From: Acidobacteriota bacterium
Lineage (GTDB): Bacteria > Acidobacteriota > Vicinamibacteria > Vicinamibacterales > SCN-69-37
Reading direction: 5' to 3'
DNA length: 64,000 bases
Assembly: GCA_947467605.1 (NCBI GenBank)
Contig: CANIII010000005.1
Location: 124,001 to 188,000, forward strand
Shown here: in pieces, positions 1 through 64,000 of the stretch
Layout of the letters: the number at the start of each line of letters is the position of its first letter
How positions within the stretch are numbered: position 1 is the first letter of the stretch
Notes under the pieces: model-generated
The model's input: only the letters and a program-made list of their open reading frames with translations
Told to the model about the DNA's origin: nothing
The model's database searches: none
Made by a program: the position numbers and the translations under genes

Positions 1-1569
1 AATGCGGATGACGTGGAGGCCTGCGTGGCCGTGGCGCGCATGGCGATCGCATATCGGCAGGAGTTCAAGCGCGATTTCCTGATCGATCTCATCGGTTACC
101 GTCGCTACGGGCACAACGAAGGCGACGAGCCGGCGTTCACGCAGCCCGTGATGTATCAGAAGATCAACGCACACCCGACGGTGCGCCAGCTCTGGGGCCG
201 CACGGTGGAAGCGCGCGGCGGTGTCGCGGCGGGTCAAGTCGATGCGATGCTCAACGACCGGATGACATCGCTGCAGCAAGCGTTCGACGCGGTGCAGCCG
301 GACAAGGATCTCGTGGAAACGGTGCCAGAGATCGCGCCACCCGGCACGGCCTCCGCGACGGTGACCACCGTTCCGCTCGACAGCCTCCGCGCGCTGAATG
401 CGAGCCTGCTCACCACGCCGGAGGGATTCACGGTTCACCGCAAACTCGAACGGCTCCGCGACAAACAGCGCGTCGCCCTGAACGATGCATCCGCGGCCAC
501 GGTCGATTGGGCGACGGCTGAGGCCCTCGCGTTTGCGTCCATTCTCGAAGACGGCACACCGATCCGGCTGACGGGCGAAGACGTCGAGCGCGGCACATTC
601 AGCCACCGACACGCCGTGGTGCGCGACGCGGTGAACGGCTCTGCGCACTGCGGGCTCCAGCAACTGCCGCAGGCGAAGGCCTCGTTTGCGATTCACAACA
701 GCCCGCTGTCCGAACAGGGCACGATTGGTTTCGAATACGGCTACAACGTGCAGGCGCCCACCCATCTCGTGTTGTGGGAAGCGCAGTACGGCGACTTCAT
801 CAACGGCGCACAGGGGATCATCGACGAGTTCGTCGTCTCCGCGCGCGCGAAGTGGGGCCAGACGCCGTCGCTGGTGTTCCTGCTGCCCCATGCACACGAA
901 GGCCAGGGGCCCGATCACGCGAGTGCGCGGCCGGAGCGATTCCTGCAGATGGCCGCCGACATCAACATGCGCGTGGTCAACTGCACGACGCCCGCGCAGT
1001 ACTTCCACCTCCTCCGTCGTCAGGCCAAGCTGCTCACCACCGACCCGCTGCCGCTGATCGTGCTGTCGCCGAAGAGCTTGCTGCGACACGCGTCCGTGGT
1101 GTCGACGCCCGCCGAATTGGCCGAGGGCAAGTGGCTCCAGCTGATTGACGATGCCGACGCGCGCACGCGCGCCAAATCGATTCGCCGCGTCGTGCTCTGC
1201 AGCGGCAAGATCGCGATCGACCTCCTCACGAGCGAGGCACGCAAAACGTCGAAGGACGTGGCAATCTGCCGCGTGGAACAGCTCTATCCCTTCCCGGCCA
1301 ACGACATCGCGACGCTGATCGCCAGCTACCCGAATGCCGACGACGTGTTGTGGGTGCAGGAAGAGCCGGAGAACATGGGCGCGTGGGACTTTGTGCGCCC
1401 CACGCTGCAGGACCTCGCGGGGGCGCGGCGATTCGGCGTCCTCGCGCGACCGCGCAGTTCCAGCCCGGCGGAAGGCTCATCGGCGCGTCACGCCGCAAAT
1501 CAGGAACGGCTGATCGCTCAAGCATTTGTCGTGCAACAGACCGGGCGCTCGCCCAAGGGCAAAGGATAG
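1..1569 (+). CDS. sucA: 2-oxoglutarate dehydrogenase E1 component, C-terminal part (partial)
   Basis: This is the thiamine-diphosphate E1 subunit of the 2-oxoglutarate dehydrogenase complex, which decarboxylates 2-oxoglutarate and passes succinyl to the E2 lipoyl arm. The reading frame is open from base 1, so the N-terminal part lies outside the window and 522 residues are visible. The stretch GYRRYGHNEGDEPAFTQP near the start belongs to the ThDP-binding core. FEYGYNVQAP and the HAHEGQGPDHASARPERFLQ region are typical of the transketolase-like pyrimidine-binding domain, and PFPANDI with WVQEEPENMGAW marks the C-terminal domain. It ends 2 nt before sucB, so the two are surely one operon. The purine-rich sucB ribosome site lies inside the last codons here. 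Confidence 0.95.
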   Translation, partial: NADDVEACVAVARMAIAYRQEFKRDFLIDLIGYRRYGHNEGDEPAFTQPVMYQKINAHPTVRQLWGRTVEARGGVAAGQVDAMLNDRMTSLQQAFDAVQPDKDLVETVPEIAPPGTASATVTTVPLDSLRALNASLLTTPEGFTVHRKLERLRDKQRVALNDASAATVDWATAEALAFASILEDGTPIRLTGEDVERGTFSHRHAVVRDAVNGSAHCGLQQLPQAKASFAIHNSPLSEQGTIGFEYGYNVQAPTHLVLWEAQYGDFINGAQGIIDEFVVSARAKWGQTPSLVFLLPHAHEGQGPDHASARPERFLQMAADINMRVVNCTTPAQYFHLLRRQAKLLTTDPLPLIVLSPKSLLRHASVVSTPAELAEGKWLQLIDDADARTRAKSIRRVVLCSGKIAIDLLTSEARKTSKDVAICRVEQLYPFPANDIATLIASYPNADDVLWVQEEPENMGAWDFVRPTLQDLAGARRFGVLARPRSSSPAEGSSARHAANQERLIAQAFVVQQTGRSPKGKG

Positions 1570-1571
1570 AG

Positions 1572-2777
1572 ATGGCAGACATCATCGTTCCCGAAATGGG
1601 CGAGTCCATCGTGGACGCCCGCGTGGCGAAGTGGCTCAAACAGCCGGGCGACACCGTCGCCGTTGGCGAGCCGCTGGTTGAACTCGAAACCGACAAGGTC
1701 GATATCGAGGTCGCGGCGCCCATCGCTGGCGTCCTCGGCCCGATCAAGTTCGCGACCGGATCGGATGTCAAAATCGGCGATGTGCTCGGCACCGTTGCGG
1801 CAGGACAAGGTGCCACGGCGGCGACACCGGCGGTTGCGCCGACACCTGCAGCGACAGCGCCGGATATTGCGGCGACGCCGTCGGCTCGCCGGGCCGCGCG
1901 TGAGAACAAAGTGGACCTCGCGGCTGTGCCGACAACTGGCGACCGCATCACCAAGGTCGATGTGCTGCGTGCGGCACAACCGGCGCCTGTCGCAGCGGCC
2001 GCGCCGGCGCCTGCGGCTGCGCGGCCTGCGCCCGCTGCAGCAGCGGTTCCGGCACCCGCCCCACGCGCGGCCGGTGATCGCACTGAAGTGCGCGAGCGCA
2101 TGTCGCGACGCCGCCTGACGATCGCAAAGCGTCTGGTCGAAGTACAGGCGACGGCAGCCATGCTGACGACGTTCAACGAAGTCGACATGAGCGCCGTCAT
2201 GGCACTGCGCGCGCGGCAGAAGGAGACCTTCACCAAGAAGTTCGGCGTCGGCCTCGGGCTGTCATCGTTCTTCGTGAAGGCCACGGTTGTGGCGCTGCGC
2301 GAGTTTCCGCGTCTGAATGCGGAGATTCAGGGCGACGAGATCGTACTCAAGCGGTACTACGACATCGGCGTCGCGGTCGGCGCGCCTGAAGGCCTCGTCG
2401 TTCCGGTCATTCGTGACGCCGATCAGCAGTCATTCGCCGGTATCGAGCACGCGGTGCGAAGCTTCGCGGCCAAAGCCAAGGACGGTACGCTGACGCTGGA
2501 GGATCTGCGCGGCGGATCGTTCACGATCACCAACGGCGGCGTCTTCGGATCGATGATGAGCACGCCGATTCTCAACCCGCCGCAGGTCGGCATCCTCGGC
2601 CTGCACGCGATCAAGGAACGCCCCGTCGGTGTCGGCGGCCAGATCGTGCTGCGCCCGATGATGTACACGGCGCTCACCTACGATCACCGAATTGTGGATG
2701 GCTCGGAAGCGGTGCGCTTCCTGGTGAAAATCAAGGAACTGATCGAAGATCCGGGCGTCTTGCTCGTCGAAAACTAG
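1572..2777 (+). CDS. sucB: Dihydrolipoyllysine-residue succinyltransferase (E2 of 2-oxoglutarate dehydrogenase)
   Basis: E2 takes succinyl from E1 onto its lipoyl arm and transfers it to CoA. The ATG at 1572 is chosen because it begins the canonical MADIIVPEMGES lipoyl domain and has AAAGGATAGAG just before it. Longer in-frame extensions would run through sucA. The protein has 401 residues. A lipoyl domain covers about 1-77 with the lipoylated lysine at 42 (ETDKVDIE). An Ala/Pro linker and a peripheral-subunit-binding domain follow at about 95-130, then a second long Ala/Pro linker. The catalytic acyltransferase domain ends with HRIVDG (His372, Asp376). The stop overlaps the convergent yhbY stop by 4 nt. 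Confidence 0.96.
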   Translation: MADIIVPEMGESIVDARVAKWLKQPGDTVAVGEPLVELETDKVDIEVAAPIAGVLGPIKFATGSDVKIGDVLGTVAAGQGATAATPAVAPTPAATAPDIAATPSARRAARENKVDLAAVPTTGDRITKVDVLRAAQPAPVAAAAPAPAAARPAPAAAAVPAPAPRAAGDRTEVRERMSRRRLTIAKRLVEVQATAAMLTTFNEVDMSAVMALRARQKETFTKKFGVGLGLSSFFVKATVVALREFPRLNAEIQGDEIVLKRYYDIGVAVGAPEGLVVPVIRDADQQSFAGIEHAVRSFAAKAKDGTLTLEDLRGGSFTITNGGVFGSMMSTPILNPPQVGILGLHAIKERPVGVGGQIVLRPMMYTALTYDHRIVDGSEAVRFLVKIKELIEDPGVLLVEN

Positions 2778-3067
2778 TCGGCCGTTTCGTCGTCGGGGCG
2801 CGGTCGCCACAGCACGAGAATCTTGCCGACGCGCTGCACGACGGCCGCGTCTGTGCGTTGGGCCAGTGTGTCCCCCAGCGCCACGCGTGCCTCACGGTCG
2901 TCGCCGCCGACCCGCACCTTGATGAGTTCGTGCGCGGTCAGCGCGCGGTCGACCTCGGCCACAAACGTGTCCGACATTCCGGCGTGACCAAGTTGCACAA
3001 TCGGTTCGAGCGCGTGAGCGCGGCCCTTGAGTTGAGTGCGTTCGCGCGGGGTAAGTGAGACAGCCAT
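2774..3067 (-). CDS. yhbY: YhbY-family (CRM domain) ribosome-associated RNA-binding protein
   Basis: This is a 97-residue CRM-domain protein. Family members associate with pre-50S ribosomal subunits and are thought to help assembly. The sequence follows the family closely: LTPRERTQLKGRAHALEPIVQLGHAG at the start, HELIKVRVGGDDRE in the middle and VQRVGKILVLWRP near the end, where the GKxxVLYRP strand is expected. The start MAVSLT at 3067 gives the usual length. An ATG 12 nt upstream (3079) is also in frame. The gene is convergent with sucB and the two stop codons overlap. Confidence 0.9.
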   Translation of the reverse strand: MAVSLTPRERTQLKGRAHALEPIVQLGHAGMSDTFVAEVDRALTAHELIKVRVGGDDREARVALGDTLAQRTDAAVVQRVGKILVLWRPRPDDETAD

Positions 3068-3092
3068 CTGCCTCACCATTGTAGTCCGGCCG

Positions 3093-4106
3093 TCAGACGC
3101 CCGTAATCCATCCGCCGTACATCGCGGCCCGGCGCACCAGGCCTGTCGCGGCGCGCGCCATCTCTCGACGCACCTGGAATCTCAGACGCGCGGCGCCGTC
3201 CATCCGCCACTGCTCGCGCATTGGCCGCACGACCGTATCCAGCAACTCGATCCACCGCGTGGTCGTCGCCTCGGCAGAGAATGCGCCAGCTCGGCGGTAC
3301 CCATTGGCGACCATTTCCTGCCGCAGGTCTCGGTCTTCGGCCAGTCGACCGAGCTGCGACAGCGCCTCCTGCGGGGTTGTCGCTTCGAGATAGTCCAGAT
3401 CGCTCTGTCGCACAGAGTGAAACCCGCGCTCGCGACCGAGTACCGCGGGCACACCGGCGTGCCAGGCATTGATCAACTTGATCGCGGACTTCGTCTGTAC
3501 GTCCACGCGCCCCACCGAGCGAATCGCGAGCACGGCGTCGACATCACGAAAGTCGTTCCACTCCGCTGGCGAGCGCAAGACGAAGTGCAGTCCGCGCGCG
3601 TGGAGTTCGCGCCGAAATTCCGGTGTGACAAAAGGCGCGGCCAGGTTCTGCTCATAGCCGAAGAAACCCACCGTCTCGAACCGATCGCCGCGGTTGAGCG
3701 CGCGCGGCAGGAGCGACACCTGCGGCCGCGGCGGCAGATACTCTGCCGACCACGCCGGACCGAGCGATTGTCCCTGGCGATGCACGATGTGCAGTTGCGC
3801 GTACGGATGCGGCAGCAATCGATCCACGAGCAGCGCCACGATGAACCGGTTGGGCGTCGGCCGCACGCTCGCGCTGAGGCAGTCTCGATGTGTGACCACC
3901 ACGCCCTCGGCCGGGACATCGCGGCACAGTTCGCACGGATACCCGGCGGCCTTCAGCCGCAGGTACGTCTGCAACACCCAGTGGTAGCGCCCCCACCACG
4001 GCGAAACATTCTTCGCCGATATCTGCCAGTCCCAGTAGCCGTCAATGTCTGTCGGCAACTGGTCCAGGGGCTCGGGCAGCAGAAACCGAATTGGCTCGCG
4101 CGCCAT
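3093..4106 (-). CDS. Putative glycosyltransferase-like protein
   Basis: This 337-residue soluble protein has no signal peptide and no membrane segment. The C-terminal half reads like a GT-B glycosyltransferase (GT1/GT4-like). It has a VDAVLAIRS turn, then SAIKLINAWHAGVPAVLGRERGFHSVRQSDLDYLEATTPQEAL, the usual pattern in which a nucleotide-sugar site is followed by a time/state loop. It ends with a long basic amphipathic tail. The N-terminal half (PEPLDQLPTDIDGYWDWQISAKNVSPWWGRYHW) is not one I recognise. Substrate and acceptor cannot be read from the sequence. It ends 26 nt before yhbY begins on the same strand and may be co-transcribed with it. Confidence 0.55.
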   Translation of the reverse strand: MAREPIRFLLPEPLDQLPTDIDGYWDWQISAKNVSPWWGRYHWVLQTYLRLKAAGYPCELCRDVPAEGVVVTHRDCLSASVRPTPNRFIVALLVDRLLPHPYAQLHIVHRQGQSLGPAWSAEYLPPRPQVSLLPRALNRGDRFETVGFFGYEQNLAAPFVTPEFRRELHARGLHFVLRSPAEWNDFRDVDAVLAIRSVGRVDVQTKSAIKLINAWHAGVPAVLGRERGFHSVRQSDLDYLEATTPQEALSQLGRLAEDRDLRQEMVANGYRRAGAFSAEATTTRWIELLDTVVRPMREQWRMDGAARLRFQVRREMARAATGLVRRAAMYGGWITGV

Positions 4107-4217
4107 AGATGAAAAGTTAGACCGCGCGACTGTGAAAAGGTTGCCCGTCGGGCTCCTGGGTTCTTCATTCGCCCGACAACGTCCGAGCCCTCATGAATCG
4201 ACCGCTGCGGCGCGGTG

Positions 4218-4229
4218 TGCACTAGTGCA
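4218..4229. promoter_or_regulatory. 12-bp perfect palindrome upstream of the response regulator
   Basis: TGCACTAGTGCA is a perfect 12-bp palindrome. It lies 33 nt before the start codon of the LuxR-type response regulator, just upstream of where a -35 box would fall relative to the -10-like TAGAGT at 4253-4258. Dimeric NarL/LuxR-family regulators bind short inverted repeats, so an operator is plausible. No second copy was noticed. Confidence 0.3.
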
Positions 4230-4262
4230 TGCGCGCGTCCGCAAACCGCCCGTAGAGTGTGA

Positions 4263-5030
4263 ATGCATGACGATGTTCTCTTGGCTCTAACGAAGGCGCC
4301 GGCGCGACCGCCTGCGCCACAAACGGCATCGACGCCACCAGCGGTCGACGCCGCCACAGCATCGACGATGCATCGCGCCGTGGACTACGCTGCGACGACG
4401 CTCCGGATCCTCTTGGTCGATGACCACCCCATCGTCCGTCGCGGCCTGAAGGCGCTGCTCTCCGACGAGTTTCACGGAGCCGTCTTTGGCGAGGCGGGCG
4501 ATGCGCGGGAGGCCGTGGAACAGTTGCAGAAGCACACGTGGGATGTCGCGCTGTTCGACATCACGCTGCCCGGCAAGAGTGGTTTGGACCTTCTGAAGGA
4601 CGTGAAGGCCGAGTGGCCCACGTTGCCGGTGTTGATCCTGAGCGGCCATATGGAGAATCAGTTTGCCGTGCGTGTGCTCAGGGCGGGTGCAGGAGGCTAC
4701 ATTACAAAGGCGAGTGCACCTGACGAATTGACTGGAGCCGTCCGCAAGATCCTGACGGGCGGGCGATACGTCAGCACGGCACTCGCTGAAAAACTGGCTG
4801 TGAGAATGACACGGGATCTGAGCCAGATACCGCATGAGATGCTCTCGGACCGCGAGTACGACGTCATGTCGCGGATCGCCTCAGGAATGACCGCCACGGA
4901 AATCGGCGAAGACCTGTCGCTCAGCCTGAAGACAATCAGGATCTATCGCAGGCGGGTCCTGGAAAAGCTCGGCGTCAGAAACAATGCCGCCATCGCTCAG
5001 TACGCGATCCGCAACAGCTTGGTGCGTTGA
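4263..5030 (+). CDS. NarL/FixJ (LuxR-type) response regulator transcription factor
   Basis: A 255-residue two-component response regulator. The receiver domain spans about 47-165: the acidic pocket is LLVDDHP, the phosphoacceptor is Asp99 in ALFDITLPG and the conserved lysine is Lys129 in YITKA. A linker is followed by a LuxR-type helix-turn-helix at about 193-255 (LSDREYDVMSRIASGMTATE, then LSLKTIRIYRRRVLEKLG). The first 40 residues are a low-complexity Ala/Pro/Thr extension. A second in-frame ATG at 4368 (MHRAVDYAATT) would remove most of it and may be the true start. No histidine kinase lies nearby, so this is an orphan regulator. A 12-bp palindrome upstream may be its own site. Confidence 0.85.
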   Translation: MHDDVLLALTKAPARPPAPQTASTPPAVDAATASTMHRAVDYAATTLRILLVDDHPIVRRGLKALLSDEFHGAVFGEAGDAREAVEQLQKHTWDVALFDITLPGKSGLDLLKDVKAEWPTLPVLILSGHMENQFAVRVLRAGAGGYITKASAPDELTGAVRKILTGGRYVSTALAEKLAVRMTRDLSQIPHEMLSDREYDVMSRIASGMTATEIGEDLSLSLKTIRIYRRRVLEKLGVRNNAAIAQYAIRNSLVR

Positions 5031-5036
5031 ACGTTC

Positions 5037-5720
5037 TCAATCGAGCAGCCGCGGTAGTTCCGCCAGAGAACGAATCACTGTTGTCGTGACCGGCACGGCT
5101 TCGCGTCCCGTCCGATCGATCAAGACGCCGCGCATCCCGACGTGCTCCGCGCCCAAGATGTCGTGCAGATAACTGTCGCCCACCATCACGGCCAGTGCGG
5201 GCGCCACGCCAATGGCATCGAGCGCGGCCTGGAAGATGCTGGCGTGCGGCTTCATGAACCCGTGATCGGACGATGAGAGCGTGACCGCGATCAGACCGTC
5301 GAGGGCGAAGTGCGATTGAAACGACACGAGACTCCGATGGCCGTTCGAGATCAACCCGAGCTTGATGCCCTCGGCATGGAGGGCCCGCAAGGTCTCATCG
5401 ACGTCGTCGTACAGGGTGAAATGGTCGTGGGCACCCCACGCGTCGTAGATTTCGCGGGCGGGCGCCCCAGCCTTGGCCGGGTCGCCGCCCATCAGCTCGA
5501 TGATCCGAGCGGTGTAGTCGATGTAGACCTGCGGGTTGAACGCCCGCGCGGTGTCATCAAGCGCCGAGGCCGCGCCGGCCACGGCTTGGTCAAACCGTCC
5601 CGGGTCCACGGTCACGCCATAGCGAGCGCACGTCGCCCGGTAGCCCTCCGCCTGAAACCGCGGTCCGGGGTGAATCAGCGTGAAATCGACATCAAAGAAG
5701 ACAGCAGACGCGCGCGGCAC
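5037..5720 (-). CDS. HAD-superfamily hydrolase (YjjG/phosphoglycolate-phosphatase-like)
   Basis: This is a haloacid-dehalogenase phosphatase of about 227 residues. Motif I is [12 protein letters not shown], with Asp nucleophile and Asp acid/base. Motif II is in LGLISNG, motif III is the lysine of FMKPHASIF and motif IV is [15 protein letters not shown] four-helix cap lies between motifs I and II, as in subfamily I. The substrate is unknown; small phosphorylated metabolites or nucleotides are typical. I chose the GTG at 5720 because it puts motif I at the usual distance and lies 8 nt after a minus-strand TACAAT box. Another in-frame GTG at 5753 would overlap the ileS promoter. The gene is divergent from ileS. 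Confidence 0.8.
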
Positions 5721-5728
5721 GTGTGGCG

Positions 5729-5738
5729 ATTGTAAAAT
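5729..5738. promoter_or_regulatory. Overlapping divergent -10 boxes between the HAD gene and ileS
   Basis: The run ATTGTAAAAT reads TACAAT on the minus strand (5729-5734, toward the HAD gene) and TAAAAT on the plus strand (5733-5738, toward ileS). The minus box ends 8 nt before the HAD GTG. The plus box is followed by the ileS SD-like AAGGAG at 5741-5746. No good -35 box is visible for either direction. Confidence 0.45.
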
Positions 5739-5755
5739 GGAAGGAGTACCCACAC

Positions 5756-8495
<2,740 letters not shown>

Positions 8496-8524
<29 letters not shown>

Positions 8525-9062
8525 GTCGGATGTCGTCCCGGTGACTACGCCCGACGCGACGGTGTCGGCGCCGGTATCGCAGGTGCCGTTGCTGATCGGC
8601 GTGGTCGCGATCATCATCCTCGATCAACTCGTGAAGCTGGCCGTCGTCCGCGCGGTCCCTGTCTATGACAGCGTCACATTGATTCCGCACGTTCTGGACT
8701 TCACGCATGTGCGAAACACCGGCGTCGCGTTTGGTCTGCTGAACGAGTCATCGCTGCCGTTCAAGGGCCTGATCACCACTGCCCTCGCGCTCGCGGCCCT
8801 CGGGGGCATCGCCATGTATGCGCGGCAGCTGCAGGCCCATGAACGGTGGGCACGCGCCGGGCTCACCCTGATTCTTGGCGGGGCGTTCGGCAACCTCATC
8901 GACCGCGTGCGCCTCGGCTACGTCGTCGACTTCGTGGACGTGTACTGGCGCAATTGGCACTTCTGGGCGTTTAATGTGGCAGACGCCGCGATCACCGTCG
9001 GCGCCGTCTTGGTCTTTTTCGATTTGTTCCTGGGGACTCGACATGCATCCCGTTCTGTTTGA
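8496..9062 (+). CDS. lspA: Lipoprotein signal peptidase (signal peptidase II)
   Basis: LspA is an inner-membrane aspartic protease that removes the signal peptide of diacylglyceryl-modified prolipoproteins. The 188-residue sequence has four hydrophobic segments and the family motifs [20 protein letters not shown] and [16 protein letters not shown]. The catalytic pair is the Asp of VVDF (145) and the Asp of FNVAD (163). The N-terminus (about 30 residues) is longer than usual. ATG 8496 lies inside the ileS zinc-ribbon codons; a GTG at 8517 that overlaps the ileS stop is an equally good start. The end overlaps lgt by 20 nt. LspA and Lgt are consecutive enzymes of one pathway and here are translationally packed together. 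Confidence 0.95.
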
Positions 9063-9816
9063 AATCAGCGGCTGGCCCGTCTATTCGTACGGCGTGCTGC
9101 TCGCGGCCGCCTATCTGGCCGGCCTGCAAATGGCCGTCGTACGCGCCCGCGCCGCCGGGCTCGACGCCGCGAAAGTCATGGACTTCGGCATCTACCTGAT
9201 CATCGCGGCCCTCGTCGGCGCGAAACTGATGCTGGTCGTCGTCGACTTCTCGTACTTCCGCCAGAACCCACGTGAACTGTTGTCACTCGCCCGCGCTGGC
9301 GGTGTGTTCTACGGCGGACTGATCGCCGCAGTGCTGGTCGGGCTGTGGCTCGTGCGTAAGTATCAGCTGCCGGTCTGGAAGACCGGCGACCTGATGGCGC
9401 CCGGCATAGCGGTGGGGCACATCATCGGGCGCATGGGCTGCCTGCTCGCCGGCTGCTGCTACGGCAAGCCCACGACGATGCCCTGGGCCATCACGTTCAA
9501 TAACCCCGCCGCTGCGATCAACGTCGGTACACCGCTCGGCATTCCGCTCCACCCCACGCAGCTCTACGACGCGGGCGCGGAACTCATCATCCTCGTGGCC
9601 TTGCTCTCCACGGAACGCCGCGGCAAGACGTTCGAGGGCCGCACGTTCTGGATGTACCTCCTGCTCTACGCCATCTCGCGATTCGTCATCGAGTTCTTCC
9701 GCGGTGACGACCGCGGCATGGCGTTCAACGTGCTCTCGACCTCACAGATCGTGTCTGCGGCGATCGTGCCCCTCAGTCTCTTCATGCTGTGGCGACTCCG
9801 GGCACGCGCGCGTTAA
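9043..9816 (+). CDS. lgt: Prolipoprotein diacylglyceryl transferase
   Basis: Lgt transfers diacylglycerol from phosphatidylglycerol to the lipobox cysteine of prolipoproteins, the step before LspA cleavage. The start ATG at 9043 gives [17 protein letters not shown], the normal N-terminus, and a 257-residue protein with seven hydrophobic segments. The Lgt signature is GHIIGRMGCLLAGCCYGKPT. FYGGLIAA precedes it and HPTQLYDAG follows it. The C-terminal FVIEFFRGDDRG is also typical. It starts 20 nt inside lspA and ends 28 nt inside rluD. Confidence 0.95.
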   Translation: MHPVLFEISGWPVYSYGVLLAAAYLAGLQMAVVRARAAGLDAAKVMDFGIYLIIAALVGAKLMLVVVDFSYFRQNPRELLSLARAGGVFYGGLIAAVLVGLWLVRKYQLPVWKTGDLMAPGIAVGHIIGRMGCLLAGCCYGKPTTMPWAITFNNPAAAINVGTPLGIPLHPTQLYDAGAELIILVALLSTERRGKTFEGRTFWMYLLLYAISRFVIEFFRGDDRGMAFNVLSTSQIVSAAIVPLSLFMLWRLRARAR

Positions 9817-10757
9817 CCGTCGCCGAGCGCGACGACCAGACACGCCTCGATCACCTGCTGGCGCGAGAGTTCTCGGACATCTCGCGCTCGCAGATCCAAA
9901 AACTGATTCACGACGGGCACGTCTCGGTGATGGGGCGCGAGCTTCCGGTCAAGCCCGGGCTCCGCATGAATCCCGGACAGGAGATCACCGTCACCGTGCC
10001 GCCGCCGGCGCCGATGGTCCCGATCGCAGAGAATCTCCCGATCGGTATTTTGTATGACGATGCGGACATCGTCGTCGTGAATAAGCCGGCGGGAATGGTG
10101 GTGCATCCGGCCGTCGGCCATCACGGTGGCACGCTGGTAAACGCGCTACTCCATCACGTCAAGGGCCTCAGCGGTGCCGGCGGTGATGACCGACCGGGCA
10201 TCGTGCATCGGCTCGACAAAGGCACGTCCGGCGTCATCGTTGTGGCGAAGCACGACGCGGCACATCGGTCGCTCGCACAGCAGTTTCACGACCGGCTCGT
10301 GACGAAAGACTATCTGGCGCTCGTGTGGGGTGCGATGAAACCCGGGCAGACCATGGACAAGGCGATTGGCCGCGATCCGCGTCACCGCACGAAGATGTCG
10401 AGTCGCGGTCGGCACACACGATCGGCAAACACGACGATCGTGGCAGTGGAGACGATGCGCGGCGTCACGCTCGCGACGGTGCGCATCGGCACGGGCCGCA
10501 CGCATCAGATTCGCGTGCACTTGAGCGAGGCCGGGCACGCCGTCATCGGCGACGACACCTACGGCGGCGTGAAACACCATCCGCTCGCGCATTTGCGGGT
10601 CGTGTCGAAGCTGAAACGGCCGTTTCTCCATGCGTGGCGCCTGACGTTTCGTCACCCACGCACGGAGAAGCTGATGACCTTCGAAGCCCCCATGCCTGAG
10701 GATCTGACGAGTCTGCTCGCGTTGCTGCGCGATCCCGAGCAGAAGGCCAAAAGTTAG
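9789..10757 (+). CDS. rluD: Ribosomal large-subunit pseudouridine synthase, RluD family
   Basis: A 322-residue pseudouridine synthase of the RluA/RluD family. An N-terminal S4 RNA-binding domain (about 17-75; TRLDHLLAREFSDISRSQIQKLI) precedes the catalytic domain. The catalytic aspartate is Asp143 in HRLDKGTSG, followed by KDYLALVWG and GRTHQIRVHL. RluD modifies helix 69 of 23S rRNA; assignment to RluD rather than RluC rests on the S4 domain, length and motif context. The start is the GTG at 9789, inside the last codons of lgt. No better start is present. Confidence 0.88.
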   Translation: MATPGTRALTVAERDDQTRLDHLLAREFSDISRSQIQKLIHDGHVSVMGRELPVKPGLRMNPGQEITVTVPPPAPMVPIAENLPIGILYDDADIVVVNKPAGMVVHPAVGHHGGTLVNALLHHVKGLSGAGGDDRPGIVHRLDKGTSGVIVVAKHDAAHRSLAQQFHDRLVTKDYLALVWGAMKPGQTMDKAIGRDPRHRTKMSSRGRHTRSANTTIVAVETMRGVTLATVRIGTGRTHQIRVHLSEAGHAVIGDDTYGGVKHHPLAHLRVVSKLKRPFLHAWRLTFRHPRTEKLMTFEAPMPEDLTSLLALLRDPEQKAKS

Positions 10758-11256
10758 GAAAACGCCCCATGTCCGATCACGATCGACGCCCGGAAGTACT
10801 CACGCGAGAAACGATCTACACCGGCCGAGTGCTGCGACTCGAACGCGAGCAGATCCGGCTGCCCGGTGGACCGGTGACGGCCATGGAGATCGTGCGACAT
10901 CGCGGATCCGTTGTGCTGATTCCGCAGCCCGGCGAGGGGCAGGTCGTGTTGATTCGCCAGTATCGCCACGTGATTGGCGAGTGGATCTGGGAATTGCCGG
11001 CCGGAACGCTCGATGCGGGTGAGCCGCCGGAAGATGGCGCACGACGCGAGTGCGAAGAGGAAATCGGCCTCGCGCCGGGCCGCGTCACCCGGCTCGGTGC
11101 CTGGTATCCCACGCCCGGCTTCTGCGATGAGTTGATGACGTTCTATCGGTGCGAGGACCTCGGTGCGCCGTCCGGCCACGCGCATCAGGACGAAGACGAG
11201 CAGATCGAGCCGCGCACCTTCACGTTCGACGAGGCGCGCGCCCTGATGGCGTCGGG

Positions 11257-13638
<2,382 letters not shown>

Positions 13639-13681
13639 GTAGATTGGACTCGGCAGACTCGGCGAAGGATGCCACAAAAAG

Positions 13682-13712
13682 CAACAGGCCCCGCATCCGG
13701 CGGGGCCTGTTG
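13682..13712 (-). terminator. Intrinsic terminator of the DksA-like gene
   Basis: A perfect 13-bp stem (CAACAGGCCCCGC with its complement, 5-nt loop) is followed on the minus strand by C and five T residues. It lies 42 nt past the minus-strand stop of the DksA/TraR-type gene, between that gene and lon. Confidence 0.85.
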
Positions 13713-13753
13713 TGGGTAGATGGTGCTGAGGCTGGCGTTCGGCCCAGCTCGAA

Positions 13754-14200
13754 CTAGTTCAGGTCGAGCATGAAGCCTGCGGCAGATCGCCGCTGAGCGA
13801 GCTGACGCTCACGCTGCTGCGTGACTTCGCGAGCCTCTTCGCAGTCCTTGCAACGGGCCGCAAACGGGAGGGCGCGCAGCCGAGGCTGGGCAATTTCATC
13901 GCCACACTCGAAGCAGTTACCGTAGGTGCCTTCTTCCAGACGCTTGAGTGCATCCTCGATCTTCTTGAGGGTCTCGGTCTTCATCTGGATGAGCGCAAAT
14001 TCGATGTCATCCTGAATGTCCGCTTCGGAGGTCTCTGCGTCATCCAACACGCCCTTGGCCTCTTCCGCGTTCTCGGCCCGAACGTCGCGCATCTTGTCCC
14101 GGACTTCGGCCAACAGCTCTTTGCGGCGGCCCTCCAGGATGTCTTTCAGTTCGTCGTAACGCCCGCGTGGCGCCGCTGATTTCTTCGTCTTTGTCCCCAT
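13754..14200 (-). CDS. DksA/TraR-type C4 zinc-finger regulator
   Basis: A 148-residue DksA/TraR-family protein. Family members insert a coiled coil into the RNA polymerase secondary channel and often act with ppGpp. Residues about 12-90 form a highly charged coiled coil. The four zinc cysteines are Cys96, Cys99, Cys117 and Cys120 (CFECG and CKDC). This sequence has QDDIEFALIQ at the coiled-coil tip region rather than a clear DksA DxxDxA signature, so functional equivalence to DksA is uncertain. The start at 14200 (MGTKTKKSAA) has AAAGGAAA upstream; an earlier in-frame ATG at 14242 is less likely. A sigma-54-like promoter lies about 65-80 nt upstream and a strong terminator follows. Confidence 0.82.
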   Translation of the reverse strand: MGTKTKKSAAPRGRYDELKDILEGRRKELLAEVRDKMRDVRAENAEEAKGVLDDAETSEADIQDDIEFALIQMKTETLKKIEDALKRLEEGTYGNCFECGDEIAQPRLRALPFAARCKDCEEAREVTQQRERQLAQRRSAAGFMLDLN

Positions 14201-14265
14201 TTGTCGTTTCCTTTCCTTTACCAGCCGTCCGCTTCCTTGCAACTACCCTTGCCGGCTATTGGTTA

Positions 14266-14282
14266 AGCAATAAAAGTGCCAA
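14266..14282 (-). promoter_or_regulatory. Sigma-54-type (-24/-12) promoter candidate for the DksA-like gene
   Basis: On the minus strand the sequence is TTGGCACTTTTATTGCT. It matches the sigma-54 consensus YTGGCACGRNNNTTGCW at all conserved positions except the weak GR pair. The GG (-24) and GC (-12) doublets have the required 12-nt register. Transcription would start near 14255 and give a 5' leader of about 55 nt to the ATG at 14200. Confidence 0.6.
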
Positions 14283-14476
14283 ATCTTACCACCTTAGACT
14301 CGACCTGTAAAGACTTGGTTTGCTCTCTGGGTAGGCCGAAACTGTCCTTTCTTGCCCACCCGCCGGGTATTTCTGGCCCGGTCGGCCACCCGTGGTCGGT
14401 CGGCGTCAATTACTGTGGGCTTAGACGTCGGGGAGCCTTCGTTCGGTTCGAACTGGCCGATTCCGCCCCGATCTGT

Positions 14477-14485
14477 TGTTATACT
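14477..14485 (+). promoter_or_regulatory. Extended -10 promoter of rpmB
   Basis: TGTTATACT is a TGn-extended -10 element with hexamer TATACT at 14480-14485. No clear -35 box is present, as is common for extended -10 promoters. The start of transcription would be near 14492, giving a leader of about 68 nt before rpmB. The remaining sequence from 14286 to 14476 holds no ORF or RNA gene that I can support. Confidence 0.5.
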
Positions 14486-14559
14486 AGGGTGTTTCTCCGG
14501 GCCGATTTGGGTCCGGTTGTAGGAAGTGCCTTCCAAATTATTAGAGTTGGGACCCGATC

Positions 14560-14751
14560 ATGGCGAAGATCTGCGAAGTTTGCGGCAAGACCCCGGCCTA
14601 CGGCCGAATTATCAGCCACGCGCACAACGTGCGCGCCCGGCGTTTCGAAGTGAACCTGCAGCGTGTGAAGGCCGTGATCAACGGCGCCGTCAAGCGCGTC
14701 CGCGTCTGCACTCGCTGCATCCGCTCAAACAAGGTCACCAAGGCCGCCTAA
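14560..14751 (+). CDS. rpmB: 50S ribosomal protein L28
   Basis: A 63-residue L28. It opens with MAKICEVCGKTPAYGRIISHAHN, has RRFEVNLQRVK in the middle and ends with the second Cys pair VCTRCIRSNKVTKAA. Four cysteines (Cys5, Cys8 and the CTRC pair) indicate the zinc-binding (C+) form of L28. It binds 23S rRNA in the large subunit. It stands alone behind an extended -10 promoter, with ridA 7 nt downstream. Confidence 0.95.
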   Translation: MAKICEVCGKTPAYGRIISHAHNVRARRFEVNLQRVKAVINGAVKRVRVCTRCIRSNKVTKAA

Positions 14752-14758
14752 GTTGTCC

Positions 14759-15148
14759 GTGAGCGCCGCCCGCACTGCACTGTCCACTCCTGACGCCCCG
14801 GCCGCCATCGGGCCGTACAGTCAGGCGATCACCGCTGGCGATTTTCTCTTCGCCTCGGGGCAGATTCCGCTGGATCCGGCGACGGGCCAGTTGGTGGGTG
14901 GTGGCATTGCTGAGCAGACGCACCGCGTGCTCAAGAACCTCGCCGCCGTGCTCGCAGCGGCCGGCATCGGCTTCGACAAGGTCGTCAAGACCAATGTCTA
15001 TCTCCAGGACATGTCGGACTTCGCGGCGATGAACGAGATCTACGGCACCTACTTCCCCGCGCCAGCGCCGGCGCGGGCCACCATTCAGGCCGCGAGACTC
15101 CCGCGCGACGTGAAGGTGGAAATCGATTTCATCGCCTACCTCAAGTAG
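14759..15148 (+). CDS. ridA: RidA family enamine/imine deaminase
   Basis: RidA hydrolyses reactive 2-aminoacrylate and related enamines released by PLP enzymes. The family signature is clear: PDAPAAIGPYSQAI near the start, FLFASGQIPLDPATG, VKTNVYLQDMSDFAAMNEIYGTYF, then PARATIQAARLPRDVKVEIDFIAY with the conserved active-site Arg. It has about 129 residues. I prefer the GTG at 14759; a TTG at 14753 is possible. It lies directly behind rpmB and abuts the convergent rel gene with no intergenic base. Confidence 0.93.
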   Translation: MSAARTALSTPDAPAAIGPYSQAITAGDFLFASGQIPLDPATGQLVGGGIAEQTHRVLKNLAAVLAAAGIGFDKVVKTNVYLQDMSDFAAMNEIYGTYFPAPAPARATIQAARLPRDVKVEIDFIAYLK

Positions 15149-17302
15149 TCAGCGCGCCGCGCGCTCCACATCCAGCACACCGTCGATCTTTTTAATCGAC
15201 TTGATCACCTGCTGCAGGTGCTTGAGGTCGCTGATCTCCACCGTCATCCGGATGAACCCCCGATGCTCTGCGTCGGTCGTGGCCTCCATGTCGCGGATGT
15301 TCGTATTCACCTCGGCAATACGTGAACTGAGATCCGCGAGAATGCCTTTGCGATCTTCCACGCGAATCTTCAGCCGCACAGAATACGCGCCGGTCTCAAT
15401 CCCCGAATCCCACTCGACGTCGATCTTCCGCTCCGGGGCGTACAGCAGGTTGAGCACATTGGTACAGGTCGAGGAGTGCACGCTCACGCCCTTGCCGCGC
15501 GTGATGTACCCGACGATTTTCTCACCGCGGATCGGATTGCAACACCGCGCGAGAAACACCATCACATCGTCGAGCCCGCGGACTTTGATCTTTTGTTCAC
15601 CGGTCCCAAGGACCCGCTTGACGACGCTGGCGATGGCGCCATCTTTGGCCGGCTCGCGCAGCGCCTCCTGTCCCACGAGCCGCGACAGGATCGCCCGCGG
15701 CGCCACCTTGCCGTAGCCGATGGCCGCGTACAGGTCATCCGGTTTGGGCGCGCCGTACTCGGCACCAATGCGCGACAACTCTTCGGGGGTGACCTTGTTC
15801 TTGTCGACGCCGAAGCGGCGCACATCCTTATCGAACAACTTCTTGCCCAGTTCGATGGATCGCACCTTCTCCTGAGTGTGGATGAAGTGCTTGATCTTGT
15901 TGCGCGCCCGCGACGTCGTCACAAACGTCAGCCAGTCGCGGCTCGGCGTATGCCCGGCCTGCGTGACGATCTCGACGATGTCGCCGTTGCTGAGCTTGGA
16001 GCGGAGCGGCACCATCCGGCCATTCACGCGTGCGCCGACACACTGGTTGCCGACGTCTGAATGCACGCTGTACGCGAAGTCGAGCGGCGTCGCGCCGGCC
16101 GGCAAGCTGCGGACCTCGCCCTTCGGTGTGAAGATGTAGACGTCCTCCGGATACAGTTCAATGCGCAGGTTCTGCAGGAACTCGTGCGGGTCGCGGACCT
16201 CCTGCTGAATCTCGAGCAGTTGCCGCAACCAGGCGAAGTACTGCTCGTCGCGATCGGCACCGACCCGGCCTTCCTTATACTTCCAATGCGCGGCGATGCC
16301 CTCCTCAGCGATCTGATGCATTTCTTCGGTGCGAATCTGCACTTCGAACGGCACGCCACGCTCGCTCACGACCGATGTGTGGAGCGACTGATAACCGTTC
16401 GGGCGCGGCACCGCGATGAAGTCCTTGAAACGACCCGGGACCGGCGACCACATCTGGTGGATGATCCCAAGCGCGGCGTAACACCCGGGGACCGACTCGG
16501 TCACGATGCGCATCGCGACGAAGTCGTAGACCTGATCCAGATTGATCCGCTGCCGTTTCAACTTCTGGTGAATCGAGAAGAGGCGTTTGGTGCGGCCGTC
16601 GATCGACACGACTTTGATCTGCGCCTCGGCCAGTGTCGACGCAATGCGGCTGCGCAGTTCCTCGATCAGGCCTTCCGTCGCACTCCGCTTCTCTTCCACT
16701 TGTTGGCGCAGCGCCTGAAACGCCTGCGGCTCGAGATGGCGAAACGCGAGCTCCTCGAGTTCGTTCTTGATCTTGCTCATGCCGAGCCGATGCGCAATCG
16801 GTGCGTAAATGTCGCGGGTCTCCTGCGCAATGCGCAATCGCCGGTCTTCCGGCAGGTGCTGCAACGTGCGCATGTTGTGCAACCGATCGGCAAGCTTCAC
16901 CAGGATGACGCGAATGTCATCCACCATGGCGAGCAACATCTTGCGAAAGCTCTCGGCCTGACGTTCTTCGCTCGACGAAAACTGCAATGAGCTCAACTTG
17001 GTCACACCTTCAACAACGTGCGCGACCTTCTCACCGAACAACTCGCGGATCTTTTCGATCGTGTTCGGTGTGTCTTCCACAATGTCGTGCAGCAGACCCG
17101 CGGCGACGGCGACCGGATCCAGACGCAGGTCCGCGAGCATGTCGGCCACCTCGAGGGGGTGCACGAGGTAGGGCTCGCCCGACCGCCGCACCTGTCCCTT
17201 ATGTTCGTATGCCGAAAAGACGTAGGCTCGACGGAGCAATTCCGTGTCCGCCTCTGGATTGGCAGCTTTGACTTTCTCGATGAGGTCTTCGAACCGGATC
17301 AT
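15149..17302 (-). CDS. rel: Bifunctional (p)ppGpp synthetase/hydrolase, Rel/SpoT type
   Basis: A 717-residue long RSH protein that makes and degrades the alarmone (p)ppGpp. The HD hydrolase domain has VHPL (His48) and LLHDIVEDT (His72-Asp73), so hydrolase residues are intact. The synthetase domain contains RFKDFIAVPRPNGYQSLHT; RFKD matches the RXKD motif of bifunctional enzymes rather than the EXDD of RelA. A TGS domain (DVYIFTPKGEVRSLPAG), a helical/CC region with conserved cysteines (FLARCCNPIRGEKIVGYIT) and a C-terminal ACT domain follow. Its product could act together with the DksA/TraR-type protein encoded 3 kb away. No second RSH gene is in the window. Confidence 0.95.
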   Translation of the reverse strand: MIRFEDLIEKVKAANPEADTELLRRAYVFSAYEHKGQVRRSGEPYLVHPLEVADMLADLRLDPVAVAAGLLHDIVEDTPNTIEKIRELFGEKVAHVVEGVTKLSSLQFSSSEERQAESFRKMLLAMVDDIRVILVKLADRLHNMRTLQHLPEDRRLRIAQETRDIYAPIAHRLGMSKIKNELEELAFRHLEPQAFQALRQQVEEKRSATEGLIEELRSRIASTLAEAQIKVVSIDGRTKRLFSIHQKLKRQRINLDQVYDFVAMRIVTESVPGCYAALGIIHQMWSPVPGRFKDFIAVPRPNGYQSLHTSVVSERGVPFEVQIRTEEMHQIAEEGIAAHWKYKEGRVGADRDEQYFAWLRQLLEIQQEVRDPHEFLQNLRIELYPEDVYIFTPKGEVRSLPAGATPLDFAYSVHSDVGNQCVGARVNGRMVPLRSKLSNGDIVEIVTQAGHTPSRDWLTFVTTSRARNKIKHFIHTQEKVRSIELGKKLFDKDVRRFGVDKNKVTPEELSRIGAEYGAPKPDDLYAAIGYGKVAPRAILSRLVGQEALREPAKDGAIASVVKRVLGTGEQKIKVRGLDDVMVFLARCCNPIRGEKIVGYITRGKGVSVHSSTCTNVLNLLYAPERKIDVEWDSGIETGAYSVRLKIRVEDRKGILADLSSRIAEVNTNIRDMEATTDAEHRGFIRMTVEISDLKHLQQVIKSIKKIDGVLDVERAAR

Positions 17303-17370
17303 TGCGGTCGGTGTCTAAGATGATAGACTGGCCCGGCTTTTTGACCACCTCTCCGAAGGGGAAAACGCAC

Positions 17371-18405
17371 ATGCACCTCCGTTCTGGATTCGCCCGCGCC
17401 ACCGTCCTGATTCTCGGCCTGACGGCCGGAATGGGCTCGGTCGCCGGTTGCGGCAAGTACGCCATTCACAACCTCCGTTTCGTCAAGGGCTTCAAAGACG
17501 GCACCGAGGCCTACAAGAAGAGCGACTTTGCGACGGCCTCAAAGCTCTTTGAGGAAGCCCTCGCCTACAACCCCGAAGAGGGACAGGGCGTCGCGTATTT
17601 CTTCCTGGCAAACAGCTACGACCAGCAGTTCAAGGCCTCCCACAAGGGCGAGGCCGTCAACGATGGCTACATGAAGAAGGCCGTCGAGAACTACCAGAAG
17701 GCGATCGACCATCTCAACGGCACCACGGCGATGGACAACCAGTACCGCCGGTATTCGTATGAATACATGATCGCGGCCTACGGTCCAGAGAAGCTCGACG
17801 ATTTCTCCAAGGCTGAGCCGATTGCCCTCAAGTTGATTCAACTGACGCCCAACGAGCCGGTCAACCTTCAGGCGCTCGGCAAGCTCTATGAGGATCAGGG
17901 GCGCTACGACGAGGCCGAAGCGCAGTTCAAGAAGGCGGTCGACGCCAAGCCGACCGATCCGGGCGTCTACACGGCGATCGCGGGCTACTACAACCGTCAG
18001 GGCAAGTTCGACGAGACCATGACGGCGCTCGAGACGCGCACCAAATACGAGCCGAACAACCCCGAGGCCTACCATTACATGGCCACCTTCTATCAGGACA
18101 AGGTCCAGAAGGACTTCCGCCTGGCGCCACCCAAGAAGCGGGACTACATCATGAAGGGCATCGAAGTTGAGGATAAGGCCCTCGCCCTGAACCCCAACTA
18201 CACCGAAGCGATGGTCTACAAGAACATCCTCCTCCGCCAGCAGGCGACCATCGAGAAGGATCCGGCCACACAGAAGCGTCTGATCGACGAAGCTGACAAG
18301 CTCCGTAACAAGGCCATGGACATGACCAAAAAGGCCAACCAAGGCGCCGGCGCCGCCGCGAAGGACGCCAAAGACGCGAAGGACGCAAAGAAGGACGGCA
18401 AGTAA
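17371..18405 (+). CDS. TPR-repeat lipoprotein
   Basis: A 344-residue predicted lipoprotein. The start at 17371 gives a short basic N-region, a hydrophobic core and the lipobox SVAGC, so the mature protein would begin at a diacylglyceryl cysteine (Cys27). Lgt and LspA are encoded in this window. At least four TPR units follow; the clearest is LGKLYEDQGRYDEAEAQFKKAVDAKP, then YTAIAGYYNRQGKFDETMTAL and AYHYMATFYQ. The tail is a low-complexity Lys/Asp/Ala repeat (AKDAKDAKDAKKDGK). TPR lipoproteins serve as scaffolds; the partner is unknown. A strong stem-loop follows the stop. Confidence 0.8.
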   Translation: MHLRSGFARATVLILGLTAGMGSVAGCGKYAIHNLRFVKGFKDGTEAYKKSDFATASKLFEEALAYNPEEGQGVAYFFLANSYDQQFKASHKGEAVNDGYMKKAVENYQKAIDHLNGTTAMDNQYRRYSYEYMIAAYGPEKLDDFSKAEPIALKLIQLTPNEPVNLQALGKLYEDQGRYDEAEAQFKKAVDAKPTDPGVYTAIAGYYNRQGKFDETMTALETRTKYEPNNPEAYHYMATFYQDKVQKDFRLAPPKKRDYIMKGIEVEDKALALNPNYTEAMVYKNILLRQQATIEKDPATQKRLIDEADKLRNKAMDMTKKANQGAGAAAKDAKDAKDAKKDGK

Positions 18406-18434
18406 AGAATCGTTTCTCGCTACAAGGGGACTCT

Positions 18435-18475
18435 GAACGGGCGCGGCGGTCTTACCCGTCGCGCCCGTTCTCTTT
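18435..18475 (+). terminator. Intrinsic terminator of the TPR lipoprotein gene
   Basis: GAACGGGCGCG (18435-18445) pairs perfectly with CGCGCCCGTTC (18460-18470), and the stem extends by four more pairs including a G-T wobble. It is followed by TCTTTGT. It begins 30 nt after the stop codon. Confidence 0.75.
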
Positions 18476-18525
18476 GTACAGGCGCAGGAAGCCCGTGGCT
18501 GGGCGATTGGTCAACGTACTTTGCC

Positions 18526-18620
18526 CCGCCCTTGGGGTTTCAAAGGGCGGCTGCTGACCGCGCATAGGCCGTTCCTTAGGTCTTCAAGGGCGGCGAGCTG
18601 ACGCGTACGTAGGCGCCCTT
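18526..18620. repeat. Two inverted repeats built on AAGGGCGG / CCGCCCTT
   Basis: Between the two terminators there are two more hairpins: CCGCCCTT (18526-18533) with AAGGGCGG (18543-18550), and AAGGGCG (18586-18592) with CGCCCTT (18614-18620). No gene is present between 18406 and 18711. The block looks like degenerate REP/BIME-type sequence between convergent transcription units. Confidence 0.45.
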
Positions 18621-18655
18621 GCCCCCCAACGGCGTGTTCTTTCCGGGTACAAACA

Positions 18656-18695
18656 CAACGGGCGTGGCTGGAATCGCTTCCAGCCACGCCCGTTG
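18656..18695 (-). terminator. Terminator of the tonB-exbB-exbD-exbD operon
   Basis: A perfect 18-bp stem: the arm at 18656-18673 pairs with 18678-18695 around the loop TCGC. On the minus strand it lies 17 nt past the last exbD stop and is followed by TGTTTGT. With the plus-strand hairpin at 18435 it insulates the two convergent units. Confidence 0.8.
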
Positions 18696-18711
18696 GTGAT
18701 TCGTGTGGATC

Positions 18712-19161
18712 TTACTTGGCGTTACGCATGCCTTCGGTGACGATACCCACCTTGGTCACACCGGCGCCGGTGGCGGCGTCGATGATGGCCACGATCTCGC
18801 CATAGGACACGGTTGGCGCACCGATGATGAACAGCGTCTTCTCGCGACGTGATTCAAACGTCTCGCGGAGCTTGGCTTCCAGGTCCGCGATCGGCAGTTC
18901 GCTGTGGTTGACGCTCAGCCGGTGGTCGGCCGTGTATTCCACAACGATCTGCGACGAATCGACCGCTTTGGACGGCGTTGACGACTCGAGCGGAAGGTTG
19001 ATGTCTTCACCCTTCTGCGTGAGCGGCAGGGTCGCCATGAAGATGACCAGAAGGACGAGCAGGACGTCGATGAGCGGCGTGACGTTCATGTCCGAGGAGG
19101 CTTCCGCCACCTTGGCCGTGACGACTCGCTCGGCGCCGTGGTGCATGTGTGCGTGCGACAT
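18712..19161 (-). CDS. exbD: ExbD/TolR-family biopolymer transport protein (first paralogue)
   Basis: A 149-residue inner-membrane protein with a cytoplasmic N-tail, one TM segment (PLIDVLLVLLVIFMATLPL) and a periplasmic domain of about 100 residues. The proton-pathway aspartate is in NVTPLIDVLLVL, as in ExbD/TolR. Together with the ExbB/TolQ-type subunit it forms the proton channel that energises TonB. The N-terminus carries a His-containing stretch (MSHAHMHHG). It is the last gene of the operon, 2 nt after the second exbD, and the two paralogues are clearly different in sequence. Confidence 0.9.
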   Translation of the reverse strand: MSHAHMHHGAERVVTAKVAEASSDMNVTPLIDVLLVLLVIFMATLPLTQKGEDINLPLESSTPSKAVDSSQIVVEYTADHRLSVNHSELPIADLEAKLRETFESRREKTLFIIGAPTVSYGEIVAIIDAATGAGVTKVGIVTEGMRNAK

Positions 19162-19163
19162 GC

Positions 19164-19607
19164 CTACTTCCCTTCCTTCTTCGAGGCTGCGTTCCCACCA
19201 GGACGTTCCGTGATCAGGGCGACGCTTTCAATCTGGGCTGACCGAAGGGCGTCCATCATCTTCATGATCTGGCCGTACTTCGTCTCTTTGTCGCCCTTGA
19301 GGTACACGATGTGTTCCTTCTTGCCCTCGAGCGCCGCCTTGACCTTGTCGACCAGTTGGGCCTCGGTGGCCGGCAGGCTGTTCACGTAGAGTTCTCCCTG
19401 ACGGTCGATATTCACGATCGTCTGGTCCGACGTGTCCGGCTTGTCGGTGGCATTGGCCGCCGCAGGCAACTCCACGGGCACGCCCTGCTGGAGCATCGGG
19501 GCGATGACCATCATGATGATCAGCAACACCAACATGACGTCGACCAGCGGCGTGACGTTGATCTCTGACTTGACGCCGCCTTTAGCGCCGCCAACATCCA
19601 TTGACAT
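19164..19607 (-). CDS. exbD: ExbD/TolR-family biopolymer transport protein (second paralogue)
   Basis: A 147-residue ExbD/TolR homologue: NVTPLVDVMLVLLIIMMVIAP forms the TM helix with the conserved Asp, and the periplasmic part ends in a low-complexity tail (GGNAASKKEGK). The start at 19607 (MSMDVGGAKGG) is fixed by AAAGGAG with 7 nt spacing. It lies between the ExbB gene and the other exbD. Two different ExbD subunits beside one ExbB suggest a hetero-dimeric ExbD, or alternative partners, in this motor. Confidence 0.9.
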   Translation of the reverse strand: MSMDVGGAKGGVKSEINVTPLVDVMLVLLIIMMVIAPMLQQGVPVELPAAANATDKPDTSDQTIVNIDRQGELYVNSLPATEAQLVDKVKAALEGKKEHIVYLKGDKETKYGQIMKMMDALRSAQIESVALITERPGGNAASKKEGK

Positions 19608-19676
19608 GGCAAAACTCCTTTGAAGGAGCCAAAGCACCGCGGCCGATGGCCACGGTGCCCTGGCGCCGATGCGGTG

Positions 19677-20360
19677 TTAGGCCGCGGTCTTCTTGATGAA
19701 GTAGTCGACGAGTTCCGACGAGGAGTTATCCATCTCGACGTTGAAGTATTCGAGCTTCGTCGTGAAGTAGTTGTAGATCCAGACGGCCGGGATGGCGACG
19801 ACGAGACCGAGTGCGGTTTCGACCAGTGCTTCAGAAATACCGGCCGAGACGGCGCCGAGGCCGCCCGAGCCCGTGGCTGCGATACCGGTGAAGGCGCTGA
19901 TAACGCCGACGACCGTGCCGAGCAGACCCACGAACGGCGCCGTGGAACCGATGGTCGCGAGCGCCGGGATGCCCTTCTTCAGGTCGTTGGACGTGAGCGC
20001 CGTGGCACGCTGAATCGCGCGACGCACGGTGTCGACCAAGTCATCGCGGTTGAGCGCGCCGCCGGCGTCATGCTGGAACTGGTACTCCTGCAGACCGGCG
20101 AGAACGACCTTGGCCAGATGACTGTACTGGTAAGTCTTCGACTGCGAGACGGCCAGTGCATCCTTCAAACGGCCTTCCTTCAGATGCTTAGCCACCTGCG
20201 GGGCATACAGCTTCGACTGCTTACGCGCCTGTGAAAACGTGTAGAGCCGTTCGATCGCCACACCAAAGGACCACATCGACATGAAAATCAGTACGAATGC
20301 CACGGCCTTGGCGACCGGGCCCATGGTGCCCCACATCTCGATAATGTTCATTCCACCCAT
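19677..20360 (-). CDS. exbB: MotA/TolQ/ExbB proton channel family protein
   Basis: A 227-residue inner-membrane protein of the MotA/TolQ/ExbB family. It has an N-terminal TM helix (VAKAVAFVLIFMSMWSFGVAIERL), a long cytoplasmic loop and two C-terminal TM helices (IPALATIGSTAPFVGLLGTVVGVISAF and ETALGLVVAIPAVWIYNYF). The signature GSTAPFVGLLGTV is typical. The start at 20360 has GGAGG 5 nt upstream (start GTAATG context); MNIIEMWG three codons later is an alternative. It is placed between tonB and two exbD genes, so ExbB is more likely than TolQ, although Tol-Pal genes are not seen here. Confidence 0.9.
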   Translation of the reverse strand: MGGMNIIEMWGTMGPVAKAVAFVLIFMSMWSFGVAIERLYTFSQARKQSKLYAPQVAKHLKEGRLKDALAVSQSKTYQYSHLAKVVLAGLQEYQFQHDAGGALNRDDLVDTVRRAIQRATALTSNDLKKGIPALATIGSTAPFVGLLGTVVGVISAFTGIAATGSGGLGAVSAGISEALVETALGLVVAIPAVWIYNYFTTKLEYFNVEMDNSSSELVDYFIKKTAA

Positions 20361-20451
20361 TACAGCCTCCGAAGACGAACGTTACACATGAACGAAAAAC
20401 GCGGAATTCAACGAATCAACACAACCAACCCAGTGCTAACAGGAACCGTTC

Positions 20452-21174
20452 TTACTGCAGCGTGAAGTTCACCGTGACCGTCATGATGACCGGCACCGGC
20501 ACACCGTTCAGTGTCGTCGGTGTGTACTTCCACTGCTTCACAGCATCAAGCGCCGCCTGATCCAGCAGAGCAATCGAGCGGATGACGTGTGCTTCCGTCA
20601 CTGAGCCGTCCTTGCCGATCGTCGCTTCGATGATGACGATACCCGACACACGAGCGGACTGAGCGATCTGTGGGTACACCGGCTGCACGTATTTCACGCG
20701 CTCTGGCGCCTTGACGTTTCCGCCGACACGCACCGGCTCTTGGGGCTTGGGCGGCGGCGGTGGCGGTGGAATGCCCCCGACCACACCACCCGAGACGCCG
20801 CCAGGCACGCCGCCGGCGACACCGCCAACAACGCCCATGCCGGCGCCGAGGTTAATCGGCGGCGGTTCGGCCTTGATCTCTTTCGGCGCCTCGATCGGCA
20901 CCGCGTTGGGATTCGGCATTTCCACCATCTTCGGCTGCGGCGCGGACGGAGCCGGCGGCGGCGGTGGTGGTGGCGGCGGTGGCGGCGGGGCCGCCACAAA
21001 CGCCATCATCGATGGCACGTCTGGCAGGGAGTCAGTCGCCAGAAGCGGAATGACTACCAACAGGAACAGCACCACGAAGTGAGCCAAAATCGACAGTGGC
21101 ACCGTGTACCACTGTTTTGTGCCGACCTCGATCGACGGCTTTACAACGTCTCCGAACATTTCACCACGCGGCAC
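20452..21174 (-). CDS. tonB: TonB-family energy transducer
   Basis: A 240-residue TonB protein. It has a cytoplasmic N-tail, one TM helix (about 24-46; VPLSILAHFVVLFLLVVIPLL) and a periplasmic spacer with 12 consecutive prolines (63-74), a Gly/Val segment (GGVAGGVPGGVSGGVVGG) and a second Pro run. The C-terminal TonB box-binding domain contains YPQIAQSARVSGIVIIEATI and AVKQWKYTPTTLNG. It transduces proton-motive force to TonB-dependent outer-membrane receptors. The GTG start at 21174 is set by AGGAGG 5 nt upstream. A consensus promoter lies just ahead, giving a leader of only about 17 nt. Confidence 0.93.
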   Translation of the reverse strand: MPRGEMFGDVVKPSIEVGTKQWYTVPLSILAHFVVLFLLVVIPLLATDSLPDVPSMMAFVAAPPPPPPPPPPPPAPSAPQPKMVEMPNPNAVPIEAPKEIKAEPPPINLGAGMGVVGGVAGGVPGGVSGGVVGGIPPPPPPPKPQEPVRVGGNVKAPERVKYVQPVYPQIAQSARVSGIVIIEATIGKDGSVTEAHVIRSIALLDQAALDAVKQWKYTPTTLNGVPVPVIMTVTVNFTLQ

Positions 21175-21197
21175 GTATGCCTCCTGCGAAGGCCGGG

Positions 21198-21227
21198 ATT
21201 ATAGTCAGTCCCGAAAAACAGTGTCAA
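21198..21227 (-). promoter_or_regulatory. Consensus sigma-70 promoter of the tonB operon
   Basis: On the minus strand: TTGACA (21227-21222), an 18-nt spacer, then TATAAT (21203-21198). Both hexamers are perfect. The predicted start is near 21191, only 6 nt before the AGGAGG ribosome site of tonB. The -35 box lies inside the 3' arm of the upstream hppA terminator. Confidence 0.85.
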
Positions 21228-21240
21228 CGAAGACACTGTT
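21214..21240 (-). terminator. Intrinsic terminator of hppA, overlapping the tonB -35 box
   Basis: On the minus strand AACAGTGTC, loop TTCGTT, GACACTGTT, then further T residues (TTTTT in all). The 9-bp stem and U-tract form a good intrinsic terminator about 60 nt past the hppA stop. Its 3' arm is part of TTGACA, the -35 element of the tonB promoter. Confidence 0.7.
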
Positions 21241-21298
21241 AAATCGTTAGACACCAAGATCGTAAAAACGGTCCGGGTGCCGGAATAATATTACTGAA

Positions 21299-23800
21299 CT
21301 ACGCCTGATCTGACCCAATCCGCATGCCGTAGAACGACCGGTGCACGAAGAAGGCGGATACCACAAAGAACGCGGCGGCCAGCACGTGGCTCAACATCGG
21401 ACCACGCTCAGCCGTCAGGCTGACGGCCAACTCTACAGCCAAAAGGCCAAAGAGCGTAGTGAACTTAATTACGGGGTTCATGGCGACCGATGAGGTGTCT
21501 TTGAACGGGTCGCCAACCGTGTCGCCCACGACCGTCGCATCGTGCAGCGGTGTGCCCTTCTTCTTCAGTTCCACTTCGACGATCTTCTTCGCGTTGTCCC
21601 AAGCGCCGCCGGCGTTCGCCATGAAAATCGCCTGATACAGACCGAACAGCGCGATCGACAGCAGATAGCCGATGAAGTAGAACGGCTCGACGAAGGCAAA
21701 CGCCAGCGTGCCGAAGAAGACCGCCAGGAAGATATTGAACATGCCGCGCTGGGCATACACCGTGCAGATCTCAACGACCTTCTTCGAGTCTTCGACCGAG
21801 GCCTTCACCACGCCATCGAGCTTGATGTTGGCCGTGATGAACTCCACCGCGCGATACGCGCCCGTGGTAACCGCCTGCATGGACGCCCCGGTGAACCAAT
21901 AGATCATGGCGCCGCCCGTGATCAAGCCGAGCAGGAACGGCGGGTGCAGCACGGATAGCTTGTCGAGGTTCGTCGTCAATCCATTCGTCAGGCCGACAAT
22001 GATCGAGAAGATCATGGTCGTCGCGCCAACCACAGCCGTGCCGATCAGCACGGGCTTGGCCGTCGCTTTGAAGGTGTTGCCGGCGCCATCGTTCTCTTCG
22101 AGGTTGTGCTTGGCCTTGTCAAAGTCGACGTTGAAGCCGAAGTTCTTCTTCAGCTCGTCTTTGATCCCGGGAATGCTTTCGATCGTCGACAGCTCAAACA
22201 CCGACTGCGCATTGTCGGTGACCGGACCGTACGAGTCGACGGCGATCGTCACTGGGCCCATGCCGAGGAAGCCGAACGCGATCAGACCGAACGCAAACAC
22301 GGCCGGTGCCAGCATCATGCCGCCCGCCGCCGGATTTGCCGCGTTGATGGCCGGGATGCCCGAGCTGACGCCGTAACCAATCGCCATGAGCGCCATGATC
22401 GTCATGCCCAGCCAATAGGCCGAGAAGTTGCCCGCCACCAGGCCCGACAGAATGTTGAGCGAGGCGCCACCGGCGTCAGACGACGTCACGACTTCCTTGA
22501 CGTGCGACGATTCGGTGGACGTGAAGATCTTCACGAGTTCCGGAATGATCGCGCCCGCGAGGGTGCCGCACGTGATGACCGTCGACAGCTTCCACCAGAG
22601 CGAGTTGTCGCCGCCCAGCGTCGGGATCAGCAGATAGGACGCGACGTAGGTCAACGCGACCGACACAATCGAGGTGAGCCACACGAGTCGTGTGAGCGGC
22701 GCTTCGTAGTTCATCTTGTCAACGCTGCCGTACTGCGCGGTCGCCAGCGCTTCGTTGACGAAATACGACACGCCCGACGCCACCACCATCACGATGCGCA
22801 TCATGAAGATCCAGACGAGCAGCTGAATCTGCACCTGCGGATCCTTTACCGCGAGCAGAATGAACGAGATCAGCGCGACGCCCGTGACGCCGTACGTTTC
22901 GAAACCGTCGGCCGACGGGCCGACCGAGTCGCCGGCATTGTCGCCGACGCAGTCCGCGATCACGCCCGGGTTGCGCGCGTCGTCTTCCTTGATCTTGAAG
23001 GCGATCTTCATCAAATCGGAGCCGATGTCGGCGATCTTCGTGAAGATGCCGCCGGCAATACGCAGCGCCGCCGCGCCGAGCGACTCGCCGATCGCGAAAC
23101 CGATGAAACACGAACCCGCGTAGTCACCCGGCACGAAGAGCAGGATGAAGAGCATCAGGAGCAGCTCGACGCTGATGAGCATCATGCCGATGCTCATGCC
23201 GGCCTTGAGCGGAATCGCGTAACACGGGAACGGCTTGCCCTTGAGGGCGGCAAAGGCCGTGCGGGAGTTTGCGAAGGTATTGACGCGAATACCAAACCAC
23301 GCCACGCCGTAGCTGCCGGCCATGCCGACGAGGCTGAATCCGAGAATGATGGCGACCTTCATGATCGGCATGTGCTGCAAGTAGCCGAAGTAGACCGCGA
23401 TGATTGACCCGATGAAGAGCCACAGCCGCATCAGGAACCGGCCCTGCTGCACGAGGTAGGCCTTGCACGTCGTGTAGATGAGCTCGGACACCTCGAGCAT
23501 CGACGCATGGACCGGGGCGTTCTTCAGCTGGGTGTACATCACCAGACCAAAGAGCAGGCCCAGGACGGCAACCAAGATGCCGGAGAACAGGAGCGTGTGC
23601 CCGTTGATACCGAGGAACGAGACCTGGCTCAGGTCGGGCAAGACCAGGTTGGCCTCGCCGCCATGATGCACAGGCGCTGCCGCCTGCATCGTCGCGTCCT
23701 GAGGGCTGGCCCCCACATACGTCGATGTCATCACGACCGAGGCGGCTGCCACCGCCAGCACTAACACGACACGCTTCATACCTGACCATCCTGCGTTCAT
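21299..23800 (-). CDS. hppA: Membrane-bound ion-translocating pyrophosphatase, divergent type
   Basis: An 833-residue integral membrane pyrophosphatase that couples PPi hydrolysis to H+ or Na+ pumping, with about 16 hydrophobic segments. The active-site region reads GGIFTKIADIGSDLMKIAF, then EDDARNPGVIADCVGDNAGDS and VGPSADGFETYG. This keeps the EDDxRNPxxIAD and DNAGD cores, but replaces the canonical ADVGADLVGKVE and AADLFE elements. Lys578 in GNTFKATAKP occupies the position where Lys (not Ala) marks K+-independent enzymes. The start at 23800 follows GAGGAG. The first 40 residues resemble a signal peptide or extra TM helix. Belonging to an evolutionarily divergent mPPase clade is an inference from these motifs; the pumped ion cannot be assigned. 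Confidence 0.88.
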   Translation of the reverse strand: MNAGWSGMKRVVLVLAVAAASVVMTSTYVGASPQDATMQAAAPVHHGGEANLVLPDLSQVSFLGINGHTLLFSGILVAVLGLLFGLVMYTQLKNAPVHASMLEVSELIYTTCKAYLVQQGRFLMRLWLFIGSIIAVYFGYLQHMPIMKVAIILGFSLVGMAGSYGVAWFGIRVNTFANSRTAFAALKGKPFPCYAIPLKAGMSIGMMLISVELLLMLFILLFVPGDYAGSCFIGFAIGESLGAAALRIAGGIFTKIADIGSDLMKIAFKIKEDDARNPGVIADCVGDNAGDSVGPSADGFETYGVTGVALISFILLAVKDPQVQIQLLVWIFMMRIVMVVASGVSYFVNEALATAQYGSVDKMNYEAPLTRLVWLTSIVSVALTYVASYLLIPTLGGDNSLWWKLSTVITCGTLAGAIIPELVKIFTSTESSHVKEVVTSSDAGGASLNILSGLVAGNFSAYWLGMTIMALMAIGYGVSSGIPAINAANPAAGGMMLAPAVFAFGLIAFGFLGMGPVTIAVDSYGPVTDNAQSVFELSTIESIPGIKDELKKNFGFNVDFDKAKHNLEENDGAGNTFKATAKPVLIGTAVVGATTMIFSIIVGLTNGLTTNLDKLSVLHPPFLLGLITGGAMIYWFTGASMQAVTTGAYRAVEFITANIKLDGVVKASVEDSKKVVEICTVYAQRGMFNIFLAVFFGTLAFAFVEPFYFIGYLLSIALFGLYQAIFMANAGGAWDNAKKIVEVELKKKGTPLHDATVVGDTVGDPFKDTSSVAMNPVIKFTTLFGLLAVELAVSLTAERGPMLSHVLAAAFFVVSAFFVHRSFYGMRIGSDQA

Positions 23801-23814
23801 CGATCCCTGCTCCT

Positions 23815-23836
23815 CGCCAGCGTCAGCGCGCTGGCG
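23815..23836. repeat. Hairpin in the hppA leader
   Basis: CGCCAGCG and CGCTGGCG form a perfect 8-bp stem with a 6-nt loop, a few bases upstream of the hppA ribosome-binding GAGGAG. It could affect translation start or be incidental. A minus-strand TAATAT (23842-23847) just upstream is a possible -10. Confidence 0.3.
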
Positions 23837-23892
23837 CATGCATATTAGTCGCGTACGCCCTCGACTCTGAAATTAGTCTTGAAAACGGCGCG

Positions 23893-24522
23893 TCAATGTC
23901 CCGAGGCGGGCTCCGGGCGATGGCCGCTGTCACTGCCCGCCCGCATCGTCGCCGGCAGCGCCATCCCGCCGGTCAGAAACACGCGGACGCCCTGCTCGAC
24001 CGTCATGTCGGGAAAGGTCACCTGCGCCGGCCGGCAGACCACGATGTCGCCGAGATACAAATGATTGGTCGGCACATACACCGCCATCAGCGTCTCAGTG
24101 CCGTGGCCGCGATCGACCGAAAACTCTTTCGTCAGAAAGCCGAGCACGGAGCCGCGGACCGAGTCTTCCACGAGCACCACCTGCTTGAACCCATATTCGT
24201 TGTCGGGTGAGAACGCCGCAATCAGCTGCTTCACCGGGCCGTACACCGTGCGGAACACCGGAATCTGCATCAGCAGGTGCTCACCTTGTCCGAGCACCCG
24301 CCGGCCAAACACATTGCGTGCGACGGCGCCGATGACCACGAGGATGCCGATGCCCGCGAGAATGCCGGCCCCGGGGACGTGAAAGCCCAGGGTGCGCTCG
24401 AAAGCACCGCTCGTCAGGCCATCAATGCGTCGGAACGTCCAGACAATCGTGACCAGGCTGATGGCCAGCGGCACGGTGACGAAGAACCCGGTGATTAGAC
24501 TCCGACGCAACCAGGAGATCAT
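23893..24522 (-). CDS. DUF502 family membrane protein
   Basis: A 209-residue DUF502 protein. It has two N-terminal TM segments (SLITGFFVTVPLAISLVTIVWTF and GAGILAGIGILVVIGAVARN) followed by a soluble domain with IPVFRTVYGPVKQLIAAFS, VVLVEDSVRGSVLGFLT and VYVPTNHLYLGDIVV. This is the typical DUF502 pattern; no biochemical role is firmly known. The start at 24522 (MISWLRRSLITGF) lies 8 nt past the uppP stop. The C-terminal Gly/His/Arg tail is not conserved in type. It is the last gene of the tgt-yajC-secDF-uppP run. Confidence 0.82.
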   Translation of the reverse strand: MISWLRRSLITGFFVTVPLAISLVTIVWTFRRIDGLTSGAFERTLGFHVPGAGILAGIGILVVIGAVARNVFGRRVLGQGEHLLMQIPVFRTVYGPVKQLIAAFSPDNEYGFKQVVLVEDSVRGSVLGFLTKEFSVDRGHGTETLMAVYVPTNHLYLGDIVVCRPAQVTFPDMTVEQGVRVFLTGGMALPATMRAGSDSGHRPEPASGH

Positions 24523-24530
24523 CGCGCCGG

Positions 24531-25328
24531 CTACCTCGCCATCCACACCATGGCGAGCAGGGCCACGCCCGCCGCGATGCGATACCACGCGAACGGCGCA
24601 AACCCCGACCGGCCGACAAATCTCATGAACGGACGGACGACCAGTGCAGAGGCAATGAACGCCATCACGAAGCCGACCGCAATTTCGAGCCCCAGGCCCT
24701 GCCCCAGATCGTGGCGCGCCTTCCAGAGGTCATGTGCAAAGGCGCCGGCCATTGTCGGCATTGCGAGAAAGAAGGAAAACTCTGCGGCCGCCGATCGTTC
24801 GAGTCCGGCCAGCATGCCGCCGACGATGGTGGAGCCCGACCGTGAGACGCCCGGAATCAGCGCCATCACCTGCCAGCACCCGATCACGAACGCCTTGCCC
24901 ACGGGCGTCTGGTCGGCCTGACGCACCACGGGCGCCGGGCGCAGCTGCTCGGCCATCAGCATCACAATGCCGCCCACGATGAACGCCACCGCGATGACCG
25001 TGGGGCTGGCATACAGAACGCGTTTCACGAAACTTGAAAACAACACGCCGGCGACGAGCGCGGGCAAAAACGCCACGACGATCATGGTGGCGAACCGTCG
25101 CGCATCCGGATCGCTCGGCAGCCCGGTCAGCACGGTCGCGAGTTTTTGCCGGTACAGCCACATCACGGCCAGGATCGACCCGAGTTGGATCGTGACTGTG
25201 AAGATCCCGCCGGGGTCCGAAAAATGGAGCCAGTCCTCGGCCAGGATCAAGTGCGCCGTGGACGACACGGGCAGGAACTCAGTGAGTCCCTGAATGACGC
25301 CGAGCAGCGCGGCGGTGAACAGAATCAC
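24531..25328 (-). CDS. uppP: Undecaprenyl-diphosphate phosphatase (BacA/UppP)
   Basis: An integral membrane phosphatase of 265 residues that converts undecaprenyl diphosphate to undecaprenyl phosphate, recycling the lipid carrier of peptidoglycan and O-antigen. The family motifs are intact: GLTEFLPVSSTAHLIL near the N-terminus (E and S active-site residues), PGVSRSGSTI in the middle and a C-terminal hydrophobic segment ending GVALLAMVWMAR. The start is a GTG at 25328, three nt after the secF stop. Overproduction is known to raise bacitracin tolerance in other bacteria. Confidence 0.96.
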   Translation of the reverse strand: MILFTAALLGVIQGLTEFLPVSSTAHLILAEDWLHFSDPGGIFTVTIQLGSILAVMWLYRQKLATVLTGLPSDPDARRFATMIVVAFLPALVAGVLFSSFVKRVLYASPTVIAVAFIVGGIVMLMAEQLRPAPVVRQADQTPVGKAFVIGCWQVMALIPGVSRSGSTIVGGMLAGLERSAAAEFSFFLAMPTMAGAFAHDLWKARHDLGQGLGLEIAVGFVMAFIASALVVRPFMRFVGRSGFAPFAWYRIAAGVALLAMVWMAR

Positions 25329-25331
25329 AGA

Positions 25332-26285
25332 CTAGGCGCGCGCGGCGCGCGCCTTGGCGCTCGCCCCGGCCGCCTGCGTCGGCGTCTGCCGGCTCAGGAT
25401 GATGGCGAGCGACGCCGCGATGAACACGGTCGAGTAGGTGCCAGTGATGACACCGATCATCATCGTGAACGCGAAGCCGCGCAGCACTTCGCCGCCGAAC
25501 AGATACAGCGCAAGCACCGCGAGGAACGTGACGCCCGAGGTGATGATCGTTCGGCCGAGCGTCTGGTTCACGCTCTTGTTGACGACTTCATCGAGCGGCT
25601 CGCGACGCATCGTGCGCAAGTTCTCGCGCACACGATCGAAGACGACAATCGTGTCGTTGACCGAGTAGCCGGCGATCGTCAGGATCGCCGCGATGATGTT
25701 CAACGACATGTCGTAGTGGAACATCCACAAGAAGACAAGTGTGATGAAGATGTCGTGGAACGTCGCGACCACCGCGCCGACAGCGAACGTGAGGCGGAAA
25801 CGGAACGCGACGTAGATCATGATGCCGCCGAGCGACGTCAGGAGCGCCCACAGACCCTTGCTCTTCAAGTCCGCGCCGACCTGCGGTCCGACGATGGATT
25901 TGCTCGTGCCCGTGAGCGGCAGTTTCGCGGCGCGCAGCGCATCTTCAATCTTCTTCGCGCCGTCCTCGAGACTGGTGCCCTGTTCCGGTCCTTGAGCCAA
26001 CGGCAGCCGGATCATGATGCGGTTGCGTGGGTCGGCCTGGCCGCCGTACTTCTGGACGACCTTGTCTTTGCTGACCGGGTCGAGCGCGGTGCGGACGACA
26101 TCTTCGTGCGTCGGCTGGGAGAACTCCGCGATCACGACCGTGCCGCCCGTAAAGTCGATGCCCATCGGAATGCCGCCGTGCGTGAACATCCAGCCGAGCC
26201 CGATCCAGATGATCGCGAGCGAGCCGATCAGCGCGTGCCAGCGGTATTTGATGAAGTTGTAATTGGCGTTATGAAAGATCTGCAT
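25332..26285 (-). CDS. secF: Protein translocase subunit SecF
   Basis: A 317-residue SecF. It begins with a TM helix (YRWHALIGSLAIIWIGLGWMF), then GIDFTGGTVVIAEF, the conserved D1 start of the periplasmic domain. Five C-terminal TM helices follow and contain AAILTIAGYSVNDTIVVFDRVREN, the SecF signature, and RTIITSGVTFLAVLALYLFGG. SecD and SecF use proton-motive force to pull proteins through SecYEG on the periplasmic side. It lies 3 nt downstream of secD and just ahead of uppP. Confidence 0.96.
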   Translation of the reverse strand: MQIFHNANYNFIKYRWHALIGSLAIIWIGLGWMFTHGGIPMGIDFTGGTVVIAEFSQPTHEDVVRTALDPVSKDKVVQKYGGQADPRNRIMIRLPLAQGPEQGTSLEDGAKKIEDALRAAKLPLTGTSKSIVGPQVGADLKSKGLWALLTSLGGIMIYVAFRFRLTFAVGAVVATFHDIFITLVFLWMFHYDMSLNIIAAILTIAGYSVNDTIVVFDRVRENLRTMRREPLDEVVNKSVNQTLGRTIITSGVTFLAVLALYLFGGEVLRGFAFTMMIGVITGTYSTVFIAASLAIILSRQTPTQAAGASAKARAARA

Positions 26286-26288
26286 GGC

Positions 26289-27872
26289 TCAGATGCTCAA
26301 CTTGGCAGTGGCGGCCGGCTTGCGCGACAGGATGAACTCAAACATCGTGCGCGAGACGAACACTGCGGTGAAGACGTTCGCAATAAGACCGAAAAACAGG
26401 GTGGTGGCAAAGCCGCGGATCGGGCCCGTGCCGAACTGGAAGAGGAACGCCGCCGAGATCAGCGATGACACGTGCGTGTCGACGATCGTGATGAAGACGC
26501 GATCGAAACCGGCCGAGAGGGCCTGCCTGGCGCCCTTACCCGTGGCGAGTTCTTCGCGGATGCGCTCGAAGATCAGGACGTTCGAATCGACGCCCATGCC
26601 GATCGTCAGAACAAAGCCGGCGATGCCTGGCAACGTCATGACCGCACCGAGGTAGGCCATAAAGCCCATCAGGATCAGCAGGTTCATGACAATCGACGTC
26701 AGCGCGTTGATGCCGGCCAGCTTGTAGTAGGCCAGCATGAAGAGGGTGACGAAGATGAGCGCCAGGCCCGACGCCATCATGCCCGCACGCACCGAATCCT
26801 GGCCAAGCGTCGGGCCGACTTCTTCCTGCTGCAGCATCGTGAGCGATGCCGGCAGCGCGCCCGAGCGCAGCACGAGTGCGAGGTCATTCGCTTCCTGCTG
26901 GGTGAACCGTCCCGTAATGCGCGCGTCGGCCGTGTTGATGGCGCCTTCGATGCGCGGCGTGGAGACGACGCGGCCGTCGAGGATGATCGCCAGAATGCGG
27001 CCGACGTTCGCGCCGGTCACAGCGCTGAACTTCGCCACGCCGCCGTTATTGAGCGTGAAGCCGACGGCCGGCTGGTTGTATTCGTCGAGCGTCGCGCGCG
27101 CGTTGCGCAGATCGCGACCGGTGATCGCCGAGACCTTACGGACGAGATAGAACTCGTTGACCGCCGATGCGCCGGGCGCGTTCGATCCGCCCGAGCCCTG
27201 CAGCACTTCCATGTCCAGCGGCACCTGACCGCCAGACGCCGTCAGGAGCGATGCCTGATCCGCCGTCGGACCGCCTTCGATGATGCGCAGTTCGAGGATC
27301 GCCGTCTTGCCGATGATGTCCTTGGCGCGAGCGACGTCCGAGATGCCCGGGAGCTGGACGATGATCTCGTTCTTGTCCTTGCCCGAACCGTACGGCGCCA
27401 CGATCGGTTCGGAGACACCGAGTTCGTTCACGCGCCGCTCGATCGTCTGCACGGACTGATCGACCGCTGAGGCGCGGCGCTGCACTTCGATGTTCGGCTT
27501 CATCTTCGCGATGTAGCCGCCGCCCGGCTGATTGTCGCGGTTGAATGCGTCGCCGTACTGCTGGTCGAAGATCTGGCGGAACTGCTGGTCCTTGTCGGCC
27601 GGCACGCCATCGATCTGAAACTCGGTGAGGCTCAGCACGCGCGTGCCCGCGACGATGATCCCCTGCGCTTTCAACGCTTCCCGCAGCTGTTCGCTGCTGG
27701 TCTCCGTCTCCACGCGCAACGCATCGTCGGTCTTCACCGCCAAGATGAGCTGGAGACCGCCTTTCAGGTCGAGACCGAGGTGGACTTTGGTCTGGGGCGG
27801 ATAGAACGCGACGATCGCAATGAGGGCGACCGCAAGGATACTCAACAGCTTCCAGCGAAGGTTCTTATACAT
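26289..27872 (-). CDS. secD: Protein translocase subunit SecD
   Basis: A 527-residue SecD. It has an N-terminal TM helix (WKLLSILAVALIAIVAFYPP), the GLDLKGGLQLILAV start of the P1 periplasmic domain, a large periplasmic region and a C-terminal RND-like TM bundle. The bundle includes the GIAGFVLTIGMGVDSNVLIFERIREEL motif. The gene order yajC-secD-secF is the standard one, with 2-3 nt gaps. The start at 27872 has no competing start nearby. Confidence 0.97.
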   Translation of the reverse strand: MYKNLRWKLLSILAVALIAIVAFYPPQTKVHLGLDLKGGLQLILAVKTDDALRVETETSSEQLREALKAQGIIVAGTRVLSLTEFQIDGVPADKDQQFRQIFDQQYGDAFNRDNQPGGGYIAKMKPNIEVQRRASAVDQSVQTIERRVNELGVSEPIVAPYGSGKDKNEIIVQLPGISDVARAKDIIGKTAILELRIIEGGPTADQASLLTASGGQVPLDMEVLQGSGGSNAPGASAVNEFYLVRKVSAITGRDLRNARATLDEYNQPAVGFTLNNGGVAKFSAVTGANVGRILAIILDGRVVSTPRIEGAINTADARITGRFTQQEANDLALVLRSGALPASLTMLQQEEVGPTLGQDSVRAGMMASGLALIFVTLFMLAYYKLAGINALTSIVMNLLILMGFMAYLGAVMTLPGIAGFVLTIGMGVDSNVLIFERIREELATGKGARQALSAGFDRVFITIVDTHVSSLISAAFLFQFGTGPIRGFATTLFFGLIANVFTAVFVSRTMFEFILSRKPAATAKLSI

Positions 27873-27874
27873 GA

Positions 27875-28234
27875 TTAGAGGTTGCCGCTCTGCTCGTTGT
27901 TAACCGGGACGACCGGTTCCTGTCCCTGGAGGCCGCCCACGGCCGCACGGGCAATTTCGATGGTGATCTTATCGGCAATCTGCAATTTGAGCGACTGGTC
28001 CCCGAGCTTGGTGATCTGACCGTAGATCCCGCTCGTGGTGATGACCCGATCACCCACCTTCAAACTGCTCTGAAAATCGGCCACCTTCTTCTGGCGCGTC
28101 TTCATCGGACGCAACACCAGGAAATAGAAGATGCCCAACATCAGGACGAACGGCAACATGGAAACCAGAATGTTCTGCTGTCCCTGCGCCGGCTGCGACA
28201 TCGCCATCATAAATGGCGTACTGAGTGCACTCAT
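27875..28234 (-). CDS. yajC: Preprotein translocase accessory subunit YajC
   Basis: A 119-residue YajC. One N-terminal TM helix (ILVSMLPFVLMLGIFYFLVLRPM) is followed by the RPMKTRQKKVADFQSSLKVGDRVITTSGIYG signature and a small beta domain. It is part of the holotranslocon SecDF-YajC-YidC. It sits 6 nt after tgt and 2 nt before secD, the typical tgt-yajC-secDF arrangement. The start is the ATG at 28234; a later Met (MMAMSQP) is possible. Confidence 0.93.
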   Translation of the reverse strand: MSALSTPFMMAMSQPAQGQQNILVSMLPFVLMLGIFYFLVLRPMKTRQKKVADFQSSLKVGDRVITTSGIYGQITKLGDQSLKLQIADKITIEIARAAVGGLQGQEPVVPVNNEQSGNL

Positions 28235-28240
28235 TGCGTC

Positions 28241-29413
<1,173 letters not shown>

Positions 29414-29447
29414 CTAGCCTATCGGAAAGTCACACGCGTGTTCCGGC

Positions 29448-29453
29448 TATACT
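29448..29453 (+). promoter_or_regulatory. -10 box of ddl
   Basis: TATACT lies 13 nt before the GTG start of ddl, so a transcript would begin only about 7 nt upstream of the start codon. No -35 consensus is visible at 17 nt. Confidence 0.4.
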
Positions 29454-29466
29454 GTCGGCCACACTC

Positions 29467-30648
29467 GTGAAGCGACTTCGTGTAGGCGTGCTGTACGGCG
29501 GGCGGTCCAGTGAACACGAGATTTCTCTCGCGTCGGCTGCGGCGGTCTTTGCCAATCTCGATCGACAGAAGTACGAACCCATTCCGCTGAAGATTGAAAA
29601 AGACGGACGTTGGGTGTTGGCCGACCGCGCACCATCAGCGGCCTCCGCGGCGGAAGTCATCGATCAGATGCGTGGTGAGGCCGCGCGCGTGCGTGGCGGC
29701 CGCGAGGTCATCCTGCCCGCGCGCCCCGGCGCCGGCTCCGACACGCTGATCCTGCTCGACCGCCGCGAAGCGCGCACGCGTGAAACGCACGGCGAAGATG
29801 TCGAAGCGGTCACCAACGTCACCGGCCTCGGCCTCGATGTGATCTTTCCCGTTCTGCATGGACCGCTCGGCGAAGACGGCACGATTCAAGGCCTCCTCGA
29901 ACTCGCCAACATCCCGTACGTCGGCTGCGGCGTACTCGCCTCGGCCGTCGGCATGGACAAGGCGATCATGAAGATCCTGTTCCGCCACAAAGGCCTGCGC
30001 GTCGCCGACTTTGAAGTGGTATGGCGACGAGAACTCCAGTCCGATCGCGCCGGCGTGCGGGCGCGGATTGAAAAGGCGCTGCCCTATCCCGTGTTCGTGA
30101 AACCCGCGAACATGGGCTCAAGCGTCGGCATTTCAAAAGTGAAGTCGGCGGCGGCACTCGATGCCGCGCTCGACCTAGCCGCGTCCTTCGATCGAAAACT
30201 CATCGTCGAAGCCGGCATCCCCGACGCGCGAGAGATCGAATGCGCCGTCCTCGGCAACGACATCGTGGATGCGTCCGTGCCCGGTGAGATCGTCCCCGCG
30301 AATGAGTTCTACGACTACGACGCGAAATACATCAGCGGCGGATCCAAGACCGTGTTGCCTGCGAAACTGACCGACAAAGTTGCAGCGGAAGTGCGCAAGC
30401 AGGCCATCGCCGCGTTCGAAGCGATCGATGGCGCCGGTCTCGCGCGCGTGGATTTCCTCGTGACGAAATCGACCAACAAAATTTTCGTCAACGAAGTGAA
30501 CACGCTGCCAGGATTCACAACGATCAGCATGTATTCGCAGTTGTGGCAGGCATCCGGCGTCGACTATCCCACGCTCGTTGATCGCTTGGTGACGCTCGCC
30601 ATCGAACGTCACAACGACAAACAAGACGTCAGAACAAGCTTTTTTTGA
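29467..30648 (+). CDS. ddl: D-alanine--D-alanine ligase
   Basis: An ATP-grasp ligase of 393 residues that makes D-Ala-D-Ala for peptidoglycan. Key parts: VGVLYGGRSSEHEISLASA at the N-terminus, VLHGPLGEDGTIQGLLELANIPYVG, PVFVKPANMGSSVGISKV (ATP-binding loop), DAREIECAVLGND, and the Mg-binding VNEVNTLPGFTTISMYSQLW at the end. It contains an insertion (about 60-105) typical of the longer Ddl subtype. I choose the GTG at 29467 (MKRLRVGVLYGG); an ATG at 29410 would overlap the promoter. The C-terminal end is extended by a short charged tail. Confidence 0.95.
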   Translation: MKRLRVGVLYGGRSSEHEISLASAAAVFANLDRQKYEPIPLKIEKDGRWVLADRAPSAASAAEVIDQMRGEAARVRGGREVILPARPGAGSDTLILLDRREARTRETHGEDVEAVTNVTGLGLDVIFPVLHGPLGEDGTIQGLLELANIPYVGCGVLASAVGMDKAIMKILFRHKGLRVADFEVVWRRELQSDRAGVRARIEKALPYPVFVKPANMGSSVGISKVKSAAALDAALDLAASFDRKLIVEAGIPDAREIECAVLGNDIVDASVPGEIVPANEFYDYDAKYISGGSKTVLPAKLTDKVAAEVRKQAIAAFEAIDGAGLARVDFLVTKSTNKIFVNEVNTLPGFTTISMYSQLWQASGVDYPTLVDRLVTLAIERHNDKQDVRTSFF

Positions 30649-30657
30649 TTTTTGCGC

Positions 30658-30686
30658 TTGACTCTCGTACGACTCGTCCCTAATCT
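30658..30686 (+). promoter_or_regulatory. Sigma-70 promoter of a short transcription unit
   Basis: TTGACT (30658-30663), a 17-nt spacer and TAATCT (30681-30686), just behind the ddl stop. Initiation is expected near 30693. It is among the best -35/-10 matches in the window. Confidence 0.65.
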
Positions 30687-30914
30687 ACATCTTGCGTGAA
30701 GATCAACGGCTCATCCTACTTGTTGGGTACAGGGTCGCAAAAAACCAACAACGTAGCACGCACAGTTTGCCAGGCGTTTGAGCGCGGAACTCGTCGCGAT
30801 CTGCCTGCCACGAAGCGCGGACGACGCACGTGCACGTTGACGTGCCGGTAGGCAGCGACGCTGCGGTGCGGAGCGCGTCCTCGCACATACCACCTGGAAG
30901 GGGGGGACAATACA

Positions 30915-30965
30915 ATGGCGAAGAAGACTGCCAAGAAGGCGAAGAAGGGCGGCAAGAAGCGGTAA
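30915..30965 (+). CDS. Tiny lysine-rich peptide (16 residues)
   Basis: A short ORF encodes MAKKTAKKAKKGGKKR, in which 9 of 16 residues are Lys or Arg. It is preceded by GGAAGGGGGG with 8 nt spacing, a strong purine-rich ribosome site, and followed 23 nt later by an intrinsic terminator. The composition resembles histone H1-like or nucleoid-binding tails and ribosome-binding basic peptides. I recognise no family and do not assign a function. The stretch is so repetitive in AAG codons that a chance ORF cannot be excluded, but the promoter, ribosome site and terminator context argues for expression. Confidence 0.5.
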   Translation: MAKKTAKKAKKGGKKR

Positions 30966-30988
30966 CTCGCTTTTGCCCGCACGAAGAG

Positions 30989-31018
30989 AAAGGGGGCGCT
31001 TCCGCGCCCCCTTTTTTT
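30989..31018 (+). terminator. Strong intrinsic terminator after the tiny ORF
   Basis: AAAGGGGGCGC (30989-30999), loop TTCC, GCGCCCCCTTT (31004-31014), then T residues to 31018. It is an 11-bp GC-rich stem with seven T in a row. It also separates this unit from the convergent HEAT-repeat gene ending at 31021. Confidence 0.9.
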
Positions 31019-31020
31019 AT

Positions 31021-33114
31021 TCAGAAACTCACACCGTCCCAGACGCGAATCCGATCAATCACATCCCATTGCGTCAGTAAGTCCACGATCTCGATCCCGC
31101 GCACGACGTCACCAAAGACCGCGTACTTACCGTCGAGATGCGGCGCGGGCGCGAGCGCGATGAAGAACTGGCTGCCGCCTGAGTCTGCGCCATCGAGGGC
31201 CATGCCGACCGTGCCGCGGCGATAGGAAATCGCACTCAGTTCGTCGCGCAGCGTATATCCCGGTCCGCCTTCCCCATCGCCGCGATCATCGCCCGACTGC
31301 ACCACAAAACCTGGCACAACACGATGGATGCGCATGCCATTGAAGTAGCCCTTACGCGCCAACGTGACGAAACTCTGCACGGCCAACGGCGCATCCACCA
31401 CGTTCAACTCGATTTCGATCGTGCCGTACTTGGTCTCAATGAAGGCATGCGGCGAATAGGGTGGCCGCAGGAGCGCCGGCGACTCGTAATAGTCCGCCGG
31501 ATACCGGAGCGGTGCGGGGCGTTTCGGCTCAGCCGTCTTTTCGCCGAGGCCGTGCAGGAGTGCCGCTGCGCGGACACGAATCGACCAGTCGCCATCGGCC
31601 AGTGCGGCATGCAGCGTCGATGACGCGGCCTCGCTGCCAAGCTTCGCCAACGCGTCAATCGCCGCCGCACGAGCCGACGGGTTCACATCTGAGACACCAC
31701 GCGTGTACGCCGCGGCGATGCGCTCGGCGGCACCCGCCATCCTGCGCTCGCCCACGAGTCGCGCGGCCGTGCCACGCACGACAAAGTCCGGAGTATCAAG
31801 CGCAGCGAGCAGGCGCGCATCCACATCCGGCGCGCCGACCTTGGCCAGCGCCTCGAGCGCCGGCGCCTGCACGCGCGCATCCGTCTCGGCCGCGAGTTCC
31901 AACACCGCCGCCCGCACCCGATCCGGTTCCATCCTCGCCAACACGCCGGCCAGCGCGGCACGGACCGACCAATCCTTGTCGACACTGAGTCCGGACACGA
32001 CCAGCAGGAAGGCGTCGGCATCAACCTTGGCCGCTGCGGCAAGCGCGGCCGCGCGAAGCGGCGCCCACTTGTGACTGAAGAGGTCCGCCAATATGTCGAA
32101 CGCTTTCGCGTCGCCAATGTCCCCGAGCGCCACGACGGTCTCGAGCGAAAGATTCGGCGGCGTCGCCTGATCATCAAGCACTCGCTGAAGCACCGGAATG
32201 GACTCGGCATCTTTCAGCGCCGCCAGCAGGCGAACGGCGGCCACACGGAGGCGAACGTCAGCCGACCGGCGTTGCACGATCGCCCGCGCCGCGGTGATCC
32301 CGCCCGTGTCTTTGTAGGTACCGAGTCCCCGCAGCGCCGCGACCGGTGTGTTCACGCCGTCGACGTTGAGCAACAACTTCAAGGGCGCGGCCGCGCGCGT
32401 GTCGCCGACGCGTTGCAGGGCGACCGCGACCGGCCACCACGATGACACCGGCTGGCCGGACGCATCGAGCACGACCGTGGCCAGCGCATCAAACTGACGG
32501 AGCCTCGCTAGCGCGAGCACCGCAGCGCGGCACACTTCAATGTCATCCGCCATCGGCCAGCGCTCATCGTCAGGTGCGAGCGCGGCGATCTGTCCGCGAC
32601 AGCCGGCGGCCAGCGTGCCGATGGCTGTGCCAGCGGACGTGACGGCGTGCGAGGCGGACGGGCCGGCGGGCGGCTCGCCAATGAGAGCGAGCGCGTCGAT
32701 CGCGTGAGCGCGCACGGCGAGGTCGGCATCGCCAAGCGCGGCGATCAGCGCATCCGTGGCGGACGCGGCGTGCGATAGACCAAGAGCAAATGCCGCCGAT
32801 GCACGCACGTCCTTGTCGGTGTCGCCCAGCGCGCCGACCAGTGCAGGAATACCGGCCGCCATACCCACCCGGCCGACAGCCATCGCCGCGCGGCGCCGCA
32901 CACGCGGATCGGTGTCACTGATGAGCGTGAGCAAACTCGATCCAGCCCCGTCATCGAGCCATCGCTGATCTTCGAGTCTCAGGATCGTGCCCACGCGTCG
33001 GTCGAGCGAGAGGACGATGGGCGGTGGTGCCACGGTGACCGGCGCGGGCACGGGTGCAGACGCGCATGCGGGCAACGCAGCGAGCGCGAAGAGGATCCAA
33101 CGAGGTCGGCGCAT
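31021..33114 (-). CDS. HEAT-repeat lipoprotein with C-terminal cyclophilin (PPIase) domain
   Basis: A 697-residue protein with a lipoprotein-like signal (MRRPRWILFALAALPAC, lipobox LPAC). Residues about 60-540 are tandem HEAT-like alpha repeats, e.g. DPRVRRRAAMAVGRVGMAAG and DKDVRASAAFALGLSHA. From about 556 a cyclophilin-type peptidyl-prolyl isomerase domain starts (FIETKYGTIEIEL). It retains the catalytic FNGMRIHRVVPGFVVQSGD region and GSQFFIAL; the cyclosporin Trp position is His (PAPHLDGKYAVFG). It is therefore an envelope-anchored folding factor with a long protein-binding solenoid. The start at 33114 is chosen for the signal peptide; in-frame sequence upstream crosses the promoter of the divergent kinase gene. 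Confidence 0.85.
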   Translation of the reverse strand: MRRPRWILFALAALPACASAPVPAPVTVAPPPIVLSLDRRVGTILRLEDQRWLDDGAGSSLLTLISDTDPRVRRRAAMAVGRVGMAAGIPALVGALGDTDKDVRASAAFALGLSHAASATDALIAALGDADLAVRAHAIDALALIGEPPAGPSASHAVTSAGTAIGTLAAGCRGQIAALAPDDERWPMADDIEVCRAAVLALARLRQFDALATVVLDASGQPVSSWWPVAVALQRVGDTRAAAPLKLLLNVDGVNTPVAALRGLGTYKDTGGITAARAIVQRRSADVRLRVAAVRLLAALKDAESIPVLQRVLDDQATPPNLSLETVVALGDIGDAKAFDILADLFSHKWAPLRAAALAAAAKVDADAFLLVVSGLSVDKDWSVRAALAGVLARMEPDRVRAAVLELAAETDARVQAPALEALAKVGAPDVDARLLAALDTPDFVVRGTAARLVGERRMAGAAERIAAAYTRGVSDVNPSARAAAIDALAKLGSEAASSTLHAALADGDWSIRVRAAALLHGLGEKTAEPKRPAPLRYPADYYESPALLRPPYSPHAFIETKYGTIEIELNVVDAPLAVQSFVTLARKGYFNGMRIHRVVPGFVVQSGDDRGDGEGGPGYTLRDELSAISYRRGTVGMALDGADSGGSQFFIALAPAPHLDGKYAVFGDVVRGIEIVDLLTQWDVIDRIRVWDGVSF

Positions 33115-33141
33115 GAGATTCTCAATGGTAGCCCACGCGAT

Positions 33142-33150
33142 TGGTATACT
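33142..33150 (+). promoter_or_regulatory. Extended -10 promoter of the deoxynucleoside kinase gene
   Basis: TGGTATACT is a TGn-extended -10 element. It ends 10 nt before the GTG at 33161, so the transcript would have about a 4-nt leader. Confidence 0.5.
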
Positions 33151-33160
33151 TTGGCCTCGC

Positions 33161-33814
33161 GTGGACTTCCGATACCTCGCCATCGAAGGGCCGATCGGAC
33201 TCGGCAAGACCGCGCTGGCCGAGCGCCTCGGCGCGCGTCTCGACGCCACGGTGGTCCTCGACGAGGCGGAGAATCCATTTCTCGACGCGTTCTACGAGGG
33301 TCGGCCGGGCGCCGCCTTCCAGTCGCAGCTCTTCTACACACTGCAGCGGCATCGCCAGCAGCTGTCGCTGCGACAGGGTGACCTCTTCAGCCAGACCGTC
33401 GTCGCCGACTACCTCTTTGATCGCGACCGGATTTACGCGTTCATGAACCTCGACGACAACGAATTGTTCATCTATCAACGCCTGTACGACCTGCTCGCCC
33501 GGGACCTGTCGGCGCCGGACCTGGTCATCTACCTGCAGACACCGACCGATCTGCTGCGCAAGCGCATCAAGGAGCGCGCGCGGCGTCAGGCAGAGCCAGC
33601 CGCCAATGTGCCCGGCGACGAGTACCTCGCCGAGCTCAATGAGGCGTACAACCATTTCTTCTTCCACTACACCGCGACACCACTGCTCGTCGTCGAGACG
33701 ACGCAGTTCGATCTGTCCTGGGGCGATGACGCCCTCGACGACCTGCTCAAGCAGGTGCACTCGATGACGCACGGCACGCGGTACTACGTGCCGCGGACCA
33801 GCGGCGGCGCGTGA
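33161..33814 (+). CDS. Deoxynucleoside kinase (deoxyguanosine/deoxyadenosine kinase type)
   Basis: A 217-residue deoxynucleoside kinase that phosphorylates deoxynucleosides for nucleotide salvage. The P-loop is EGPIGLGKTALAERL. Substrate-site elements include FQSQLFYTLQRHRQQL, VADYLFDRDRIYA (DR motif) and YDLLARDLSAPDLVIYLQTP. The LID region RKRIKERARRQ follows. The GTG at 33161 (MDFRYLAIEGPIG) gives the standard length; an ATG at 33125 would overlap the promoter. The substrate preference cannot be read. It heads the run to accD, folC and lptD. Confidence 0.85.
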   Translation: MDFRYLAIEGPIGLGKTALAERLGARLDATVVLDEAENPFLDAFYEGRPGAAFQSQLFYTLQRHRQQLSLRQGDLFSQTVVADYLFDRDRIYAFMNLDDNELFIYQRLYDLLARDLSAPDLVIYLQTPTDLLRKRIKERARRQAEPAANVPGDEYLAELNEAYNHFFFHYTATPLLVVETTQFDLSWGDDALDDLLKQVHSMTHGTRYYVPRTSGGA

Positions 33815-33838
33815 CTTCCGGCCAAGTCCGTCCAAGAT

Positions 33839-33847
33839 TGATAAGCT
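33839..33847 (+). promoter_or_regulatory. Extended -10 promoter of accD
   Basis: TGATAAGCT is a TGn-extended -10 element (hexamer TAAGCT) that ends 9 nt before the accD ATG. A near-leaderless transcript is implied. accD could also be read from the upstream kinase gene. Confidence 0.35.
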
Positions 33848-33856
33848 GAACCCATC

Positions 33857-34720
33857 ATGGCGTGGTTCAAACGTACCCGGCGACCGATCACCGCTCCTGC
33901 GGACAAGGCCAGTCGTGTGCCCGAGGGATTGTGGGTCAAGTGCCCGTCGTGCGGGCAGATCCTCTACAACAAGGATCTGGTCGCCAACCTGCAGGTCTGC
34001 ACCAAGTGCGCCCATCATTTCCGGATGAATGCCGCGGAACGTCTCTCGGTGCTCTTCGACGGCGAGTATCAGATCCATGACGCCGGCCTCCGCTCGAACG
34101 ATCCGCTGTCATTCACGGACACCAAGCCGTACCGCAAACGTCTCGACGCCAGCATCAAGGCGACGGGCCTGAACGACGCCGTGATCTCTGCCACGGGACA
34201 CCTCGACGGCATCCCCACGACCATCGCCGCCATGGAATATGCGTTTATCGGTGGCAGCATGGGCGTGGTGGTCGGTGAATCGATTACACGCGCGATCGAA
34301 CGCGCCATCGGTGCGCGGCAGCCCGTGATCATCGTGTGCTGCTCGGGCGGCGCGCGCATGATGGAAGGCACGTTGTCGCTCATGCAAATGGCGAAGATCA
34401 GTGCGGCACTCGGCCGTCTCGATCGCGCCGGCCTCCCGTACATCTCGGTCCTCACCGATCCGACGACCGGTGGTGTAACGGCGAGCTACGCGATGCTGGG
34501 AGATCTCAACATTGCTGAGCCGAAAGCACTGATCGGCTTTGCCGGTCCGCGCGTCATTGAGCAGACCATTCGCCAGAAGCTGCCGGAAGGGTTTCAGCGC
34601 AGCGAGTTCCTCCTCAACAAGGGCATGATCGATGTCGTCGTGGATCGCCGCGAGATGAAGGGCACGATTGCGCGCGCGCTGCGCGTGATGCTCGGCCTGC
34701 CGACCGCCGCCCCCGCATGA
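33857..34720 (+). CDS. accD: Acetyl-CoA carboxylase carboxyltransferase subunit beta
   Basis: A 287-residue AccD. The N-terminal zinc ribbon has four cysteines (CPSCGQ and CTKCAHH), and the carboxyltransferase core contains GSMGVVVGESITRAIERAI, CCSGGARMMEGTLSLMQMAK and LTDPTTGGVTASYAMLGD. With AccA it carries out the transcarboxylation of biotin to acetyl-CoA, the committed step of fatty acid synthesis. The ATG at 33857 fits. It overlaps folC by 4 nt, giving the conserved accD-folC pair. Confidence 0.97.
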   Translation: MAWFKRTRRPITAPADKASRVPEGLWVKCPSCGQILYNKDLVANLQVCTKCAHHFRMNAAERLSVLFDGEYQIHDAGLRSNDPLSFTDTKPYRKRLDASIKATGLNDAVISATGHLDGIPTTIAAMEYAFIGGSMGVVVGESITRAIERAIGARQPVIIVCCSGGARMMEGTLSLMQMAKISAALGRLDRAGLPYISVLTDPTTGGVTASYAMLGDLNIAEPKALIGFAGPRVIEQTIRQKLPEGFQRSEFLLNKGMIDVVVDRREMKGTIARALRVMLGLPTAAPA

Positions 34721-35997
34721 CCGACCGCGAGTATCTGTTCTCGCTCGAACAGATCGGCATCAAACTCGGCCTCGAACAGATCCGCCTCCTGCTCCACGCG
34801 CTCGACCGGCCCGACCTCGCCTTCCCGTCCATCGTCATTGCCGGCACGAACGGCAAGGGGTCGGTCACGGCGATGTTGGAGCGCGGCCTGCGCGCCGCGG
34901 GGTACCGCACGGGTCGGTACACCTCGCCGCACCTGACACACATTGAGGAACGCGTCGCGATTGACGGCGTGTCGATTGCCCCGGAGACCTTTGACCGCTT
35001 GGCGGCGAAGATCCGCGAGGCGGCCCAGACGCTGCCATTTCCGCCGTCATTTTTTGAAGCCACCACGGCCCTGGCGCTGGAGGCCTTTCGCGAAGGCGGA
35101 GTCGATATCGCCGTGCTGGAAGTCGGGCTGGGCGGGAGGCTCGATGCGGCCAACGCGGTCGCCCCCGCGCTGTCGATCATCACGTCGATCGATCTGGACC
35201 ATCAGCAATACCTGGGCGACTCGATCGAAAAGATCGCCGCCGAGAAGGCCGGAATCATCAAGCCCGGCGTCTCAATTGTGCTTGGCTCCAACTCGGATGC
35301 GGTGCGCGCGGTGATCGGGCAGGTCGCCCACGATCTCAGGTCCGCGTTGATCTATGCCCCCGACGGCGTCGCCACGCGCGTCTCGATGCAGGATGGCGTC
35401 ACGTCGATGACGATCAAGACGCCAGCCGGCACGATGACCGATGTGCGGCTGGGCCTGCGCGGCCGGCACCAGATCGACAACGCCGTCACGGTTGTGCGCG
35501 CCCTCGAGGCGCTCGACCTGCATTCACGCCACTCGGTGCCCGCGTCTGCTCGGCGCGCCGCCCTTGAAGGGGTGAGGTGGCCCGCACGACTCGAGATGCG
35601 GCACTGGCGCGACAGCGAAGCGAACGCGCCGGTCGACGTACTGATCGACGGCGCTCACAACCCTGCTGGTGCGCGCGCCCTGGCCGCGTACCTCAGCGAA
35701 GCGTTCGGTCGGCGTCTGCCCATCATCTTTGCGGCGATGCACGACAAAGATCTTGACGGCCTCGTCTGCGCGCTGGCGGCGAGTGCCTCCGCGTTTGTCT
35801 GCACGAGGCTGCAGTCGCCGCGCGCAGCAGATCCACGCGAGTTGACCGCTCGCATCGCCGCGCTCGCACCGCGCGTCACCGTTCTGGCCACCGACACAGC
35901 CGCGGCCGCGTTGGCAGCGGCCGCGCCGCTGGGCCAACCGGTCGTTGTGGCAGGATCGCTCTACCTCGCGGGCGAGATCCGCGAACTCCTGTCGTAA
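34717..35997 (+). CDS. folC: Folylpolyglutamate synthase / dihydrofolate synthase
   Basis: A 426-residue Mur-ligase family enzyme that adds glutamate to dihydropteroate and/or folates. The P-loop is IVIAGTNGKGSVTAMLERGL. Next come TSPHLTHIEERVAIDG, the ATP/Mg segment LEVGLGGRLDAANAV, TSIDLDHQQYLGDSIEKIA and DGAHNPAGARALAAYL. It starts with ATGA overlap at the accD stop, so translation is coupled. Its stop TAA is part of a TAAACT box 11 nt ahead of lptD. Confidence 0.93.
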   Translation: MTDREYLFSLEQIGIKLGLEQIRLLLHALDRPDLAFPSIVIAGTNGKGSVTAMLERGLRAAGYRTGRYTSPHLTHIEERVAIDGVSIAPETFDRLAAKIREAAQTLPFPPSFFEATTALALEAFREGGVDIAVLEVGLGGRLDAANAVAPALSIITSIDLDHQQYLGDSIEKIAAEKAGIIKPGVSIVLGSNSDAVRAVIGQVAHDLRSALIYAPDGVATRVSMQDGVTSMTIKTPAGTMTDVRLGLRGRHQIDNAVTVVRALEALDLHSRHSVPASARRAALEGVRWPARLEMRHWRDSEANAPVDVLIDGAHNPAGARALAAYLSEAFGRRLPIIFAAMHDKDLDGLVCALAASASAFVCTRLQSPRAADPRELTARIAALAPRVTVLATDTAAAALAAAAPLGQPVVVAGSLYLAGEIRELLS

Positions 35998-36010
35998 ACT
36001 TGAGGCCCGC

Positions 36011-38347
36011 ATGTCTCGCGCAATCGCCACGCTGCTGTTGAGCCTCACCGTCGCCACGGCCTGGCCCGCGACAGCCAGTGCGCAGGTGTTGACGTCGTGC
36101 ACGAAAGCGAGATCGGTGACGCCGGCGGCTCAGCAAGTGCCGCTCGCTGAAGGCGCCGATCCGAAGACGCCACGTCCGTGGGTGGCCAAGGGCGATCCGA
36201 ACAGCCTGACGCCGTACGTCGTCATCATCTGCGACACCGCACAGTTCTTCGCGGATGAGGTTGAGGTATATCAGGAACTCAACCTCATGAAAGCGCGCGG
36301 GCACGTCTCCTACATCGACGGCACCGAACGCATCAGCGCGGATCGCGTTGAGTTCAACATGAAGACCAAGCTCGGCACGTTCTGGAACGCGCAGGGCATC
36401 ATGGGCATTGCCGGCAAAGCTGACCCACGATCGATCCTCGGCGCGACCGAAGCCGACGCGTTCTTCTTTGGCGAGGAGATCGAGATCATCGGCCCGCAGA
36501 AGTACCGGCTGAAGAACGGACAGTTCACCACGTGCGTGCAACCGACGCCCCGCTGGGATCTCAAGGCCGCCAATGTCGTGATCGTCAAAGACCGCCGGGC
36601 CGTCATGAGCAACGTCGTCATGCGGATCAAGGGCGTGCCGGTGATGTATTTGCCCTGGTTCTACTACCCCATCAACAAGGAGGGCCGCGCCACCGGCTTT
36701 CTGATGCCGAACTACGGCACCGACACCTTACGTGGACAGACGATCAGTGCGGGGTTCTTCTGGGCGATGGGCCGCAGTGCTGACGCCACGTTGCACTACG
36801 AGTACGCGTCGAAGGCTGGCCAGGGCTACGGCGGCGAGTTCCGTTATGTCCAGGCACCCGGGTCAGAAGGCTCGGCGCGCCTGGCGATCTTCAACGGATC
36901 GGATGCGGTCGATTCGGTCTTCAAGGGCCGTACCTTTCAGATCTCGACGGCCATCACGCAGCGGCTCCCGGCCCGGCTTGAGCTGCGAGGCGTCGTCGAC
37001 TACAGCAGCAGCATCTTCACGCAACAGATCTCGCAGCAGAGTTTGGCCGCGGCCACATCGAGCACGCGCTCGGCCGCCGCGAATTTGCGCGGGTCGTACG
37101 GCCGCGTACTCGTGGATGGCGAGGCCGGGTTTGTCGATACGTTCTTCACATCGACCACCGGCACGCGCACCGGGTCCGCGCCACGTATCGGCGTGACGCT
37201 GTCGCAGGCGCCGATCGGCGCGAGCAAGATCTACTTCGGCGTGACCACCAACTTCGCGGAAATCATCCGGCAGAATCAGGTCGGCGATCCCCTCACGAGC
37301 ATGAACGTGGCCCGCTTCGACGTGAATCCGGTCGTGCGGGCGCCGATCGGCCATCTGTCGTTTCTCTCGATCACGACCACGGCCGGATACCGATTTACGA
37401 CCTGGAGCCAGCGTCTGGTCACGGCCACCACGCAGGCGCCGATACCGATCCACCGACAGTTGCTCGATCTGCGTGCGGATGTCGCGGGTCCAACGTTCAC
37501 GCGCATCTTCGACACACCGAACAGCAACTACGCGAAGCGCTGGAAGCACGTGATTCAGCCGACGTTCTCGATTTCCAAGACGACGGAATTCAAGATCGCC
37601 GATTTCAATGTGGTGCCCAAGAATGATGGCATCGACACCATTTTCGGCGGCGTGACGAACCTGTCGTACGGCATCGCGAATCGGCTGCTCGCCAAGCGCG
37701 CCTCGGCGCCGGGTGGGCCGGCGGTCGCCCAGGAAGTGGCGTCGATCCAGGTGCAGCAGACCTACTACACGAATGCGGCGGCGAGCTATTACGACACGAC
37801 CTACCAGTCGAGCCCGTACGTTTCGGCGACGGCGATCCCGAGCAAGTTCTCGCCGGTGGCGATCACGGCGACCGTGCAGCCGGCGACCGGCATCAACCTC
37901 AGCGGCCGGTCGGAATACAACATGACGTACAAGGCATTTAGCGGCGTCAGCGTCGGAACCGGCATCACCACGCCCGTCTTCGGCGTCAACGCCAGCTGGG
38001 CCAAACAGGACACACTGTCGCTCTCGACGGTGGCGGCCACCCTCGGCCAGACGATCAAGACGGCCGCGTATCACTCGATCACCACGCAGACGGCGATCCA
38101 CACCGTCGACCGTCGCTTCAACGCATCGTGGGCGTGGAGCTACGACATCCAACGCAAACAACAGCTGCAACAACGCTACACGGCCTCGTACCTGTCACAG
38201 TGCTGCGGCATCGCCATGGAATATCAGATCTACAACTACGGCACGCTGGCGGTCGGTGGCGTGCAGGAAAACAAGCGTTTCAACCTGTCGTTTTCGTTAG
38301 CCGGGATCGGCACGTTCGCCAACCTGCTCGGTGTTTTTGGGAGATAA
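36011..38347 (+). CDS. lptD: LPS-assembly protein LptD
   Basis: A 778-residue outer-membrane protein that inserts lipopolysaccharide into the outer leaflet. The start at 36011 yields a signal peptide (MSRAIATLLLSLTVATAWPA, with ATASAQ cleavage region). An N-terminal OstA/LptA-like jellyroll holds LNLMKARGHVSYIDGTERISADRVEF and MSNVVMRIKGVPVMYLPWFYYPI, the LptD signature. The rest is a beta-barrel domain rich in alternating aromatic residues that ends in FANLLGVFGR. Cysteines near the N-terminus and in YLSQCCGIAMEY near the C-terminus match the LptD disulphide pattern. Its presence implies an LPS-bearing outer membrane. Confidence 0.93.
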   Translation: MSRAIATLLLSLTVATAWPATASAQVLTSCTKARSVTPAAQQVPLAEGADPKTPRPWVAKGDPNSLTPYVVIICDTAQFFADEVEVYQELNLMKARGHVSYIDGTERISADRVEFNMKTKLGTFWNAQGIMGIAGKADPRSILGATEADAFFFGEEIEIIGPQKYRLKNGQFTTCVQPTPRWDLKAANVVIVKDRRAVMSNVVMRIKGVPVMYLPWFYYPINKEGRATGFLMPNYGTDTLRGQTISAGFFWAMGRSADATLHYEYASKAGQGYGGEFRYVQAPGSEGSARLAIFNGSDAVDSVFKGRTFQISTAITQRLPARLELRGVVDYSSSIFTQQISQQSLAAATSSTRSAAANLRGSYGRVLVDGEAGFVDTFFTSTTGTRTGSAPRIGVTLSQAPIGASKIYFGVTTNFAEIIRQNQVGDPLTSMNVARFDVNPVVRAPIGHLSFLSITTTAGYRFTTWSQRLVTATTQAPIPIHRQLLDLRADVAGPTFTRIFDTPNSNYAKRWKHVIQPTFSISKTTEFKIADFNVVPKNDGIDTIFGGVTNLSYGIANRLLAKRASAPGGPAVAQEVASIQVQQTYYTNAAASYYDTTYQSSPYVSATAIPSKFSPVAITATVQPATGINLSGRSEYNMTYKAFSGVSVGTGITTPVFGVNASWAKQDTLSLSTVAATLGQTIKTAAYHSITTQTAIHTVDRRFNASWAWSYDIQRKQQLQQRYTASYLSQCCGIAMEYQIYNYGTLAVGGVQENKRFNLSFSLAGIGTFANLLGVFGR

Positions 38348-38358
38348 TGGTCGGGCTT

Positions 38359-38853
38359 ATGGCCGACCCCAAACCTTACGCGCTGGTGAAGCACCCGCGT
38401 ATTCATGACGTGCGCACCAAGGCGCTGCGGGTGATGCCCGATGAGCGCGGCTTCTTGATGGAAATTCTGCGCGCTGATGACAGCGATCTCTTCACGAAAT
38501 TCGGCCAGGTCTACGTCTCGGCTACCTACCCGGGTGTCGTCAAGGCGTGGCACTACCACAAGGTACAAGTGGATCATTTCGCCTGCGTCGCCGGCATGAT
38601 CAAGCTCGTGCTCGTGGATACACGCGATGACTCGCCGACGAAGGATTCTGTGAACGAGTTCTACATCGGCACACAGAACCCGACGCTCGTGCAGATTCCG
38701 GCCGGCGTCTATCACGGCTGGAAGTGCGTGAGCGACGAGATGTCGCTGGTCGTCAACGTGCCGACCGAGCCGTATCACTACGCCGCGCCCGACGAATACC
38801 GCATCGACCCGCACGGCACTCTGCCGTACGACTGGACGCGCAAAGATGGTTAA
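38359..38853 (+). CDS. rfbC: dTDP-4-dehydrorhamnose 3,5-epimerase family protein (cupin)
   Basis: A 164-residue cupin of the RmlC family. Conserved parts are RVMPDERGFLMEILRADD, VYVSATYPGVVKAWHYHKVQVDHFACV, with the catalytic His in AWHYHK, and VQIPAGVYHGWKCVS. It is a shorter, divergent branch than canonical RmlC, so the sugar product is uncertain. The start is ATG 38359 (MADPKPYALV); an ATG at 38347 overlapping the lptD stop (TAATG) would add MVGL. It overlaps rfbB by 8 nt. Confidence 0.8.
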   Translation: MADPKPYALVKHPRIHDVRTKALRVMPDERGFLMEILRADDSDLFTKFGQVYVSATYPGVVKAWHYHKVQVDHFACVAGMIKLVLVDTRDDSPTKDSVNEFYIGTQNPTLVQIPAGVYHGWKCVSDEMSLVVNVPTEPYHYAAPDEYRIDPHGTLPYDWTRKDG

Positions 38854-39868
38854 GGTGCTCGTCACCGGCGGCGCCGGCTTCATTGGCTCGAACTTCGTAC
38901 GGTGGGCGCATCGGGTGCATCCCGACTGGCACATCACGACGCTCGACAAACTCACCTACGCCGGCCGACTCGAAAATCTCAAAGAGGTGATGGAGAGCCC
39001 GCGGCACGTGTTCGTCAAGGGCGACATCGCGGACGCCGCGATTGCCGCACCGCTCGTCAAGCAGTCGAACATTGTCGTGAATTTCGCTGCGGAAACGCAC
39101 GTCGACCGCTCGATCCTGTCCGCGGGCGAGTTTATCCAGACCGACATCTTCGGCACGTTCGTGTTGCTCGAAGCGGCGCGCGAGGCGAAGGACCTGAAAG
39201 TGTTCGTCCAGATTTCGACCGATGAGGTCTACGGCAGCGTGGCCACCGGCGAGAGCACCGAAACGGATGAGCTGAAGCCGCGCAATCCGTATTCGGCATC
39301 GAAGGCCGGCGCCGACCGGCTGGCGTACAGCTACTGGGCGACGTATCAGGTGCCGGTGATCATCACGCGCGCGTCGAACAACTACGGCGCGAACCAGTTT
39401 CCGGAAAAAGTCATTCCGCTGTTCATCACGAATGCGATCGACAACATTCAGGTGCCGCTCTACGGCGACGGGCTGAACATCCGTGACTGGCTGCATGTCG
39501 AAGATCACTGCAGCGGCGTCGATCTGCTGATCGAAAAGGGCACGCCCGGCGAGGTGTACAACATCGGCGGCGGTAACGAAGTGACCAACATCGACCTCAC
39601 CCACCGGATCCTCGCATTGACGGGCCGGACAGACGCGCTGATCAAGCGCGTCGCGGATCGACCGGGACACGATCGACGCTACTGCCTCAATACGTCCAAG
39701 CTGAAGAGTCTGGGATGGGCGCCGAAGGCGCAGTGGGAGTCGGGATTCGCAGAAACGGTGCAGTGGTACCGTGAGAACGAGTGGTGGTGGCGCCCGATCA
39801 AGGAAAATGATCCGGCCTTCCGCGAGTACTACAAAACGCAGTACGCCAATCGCGCACCGCACGCCTGA
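38846..39868 (+). CDS. rfbB: dTDP-glucose 4,6-dehydratase
   Basis: A 340-residue extended SDR. The NAD-binding motif is TGGAGFIGSNF, the catalytic region is ISTDEVYGS with the Asp-Glu pair, the YSASKAGAD tetrad contributes Tyr and Lys, and GLNIRDWLHVEDHCSGVDLL is the substrate-site signature. It converts dTDP-glucose to dTDP-4-keto-6-deoxyglucose, the branch point to rhamnose and other deoxy sugars. The start overlaps the preceding epimerase gene. No rfbA or rfbD is in the window. Confidence 0.95.
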   Translation: MVKVLVTGGAGFIGSNFVRWAHRVHPDWHITTLDKLTYAGRLENLKEVMESPRHVFVKGDIADAAIAAPLVKQSNIVVNFAAETHVDRSILSAGEFIQTDIFGTFVLLEAAREAKDLKVFVQISTDEVYGSVATGESTETDELKPRNPYSASKAGADRLAYSYWATYQVPVIITRASNNYGANQFPEKVIPLFITNAIDNIQVPLYGDGLNIRDWLHVEDHCSGVDLLIEKGTPGEVYNIGGGNEVTNIDLTHRILALTGRTDALIKRVADRPGHDRRYCLNTSKLKSLGWAPKAQWESGFAETVQWYRENEWWWRPIKENDPAFREYYKTQYANRAPHA

Positions 39869-39873
39869 CCCTG

Positions 39874-40833
39874 ATGCCTCAAGGCTCGACACTCGTGACC
39901 GGCGCGGCCGGGTTTGCGGGTGCGCACCTGCTTAATCACCTGTCACGCACGACGCCCGCGCAGGTGCTGCATGGCTGGGCTCGGTCGTCGGCGCGCTCGG
40001 GTGTGACATCCGCCAGCGTCCGATGGTCGAGCGTCGACATGCTCGACGCGAACGCCGTCCATCGCGCCATCGCCGACGCTCCGCCCACTGAGGTCTACCA
40101 TCTGGCAGGAGCCTCACACACGGGCGCGTCGTGGCAGCAACCGGCGGCGTACCTCGAAATTCATGTCAGCGGCACGCATCACCTGCTTGAGGCCATTCGC
40201 GCGCACGCACCGATGTGCCGCGTGCTCGTCATCTCATCGGGCATGATCTACCGTCCGCAGGACCATCCGGTCAGTGAAGATGCCGCACTCGGTCCCGTGA
40301 GTCCGTACGCACTCTCAAAGCTCGCCGAAGACCAACTCGCGCTCTACGCGGCCGCACACGATAATCTCGACATCGTCGTCGCTCGCCCATTCAACCACAT
40401 TGGCCCCGGCCAGGCGCCGACGTTCGCGGCATCGAGTTTTGCGCGGCAAATCGCTGAAATCGAGTCCGGCACCAAGCCGGGAACAATGGCGGTGGGCAAC
40501 CTCGACGCGGCACGCGACATCTCTGACGTGCGCGATGTCGTTGCCGGATACGCCGCACTGATGCAGAGTGGTCGCACCGGTGCGGCCTACAACGTCTGTC
40601 GAGGCGAAGCCCTCCGCATGAGCGACCTCCTCGATCAACTCCTCGCGCTCTCGCCCGCGCGCGTCGATCTGGTGCAGGACCCCGCGCGGCTCCGCCCCAA
40701 TGACCTGCCGTTTCTCGCGGGTAATCCGGAGCGAATTCAAACGGAGACAGGTTGGTCAGCCGAGATCCCGCTCCAGCAAACGCTCTCCGACCTGCTGGAC
40801 CATTGGCGTCGGGCATTGGCGACCGCGCACTAG
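39874..40833 (+). CDS. NAD-dependent epimerase/dehydratase (GDP-mannose 4,6-dehydratase/RMD-like SDR)
   Basis: A 319-residue extended SDR. The Rossmann motif is VTGAAGFAGAHLLNHL, the catalytic region VISSGMIYRPQDHPVSEDAALGPVSPYALSK supplies Ser/Tyr/Lys, and RPFNHIGPGQ is the motif seen in GDP-4-keto-6-deoxy-D-mannose reductases and GMD-like enzymes. It follows rfbB by 5 nt. A role as a nucleotide-sugar 4-ketoreductase for the RfbB/RfbC product is likely, but which hydroxyl and which nucleotide it uses cannot be decided. Confidence 0.75.
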   Translation: MPQGSTLVTGAAGFAGAHLLNHLSRTTPAQVLHGWARSSARSGVTSASVRWSSVDMLDANAVHRAIADAPPTEVYHLAGASHTGASWQQPAAYLEIHVSGTHHLLEAIRAHAPMCRVLVISSGMIYRPQDHPVSEDAALGPVSPYALSKLAEDQLALYAAAHDNLDIVVARPFNHIGPGQAPTFAASSFARQIAEIESGTKPGTMAVGNLDAARDISDVRDVVAGYAALMQSGRTGAAYNVCRGEALRMSDLLDQLLALSPARVDLVQDPARLRPNDLPFLAGNPERIQTETGWSAEIPLQQTLSDLLDHWRRALATAH

Positions 40834-40841
40834 CGCGCCAC

Positions 40842-42188
40842 ATGGCGGGCTTCTCCGAAATCGCTCGTCAGCTCACACACATCTTCGCCGGCAGCTTTGC
40901 GCTGCTCCTCCGATGGACCCATTGGTGGCAGGCCGCCGTGCTCGCCATTGCCGCGCTGCTGTTCAATGTGCTCGTGCTGCCGGCCTTCGGCCGCAACGTC
41001 TTTCGGCCGGGCGACCTGGATCGCGTCATGCGATCCGGCATTGCCATCTATCCCCTGTCGGTACTGGCACTGATTCTCTGCTTTCCACATCGCCCCGACA
41101 TTGTGGCGGTCAGCTGGATCGTCCTCGCCGTAGGCGACGGTCTCGCCACGATGGTGGGCGCGCACGTGCGCACCGCGGCACTCCCCTGGAACCGCGCGAA
41201 GTCATTCGGCGGCCTCGTGGCGTTTGTCGCCGGCGCATCGATGGGCGGGATCGCAATCGCAGTGTGGACCGCACGCGGCATGGCCACGCCGCCACCCCAA
41301 TGGTTTCTGATTGGCGCGCCTGTCGTCGCGGCACTCGTCGCCGGCTTCGTCGAAACCGTACCGATCGGCCTCAACGACAACATCTCCGTGCCCTTCACTG
41401 CGGCATTCGTGATGTGGTCGCTGACCCACATCGAAGCCGCCAGTCTCTCCGCGGCGTTGCCGATGGTCAGTGCGCGTCTCGTGCCCGCGCTCGCAGTCAA
41501 CCTTGTGTTCGGCGTACTCGGCTATCGCGCGCGCACGGTCACCCTTGCGGGCGCAATGGTCGGCGCCACCATCGGCATCGTCACCTGGCTCGCCGCGGGC
41601 GGCGCCGGTTGGACGATGTTGTTTGCGACATTTGCGATGGCGGCGGCGGCGACGCGCCTCGGACATCAGCGAAAGGCAGAGCTCGGCATTGCCGAAGCGC
41701 GTGGCGGCAGACGTGGTCCGGGCAACGCGATCGCCAACACGGGCCTCGCGGCATGGGCGTTCACGCTCTCGGTCGGCCTGCGGGACGCGACCGCAGTTCA
41801 GGCCGCAATGATCTGCGCCGTCGCAGCATTGGCGACCGCCTCGAGCGATACGGTCGCGAGTGAAGTCGGCAAGGCGTGGGGCAAGACGACGTGGCTGATC
41901 ACGCGGATGCGTCGTGTCGCGCCGGGAACATCTGGCGCGGTCTCGCTCGAAGGCACAGTGGCCGGCGCCGTGGGCGCGTTCGCGCTCGCAGCGATTGGTG
42001 CGGCGCTGGGATTGATTCCCACAGTGGCGGTGGTCCCGGTCGCCATCGCGGCAACGCTGGCATCGTTCGCTGAAGGGTGGCTGGCCGTGCAGTTCGAAGC
42101 CACGGGCACGCTCAATAACGACTCGCTGAACTTTCTCAATAGTTTGATCGGCGCGGCGCTCGCGCTACTCTGGTGGTCGGGCGCGTAG
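40842..42188 (+). CDS. Fused prenol kinase-like (dolichol/phytol kinase) and DUF92 membrane protein
   Basis: A 448-residue polytopic membrane protein built of two halves. Residues about 1-195 match the CTP-dependent dolichol/phytol kinase (VTE5/SEC59-like) family: VLAVGDGLATMVGAHV and WNRAKSFGGLVAFVAGASMGG are the key stretches. The rest is DUF92, with ATRLGHQRKAELGIAEARGG, PGNAIANTGLAAWAF, ASSDTVASEVGKAWG and APGTSGAVSLEGTVAGAVGAF. In plants the DUF92 protein VTE6 is phytyl-phosphate kinase, the step after VTE5. This chain may therefore phosphorylate a prenol twice. The next gene is a UbiA prenyltransferase. The start at 40842 is MAGFSEIARQL. Substrate is inferred, not shown. Confidence 0.75.
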   Translation: MAGFSEIARQLTHIFAGSFALLLRWTHWWQAAVLAIAALLFNVLVLPAFGRNVFRPGDLDRVMRSGIAIYPLSVLALILCFPHRPDIVAVSWIVLAVGDGLATMVGAHVRTAALPWNRAKSFGGLVAFVAGASMGGIAIAVWTARGMATPPPQWFLIGAPVVAALVAGFVETVPIGLNDNISVPFTAAFVMWSLTHIEAASLSAALPMVSARLVPALAVNLVFGVLGYRARTVTLAGAMVGATIGIVTWLAAGGAGWTMLFATFAMAAAATRLGHQRKAELGIAEARGGRRGPGNAIANTGLAAWAFTLSVGLRDATAVQAAMICAVAALATASSDTVASEVGKAWGKTTWLITRMRRVAPGTSGAVSLEGTVAGAVGAFALAAIGAALGLIPTVAVVPVAIAATLASFAEGWLAVQFEATGTLNNDSLNFLNSLIGAALALLWWSGA

Positions 42189-42207
42189 CCCGCTGAAGAA
42201 CGCATCG

Positions 42208-43113
42208 ATGAAACTCGGCCTGTACGCAGAACTCGCTCGTCCGTTCACGTTGCTCGCGCCGGCGCTCGGCTTCATGTCGGGCGCGCTGACCGCGATCGGC
42301 GCGCATCCGCACGACGTGTGGAGTTGGAGCGTGCTCGCGCCGGCGTTCACCGGCGCGGCCATGGCGGCAATCTTCAACGCGGGCAGCAACGCGCTCAATC
42401 AGATCTACGACCTCGAGATTGATCGGGTCAACAAAGGAAAGCGACCAATCCCCAGCGGTCGCATGACGATCAGCGAAGCGTGGGGGTTCACATACGTGGC
42501 GTACGCGCTGACACTGATCCTTGCATGGCGCGTTGCACCGCAAGGCCGCCACGAGTGCTTCTGGATCGTGGCCACCGCGGTCGTCGCGACGTGGATCTAT
42601 TCAGCGCCGCCGCTCCGCACGAAGCAGCACGGCATGTGGGCCAACATCACGATCGCGATTCCGCGCGGTGTGCTGCTGAAGGTTGCCGGATGGTCTGCTG
42701 TGAAGACCGTGGTCGGCACCGAACCGTGGTTCATCGGCGCGATCTTCGGGTTGTTCCTGCTCGGCGCCTCCACGACCAAAGACTTTTCGGACATGGAAGG
42801 CGACCGGCTGGGCGGCTGCAAGACGCTCCCGATCCTGTACGGCGTGACGCGCGCCGCGTGGATGATCTCGCCGTCGTTCATCCTGCCGTTTCTGCTGATC
42901 AACGTCGGCGCCTACACCGGCGTCCTCACGGGCAATCCCCTGTATTTGCACCTTCTTGGTGCAGGCATGACGCTCTACGGTGCCTACGTCCTGTATCTGA
43001 TGCTGCGTCGACCTGAAGAGTTGGCGACGGTCGAGAACCACGTCTCGTGGGTCCACATGTACAGGATGATGTTCGTCCTGCAGATTGGGTTCGCGCTGGC
43101 CTACTTGCTCTAG
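42208..43113 (+). CDS. UbiA-family prenyltransferase
   Basis: A 301-residue membrane prenyltransferase with about nine hydrophobic segments. The first Asp-rich motif is NQIYDLEID (Asn64, Asp68, Asp72), and a second DxxxD motif is in [15 protein letters not shown]. These bind Mg-diphosphate of a prenyl diphosphate; the acceptor could be an aromatic ring, a heme/chlorin or a glyceryl phosphate. [15 protein letters not shown] between the motifs is typical of the chlorophyll synthase/DGGGP synthase branch rather than of UbiA itself. It directly follows the prenol-kinase/DUF92 fusion, suggesting that the donor prenyl diphosphate is supplied by it. Confidence 0.88.
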
Positions 43114-43958
43114 ATCGAGCCCTGATCCTCGAGCAGCGCTTTGATGCGCGCTTCCATTGGCGGGTGTGACGAGAACAAGTTCATCACACCACCACCGGTG
43201 AACGGCTTCGCGATGAACATGTGCGCCGTCGATGGGCTCGCGTTGAACGGGATCTGCTTGGCCGCCGCATCGATGTGTCGCAGTGCGCTCGCGAGGCCCG
43301 TCGGGGAGCCCACGATATCCGCGCCGCCACGATCGGCGGCGAATTCGCGCTGGCGTGAGATCGCCATCTGGATCAGCATCGCGGCCAGCGGGGCCAGAAT
43401 AATCGTCGCGAGCATCGCGATCGGGTTCGATCCACGACGATCACGATCGCTACCCGAGCCGCCGAAGATCGCGGCGAACTGCGCCATGCGCGCGACAAAC
43501 ATGATCGTCGCCGCCAGCGTCGCCGCCACGGTGCTGATCAGGATGTCGCGGTGCTTCACATGCGCCAACTCGTGCGCAATGACGCCTTCCAGTTCTGCGT
43601 CGGGCAAGAGCCGCAGAATCCCTTCGGTCACCGCCACTGCGGCGTGCTCGGGATCGCGGCCGGTGGCGAACGCGTTGGGTGAAGGATCCGGGATGATGTA
43701 GACCTTGGGCATCGGCAGGTCAGCGCGCTGGGCGAGGCGGGCCACCATGCGATACAGCTGGTGATCCTGACCCACTTCCTGCGCCTTGTACATCCGCAGC
43801 ACCAGCTTGTCGGAGAACCAGTAGCTGAAGCCGTTCATGCCGAGCGCAAAGATGAACGCGATCACCAAGCCGCCGGAGCCGCCGAGCGCCCCGCCGATCG
43901 CCAGCAAGAGCCCGCTCATGGTGCCCAGAAGTAGTGCTGTCTTCAGTCCGCTCGACAT
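43110..43958 (-). CDS. htpX: Membrane M48 zinc metalloprotease, HtpX type
   Basis: A 282-residue HtpX-like protease that takes part in membrane protein quality control. Two N-terminal TM helices ([21 protein letters not shown] and [18 protein letters not shown]) precede the zinc motif [10 protein letters not shown] and a second TM hairpin ([20 protein letters not shown], then [17 protein letters not shown]). The third zinc ligand is in [12 protein letters not shown]. The stop overlaps the convergent UbiA gene by 4 nt. The ATG is 6 nt past a minus-strand AATAAT box, so the mRNA may be leaderless. Confidence 0.93.
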
Positions 43959-43964
43959 GTCTCG

Positions 43965-43970
43965 ATTATT
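43965..43970 (-). promoter_or_regulatory. -10-like box placed for a leaderless htpX transcript
   Basis: Minus-strand AATAAT ends exactly 6 nt before the htpX ATG, which would put +1 at the A of ATG. No -35 match is visible. Confidence 0.4.
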
Positions 43971-43986
43971 CCACGGCGACGAGTTG

Positions 43987-43992
43987 TAGAAT
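43987..43992 (+). promoter_or_regulatory. -10-like box placed for a leaderless transcript of the gene at 44000
   Basis: TAGAAT ends 7 nt before the ATG at 44000, so transcription would start at or one base before the start codon. It is one of two -10 boxes, on opposite strands, in the 41-bp gap between htpX and this gene. Confidence 0.4.
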
Positions 43993-43999
43993 TGCTGCT

Positions 44000-44542
44000 A
44001 TGACACTCACCCACTGGCCCGCCATCGTCGCCGTCGTTATGGCGTCATGGGTTCAGACGCCGCCAGTGCCCAAACCGTTTCCGCAGTCGGGCCAACCGCC
44101 CGCCGGCCCGGTGACTCCGCCGGCGCCATCGACGACGGTGCCTGCGATGCCACAGGCGACGGCGCCCGCACCCGCCGCGTGTCCGACGACGACCGCCACA
44201 CTCGGGATCCCCATCTATCCGACGTCAGAATTTCTCGAGTCGTTCGATGCCGGCCGCGGTCAGCGCTACTGCATCTTCGGTACCAACGCCGCGTACCCAG
44301 AGATCGTCGCGTACTACAAGAACATGATGCGCAACGGCGGCAAGACTGTCTTTGAAGCGCCGGCCATGCAGCAGTGGGAACTCGCCAAGTTTCAGGACCA
44401 GACCATGGCATTTCCGCCGAGCATCACGGTGAAGGACTACTCGTGGGGTGGCTCGCTCGGCTACCTTTTCGTCGCCGGCACGACCGAGAAGCGATTCAAG
44501 ACGGTGATTCAGATCGTTCCGGCCACAGCGCCGATCAAGTAG
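44000..44542 (+). CDS. Secreted proline-rich protein of unknown function
   Basis: A 180-residue protein that I do not recognise. A short hydrophobic N-terminal segment (WPAIVAVVMASWVQ) is followed by a Pro-rich linker (about 18-60). A compact domain then starts at about 65 and includes LGIPIYPTSEFLESFDAGRGQRYCIFGTNAAYPEIVAYYKNMMRNGGKTVFE. Two cysteines could pair. The domain resembles small periplasmic or lipid-associated proteins in layout only. It shares a short gap with htpX on the other strand and is 9 nt upstream of another unknown gene. Confidence 0.55.
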   Translation: MTLTHWPAIVAVVMASWVQTPPVPKPFPQSGQPPAGPVTPPAPSTTVPAMPQATAPAPAACPTTTATLGIPIYPTSEFLESFDAGRGQRYCIFGTNAAYPEIVAYYKNMMRNGGKTVFEAPAMQQWELAKFQDQTMAFPPSITVKDYSWGGSLGYLFVAGTTEKRFKTVIQIVPATAPIK

Positions 44543-44551
44543 CCGGCCCGG

Positions 44552-45388
44552 ATGCCGCTGGCACTGCCGTTTGTCGCAGCCGCGCTGATCGCGCAATCGG
44601 TCTCCGTCTCGCTCGCAGCCGCTCCGCGCGTCGAGCAGTTCCATTACCGGTTCGACAATCCGTCGACATTCGACACTGCCACACTCGTTCCCCACTTTTT
44701 CGAGCAGCGCTACGACGTCGTCCCGCTCTGGTTCTCGGCAGAGGCGCGCTATCGGCTCGGTGAGATTGAGGCCACAACAACGGCCGGGATGAGCCTTCGC
44801 CGTGAACGGCACGGTTCCGACATCGATACGTTCAATCAACCGACCGGGGATGTCGTGACATCGGGCACGGACGGACGCGTGCTGTTGCGATCGTGGGATA
44901 TTCGGCAACGGCTCGCGGTGCCCGTGTCCGGCCAATGGTCCGTGGGCATGAACGTCGGCCTGCGTCACGATGCCGCCGAGTTTCTGCCCGACGACCGAAT
45001 CGTCACCCATTCGCTGCCGGCCTCAACGACACGCACGTTCATCACCGATCGGGAATTCACCACGTCGAACGTGTTCTCGTTCGGCATCGACGCCGAGCGC
45101 GTGCACGCGATCGACGCGCACTGGCGCGTGCGCTATGGCGCCGACGTGCAGCCCATCATGCGCGCTGAACTTCTGGTGCAGTTGCCAGATAAATACCCGG
45201 GCGTTGACCTGACCTTCGTTGCACTGAGCGCGGGTGCGCGCGCGCATCTGGCCCTCGAGCACGAGCGCGCACGATGGCGGATCGGTGTTGCCGTGCGCGG
45301 GGCGGGTGCCTGGGCCTACAGGCCGTCCGCGGCGTACACGAAGCGCAGCGTCTCGATTACCGTCGAGGCCGGCATTCGACTGCGCTAG
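44552..45388 (+). CDS. Secreted beta-rich protein of unknown function
   Basis: A 278-residue protein with an N-terminal hydrophobic segment (LALPFVAAALIAQSVSVSLAAA) and then long runs of alternating polar/hydrophobic residues, e.g. WFSAEARYRLGEIEATTTAGMSLRRE, IRQRLAVPVSGQWSVGMNVGLRHD, HWRVRYGADVQP and SVSITVEAGIRLR at the C-terminus. This is the pattern of a small outer-membrane beta barrel, but the final residue is Arg, not the aromatic residue common in such proteins. I assign no function. It probably forms an operon with the preceding Pro-rich protein. Confidence 0.5.
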   Translation: MPLALPFVAAALIAQSVSVSLAAAPRVEQFHYRFDNPSTFDTATLVPHFFEQRYDVVPLWFSAEARYRLGEIEATTTAGMSLRRERHGSDIDTFNQPTGDVVTSGTDGRVLLRSWDIRQRLAVPVSGQWSVGMNVGLRHDAAEFLPDDRIVTHSLPASTTRTFITDREFTTSNVFSFGIDAERVHAIDAHWRVRYGADVQPIMRAELLVQLPDKYPGVDLTFVALSAGARAHLALEHERARWRIGVAVRGAGAWAYRPSAAYTKRSVSITVEAGIRLR

Positions 45389-45397
45389 CGCTCGGCT

Positions 45398-45450
45398 GTA
45401 GGGCGGCGTGCCTGCCCTGAGCTTGTCGAAGGGATCTTGAACGCCGCCTA
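45398..45450. repeat. REP/MITE-like element with CCCTGAGCTTGTCGAAGGG core
   Basis: A 53-bp intergenic element. Its ends are inverted: TAGGGCGGCGT (45399-45409) and ACGCCGCCTA (45441-45450). The core CCCTGAGCTTGTCGAAGGG (45415-45433) is the motif (reverse CCCTTCGACAAGCTCAGGG) that I know as a dispersed repeat in many environmental genomes, often seen as spurious peptides with FDKLRAG. The right end supplies the stop codon of the MgtE-like gene. Confidence 0.6.
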
Positions 45451-46431
45451 GCGCGAACCGAGCAACCAGCCAGCGAGATTGAAGTAGAACAGCAGTGTCG
45501 CCAGATCTGCGGCCGCCAATACGATGGGGCCGGCGGCAATTCGCGGGTCGCGCCGCATCGCGTGCAGTGCGGTCGGCAACAGCATGCCGAAGAGACCGGC
45601 GGTCAGCACCGATGCGGCGATCGCGATGCCGATCACCGAGCCCAACAGCAGATCGCCCTTCCAGACCGTGGCAATGCCGCCGACCACCGTGCCGCACCCA
45701 AGCCCGAGCAATGCCGCCGCGCCCAACTCCTGAATCAGCATGCGGCGGAAAAATCCATGCACGGGTGGCCCGCCGTGCAGACGCTGCAGTGTCAAGGTGA
45801 GCGACTGCATGCTGACGCTCTCAGCCAGCGCGAGCACGATCGGAATGAAGAGCGCCAGCACGACAACCACGTGCAGCAACGCCTCGTAGCGTGACGCAAT
45901 GACGGCCGACAGCAGGCCGCCGGCCACATTGGTCATCAGCCAAGGAAAACGATCGAGAAAACTCGTCCACGCGCTGCGGCTATGCGAGGCGTGAATGCCG
46001 AGCAGCTGAAAGATGTCGTCGAATGACCGGCTGGCGAGCGCCACCACATCCGGCGTAAAGACCTGCGTGTCGACCTGGCCCAGGAGTTCCCCGTCACGAC
46101 CGACCACCGGGAAGGATCGAAAGCGCTGCGACGCGAAGAACTCCGCAGCGACGAGCACGGTAGCCCAGTCGGGAATCGCCACGGCGTCGTGCGTCATGAC
46201 GTCGCCGATGGTCTGATCCACGGCGCTCTCAAGCAACACGTGCGCCGGCACCACACCGGCGAGGCGTCGCTGCTCATCAATGACATAGAAGTGCGGGATG
46301 TTGCCGGCGCGCGCCTGACGAATCGCGTCCAGAGCGGCGTCCACGCGATCACCCGCACGCACGGTGACGGGACAGGGCTGCACATGCGGCAGAATCGGAT
46401 CGTGCAGGCGATCCGGGGTCAGCATCGGCAT
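45448..46431 (-). CDS. MgtE-like divalent cation transporter (CBS pair plus MgtE membrane domain)
   Basis: A 327-residue protein. Two CBS domains occupy about 15-135 (DAIRQARAGNIPHFYVIDEQRRLAGVVP and AEFFASQRFRSFPVVGRDGELLGQVDT). The MgtE-type transmembrane domain follows, with PWLMTNVAGGLLSAVIASRYE, LALFIPIVLALAESVSMQSLTLTLQRL and ADLATLLFYFNLAGWLLG. The N-terminal superhelical MgtE_N domain of the usual Mg2+ channel is missing. The missing domain normally helps in Mg2+ gating, so regulation may differ. Its stop codon lies inside the REP-like element at 45398-45450. Confidence 0.8.
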   Translation of the reverse strand: MPMLTPDRLHDPILPHVQPCPVTVRAGDRVDAALDAIRQARAGNIPHFYVIDEQRRLAGVVPAHVLLESAVDQTIGDVMTHDAVAIPDWATVLVAAEFFASQRFRSFPVVGRDGELLGQVDTQVFTPDVVALASRSFDDIFQLLGIHASHSRSAWTSFLDRFPWLMTNVAGGLLSAVIASRYEALLHVVVVLALFIPIVLALAESVSMQSLTLTLQRLHGGPPVHGFFRRMLIQELGAAALLGLGCGTVVGGIATVWKGDLLLGSVIGIAIAASVLTAGLFGMLLPTALHAMRRDPRIAAGPIVLAAADLATLLFYFNLAGWLLGSR

Positions 46432-46457
46432 CGGTGAAACAGACGACGTCGGCAGCG

Positions 46458-48202
<1,745 letters not shown>

Positions 48203-48209
48203 ATGCGTC

Positions 48210-49310
48210 GTGCTTGCACCCTCTCGGCCTGCCGCTGCCCTGTTCGTAGCCTCGTGTGTTGCCGTTGCCGCCTGTGGCGGAGGCGGAAGTTCCCCGACGA
48301 GCCCGACGACAACCACGACGACGACCACCACGACACCCACCACGCCAACGACACCGACCACGCCCACAACGCCGACGGTGTCGTGGACGAGCGAAGGGAC
48401 GCGGATCACCGGCGCAGACGCCGGGCTGACGTCGACGCAGGTTTTCGCCGACGTCACCGTGATCCGGCTCAACGACGGACGATGGCGCATGTACGTGTTT
48501 GCCAACAGCGCCTACCGAAGCGCCATCTCCTCGGACGGCCTCTCGTTCACGATGGAGTCTGGCTTCCGCATGCGCGAAGGCGCGGGCCAGTCGCGGGCCA
48601 TCCGGCTCGACGACGGGCGGATCCGCATGTTCTTCAGCACGGGCAATGGCCTCGGCAGTATGGTGAGCACCGACGATGGCCTGACGTTTACCGAAGAGTC
48701 GGGCACGCGGTTGAGCCTCAGTGCGGCGGGTATGTCGGCGATCACCGGCCCCGGGATCATCAAGACCCGCAGCGGGCTCTACCGGATGTACTTTAGCGAC
48801 CTGCCCATCCCCGGCGAAGGCGTGAAACCGCATCTGGTCAAGAGCGCGACGTCGGCCGACCTGTTGACGTGGACCATGGACAGCGGCGTGCGCGTGGGCA
48901 CAGGCGCCACGCTCACCGGCAATGCGGAACATCCCACAGCCATCCTGAACGCCGACGGCAGCGTGACGATGTTCTACTTCAGGAATACCGACTTTGGCCT
49001 CTACCAGTCGACATCGACCGACGGCCTGACGTTCTCGACGGAATTTTCGACGGGCCTCTCGACGTTCAATGACCCGGACATCGTGACGCTGCCCAACGGC
49101 AGCGTGCGGCTCTACCTGGGGAACATCAACGGCAGCGGCGGGTACATCGCGAGCGCTACACGGGCGACCGCAAACGTATTCGGCTTCGCGCCCTCGATCG
49201 CGCCTACGCGATCTTTCGAAGGACCAGGCACTTCAGGTACGACGTCTCCGGGACTCCGACCAGCACCGGGTGGTCGCGGGACTGCAGGCGTCGTTCGACG
49301 AGAGCAATAG
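48210..49310 (+). CDS. Lipoprotein with Thr/Pro linker and beta-propeller (sialidase-like) domain
   Basis: A 366-residue predicted lipoprotein: MLAPSRPAAALFVASCVAVAAC gives lipobox AVAAC, then GGGGSS and a low-complexity linker of Thr and Thr-Thr-Pro units (about 30-54). The rest consists of repeats of about 50 residues with SxDGLxFT turns (SSDGLSFTMESG, STDDGLTFTEESG, STDGLTFSTEFS) and RLDDGRIRMFFS strands, as in BNR/sialidase or GH43/GH33-like five-bladed propellers. No catalytic set can be named. The last 36 codons run antisense through the rlmI gene, so its C-terminus is probably not functional sequence in its own right. Confidence 0.75.
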   Translation: MLAPSRPAAALFVASCVAVAACGGGGSSPTSPTTTTTTTTTTPTTPTTPTTPTTPTVSWTSEGTRITGADAGLTSTQVFADVTVIRLNDGRWRMYVFANSAYRSAISSDGLSFTMESGFRMREGAGQSRAIRLDDGRIRMFFSTGNGLGSMVSTDDGLTFTEESGTRLSLSAAGMSAITGPGIIKTRSGLYRMYFSDLPIPGEGVKPHLVKSATSADLLTWTMDSGVRVGTGATLTGNAEHPTAILNADGSVTMFYFRNTDFGLYQSTSTDGLTFSTEFSTGLSTFNDPDIVTLPNGSVRLYLGNINGSGGYIASATRATANVFGFAPSIAPTRSFEGPGTSGTTSPGLRPAPGGRGTAGVVRREQ

Positions 49311-50382
49311 TCGCCCGCGCGTCGCTGGCCGCGGCGGAGATGATGTCGAAGAACAGGTCGTCATCCACGTTGTAGGAACAGCTGCACGTGATCAGGTGGC
49401 CGCCGGGTTTCAGCAGCTTGAACGCGCGCAGGTTGATTTCCTTGTAGCCCGCGACGGCGCCAGGAATCGACGACTTGCTCTTGGCGAACGCCGGCGGGTC
49501 GAGCACGATCGTGTCGAACTTGTCGCCCGACACTTCGAACTCGCGCAGTTCATCAAAGACGTTGGCCACGCGCGCGTCGACGTTGGTGACGCCGTTGTTC
49601 GTGCAGTTGGTTTTGACCGCGGCGATGGCCGCCTCCGAACCGTCGAGTGCAACGACCTCGGTGCACTTGGGCGCCATCTGCAGCGCAAATCCGCCGTGAT
49701 AGGTAAACGCGTCCAGCCCGCGACCCGTCGCATAGCGGGCGGCCGCTTCGTGGTTCTCACGCTGATCGAGGAACAAGCCCGTCTTCTGCCCGGTTCGCAC
49801 GTTGACGTCGTACTGAATCTTGCCCTCGCGCACCTGCACCGTCTCGGGCACTTCGCCGTAGAGCACATCGACGCGTTCCTCGAGGCCTTCGAGCCGCCGC
49901 ACCTTGGGGTCATTGCGCGCGAGAATCCCGCGCGGCATCAGCATGTCGACCAGGAACTGCGCGATTTGATCGCGCCGCCGGTCCATGCCCTGACACAGCG
50001 TCTGCATCACCAGCACGTCGTCATACTGGTCGACGATCAGCGCCGGCAGCCGGTCCGCCTCGCCGTGCACCAGGCGGCGCGCGGTGCCGTCAAACGCGAG
50101 TGAGTCGCGGTAGGCAATGGCCGTGACGAGGCGGTCGCGCCACAAGGTCTCGTCGTTGACGTTGCCGTCAGTCGAGACAAAGCGCAAAGCGATCTGCGAT
50201 TCACTGCTCCAGAGGGCCCAGCCCAGCGGCCGGCCGCGCTCGCTCTTGACGAGCACGAGATCACCAGGCTCGGCCTTCGCGCGCGCGATGTCGGACCGGT
50301 AGATCCAGGGATGTCCCAAACGCAGCCGTTCGGTGCCACGGGGAGTCAGAACGGCGGAAGCAGTCAAAGGGGAAGGTGACAC
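49204..50382 (-). CDS. rlmI: RlmI-type class I SAM-dependent rRNA methyltransferase
   Basis: A 392-residue methyltransferase of the RlmI/RlmK (23S rRNA m5C) family. An N-terminal PUA-like domain (LTPRGTERLRLGHPWIYRSDI, PLGWALWSSESQIALRFVS) precedes a Rossmann methyltransferase domain. Motif I region is GRGLDAFTYHGGFALQMA, the acidic motif is EVVALDGSEAAIAAVKTN, and TIVLDPPAFAKSK is motif IV (DPPAF). A conserved cysteine is in THLITCSCSYN-type sequence (LITCSCSYNV). The GTG start at 50382 lies 6 nt after minus-strand CATAAT. The target base is not certain from sequence. Confidence 0.85.
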   Translation of the reverse strand: MSPSPLTASAVLTPRGTERLRLGHPWIYRSDIARAKAEPGDLVLVKSERGRPLGWALWSSESQIALRFVSTDGNVNDETLWRDRLVTAIAYRDSLAFDGTARRLVHGEADRLPALIVDQYDDVLVMQTLCQGMDRRRDQIAQFLVDMLMPRGILARNDPKVRRLEGLEERVDVLYGEVPETVQVREGKIQYDVNVRTGQKTGLFLDQRENHEAAARYATGRGLDAFTYHGGFALQMAPKCTEVVALDGSEAAIAAVKTNCTNNGVTNVDARVANVFDELREFEVSGDKFDTIVLDPPAFAKSKSSIPGAVAGYKEINLRAFKLLKPGGHLITCSCSYNVDDDLFFDIISAAASDARATIALVERRLQSRDHPVLVGVPETSYLKCLVLRKIA

Positions 50383-50387
50383 TTTGA

Positions 50388-50394
50388 TATTATG
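50388..50394. promoter_or_regulatory. Shared symmetric -10 region of rlmI and rpiB
   Basis: TATTATG reads TATTAT on the plus strand (50388-50393, 6 nt before the rpiB ATG) and CATAAT on the minus strand (50394-50389, 6 nt before the rlmI GTG). The start codons are only 17 bp apart, and both spacings fit leaderless transcription from the same AT-rich core. Confidence 0.5.
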
Positions 50395-50399
50395 TGCCG

Positions 50400-50843
50400 A
50401 TGCGCATCGCGATCGGCGCCGATCACGCGGGCGTGGCCCTCAAAGACCAACTGAAGCAGTGGCTGATCGAACGTGGCGACACGGTCGATGATGCCGGCAC
50501 GCATTCGACCGAATCGGTCGATTATCCCGATTTTGCGGCGGCCGTGAGCCACCGCGTCGTGGACGGTCGAGCAGATCGCGGGGTGCTGGTCTGTGGAACC
50601 GGTCTGGGGATGGCCATCGCCGCCAACAAGGTTGTGGGGATTCGCGCGGTGCCCATCGTTGACGAGGCGTCGGCGCGTCTTGCGCGCGAACACAACAACG
50701 CCAACGTCATTGCCCTCGGCGCGCGTCTCACCGCGTTCGAAGAGGCGTGCGAACTCCTCCGGATTTTTCTGGTGACCGAGTATCAGGGCGGCCGCCATCA
50801 ACGGCGCATCGACAAGATCAGCGCACTGGACACCCACTCGTGA
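50400..50843 (+). CDS. rpiB: Ribose-5-phosphate isomerase B
   Basis: A 147-residue RpiB that interconverts ribose-5-phosphate and ribulose-5-phosphate. [40 protein letters not shown] and the active-site Cys in [14 protein letters not shown], then [15 protein letters not shown], are all canonical. The start ATG at 50400 is preferred over a GTG at 50394 because 50394 overlaps the -10 box. It overlaps a possible GTG start of glyA by 4 nt and is clearly co-transcribed with it. Confidence 0.95.
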
Positions 50844-50848
50844 GCCAC

Positions 50849-52108
<1,260 letters not shown>

Positions 52109-54087
52109 CTCCACTGGCCGCATCCCTCGTCGATCGGGTGGCGGAGGTCTTCGCCGACGGCGGCCCGCTGGCGAAAGAAGTCGATGGCTTCGAAGCGCGA
52201 CTCGGCCAGCGCGCAATGGCAGCGGCCGTCGCGCGCACGTTTGAAGACGGCGGTACGCTCATCACCGAAGCGGGTACGGGCACCGGCAAGACACTCGCGT
52301 ATCTCGTCCCCGCCGTGCTCGCGGGACGCCGCGTCCTCATCTCCACTGGCACGCGGACACTGCAGGACCAAATCTTCTACAAAGACCTGCCGGCGCTCTC
52401 GCACGCGATGGATCGCGAGATCCGCGCGGCCTACATGAAGGGCCGCACCAACTACCTCTGCCTCCATCGATTCGACCATCTCAAAGACGCCGAAGGCGCG
52501 CTCCCCGATGAAGAGCGGCGCTGGCTCCACACCATCGACGAGTGGGCCGCCGAGACGAACACCGGCGACCGCGCCGAGATCGCGGACCTGCCCGACGACT
52601 TCACGCTGTGGAGCGACATGACGGCGAATGGCGACCAGTGCCTCGGTCGCGAATGCCCACGATACGCCGACTGCTTTGTCACCCGCATGCGCGAGCGTGC
52701 CGCAGAGTCGGACGTCGTCATCGTCAATCACCATTTGCTGTGTGCGGACGCCGCGGTGCGTCATGGCGCGTTTGGGGAAGTGATTCCCGAGTGCGACCTG
52801 CTCGTGATCGACGAAGCGCACCAACTTGAAGATGTGGTGACGCAGTATTTCGGCGTGGCGCTGACCGCGCATCGTCTGGAAGAACTGGATCGCGACGCCG
52901 GGCAAGCCCTCGCAGCCCTGCCGCCTGCCGACGGCTTCTTTGCGGCGCAGGCGCGCCATGCCGTCGACGAGGTCGTGCGCACGGGTCGCCATCTGTTTGA
53001 TGCCGCGCGGATGCTCATACGCGAGCGCACCGACAACGGCGATCGCATGACGCTCACGCCGATGATGGCCGAGCGACTGCTGGAACACGGCCTCGCGTTT
53101 CAATCGGCTGCCGAACAGGCCGAGACGATGTTGCGTGATCTCGAGGAGCTGCCCGAGGACCTCGCGTCGATTGGCGCCAGGCTCTCGCAGGCACGCGCCG
53201 ACATCACGGTGCTGCTGGCCGCAGACGATGCGAAGTTCGTGCATTTTATTGAGTCGCGCGGACGGAGCGTGTCGTTGCGCGCGGCGCCGATCGACGTCGC
53301 GGAGCTGGTGCGCGACACGGTCATCGGCTCGCGCCGAGCCACCGTGCTGACGTCGGCGACGCTGACCGTGGCCGGATCATTCGAGTACATGCTCGGCCGG
53401 CTCGGATCGCTCGGCGCGGAAACGTTGCAACTGGCGTCGGAGTTTGACTTCAAGAAACAGGCGGTGCTCTTTCTGCCAGCCGATATGCCCGACCCACGAT
53501 CGCCAGAGTTCAATCGCGCGGCCGCGTGGCAAGTCAGCGAGATTCTCGATCGCACACAGGGCCGCGCGTTCGTCCTCTTTACGTCGTATGCCGCGATGCG
53601 CGACGTGCACGCGGTCGTCTCCACGCGGTGTCCGTGGCCGATTCTCATGCAGGGTACGGCCCCGCGCACCGCCCTTCTGCGCGACTTTCGTGCGACGCCA
53701 CACGCCGTGCTCTTTGCCACTGCGTCGTTCTGGCAAGGCGTGGACGTCGCCGGCGACACGCTCAGCTGCGTGATCATCGACCGCCTGCCCTTTGCCTCGC
53801 CCGGCGACCCGCTCGTCAAGGCGCGCATCGACGCCATCGACCAGCGCGGCGGCAACGCGTTTCAGGATTACCAGATTCCGTTGGCGACCCTCACCCTGCT
53901 TCAGGGCCTTGGCCGACTGATCCGCACGCGCACCGACCGCGGCGTGCTCGCCATCCTTGATCCCCGGCTCACGAAGATGGCCTACGGCCGACGGTTCCTC
54001 AAGTCCTTCCCGCCCGCCCCCATCACCTCAGACTTGGACAAGATCACGGACTTCTTCAAGGGGTAGGGCGTTGTTCGTTCTGCGGTG

Positions 54088-54113
54088 TAAACTTGCCAGT
54101 AGTTTTGAGGAGG
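54088..54113 (+). promoter_or_regulatory. -10 box and Shine-Dalgarno of the TPR gene at 54120
   Basis: TAAACT (54088-54093) is followed 13 nt later by GAGGAGG (54107-54113), a very strong ribosome-binding site 6 nt before the ATG. The leader would be about 20 nt. Confidence 0.5.
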
Positions 54114-54119
54114 CTCCGT

Positions 54120-55103
54120 ATGGTCCGCTCGTCCCTGTTCCGTCGTTTGTCGATCGTTTCGCTTGTACTCGTCATGCTCGGCTATGCGGCCGCGCCGGCT
54201 TTCGCGCAACTCACCGCGGTGATTCGCGGCAAGGTGGTGGACGACAAGGGCCAACCCGTCGAAGGCGCTGAAGTGAAGGCGGAGTTCCTCGGCGATGTGA
54301 ATCGCGAGTGGACGGTAAAGACCGACAAGAAAGGCGAGTATCTCCACGCCGGGAACGCGCCTGGCCCATGGAAGATCACCGCGACCAAGGACAAGCAGGT
54401 CGGTGTGAATCCGCGCATCAACCTCGACCTCAACGGCATCACGGTGCCGCCGATCGCACTCGGCGATGCGAAGAAGGCCGCCGCAGCGGGCATGAGCGCG
54501 AAGGAAATCGAAGCCGCCAACAAGAAGCAGACCGAGATGGAAGCGGACTTCAACGCCGCCAAGCTCGCGTTCGACAGCGGTAACTTCGACGGCGCCATCG
54601 CCGGCCTGCAGAAGGTACTCGTCAATCTGCCGACCTGCGCCGCCTGCTACATCAGCATCGGCGATGCGTACAACAAAAAGAACGATCTCGCCAACGCCGA
54701 GGCGTCATACCTCAAGGCCATTCAGCTCGACCCGTCAAAGCCGGCGCCGTACGCGTCGCTGGCGACGATCTACAACGGCCAGAAGAAGTTCGACGAAGCC
54801 GGCAAGATGGGTGCAAAGGCCAACGAACTGAGTGAAGCAAGCGGCGGTGGTGGCGATGCCGGCTCGGTGTTCAACCAGGGCGTCATTCTGTTCAACCAGG
54901 GCAAGATGGCCGAAGCCGAAGTGCAGTTCGCGAAAGCCACCAAGCTCGATCCGAAGATGCCAGACGCGTGGTACCAGCTCGGCATGTCGATCGTGGCGCA
55001 AAAGGGCAGCGTGACACCGGAAGCCAAGACCGCCTGGCAGGAGTACCTGAAGATTGCCCCCGACGGCAAGTACGCGCAGATGGTGAAGGACTTCATCAAA
55101 TAG
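54120..55103 (+). CDS. Secreted TPR protein with N-terminal carboxypeptidase-regulatory-like domain
   Basis: A 327-residue exported protein. The start at 54120 (GAGGAGG upstream) gives a Sec signal peptide (VRSSLFRRLSIVSLVLVMLG, cleavage near APAFAQ). A CarboxypepD_reg-like fold (about 33-95; LTAVIRGKVVDDKGQPVEGAEVKAEF) comes next, then a Lys/Ala-rich coiled linker. TPR units fill the rest: FDSGNFDGAIAGLQKVLVNLP, ACYISIGDAYNKKNDLANAEASYLKAIQLDP, FNQGKMAEAEVQFAKATKLDP. The combination is common in Acidobacteriota-type genomes as a TonB-linked or scaffold protein. It overlaps yggS by 1 nt. Confidence 0.8.
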   Translation: MVRSSLFRRLSIVSLVLVMLGYAAAPAFAQLTAVIRGKVVDDKGQPVEGAEVKAEFLGDVNREWTVKTDKKGEYLHAGNAPGPWKITATKDKQVGVNPRINLDLNGITVPPIALGDAKKAAAAGMSAKEIEAANKKQTEMEADFNAAKLAFDSGNFDGAIAGLQKVLVNLPTCAACYISIGDAYNKKNDLANAEASYLKAIQLDPSKPAPYASLATIYNGQKKFDEAGKMGAKANELSEASGGGGDAGSVFNQGVILFNQGKMAEAEVQFAKATKLDPKMPDAWYQLGMSIVAQKGSVTPEAKTAWQEYLKIAPDGKYAQMVKDFIK

Positions 55104-55831
55104 TGATTTCTCGGAATCTCAGCGAGGTGCGCCGTCGCATGGATGCGGCGGCGCATCGCGCGCACCGCAATCCTCGCGACACCCGCCTGATCGCTGTTTC
55201 CAAGACCTTCCCTGCTGAAGACGTCCTCGCCGCCATCGCCGCTGGTCAATGCGACTTCGGGGAAAACCGCGTACAGGAAGGCCTGCAGAAGATCGACGCC
55301 ACACGGGGCTTGTCCGCCGTAGCCTCGGCGAAGGCGGACGCGATTGAGTGGCACCTGATCGGTCACCTCCAGACCAACAAAGCGAAGAAGGCCGCCGCCT
55401 CGTTCGCGTGGATCCACGCCGTCGACAGCCTCGAGCTCCTCCGAAAGCTTGACGACGGCGCTGCTGAGGCCGGGACGCGGCCGCACATCCTCATTCAAGT
55501 CGACCTCGCACATGAAGCGACCAAGAGTGGCGCTGATGCCGCCGACGTGCCGGCCATTGCCACGTCTGCGCTGGCAGGCCGAGCCGTGCAGTTGGCAGGC
55601 CTCATGATCGTGCCACCCATCGCGGAGAACCCCGAAGACGCACGGCTCTGGTTTCGACAGTTGCGTGAATTGCGCGACCAACTCGTCGTAAGTGGCGTGC
55701 CGGCGTCTGCACTACGCGAGCTCTCCATGGGCATGAGTCACGACTTCGAGGTGGCCATTGAAGAAGGCGCCACCATGGTGCGCGTCGGTTCGGCCATTTT
55801 CGGCGCGCGCGACTACCCGGTCGCGCCATGA
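55103..55831 (+). CDS. yggS: YggS-family PLP-homeostasis protein
   Basis: A 242-residue alanine-racemase-fold PLP-binding protein that buffers PLP and keeps amino-acid pools balanced. The PLP lysine lies in RLIAVSKTFPAEDV. GENRVQEGLQKI, EWHLIGHLQTNKAKKA and LSMGMSHDFEVAIEEGATMVRVGSAIFGAR complete the family pattern. The GTG at 55103 overlaps the stop of the TPR gene (TAGTG). yggU follows with a 4-nt overlap, a known yggS-yggU pairing. Confidence 0.93.
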   Translation: MISRNLSEVRRRMDAAAHRAHRNPRDTRLIAVSKTFPAEDVLAAIAAGQCDFGENRVQEGLQKIDATRGLSAVASAKADAIEWHLIGHLQTNKAKKAAASFAWIHAVDSLELLRKLDDGAAEAGTRPHILIQVDLAHEATKSGADAADVPAIATSALAGRAVQLAGLMIVPPIAENPEDARLWFRQLRELRDQLVVSGVPASALRELSMGMSHDFEVAIEEGATMVRVGSAIFGARDYPVAP

Positions 55832-56133
55832 CCAACCTCCCCACGCTTCACGTGCGCGAGAGCGGCGTGCGATTCGACCTGCGCGTGATCCCGCGCGCGT
55901 CCAGGAACGTCATCGACGGCCTGCGCGATGGCCGGCTCGTTGTGAAAGTCACGGCACCACCGGTCGACGCGGCGGCGAACGACGCGGTCATCGCCTTGCT
56001 GGCCGAGCAACTGCACGTGCCGCGACGATCGATCGGGATCGTGATCGGCGCCACAGGACGCAGCAAGACGGTTGAATGTGTCGGCATCAGCGCCGACGCT
56101 CTTCGCACACGCCTCTCCGCTATACTCGGCTGA
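55828..56133 (+). CDS. yggU: DUF167/YggU family protein
   Basis: A 101-residue DUF167 protein. The family pattern is clear: FDLRVIPRASRNVIDGLRDGRLVVKVTAPPVDAAANDAVIALLAEQL, then RSIGIVIGATGRSKTV. No biochemical function is known. It starts with an ATGA overlap on yggS. Confidence 0.88.
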   Translation: MTNLPTLHVRESGVRFDLRVIPRASRNVIDGLRDGRLVVKVTAPPVDAAANDAVIALLAEQLHVPRRSIGIVIGATGRSKTVECVGISADALRTRLSAILG

Positions 56134-56153
56134 CCACGCGCCACGTGTCTCAC

Positions 56154-57461
56154 ATGCCCGACGCCGCACTGCTCCTCGAACATCTCGATCAGCTCTACAC
56201 CGTCGCCGGCGCGGGTCCCCGGGCCGGGCAACGCCAGCACGACATCGCCCCGATCGCTGACGGCGCAGTGGCCTGCGATGCCCAGGGGCGCGTTCTTGCC
56301 GCAGGCACGACCGCCGACGTCCGCGATCTCGTCAACATCGACGCGGCCACCCGCGTGATTCACGGTCATGGCTATTCGCTCGTACCCGGTTTTGTCGACC
56401 CTCACACGCACGTGGTGTTTGCCGGTGACCGACGCGACGAACTCCGCCGTCGCCTTGCAGGCGCCACCTACGCGCAAATCGCAGCCGGTGGCGGAGGCAT
56501 TGTCTCCACCGTGGCTGCGACGCGGGCGGCCTCTGAAGATGAACTGCGCCGGCAATCGGCCGTGCGCCTGGCCGAGATGCTCGCGACGGGCACGACCACG
56601 TGTGAGGCGAAGAGTGGATATGGACTCGACACGGCCACCGAACTGCGGATGCTGCGTGTGATTCGTGGCCTCAATGGCGCGCAGCCGATCGAGCTGGTCG
56701 CCACGTTCATGGGCGCGCACGAAGTCCCGGTGGAATATCGCGGACGACAGCAGGACTTTGTGCGCCTCGTCATCGACGAGATGCTGCCACAGGCGGCACC
56801 GCTCGCAGAATGGTGCGATGTGTTCTGCGAGACCGGCGTCTTTACGCCGGAGGAGTCGCGCGAGATCCTGGAAGCCGGCAAGCGACTGGGCCTGAAGCCG
56901 CGCATCCATGCCGACGAACTTGGTGCCAGCGGCGGTTCGCAGATCGCGGCCGAGGTCGGCGCACACTCAGCCGACCATCTGGTGCACGTGCCGGCCGATG
57001 GCATCGCGGCGATGGCCAAGGCCGGCGTCATCGCGACGCTGCTCCCCTGCGCTGCCTTCTATCTCAAGCTGGGACGATTCGCGCCGGCACGCGACCTGAT
57101 CAACGCCGGTGTGCCGGTCGCACTCGCCACAGACATCAATCCTGGTGGCGGTTTTTCGCCATCGATGCCGTTCGTGATGGCGCTCGCGTGCTTCGGCATG
57201 GGACTCACCTTCGAAGAGGCGCTGGTCGGTGCCACGATCAACGCGGCCGCGTCACTCGATCGGCACGATCGCGTCGGCAGTCTCGAGCCCGGCAAACAAT
57301 TCGACGCGGTGCTCGTGAACGGGCCCGCCATCAACCTGCTGCGCATCGGCGCGCCATCCATCACCGCCGTATTCAAACGCGGCGCGCTCGTCAGCGGACA
57401 GCCGTTTCGCGACTCGCCGGCCGGCGGTCGCCTGGGAGACGCATTTCATGGCACTCATTGA
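56154..57461 (+). CDS. hutI: Imidazolonepropionase
   Basis: A 435-residue amidohydrolase that opens 4-imidazolone-5-propionate to N-formimino-L-glutamate in histidine degradation. Metal ligands are in FVDPHTHVVFAGDR; AKSGYGLDTATELRMLRVI, HADELGASGGSQIAAEVGAHSADHL and ALATDINPGGGFSPSMPF are family landmarks. The start ATG at 56154 is preferred; GTG 56145 is in frame. A plus-strand TATACT box lies at 56121-56126, over the end of yggU. The next gene, a cyclodeaminase, acts on the downstream formimino group, although hutH and hutU are not nearby. Confidence 0.93.
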   Translation: MPDAALLLEHLDQLYTVAGAGPRAGQRQHDIAPIADGAVACDAQGRVLAAGTTADVRDLVNIDAATRVIHGHGYSLVPGFVDPHTHVVFAGDRRDELRRRLAGATYAQIAAGGGGIVSTVAATRAASEDELRRQSAVRLAEMLATGTTTCEAKSGYGLDTATELRMLRVIRGLNGAQPIELVATFMGAHEVPVEYRGRQQDFVRLVIDEMLPQAAPLAEWCDVFCETGVFTPEESREILEAGKRLGLKPRIHADELGASGGSQIAAEVGAHSADHLVHVPADGIAAMAKAGVIATLLPCAAFYLKLGRFAPARDLINAGVPVALATDINPGGGFSPSMPFVMALACFGMGLTFEEALVGATINAAASLDRHDRVGSLEPGKQFDAVLVNGPAINLLRIGAPSITAVFKRGALVSGQPFRDSPAGGRLGDAFHGTH

Positions 57462-58026
57462 TCGCACGGTCACCGGCTTGCTCGACGCCTTCGCGTCTTC
57501 AGATCCCACGCCCGGTGGTGGTTCGGCGGCGGCACTCGCGGGCGCAACCTCAGCGGCCCTGCTGTCGATGGTCGCCGGCCTGCCGAAAACGAAGACGAAC
57601 GCGCCTGACGAGCGTACGGCACTCGACGCCGCGCTGACGGAACTCCCGGCTCTTCGCGCGTTGCTCACATCGCTGGTTGATCGTGACGCAGATGCCTACG
57701 ACCTGGTCGTGGCGGCCTTCCGCAAGCCGAAGGCGACCGACGATGAGAAGGCCGCGCGAAAGGCCGCGGTTCAGGACGCCACGAGAGTGGCGACTGAGAT
57801 CCCGCTGGAGACGATGAAGGCCTGCGCGGTCTTGAAGCGCATTGCGTCGATCGTCGGAGCCAACGGCAACACGAACGCGGCCAGCGACGTGTACGTGGCC
57901 ACGCTGCTCGCTGACGCCGCCATGAAGGGCGCGCGGTCGAACGTCGACATCAATCTCGGTGGAATCAGCGACCCGGCGATTGCCGCGTCACTGAAAGCGC
58001 AGGCGGACAGCTACGAGCAGTCGTAG
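57448..58026 (+). CDS. fchA: Formimidoyltetrahydrofolate cyclodeaminase
   Basis: A 192-residue cyclodeaminase (FCD) that converts 5-formimino-THF to methenyl-THF and ammonia. DPTPGGGSAAALAGATSAALLSMVAG is the hallmark N-terminal Gly-rich loop, followed by DRDADAYDLVVAAFRKPKATDDEKAARKAA and NTNAASDVYVATLLADAAMKGARSNVDINL. It overlaps hutI by 14 nt. Together the two may link histidine (or purine) formimino groups to the one-carbon pool. Its stop lies within the REP-like element at 58022-58084. Confidence 0.92.
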   Translation: MALIDRTVTGLLDAFASSDPTPGGGSAAALAGATSAALLSMVAGLPKTKTNAPDERTALDAALTELPALRALLTSLVDRDADAYDLVVAAFRKPKATDDEKAARKAAVQDATRVATEIPLETMKACAVLKRIASIVGANGNTNAASDVYVATLLADAAMKGARSNVDINLGGISDPAIAASLKAQADSYEQS

Positions 58027-58084
58027 GGCGGAGTGCTCTCGAACTCCGCCGTCTTGGCGGCCTTCAAGACCAGGCCGCCCTACG
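58022..58084. repeat. REP-like cruciform element
   Basis: The ends CGTAGGGCGG (58022-58031) and CCGCCCTACG (58075-58084) are perfect inverted repeats. Inside, GGCGGAGT/ACTCCGCC (58027-58034, 58043-58050), GTCTTG/CAAGAC (58051-58056, 58065-58070) and GGCGGCC/GGCCGCC (58056-58062, 58073-58079) offer alternative hairpins. It lies between the convergent fchA and lepB genes and shares its GTAGGGCGG end with the element at 45398-45450. Confidence 0.65.
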
Positions 58085-58091
58085 TAGATTT

Positions 58092-58682
58092 CTACCTGAC
58101 GATCTTCCCCAACCGTTCCCATCGCGCGCCGCTGAAGAAGCTCGTCAGCGAAGCCTGATCGTCGATTGAGAAGTACAGGAATTCGGCGTTCCCCTTGACG
58201 TAGCTCTTCGGCAGAAAGCCCCAGTAGCGGCTGTCTTCGGAGTTGTCGCGGTTGTCGCCCATCATGAAGTACTGATCGGTCGGCACATTGACCGGTCCGT
58301 ACTCCTCCCGCACGTCGTCAATCTTCGGCGCGCCGTCCGCAGACGGGGGCTCCATGAAGTGCGCGTACGGCTCGTCGATCGGCTGACCATTGACGAAGAC
58401 TTTCTTCTTGTGCAGTTCGATCTTGTCGCCGGGCAGGCCAATGACGCGCTTGACGAAATCGCGTTCCGGATCCTTCGGGAATTTGAAGACGACCACATCG
58501 CCGCGCTTGATGGGCTGAAAGCGCATCTTGTTCACGATCAGGTGATCGCCGACGAGGAGGTTCGGCTCCATCGAACCGGTGGGAATCTTGAAGGCCTGAA
58601 ACACCCAGGTACGCACGAAGAGCGCCAGGATGACGGCGACCACCAGCGACTCGAAGTACTCGCGAACGACCGACTTCTTCAT
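58092..58682 (-). CDS. lepB: Signal peptidase I
   Basis: A 196-residue type I signal peptidase. An N-terminal TM helix ([20 protein letters not shown]) is followed by the catalytic Ser in [14 protein letters not shown] and the general-base Lys in [29 protein letters not shown] closes the S26 signature. It cleaves Sec/Tat signal peptides in the periplasm. It overlaps lepA by 4 nt, the well-known lepA-lepB pair. Confidence 0.95.
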
Positions 58683-60490
58683 TCGTTGTCCGAGGTGCCG
58701 ATCTTGAGCACCGCCAGGAACGCTTCCTGCGGAATCTCAACCCGGCCAACGCGCTTCATGCGCTTCTTGCCTTCTTTCTGTTTCTCGAGGAGCTTGCGCT
58801 TACGCGAGATGTCGCCGCCGTAGCACTTGGCGAGGACGTTCTTGCGCAAGGCGGCCACGGTTTCGCGCGCGATGATCTTGGCGCCGATGGCTGCCTGGAT
58901 TGCGACCTCGAACATCTGGCGCGGGATCAGTTCGCGCATTTTCGACGCAAGCGCGCGGCCACGCGGGTACGAGTTGGTCTCGTGCACGATCATCGACAGC
59001 GCATCCACGGGCTCACCGTTGACGAGGATGTCGAGCTTCACGAGTGGCGATTCCCAGTACCCCGTGACGTGGTAGTCGAGCGAGGCATAGCCGCGCGAGA
59101 TCGTCTTCAGGCGATCGTAGAAGTCGAGCACGACTTCGTTGAATGGCAATTCGTAGCTGATCAGCACGCGATCGCTCGACAGGTACTCGAGGTTCTTCTG
59201 GATGCCGCGCTTTTCCTGACAGAGCTCGAGGATGCCGCCGACGTGCGCTTGCGGCGTCAGGATTGTGGCCGTGATGACCGGCTCTTCGATCTTGTCGATG
59301 CGCGTGAGTTCCGGCAGTTTCGACGGGCTGTCGATTTCCGCCGTCACGCCGTCCGTGGTCGTCACCCGGTACAGGACGCCCGGGGCCGTCGTGATCAGAT
59401 CCTGATTGAACTCGCGCTCGAGGCGTTCCTGCACGATTTCCATGTGCAGCAGGCCGAGGAAACCGCAACGGAAGCCGAAGCCCAGCGCCGCCGACGTTTC
59501 CGGCTCGAAGAAGAACGAGGCGTCATTCAGTCGCAGCTTCTCGAGCGCTTCGCGCAGTTCGGCGTACTTCGAGCCCTCGACCGGATACAAACCGGCGAAG
59601 ACCATCGGCTTCATTTCCTTGAAACCCGGAAACGGCGTGGTCGTCGGCTTGAGCTGATCGGTGATGGTGTCACCGATCTTCGCGTCGGCCACCGTCTTGA
59701 TGTTGCAGATGATGAACCCGGCCTCGCCGACACCGAGCGAGTCGACCGGCGTGGCCTTGGGCGAGAAGACGCCCATCTGCTCAACTTCGTAGTCCTGACC
59801 GAGCGCCATGAGGCGGATCTTCTGATGCAGCTTCATCTGACCATCGATGATCCTCGTGAGGATGATCACGCCCCGATACGGGTCGTACCACGAGTCGAAG
59901 ATCAAGGCCTTCAGCGGCGCGTCCGGATCCCCCTCGGGCGGCGGCAGCCGATGCACGATCGCTTCGAGAATCTCGTGCACGCCAATGCCGGTCTTGCCGC
60001 TGGCGAGAATCGCCTTGGACGCATCGAGGCCGATGATGTCCTGAATCTGCCGCCGCGCCTCTTCGGGCTCGGCACCCGGCAGGTCGATCTTGTTGATCAC
60101 CGGGATGATTTCGAGACTGTTCTCAACCGCGAGGTACGCGTTGGCGAGCGTCTGCGCTTCGACGCCCTGCGACGCGTCCACGAGCAACAGCGCGCCTTCG
60201 CACGCGGCCAGCGAGCGCGTCACTTCGTACGCAAAGTCGACGTGGCCCGGCGTGTCGATCAAATTCAGAATGTAGCTCTGGCCATCGTCGGCCTTGTACG
60301 TCAGGCGAACCGCGTGCGCCTTGATCGTGATGCCGCGCTCGCGCTCGAGGTCCATGCTGTCGAGGACCTGCGCCTCCATCTCGCGCGCCTGCAGCGCGCC
60401 CGTCTCTTCCAGAAAACGGTCAGCCAGCGTCGACTTGCCGTGGTCGATATGGGCAATAACGGAGAAGTTGCGAATGAAGCGTTGGTCCAT
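58679..60490 (-). CDS. lepA: Elongation factor 4 (LepA)
   Basis: A 603-residue translational GTPase. G1 is [13 protein letters not shown]3 is [12 protein letters not shown] and G4 is NKIDLP. Domains II and III follow, with the LepA-specific C-terminal domain (from about 490: [19 protein letters not shown], then [51 protein letters not shown]). It back-translocates or remodels stalled ribosomes. The start [18 protein letters not shown] at 60490 is standard. gltA lies 30 nt upstream. Confidence 0.97.
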
Positions 60491-60520
60491 GTGAAGCGGT
60501 TCGGCCTGTCTGGGGCTGGT

Positions 60521-61675
60521 CTAGCGCTGATCCAGCGCGAGAAACTGTTGCGGGTACGACGGCCCGATGTAGTCGGTGCGCGGACGGATCAAGCGGTTGT
60601 TCCGATACTGCTCGAGCACGTGCGCAGTCCAGCCGGAGATCCGGCTGACGGCGAAGATGGGGGTGTAGAGATCGATGGCGATGCCCAGCGAGTAGAACAT
60701 CGACGCCGAATAGAAATCGACATTGGCGTAGAGCTTCTTCTCGCTCTTGATCAACTGCTCAATGCGTTCCGACATGGCGAACCACTGCGGTTCGCCAGCC
60801 TTTTCGCCGAGCGCCTTCGACATGCGGCGCAGATGCGTGGCACGCGGATCTTCGGTGCGGTACACGCGATGACCGAAGCCTGAGATCTTTTCCTTGCGCG
60901 CCAGCTTGCCACGAACGACGTCCACGGCCTTCTCGGCGCCGGCGTCCTTGCCGATCTCGAGCAGCATCTTCATCACGTCGGCGTTGGCGCCGCCGTGCAG
61001 CGGGCCTTTCAGTGCGCCAATCGCGCCAACAATCGTCGAGTGGATGTCTGTCAGCGTCGCGGCCGAGACGCGCGCCGCAAAGGTCGACGCATTCAGCTCA
61101 TGATCCGCATGCAGAATCAGCGAGATGTCGAACGCGCGCGCGGCCAGAGCGGATGGCCGCGTACCGGTGAGTGTGTAGAGAAAGTTCGCGGCATGGCCAA
61201 GCGCCGGATCCGGATCGATGTGGCCCTGCCCCTGCGACAGCCTACCCCACGCAGCCACAAGCGAACCGAGCTGACCAGTGAGGCGGACCGCCTTGCGGTA
61301 GCTCGCCTGAATCGAGTTGTCGTTCGCGTCCGGATCGTAGTGATGGAGGATCGACGTCAGCGTGCGCAGCGCGTCCATGCCGTCAACCTTCGGCAAGGAC
61401 TTCATGTGGCGAATGATTGATTCCGGCAGGATTCGGGCGGCAGCAAGCTGCGTCTGCACGTCGCCCAACTCCGCGCGATTGGGCAGCCGACCGTGCCACA
61501 ACAGGAAACACGTCTCTTCGAACGACGCGCCCTTCTCGGCATGGGCCAGGTCGTGCACGTCGTAGCCCTGATACGCGAGCACGCCGCGATCGCCATCGAG
61601 ATAGCAGATGGCGGATTCGCCGGCGACGACGTCTTCGAGACCCGCCTTCGGCTTCGGCGAGATGTCAGCTGACAT
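60521..61675 (-). CDS. gltA: Citrate synthase
   Basis: A 384-residue citrate synthase that joins oxaloacetate and acetyl-CoA. Catalytic His residues are in KGPLHGGANADV and in SGFGHRVYRTEDPRA; the Asp is in NVDFYSASMFYSLGI. The protein is shorter than the Gram-negative type II enzyme (no zinc/NADH-binding N-domain), so it is the type I, dimeric-like form, common in Gram-positives and Acidobacteriota. The start at 61675 (MSADISPKPKAG) overlaps the GT2 stop by 11 nt, so translation is coupled. sucAB of the same cycle opens this window. Confidence 0.93.
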   Translation of the reverse strand: MSADISPKPKAGLEDVVAGESAICYLDGDRGVLAYQGYDVHDLAHAEKGASFEETCFLLWHGRLPNRAELGDVQTQLAAARILPESIIRHMKSLPKVDGMDALRTLTSILHHYDPDANDNSIQASYRKAVRLTGQLGSLVAAWGRLSQGQGHIDPDPALGHAANFLYTLTGTRPSALAARAFDISLILHADHELNASTFAARVSAATLTDIHSTIVGAIGALKGPLHGGANADVMKMLLEIGKDAGAEKAVDVVRGKLARKEKISGFGHRVYRTEDPRATHLRRMSKALGEKAGEPQWFAMSERIEQLIKSEKKLYANVDFYSASMFYSLGIAIDLYTPIFAVSRISGWTAHVLEQYRNNRLIRPRTDYIGPSYPQQFLALDQR

Positions 61676-63164
61676 GCGCGCGGGCCGGGGCTTCGTCGGC
61701 CACAAACTGTTGATAGATCGACGACAGGCCGAGGTAGAGGTAGCCAAACTGGAACAGCATTACGAACGGCAAGGAACCCCAGAGCCCGTTATAGAGCGCG
61801 TAGATGAACGCCGACGTGAAATAGAGGCCAAGCGCGGTTTCGATCATCGGCTGCAGCAGCTGCGACTGGTGATACTTCTTGTGCTGCCAGTCGTCGGCCG
61901 CTTTCTGGACGCCGTATTTCGGCGTGCGCTTGAACTCGCTTTCCTGGCCGAGCACCGCCTCGAGCACCGCGCGCAGGTTGTTCACCGTGAGACCGATGCC
62001 GACGGCCATGACGGCGGGCAGGTACTTCAGCTTTGATTTCCAGGTCACGGGATACGCCTCGTGCTGGCTGAATGAGTAGAAGTTCGCCACCGAGAAGGTC
62101 GCGAGGAAGAAGGCCGGCAGGTCGATGACGAGCCACTCCGCGTAGCCCATCTCATAACGAACGACCATCGCCGGGAACATCAGCAGCGAGAGCGCGAGCA
62201 TCAGCACATAGTTGAAATTCGCGGTGAGGTGAAAGAAGGCCTCGAACTTCACCTTGAACGGCAGGTCCGCCTGGAGAATCTGCGGCAGGTTCTTCTTGCA
62301 GGTCTGGATCGAGCCCTTCGCCCAGCGATGCTGCTGCGACTTGAAGGAATTCATTTCGACGGGCAATTCAGCCAGCGCCACGACCTGGGGCACGAACAGA
62401 AACTGCCACCCCTTGAGCTGCGCGCGATAGCTGAGGTCGAGATCTTCGGTGAGCGTGTCGTGCTGCCAGCCGCCCGCATCCGGAATCGCCGCGGCGCGCC
62501 ATAGCCCGGCAGTGCCATTGAAATTGAAGAAGCAGCCCGCGCGGTTGCGCCCGCCGTGCTCGAGGATGAAGTGGCCGTCGAGCATCACCGCCTGGATGCG
62601 CGTGAGCAGCGAGTAATCCGCGTTGAGATGTCCCCAGCGCGCCTGAACGACCGCGAGCTTGTCGTTCACAAGGAAGTACGGCACCGTCCGCTTCAGAAAA
62701 TCGGGCTCCGGCACGAAGTCTGCGTCGAAGATGGCGATGAACTCGCCCTTCGCGACGTTCAGACCTTTGTCGAGCGCGCCGGCCTTGAAGCCCGTGCGAT
62801 CCGTGCGGTGGAGGTACGACACGATGAACCCGCGCGCTTCGAGCCGCAACGCGGCGAGCTCCGCAATCTGCGCCGTCTCGTCAGTCGAATCGTCGAGAAT
62901 CTGAATCTCGAGTTTGTCTTTCGGGTAGTCGAACGCAGCGACGGAATCGATCAAACGCTCAACGACGTACATCTCGTTGTAGAACGGCAGCTGCACCGTG
63001 ACCATCGGCAGTTCATTGTCAGGCACGACAGGCACGGGGCCCGCCGCGCGGTCCTTGTGCTTGGTGTACTCGCGCACCAGGAAGTAGCGATGCCACCCGT
63101 ACATCCCGAGGATGATGAGGACGAAGAAGTATCCAAACAGGACGGCGAGTTCAAGCATCGGCAT
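61665..63164 (-). CDS. Processive family 2 glycosyltransferase (cellulose synthase-like)
   Basis: A 499-residue membrane glycosyltransferase. An N-terminal TM helix (LAVLFGYFFVLIILGMYGW) is followed by a GT2 domain with VTVQLPFYNE, DDSTDET, the DxD motif in IFDADFVP, the TED motif in LTEDLDLSYRA and the processivity motif QQHRW. Four or more C-terminal TM helices complete a cellulose/mannan-synthase-like fold. It elongates a beta-linked glucan or mannan; the sugar is unknown. A promoter TTGACG-17-TACAAT precedes it. It opens the gltA-lepA-lepB run, an unusual grouping. Confidence 0.9.
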   Translation of the reverse strand: MPMLELAVLFGYFFVLIILGMYGWHRYFLVREYTKHKDRAAGPVPVVPDNELPMVTVQLPFYNEMYVVERLIDSVAAFDYPKDKLEIQILDDSTDETAQIAELAALRLEARGFIVSYLHRTDRTGFKAGALDKGLNVAKGEFIAIFDADFVPEPDFLKRTVPYFLVNDKLAVVQARWGHLNADYSLLTRIQAVMLDGHFILEHGGRNRAGCFFNFNGTAGLWRAAAIPDAGGWQHDTLTEDLDLSYRAQLKGWQFLFVPQVVALAELPVEMNSFKSQQHRWAKGSIQTCKKNLPQILQADLPFKVKFEAFFHLTANFNYVLMLALSLLMFPAMVVRYEMGYAEWLVIDLPAFFLATFSVANFYSFSQHEAYPVTWKSKLKYLPAVMAVGIGLTVNNLRAVLEAVLGQESEFKRTPKYGVQKAADDWQHKKYHQSQLLQPMIETALGLYFTSAFIYALYNGLWGSLPFVMLFQFGYLYLGLSSIYQQFVADEAPARAHVS

Positions 63165-63196
63165 AGCTGGTTATTTGCCTCTAAGTTTAACAATCC

Positions 63197-63225
63197 ATTG
63201 TAGATGGCGGTGTGTGGTGCGTCAA
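63197..63225 (-). promoter_or_regulatory. Sigma-70 promoter of the GT2 gene
   Basis: Minus strand: TTGACG (63225-63220), 17-nt spacer, TACAAT (63202-63197). Initiation near 63190 gives a leader of about 26 nt. Confidence 0.7.
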
Positions 63226-63273
63226 CGGAACGCCTCCTTATATATCGCGGACTTTCGGTCCCCGCGACGACGA

Positions 63274-63298
63274 TGGTATCCTTACCGAAGGTAAGGAT
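63274..63298 (+). promoter_or_regulatory. VapBC-type operator covering the -10 and ribosome site
   Basis: ATCCTTACC (63278-63286), GAA, GGTAAGGAT (63290-63298) is a perfect 9-bp inverted repeat. The left arm overlaps an extended -10 element TGGTATCCT (63274-63282), and the right arm includes AAGGAT, the likely ribosome site of the antitoxin ATG at 63300. It is the expected place for autorepression by the antitoxin complex. Confidence 0.6.
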
Positions 63299-63299
63299 C

Positions 63300-63545
63300 A
63301 TGGCCGTTTCCACACTGACAAGTAAGGGGCAGCTGACGCTGCCGCAGGCCATTCGGGCCCGGCTTAACGTGCACACGGGTGACACCGTCGACTTCGTCAT
63401 CGAACCGGATGGGCGAATCTCCGTGCGAGCCGGCCGGTCGGATGTCATGGCGCTGCGGGGCCTTCTTCACAAGCCGGGCCGAGCGCCTGTGAGCCTTGAA
63501 GCCATGGACGAAGTCCTTCAGCGGGCACGGGGCGGGCCGCTGTGA
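63300..63545 (+). CDS. AbrB/MazE/SpoVT-family antitoxin (VapB-like)
   Basis: An 81-residue swapped-hairpin AbrB domain protein: MAVSTLTSKGQLTLPQAIRARLNVHTGDTVDFVIEPDGRISVRAG. The C-terminal half would bind and neutralise the toxin. The start at 63300 lies at the end of the palindromic operator. It overlaps the toxin gene by 4 nt (GTGA), so the two are translated together. Confidence 0.85.
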   Translation: MAVSTLTSKGQLTLPQAIRARLNVHTGDTVDFVIEPDGRISVRAGRSDVMALRGLLHKPGRAPVSLEAMDEVLQRARGGPL

Positions 63546-63937
63546 AGGGTCTCGACACGAACGTCCTTGCCCGCTATCTCACGCAAGACGATCCGAAACA
63601 GTCGGCACGCGCCGACGCGTTCATCCACACCACCGTCGCGAAGAACGAACGCTGCTTCATCAGCGCCGTCGTGCTGTGCGAGCTCACGTGGGTGTTGCGC
63701 TACGCGTACAAGGTCAGCAAGGCTGATGTCGAGATGACCATCGAGCGGCTCTTGAACACGAGCCAGTTTGAGATTGGCGATCGGGACCTGGTGCGCCGCG
63801 CGAACGACGCCTACCGTTCGGGCCGCGCCGACTTTGCCGACTATCTCATCGGCACCCTCGCCCACGACGCCGGCTGCGACATCACCGCCACGTTCGACCG
63901 TCGCCTGCGCGACGACGCGGCGTTTCAGGTGCTCTGA
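63542..63937 (+). CDS. vapC: PIN-domain toxin (VapC-like ribonuclease)
   Basis: A 131-residue PIN-domain protein. Acidic residues expected to bind Mg/Mn are Asp5 (GLDTNVLARYL), Glu47 (LCELTWVL), Asp100 (RADFADYLIG) and Asp119 (TFDRRL). VapC toxins cleave tRNA or rRNA and stop translation when free of antitoxin. The GTG at 63542 overlaps the antitoxin stop (GTGA). The remaining 63 nt of the window hold nothing I can name. Confidence 0.87.
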   Translation: MKGLDTNVLARYLTQDDPKQSARADAFIHTTVAKNERCFISAVVLCELTWVLRYAYKVSKADVEMTIERLLNTSQFEIGDRDLVRRANDAYRSGRADFADYLIGTLAHDAGCDITATFDRRLRDDAAFQVL

Positions 63938-64000
63938 AACTCCGCTCGAACCCTAACCGAACACACCGACTTCGGCCGGCACCGTCAACCCGGCGCCAGT

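Follow-up and report, generated by a model that had tools for sequence, protein, structure and literature searches.

The unit analysed here is located at positions 30649-31018 of the window, i.e. of the whole 64-kb stretch of DNA that was examined, with the gene ddl on its upstream side and a convergent HEAT-repeat/peptidyl-prolyl isomerase (PPIase) gene on its downstream side. The promoter TTGACT-17-TAATCT, the Shine-Dalgarno (SD) element, the 16-residue reading frame and the terminator that were proposed in the first-pass annotation have all been located in the sequence; they are listed below, together with the other features, in window coordinates.

29410-30648, + strand: ddl (D-Ala-D-Ala ligase), upstream neighbour, conserved by synteny (context, outside the unit)
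30649-30728, + strand: conserved promoter and first transcribed block, the R2 region (R2 match in its own genome, E 6e-14)
30658-30663, + strand: -35 element TTGACT, read in the sequence, with a 17-nt spacer to the -10 element
30681-30686, + strand: -10 element TAATCT, read in the sequence
30716-30756, + strand: species-specific hairpin CUACUUGUUGG/CCAACAACGUAG (z -2.2)
30800-30913, + strand: conserved structured mid block with covariation, running into the SD element (cmsearch with model R1, 49.8 bits, E 1.2e-11)
30897-30906, + strand: SD element GAAGGGGGGG, the same string as in 46 of 75 ORF2 copies
30915-30965, + strand: micro-ORF MAKKTAKKAKKGGKKR, 16 codons, ATG at 30915 and stop at 30963-30965, equivalent to ORF2 of two-ORF relatives
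30989-31018, + strand: intrinsic terminator T2, AAAGGGGGCGC-UUCC-GCGCCCCCUUU-UUUU (stem 30989-31014, then T to 31018; fold energy z -5.4, matched by 0 of 200 shuffles)
31021-33249, - strand: HEAT-repeat/peptidyl-prolyl isomerase gene, convergent downstream neighbour, conserved by synteny (context, outside the unit)

The R2 region contains the invariant TAATCTACA (46-sequence alignment A5), and strong transcription of the unit is plausible, because the promoter is close to the consensus. An SD variant, GAAAGGGGGG, occurs in 13 further copies of the 75 ORF2 copies. The window peptide MAKKTAKKAKKGGKKR has 9 K/R among its 16 residues, so that over half of it is positively charged.

In most relatives, two ORFs follow one another in tandem, and each is preceded by a leader and usually followed by a terminator of its own. 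The commonest arrangement runs from the promoter through leader 1, AGGAGGA and ORF1 to terminator 1, and on through the mid block, GAAGGGGGGG and ORF2 to terminator 2; in the source genome, ORF1 and terminator 1 have been lost, which leaves a reduced, one-ORF unit. ORF1 is missing in the window's family; L009, L010, L019 and L020 retain terminator 1 without ORF1, and two of these terminators are also detected by script. Decayed forms of ORF1 are found in L029, L036 and L040, with the start ACG in place of ATG in L029 and L036, and L033 has ORF1 only. A terminator is detected by script after 71 of the 74 ORF2 copies, and between the two ORFs in 36 of the 52 two-ORF loci.

Distribution and genomic context of the unit

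Homologues in related genomes, on which the first-pass annotation had staked its proposal, are present: a search with R2, a sequence-only model of the promoter and the first transcribed block, has found the unit in 107 of the 125 sampled genomes (~86%) of the order (Vicinamibacterales-type Acidobacteriota), with one copy in each of the positive genomes and a single exception with two. In other orders of the class, 2 of 24 genomes are matched; for both denominators, 20 genomes outside the listed rows have been counted as other orders of the class. In family f9 of the order, R2 finds nothing in the 11 sampled genomes (G032, G051, G059, G100, G102, G106, G108, G115, G130, G144 and G148), for which we offer the reading that the unit has been lost or has strongly diverged. 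In a separate sample of the phylum outside the class, no genome has the unit; the one R2 match, in G344, is judged to be due to chance, because no basic micro-ORF is located there.

By blastn against 59 relatives, nearly all of the relatives match the unit, in the form of two blocks, one that spans the promoter and the start of the transcript and one that spans the ORF and the terminator. In 257 Gb of genome sequence from bacteria and archaea, the exact promoter pattern TTGACN{10,11}CTCRNCCNTAATCTACA is found in 82 stretches; with the relatives added, 89 unique units result, and one or two MAKK...K[KR] ORFs lie downstream in nearly all of them. The neighbourhood of ddl in relatives, suggested for inspection by the earlier annotation, has the order ddl - unit - PPIase in nearly all loci with enough flanking sequence; locus L070 retains both neighbours, but has the unit in inverted orientation with respect to them. 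Recognisable homologues from another order of the class (L147 and L148) keep the promoter, the strong SD element, the peptide and the terminator, and encode MAKKKAAAKKKATKVTKKKAAKKK and MAKKKRAKKAAKKTAKKAAKKKK. Phage and plasmid records contain no blastn match to the unit, and an origin from such elements is rejected on this ground and on that of the chromosomal synteny.

Several records with the unit (L042, L059, L061, L068, L090 and L112) bear titles such as Cyanobacteria, Acidimicrobiia, Bifidobacterium breve or Ca. Sulfopaludibacter, yet their unit is of the Vicinamibacterales type; these metagenome-assembled genomes look mislabelled. Genome G044 has the promoter and leader a second time (L150:550-1100, corresponding to G044:C2:92950-93500; R2 E 6e-14), directly upstream of a reading frame that is FtsZ-like by eye, with no micro-ORF there, a situation that would arise if a copy of the promoter-leader module had been placed before a new gene.

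Coding selection on the micro-ORFs

Between similar ORF2 sequences, the differences at codon positions 1, 2 and 3 amount to 223, 382 and 1212, and between similar ORF1 sequences to 124, 203 and 509, while the two ORFs of one locus are separated by 140 synonymous and 24 nonsynonymous codon differences; all of these counts are descriptive and carry no tests, because the sequence pairs are not independent. The two peptides of a locus are identical in 17 of 53 within-locus pairs, a pattern that may reflect either concerted evolution or shared selection, and the identity of ORF1 and ORF2 peptides is higher within loci (0.88) than between loci (0.70; 0 of 300 permutations), which points to ORF1 and ORF2 evolving in concert. 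Loci L021, L049 and L099 are examples in which the two peptides are often identical despite many synonymous codon differences.

Across 141 homologous ORFs, the peptide varies in length from 14 to 65 residues, with most members at 14-20, and its composition is constant: K, A, G, R, T, V and P make up almost all of it, K and R together have a mean share of 55%, and the 141 peptides contain 10 S and 2 C overall, with no D, no E, no aromatic residue and no bulky hydrophobics. A type I toxin, which would require a hydrophobic, membrane-spanning peptide, is rejected on this composition, about half of which is K/R.

Translation of the ORFs and selection on the peptide are supported by the third-position substitutions, by the synonymous differences between ORF1 and ORF2, by the variable length at constant composition and by the remote homologue. 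The unit is a real, previously unlisted gene; annotation pipelines normally skip genes of such small size.

Structured leaders of ORF1 and ORF2

The fold of the mid block consists of the hairpin UGCC-GGUA-GGCA, located within the helices CGUUG/CGACG, GCAC/GUGC and GGAC/GUCC. The model was made from clades that align well and was then run on all copies; the resulting covariance model R1, whose 19 training sequences include none from the window's family, detects 65 copies in 71 sources, the window copy among them with the score listed above. In the fitted alignment, 84.9% of the cells are paired, and double changes are seen in 19 of 20 pairs and in all four helices, with 159 double-changed cells as against 50 in shuffled and 21-44 in slid controls; these pair counts are inflated, because the alignment has been fitted to the model, and the unfitted training alignment shows a smaller effect in the same direction. 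When the mid block is aligned with MAFFT alone, RNAalifold returns only 6 pairs. Covariation, which the first-pass annotation had also made decisive for its hairpins, is present and is strong in the mid block, where helices that covary lie before the start codon, as would be expected of a structured cis-regulatory leader.

The fold that is supported by covariation is not the minimum free energy (MFE) fold: for 30785-30913, the MFE fold has -50.8 kcal/mol and the covariation-supported alternative has -48.4, i.e. 2.4 higher, so that the two are near-isoenergetic. The hairpin at 30792-30860 that was initially proposed is indeed the MFE fold, but covariation favours the other fold of this stretch. 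The stability of the mid block is no greater than that of shuffled sequences (z -0.6) and has been dropped as evidence; since the MFE does not go beyond the shuffles and the rival folds are nearly equal, the case for a conserved structure rests on covariation and not on energy. Sequestration of the SD element by an upstream YCC has a pairing probability of 0.61, as against 0.65 in shuffled upstream sequence, and is unsupported.

Leader 1 of the two-ORF relatives fits an H-type pseudoknot, with the stems S1 (GGUGG/CCACC) and S2 (GCUCAGC/GCUGAGC); 91.2% of its cells are paired, as against 28-49% in slid controls, and 11 cells are double-changed, as against 2.9 in shuffled ones. We regard this support as moderate, because much of S2 is conserved as sequence. 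In L147, a pairing equivalent to S2 is formed from a different sequence, ACUCAAAC/GUUUGAGU, inside a longer nested stem, and S1 is broken in several clades (L041 and L054 types). In the window, S1 and S2 are not recognisable, and the hairpin at 30716-30756 occupies the place of the pseudoknot, ORF1 and terminator 1 of the relatives. This hairpin, put forward at first as a leader element, is thermodynamically plausible (z -2.2), but is missing even in the congener G002 and in other relatives, so that it does not stand as a conserved element.

As was suspected from the sequence at the outset, the unit belongs to no known RNA family: at the gathering threshold of Rfam 15, the window and 15 relatives give 0 matches, and sub-threshold matches only. 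Together with coding selection and covariation, this agrees with the earlier view of an undescribed unit that has a coding micro-ORF behind a structured RNA, and we have found no description of such a unit in the literature on Acidobacteria or Vicinamibacter.

Interpretation of the unit

On the basis of the transcription-unit anatomy, the coding selection, the conserved RNA structure and the order-wide single-copy conservation, all of which have been demonstrated computationally, we consider the unit to be, with good probability, a stand-alone gene for an H1-tail-like polycationic micropeptide under structured leaders. The micropeptide gene under a structured leader that the first-pass annotation envisaged was right in outline; the conserved hairpins differ from those it named, and the window copy is reduced to one ORF. 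From a conserved sigma-70-type promoter, a short transcript would run to an intrinsic terminator; in the two-ORF form, ORF1 would be preceded by a pseudoknot and ORF2, past terminator 1, by a covarying multi-helix hairpin, with near-identical Lys/Ala peptides as products, and the source genome has kept only the second ORF and its leader. The peptide would be a disordered polycation, most likely one that coats or condenses a polyanion, i.e. chromosomal DNA, rRNA/ribosomes or polyphosphate. We infer that the leaders, which end beside the SD sites, control translation and most likely tune it to the need for the peptide, and that terminator 1 sets the ORF1:ORF2 ratio through the amount of ORF2 that is made.

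Binding of the peptide to DNA, RNA or polyphosphate is suggested by its composition, by the sub-threshold similarity to Hc2, by the tail of a SWIB-domain protein and by the literature on AlgP. The longest members have a weak HMM similarity to Hc2/H1-like models (E 2e-4 to 1.5e-3, under the curated cut-offs); with the HC2 model (PF07382), the best scores are 21.5 bits for a 52-aa relative and 19.1 bits for a 65-aa relative, below the curated cut-off of 40 bits, in a scan that covered the longer relatives, since the 16-aa window peptide is below the 20-residue limit. A Lys/Ala-rich, low-complexity sequence with a variable repeat number is shared with HC2. The histone H1-like nucleoproteins, i.e. 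Chlamydia Hc2 (PF07382/NF038052), the Burkholderia-type proteins (NF038053) and the KPAA C-terminal tail of AlgP, are similarly Lys/Ala-rich and repeat-like and vary in size by repeat number, whereas the micropeptides mostly have 14-20 residues and no other domain, and occur as two tandem copies with their own structured leaders in an order-specific synteny. To our knowledge, H1-tail-like polycations have not been described as tandem genes of 14-20 residues that have their own covarying leaders across an order. In the source genome, a SWIB/MDM2-domain protein (G000:C10, L007:1480-1720; PF02201, E 2e-13) has an N-terminal Lys-rich tail, MAKKAAVKKTAKKATKAAKPAKKA, with a composition like that of the micropeptide, but joined to a folded domain; the first-pass annotation considered a nucleoid- or ribosome-binding peptide, and this tail and the composition favour nucleic-acid binding. 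A 16-mer of this charge (9 K/R) may be a weak binder of polyanions of any kind. For the H1-like AlgP, in vitro DNA binding by peptides from its KPAA tail and an association of the protein with polyP granules have been published (PMC9239181).

The conservation of the 5' block and the mid block as RNA is also what would be expected of a dual-function RNA, i.e. a structured transcript that acts in trans as a regulatory RNA, with the peptide as a separate second product; conservation of the 5' block persists in copies whose ORF1 is decayed or absent (L023, L029, L036 and those of the window's family), and the nearly invariant ACAUCU.GURUGA...CUCAG.CCA of this block is a possible site for the binding of a protein or an RNA. 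We consider this unlikely, given the strong coding selection and the location of the structures directly before the SD sites, in the manner of cis-elements. Dual-function sRNAs that encode small peptides are a general class of short, structured transcripts with their own promoter, a terminator and one micro-ORF; the unit differs from them in that it has no known trans target, has two ORFs with separate leaders and is dominated by coding selection. A micro-protein that is associated with the ribosome or its assembly, like the tiny basic ribosomal proteins, and whose leaders are autoregulatory as ribosomal-protein leaders are, would agree with the small, basic, single-copy product, the near-consensus promoter, the structured leaders by the SD sites and the pseudoknot. 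The autoregulatory leaders of ribosomal proteins and other pseudoknotted cis-regulatory leaders of Rfam indeed share with the unit a structured 5' region, a pseudoknot that ends by the SD element and a basic product, but the unit, in the window and 15 relatives, matches no such family at the gathering score. The fourfold length range (14-65 aa) with repeat-like insertions argues against a ribosomal protein, which would dock precisely, so that we hold this reading to be quite improbable.

The succession of Lys-codon runs and an intrinsic terminator, seen in nearly every copy, brings to mind a leader-peptide attenuator, in which charged tRNA-Lys is sensed and the terminator controls a downstream gene. 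Here, no co-directional gene is located past T2, and attenuation of a neighbour is rejected because a convergent gene comes next, both in the window and in nearly all relatives; the gene orientation largely refutes the idea, and the controlled gene could only be ORF2 itself. As the ORF length and the number of Lys codons also vary freely, and the terminator stem of the window has no overlap with the ORF, we give an attenuator hardly any chance.

Returning to the micropeptide gene, an extended version of this explanation is speculative, and we put it forward as a possibility that we would rather doubt than expect: the unit may be a previously unknown, class-wide gene for chromatin/RNA condensation, in which paired minimal H1-tail micropeptides are made from one transcript, two unrelated structured leaders would respond to unbound peptide, or to the polyanion that it targets, and thereby set the polycation level, and the ORFs evolve in concert. 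Most of an order of bacteria that abound in soil and water has kept the unit in a single chromosomal position. Should the micropeptide explanation be right, the products of the unit would be among the smallest conserved basic proteins known, its leaders would add two new cis-regulatory RNA structures, and its members, with H1-like tails that range from 14 to 65 residues, would serve as a natural series for the study of the charge and length that nucleic-acid condensation needs. At the locus L035 (L035:1695-1853), a repeat protein of 52 residues, MAKTVAKKAAVKKAAPKK...KKGCKAC, with two cysteines close to its end, takes the place of ORF2.
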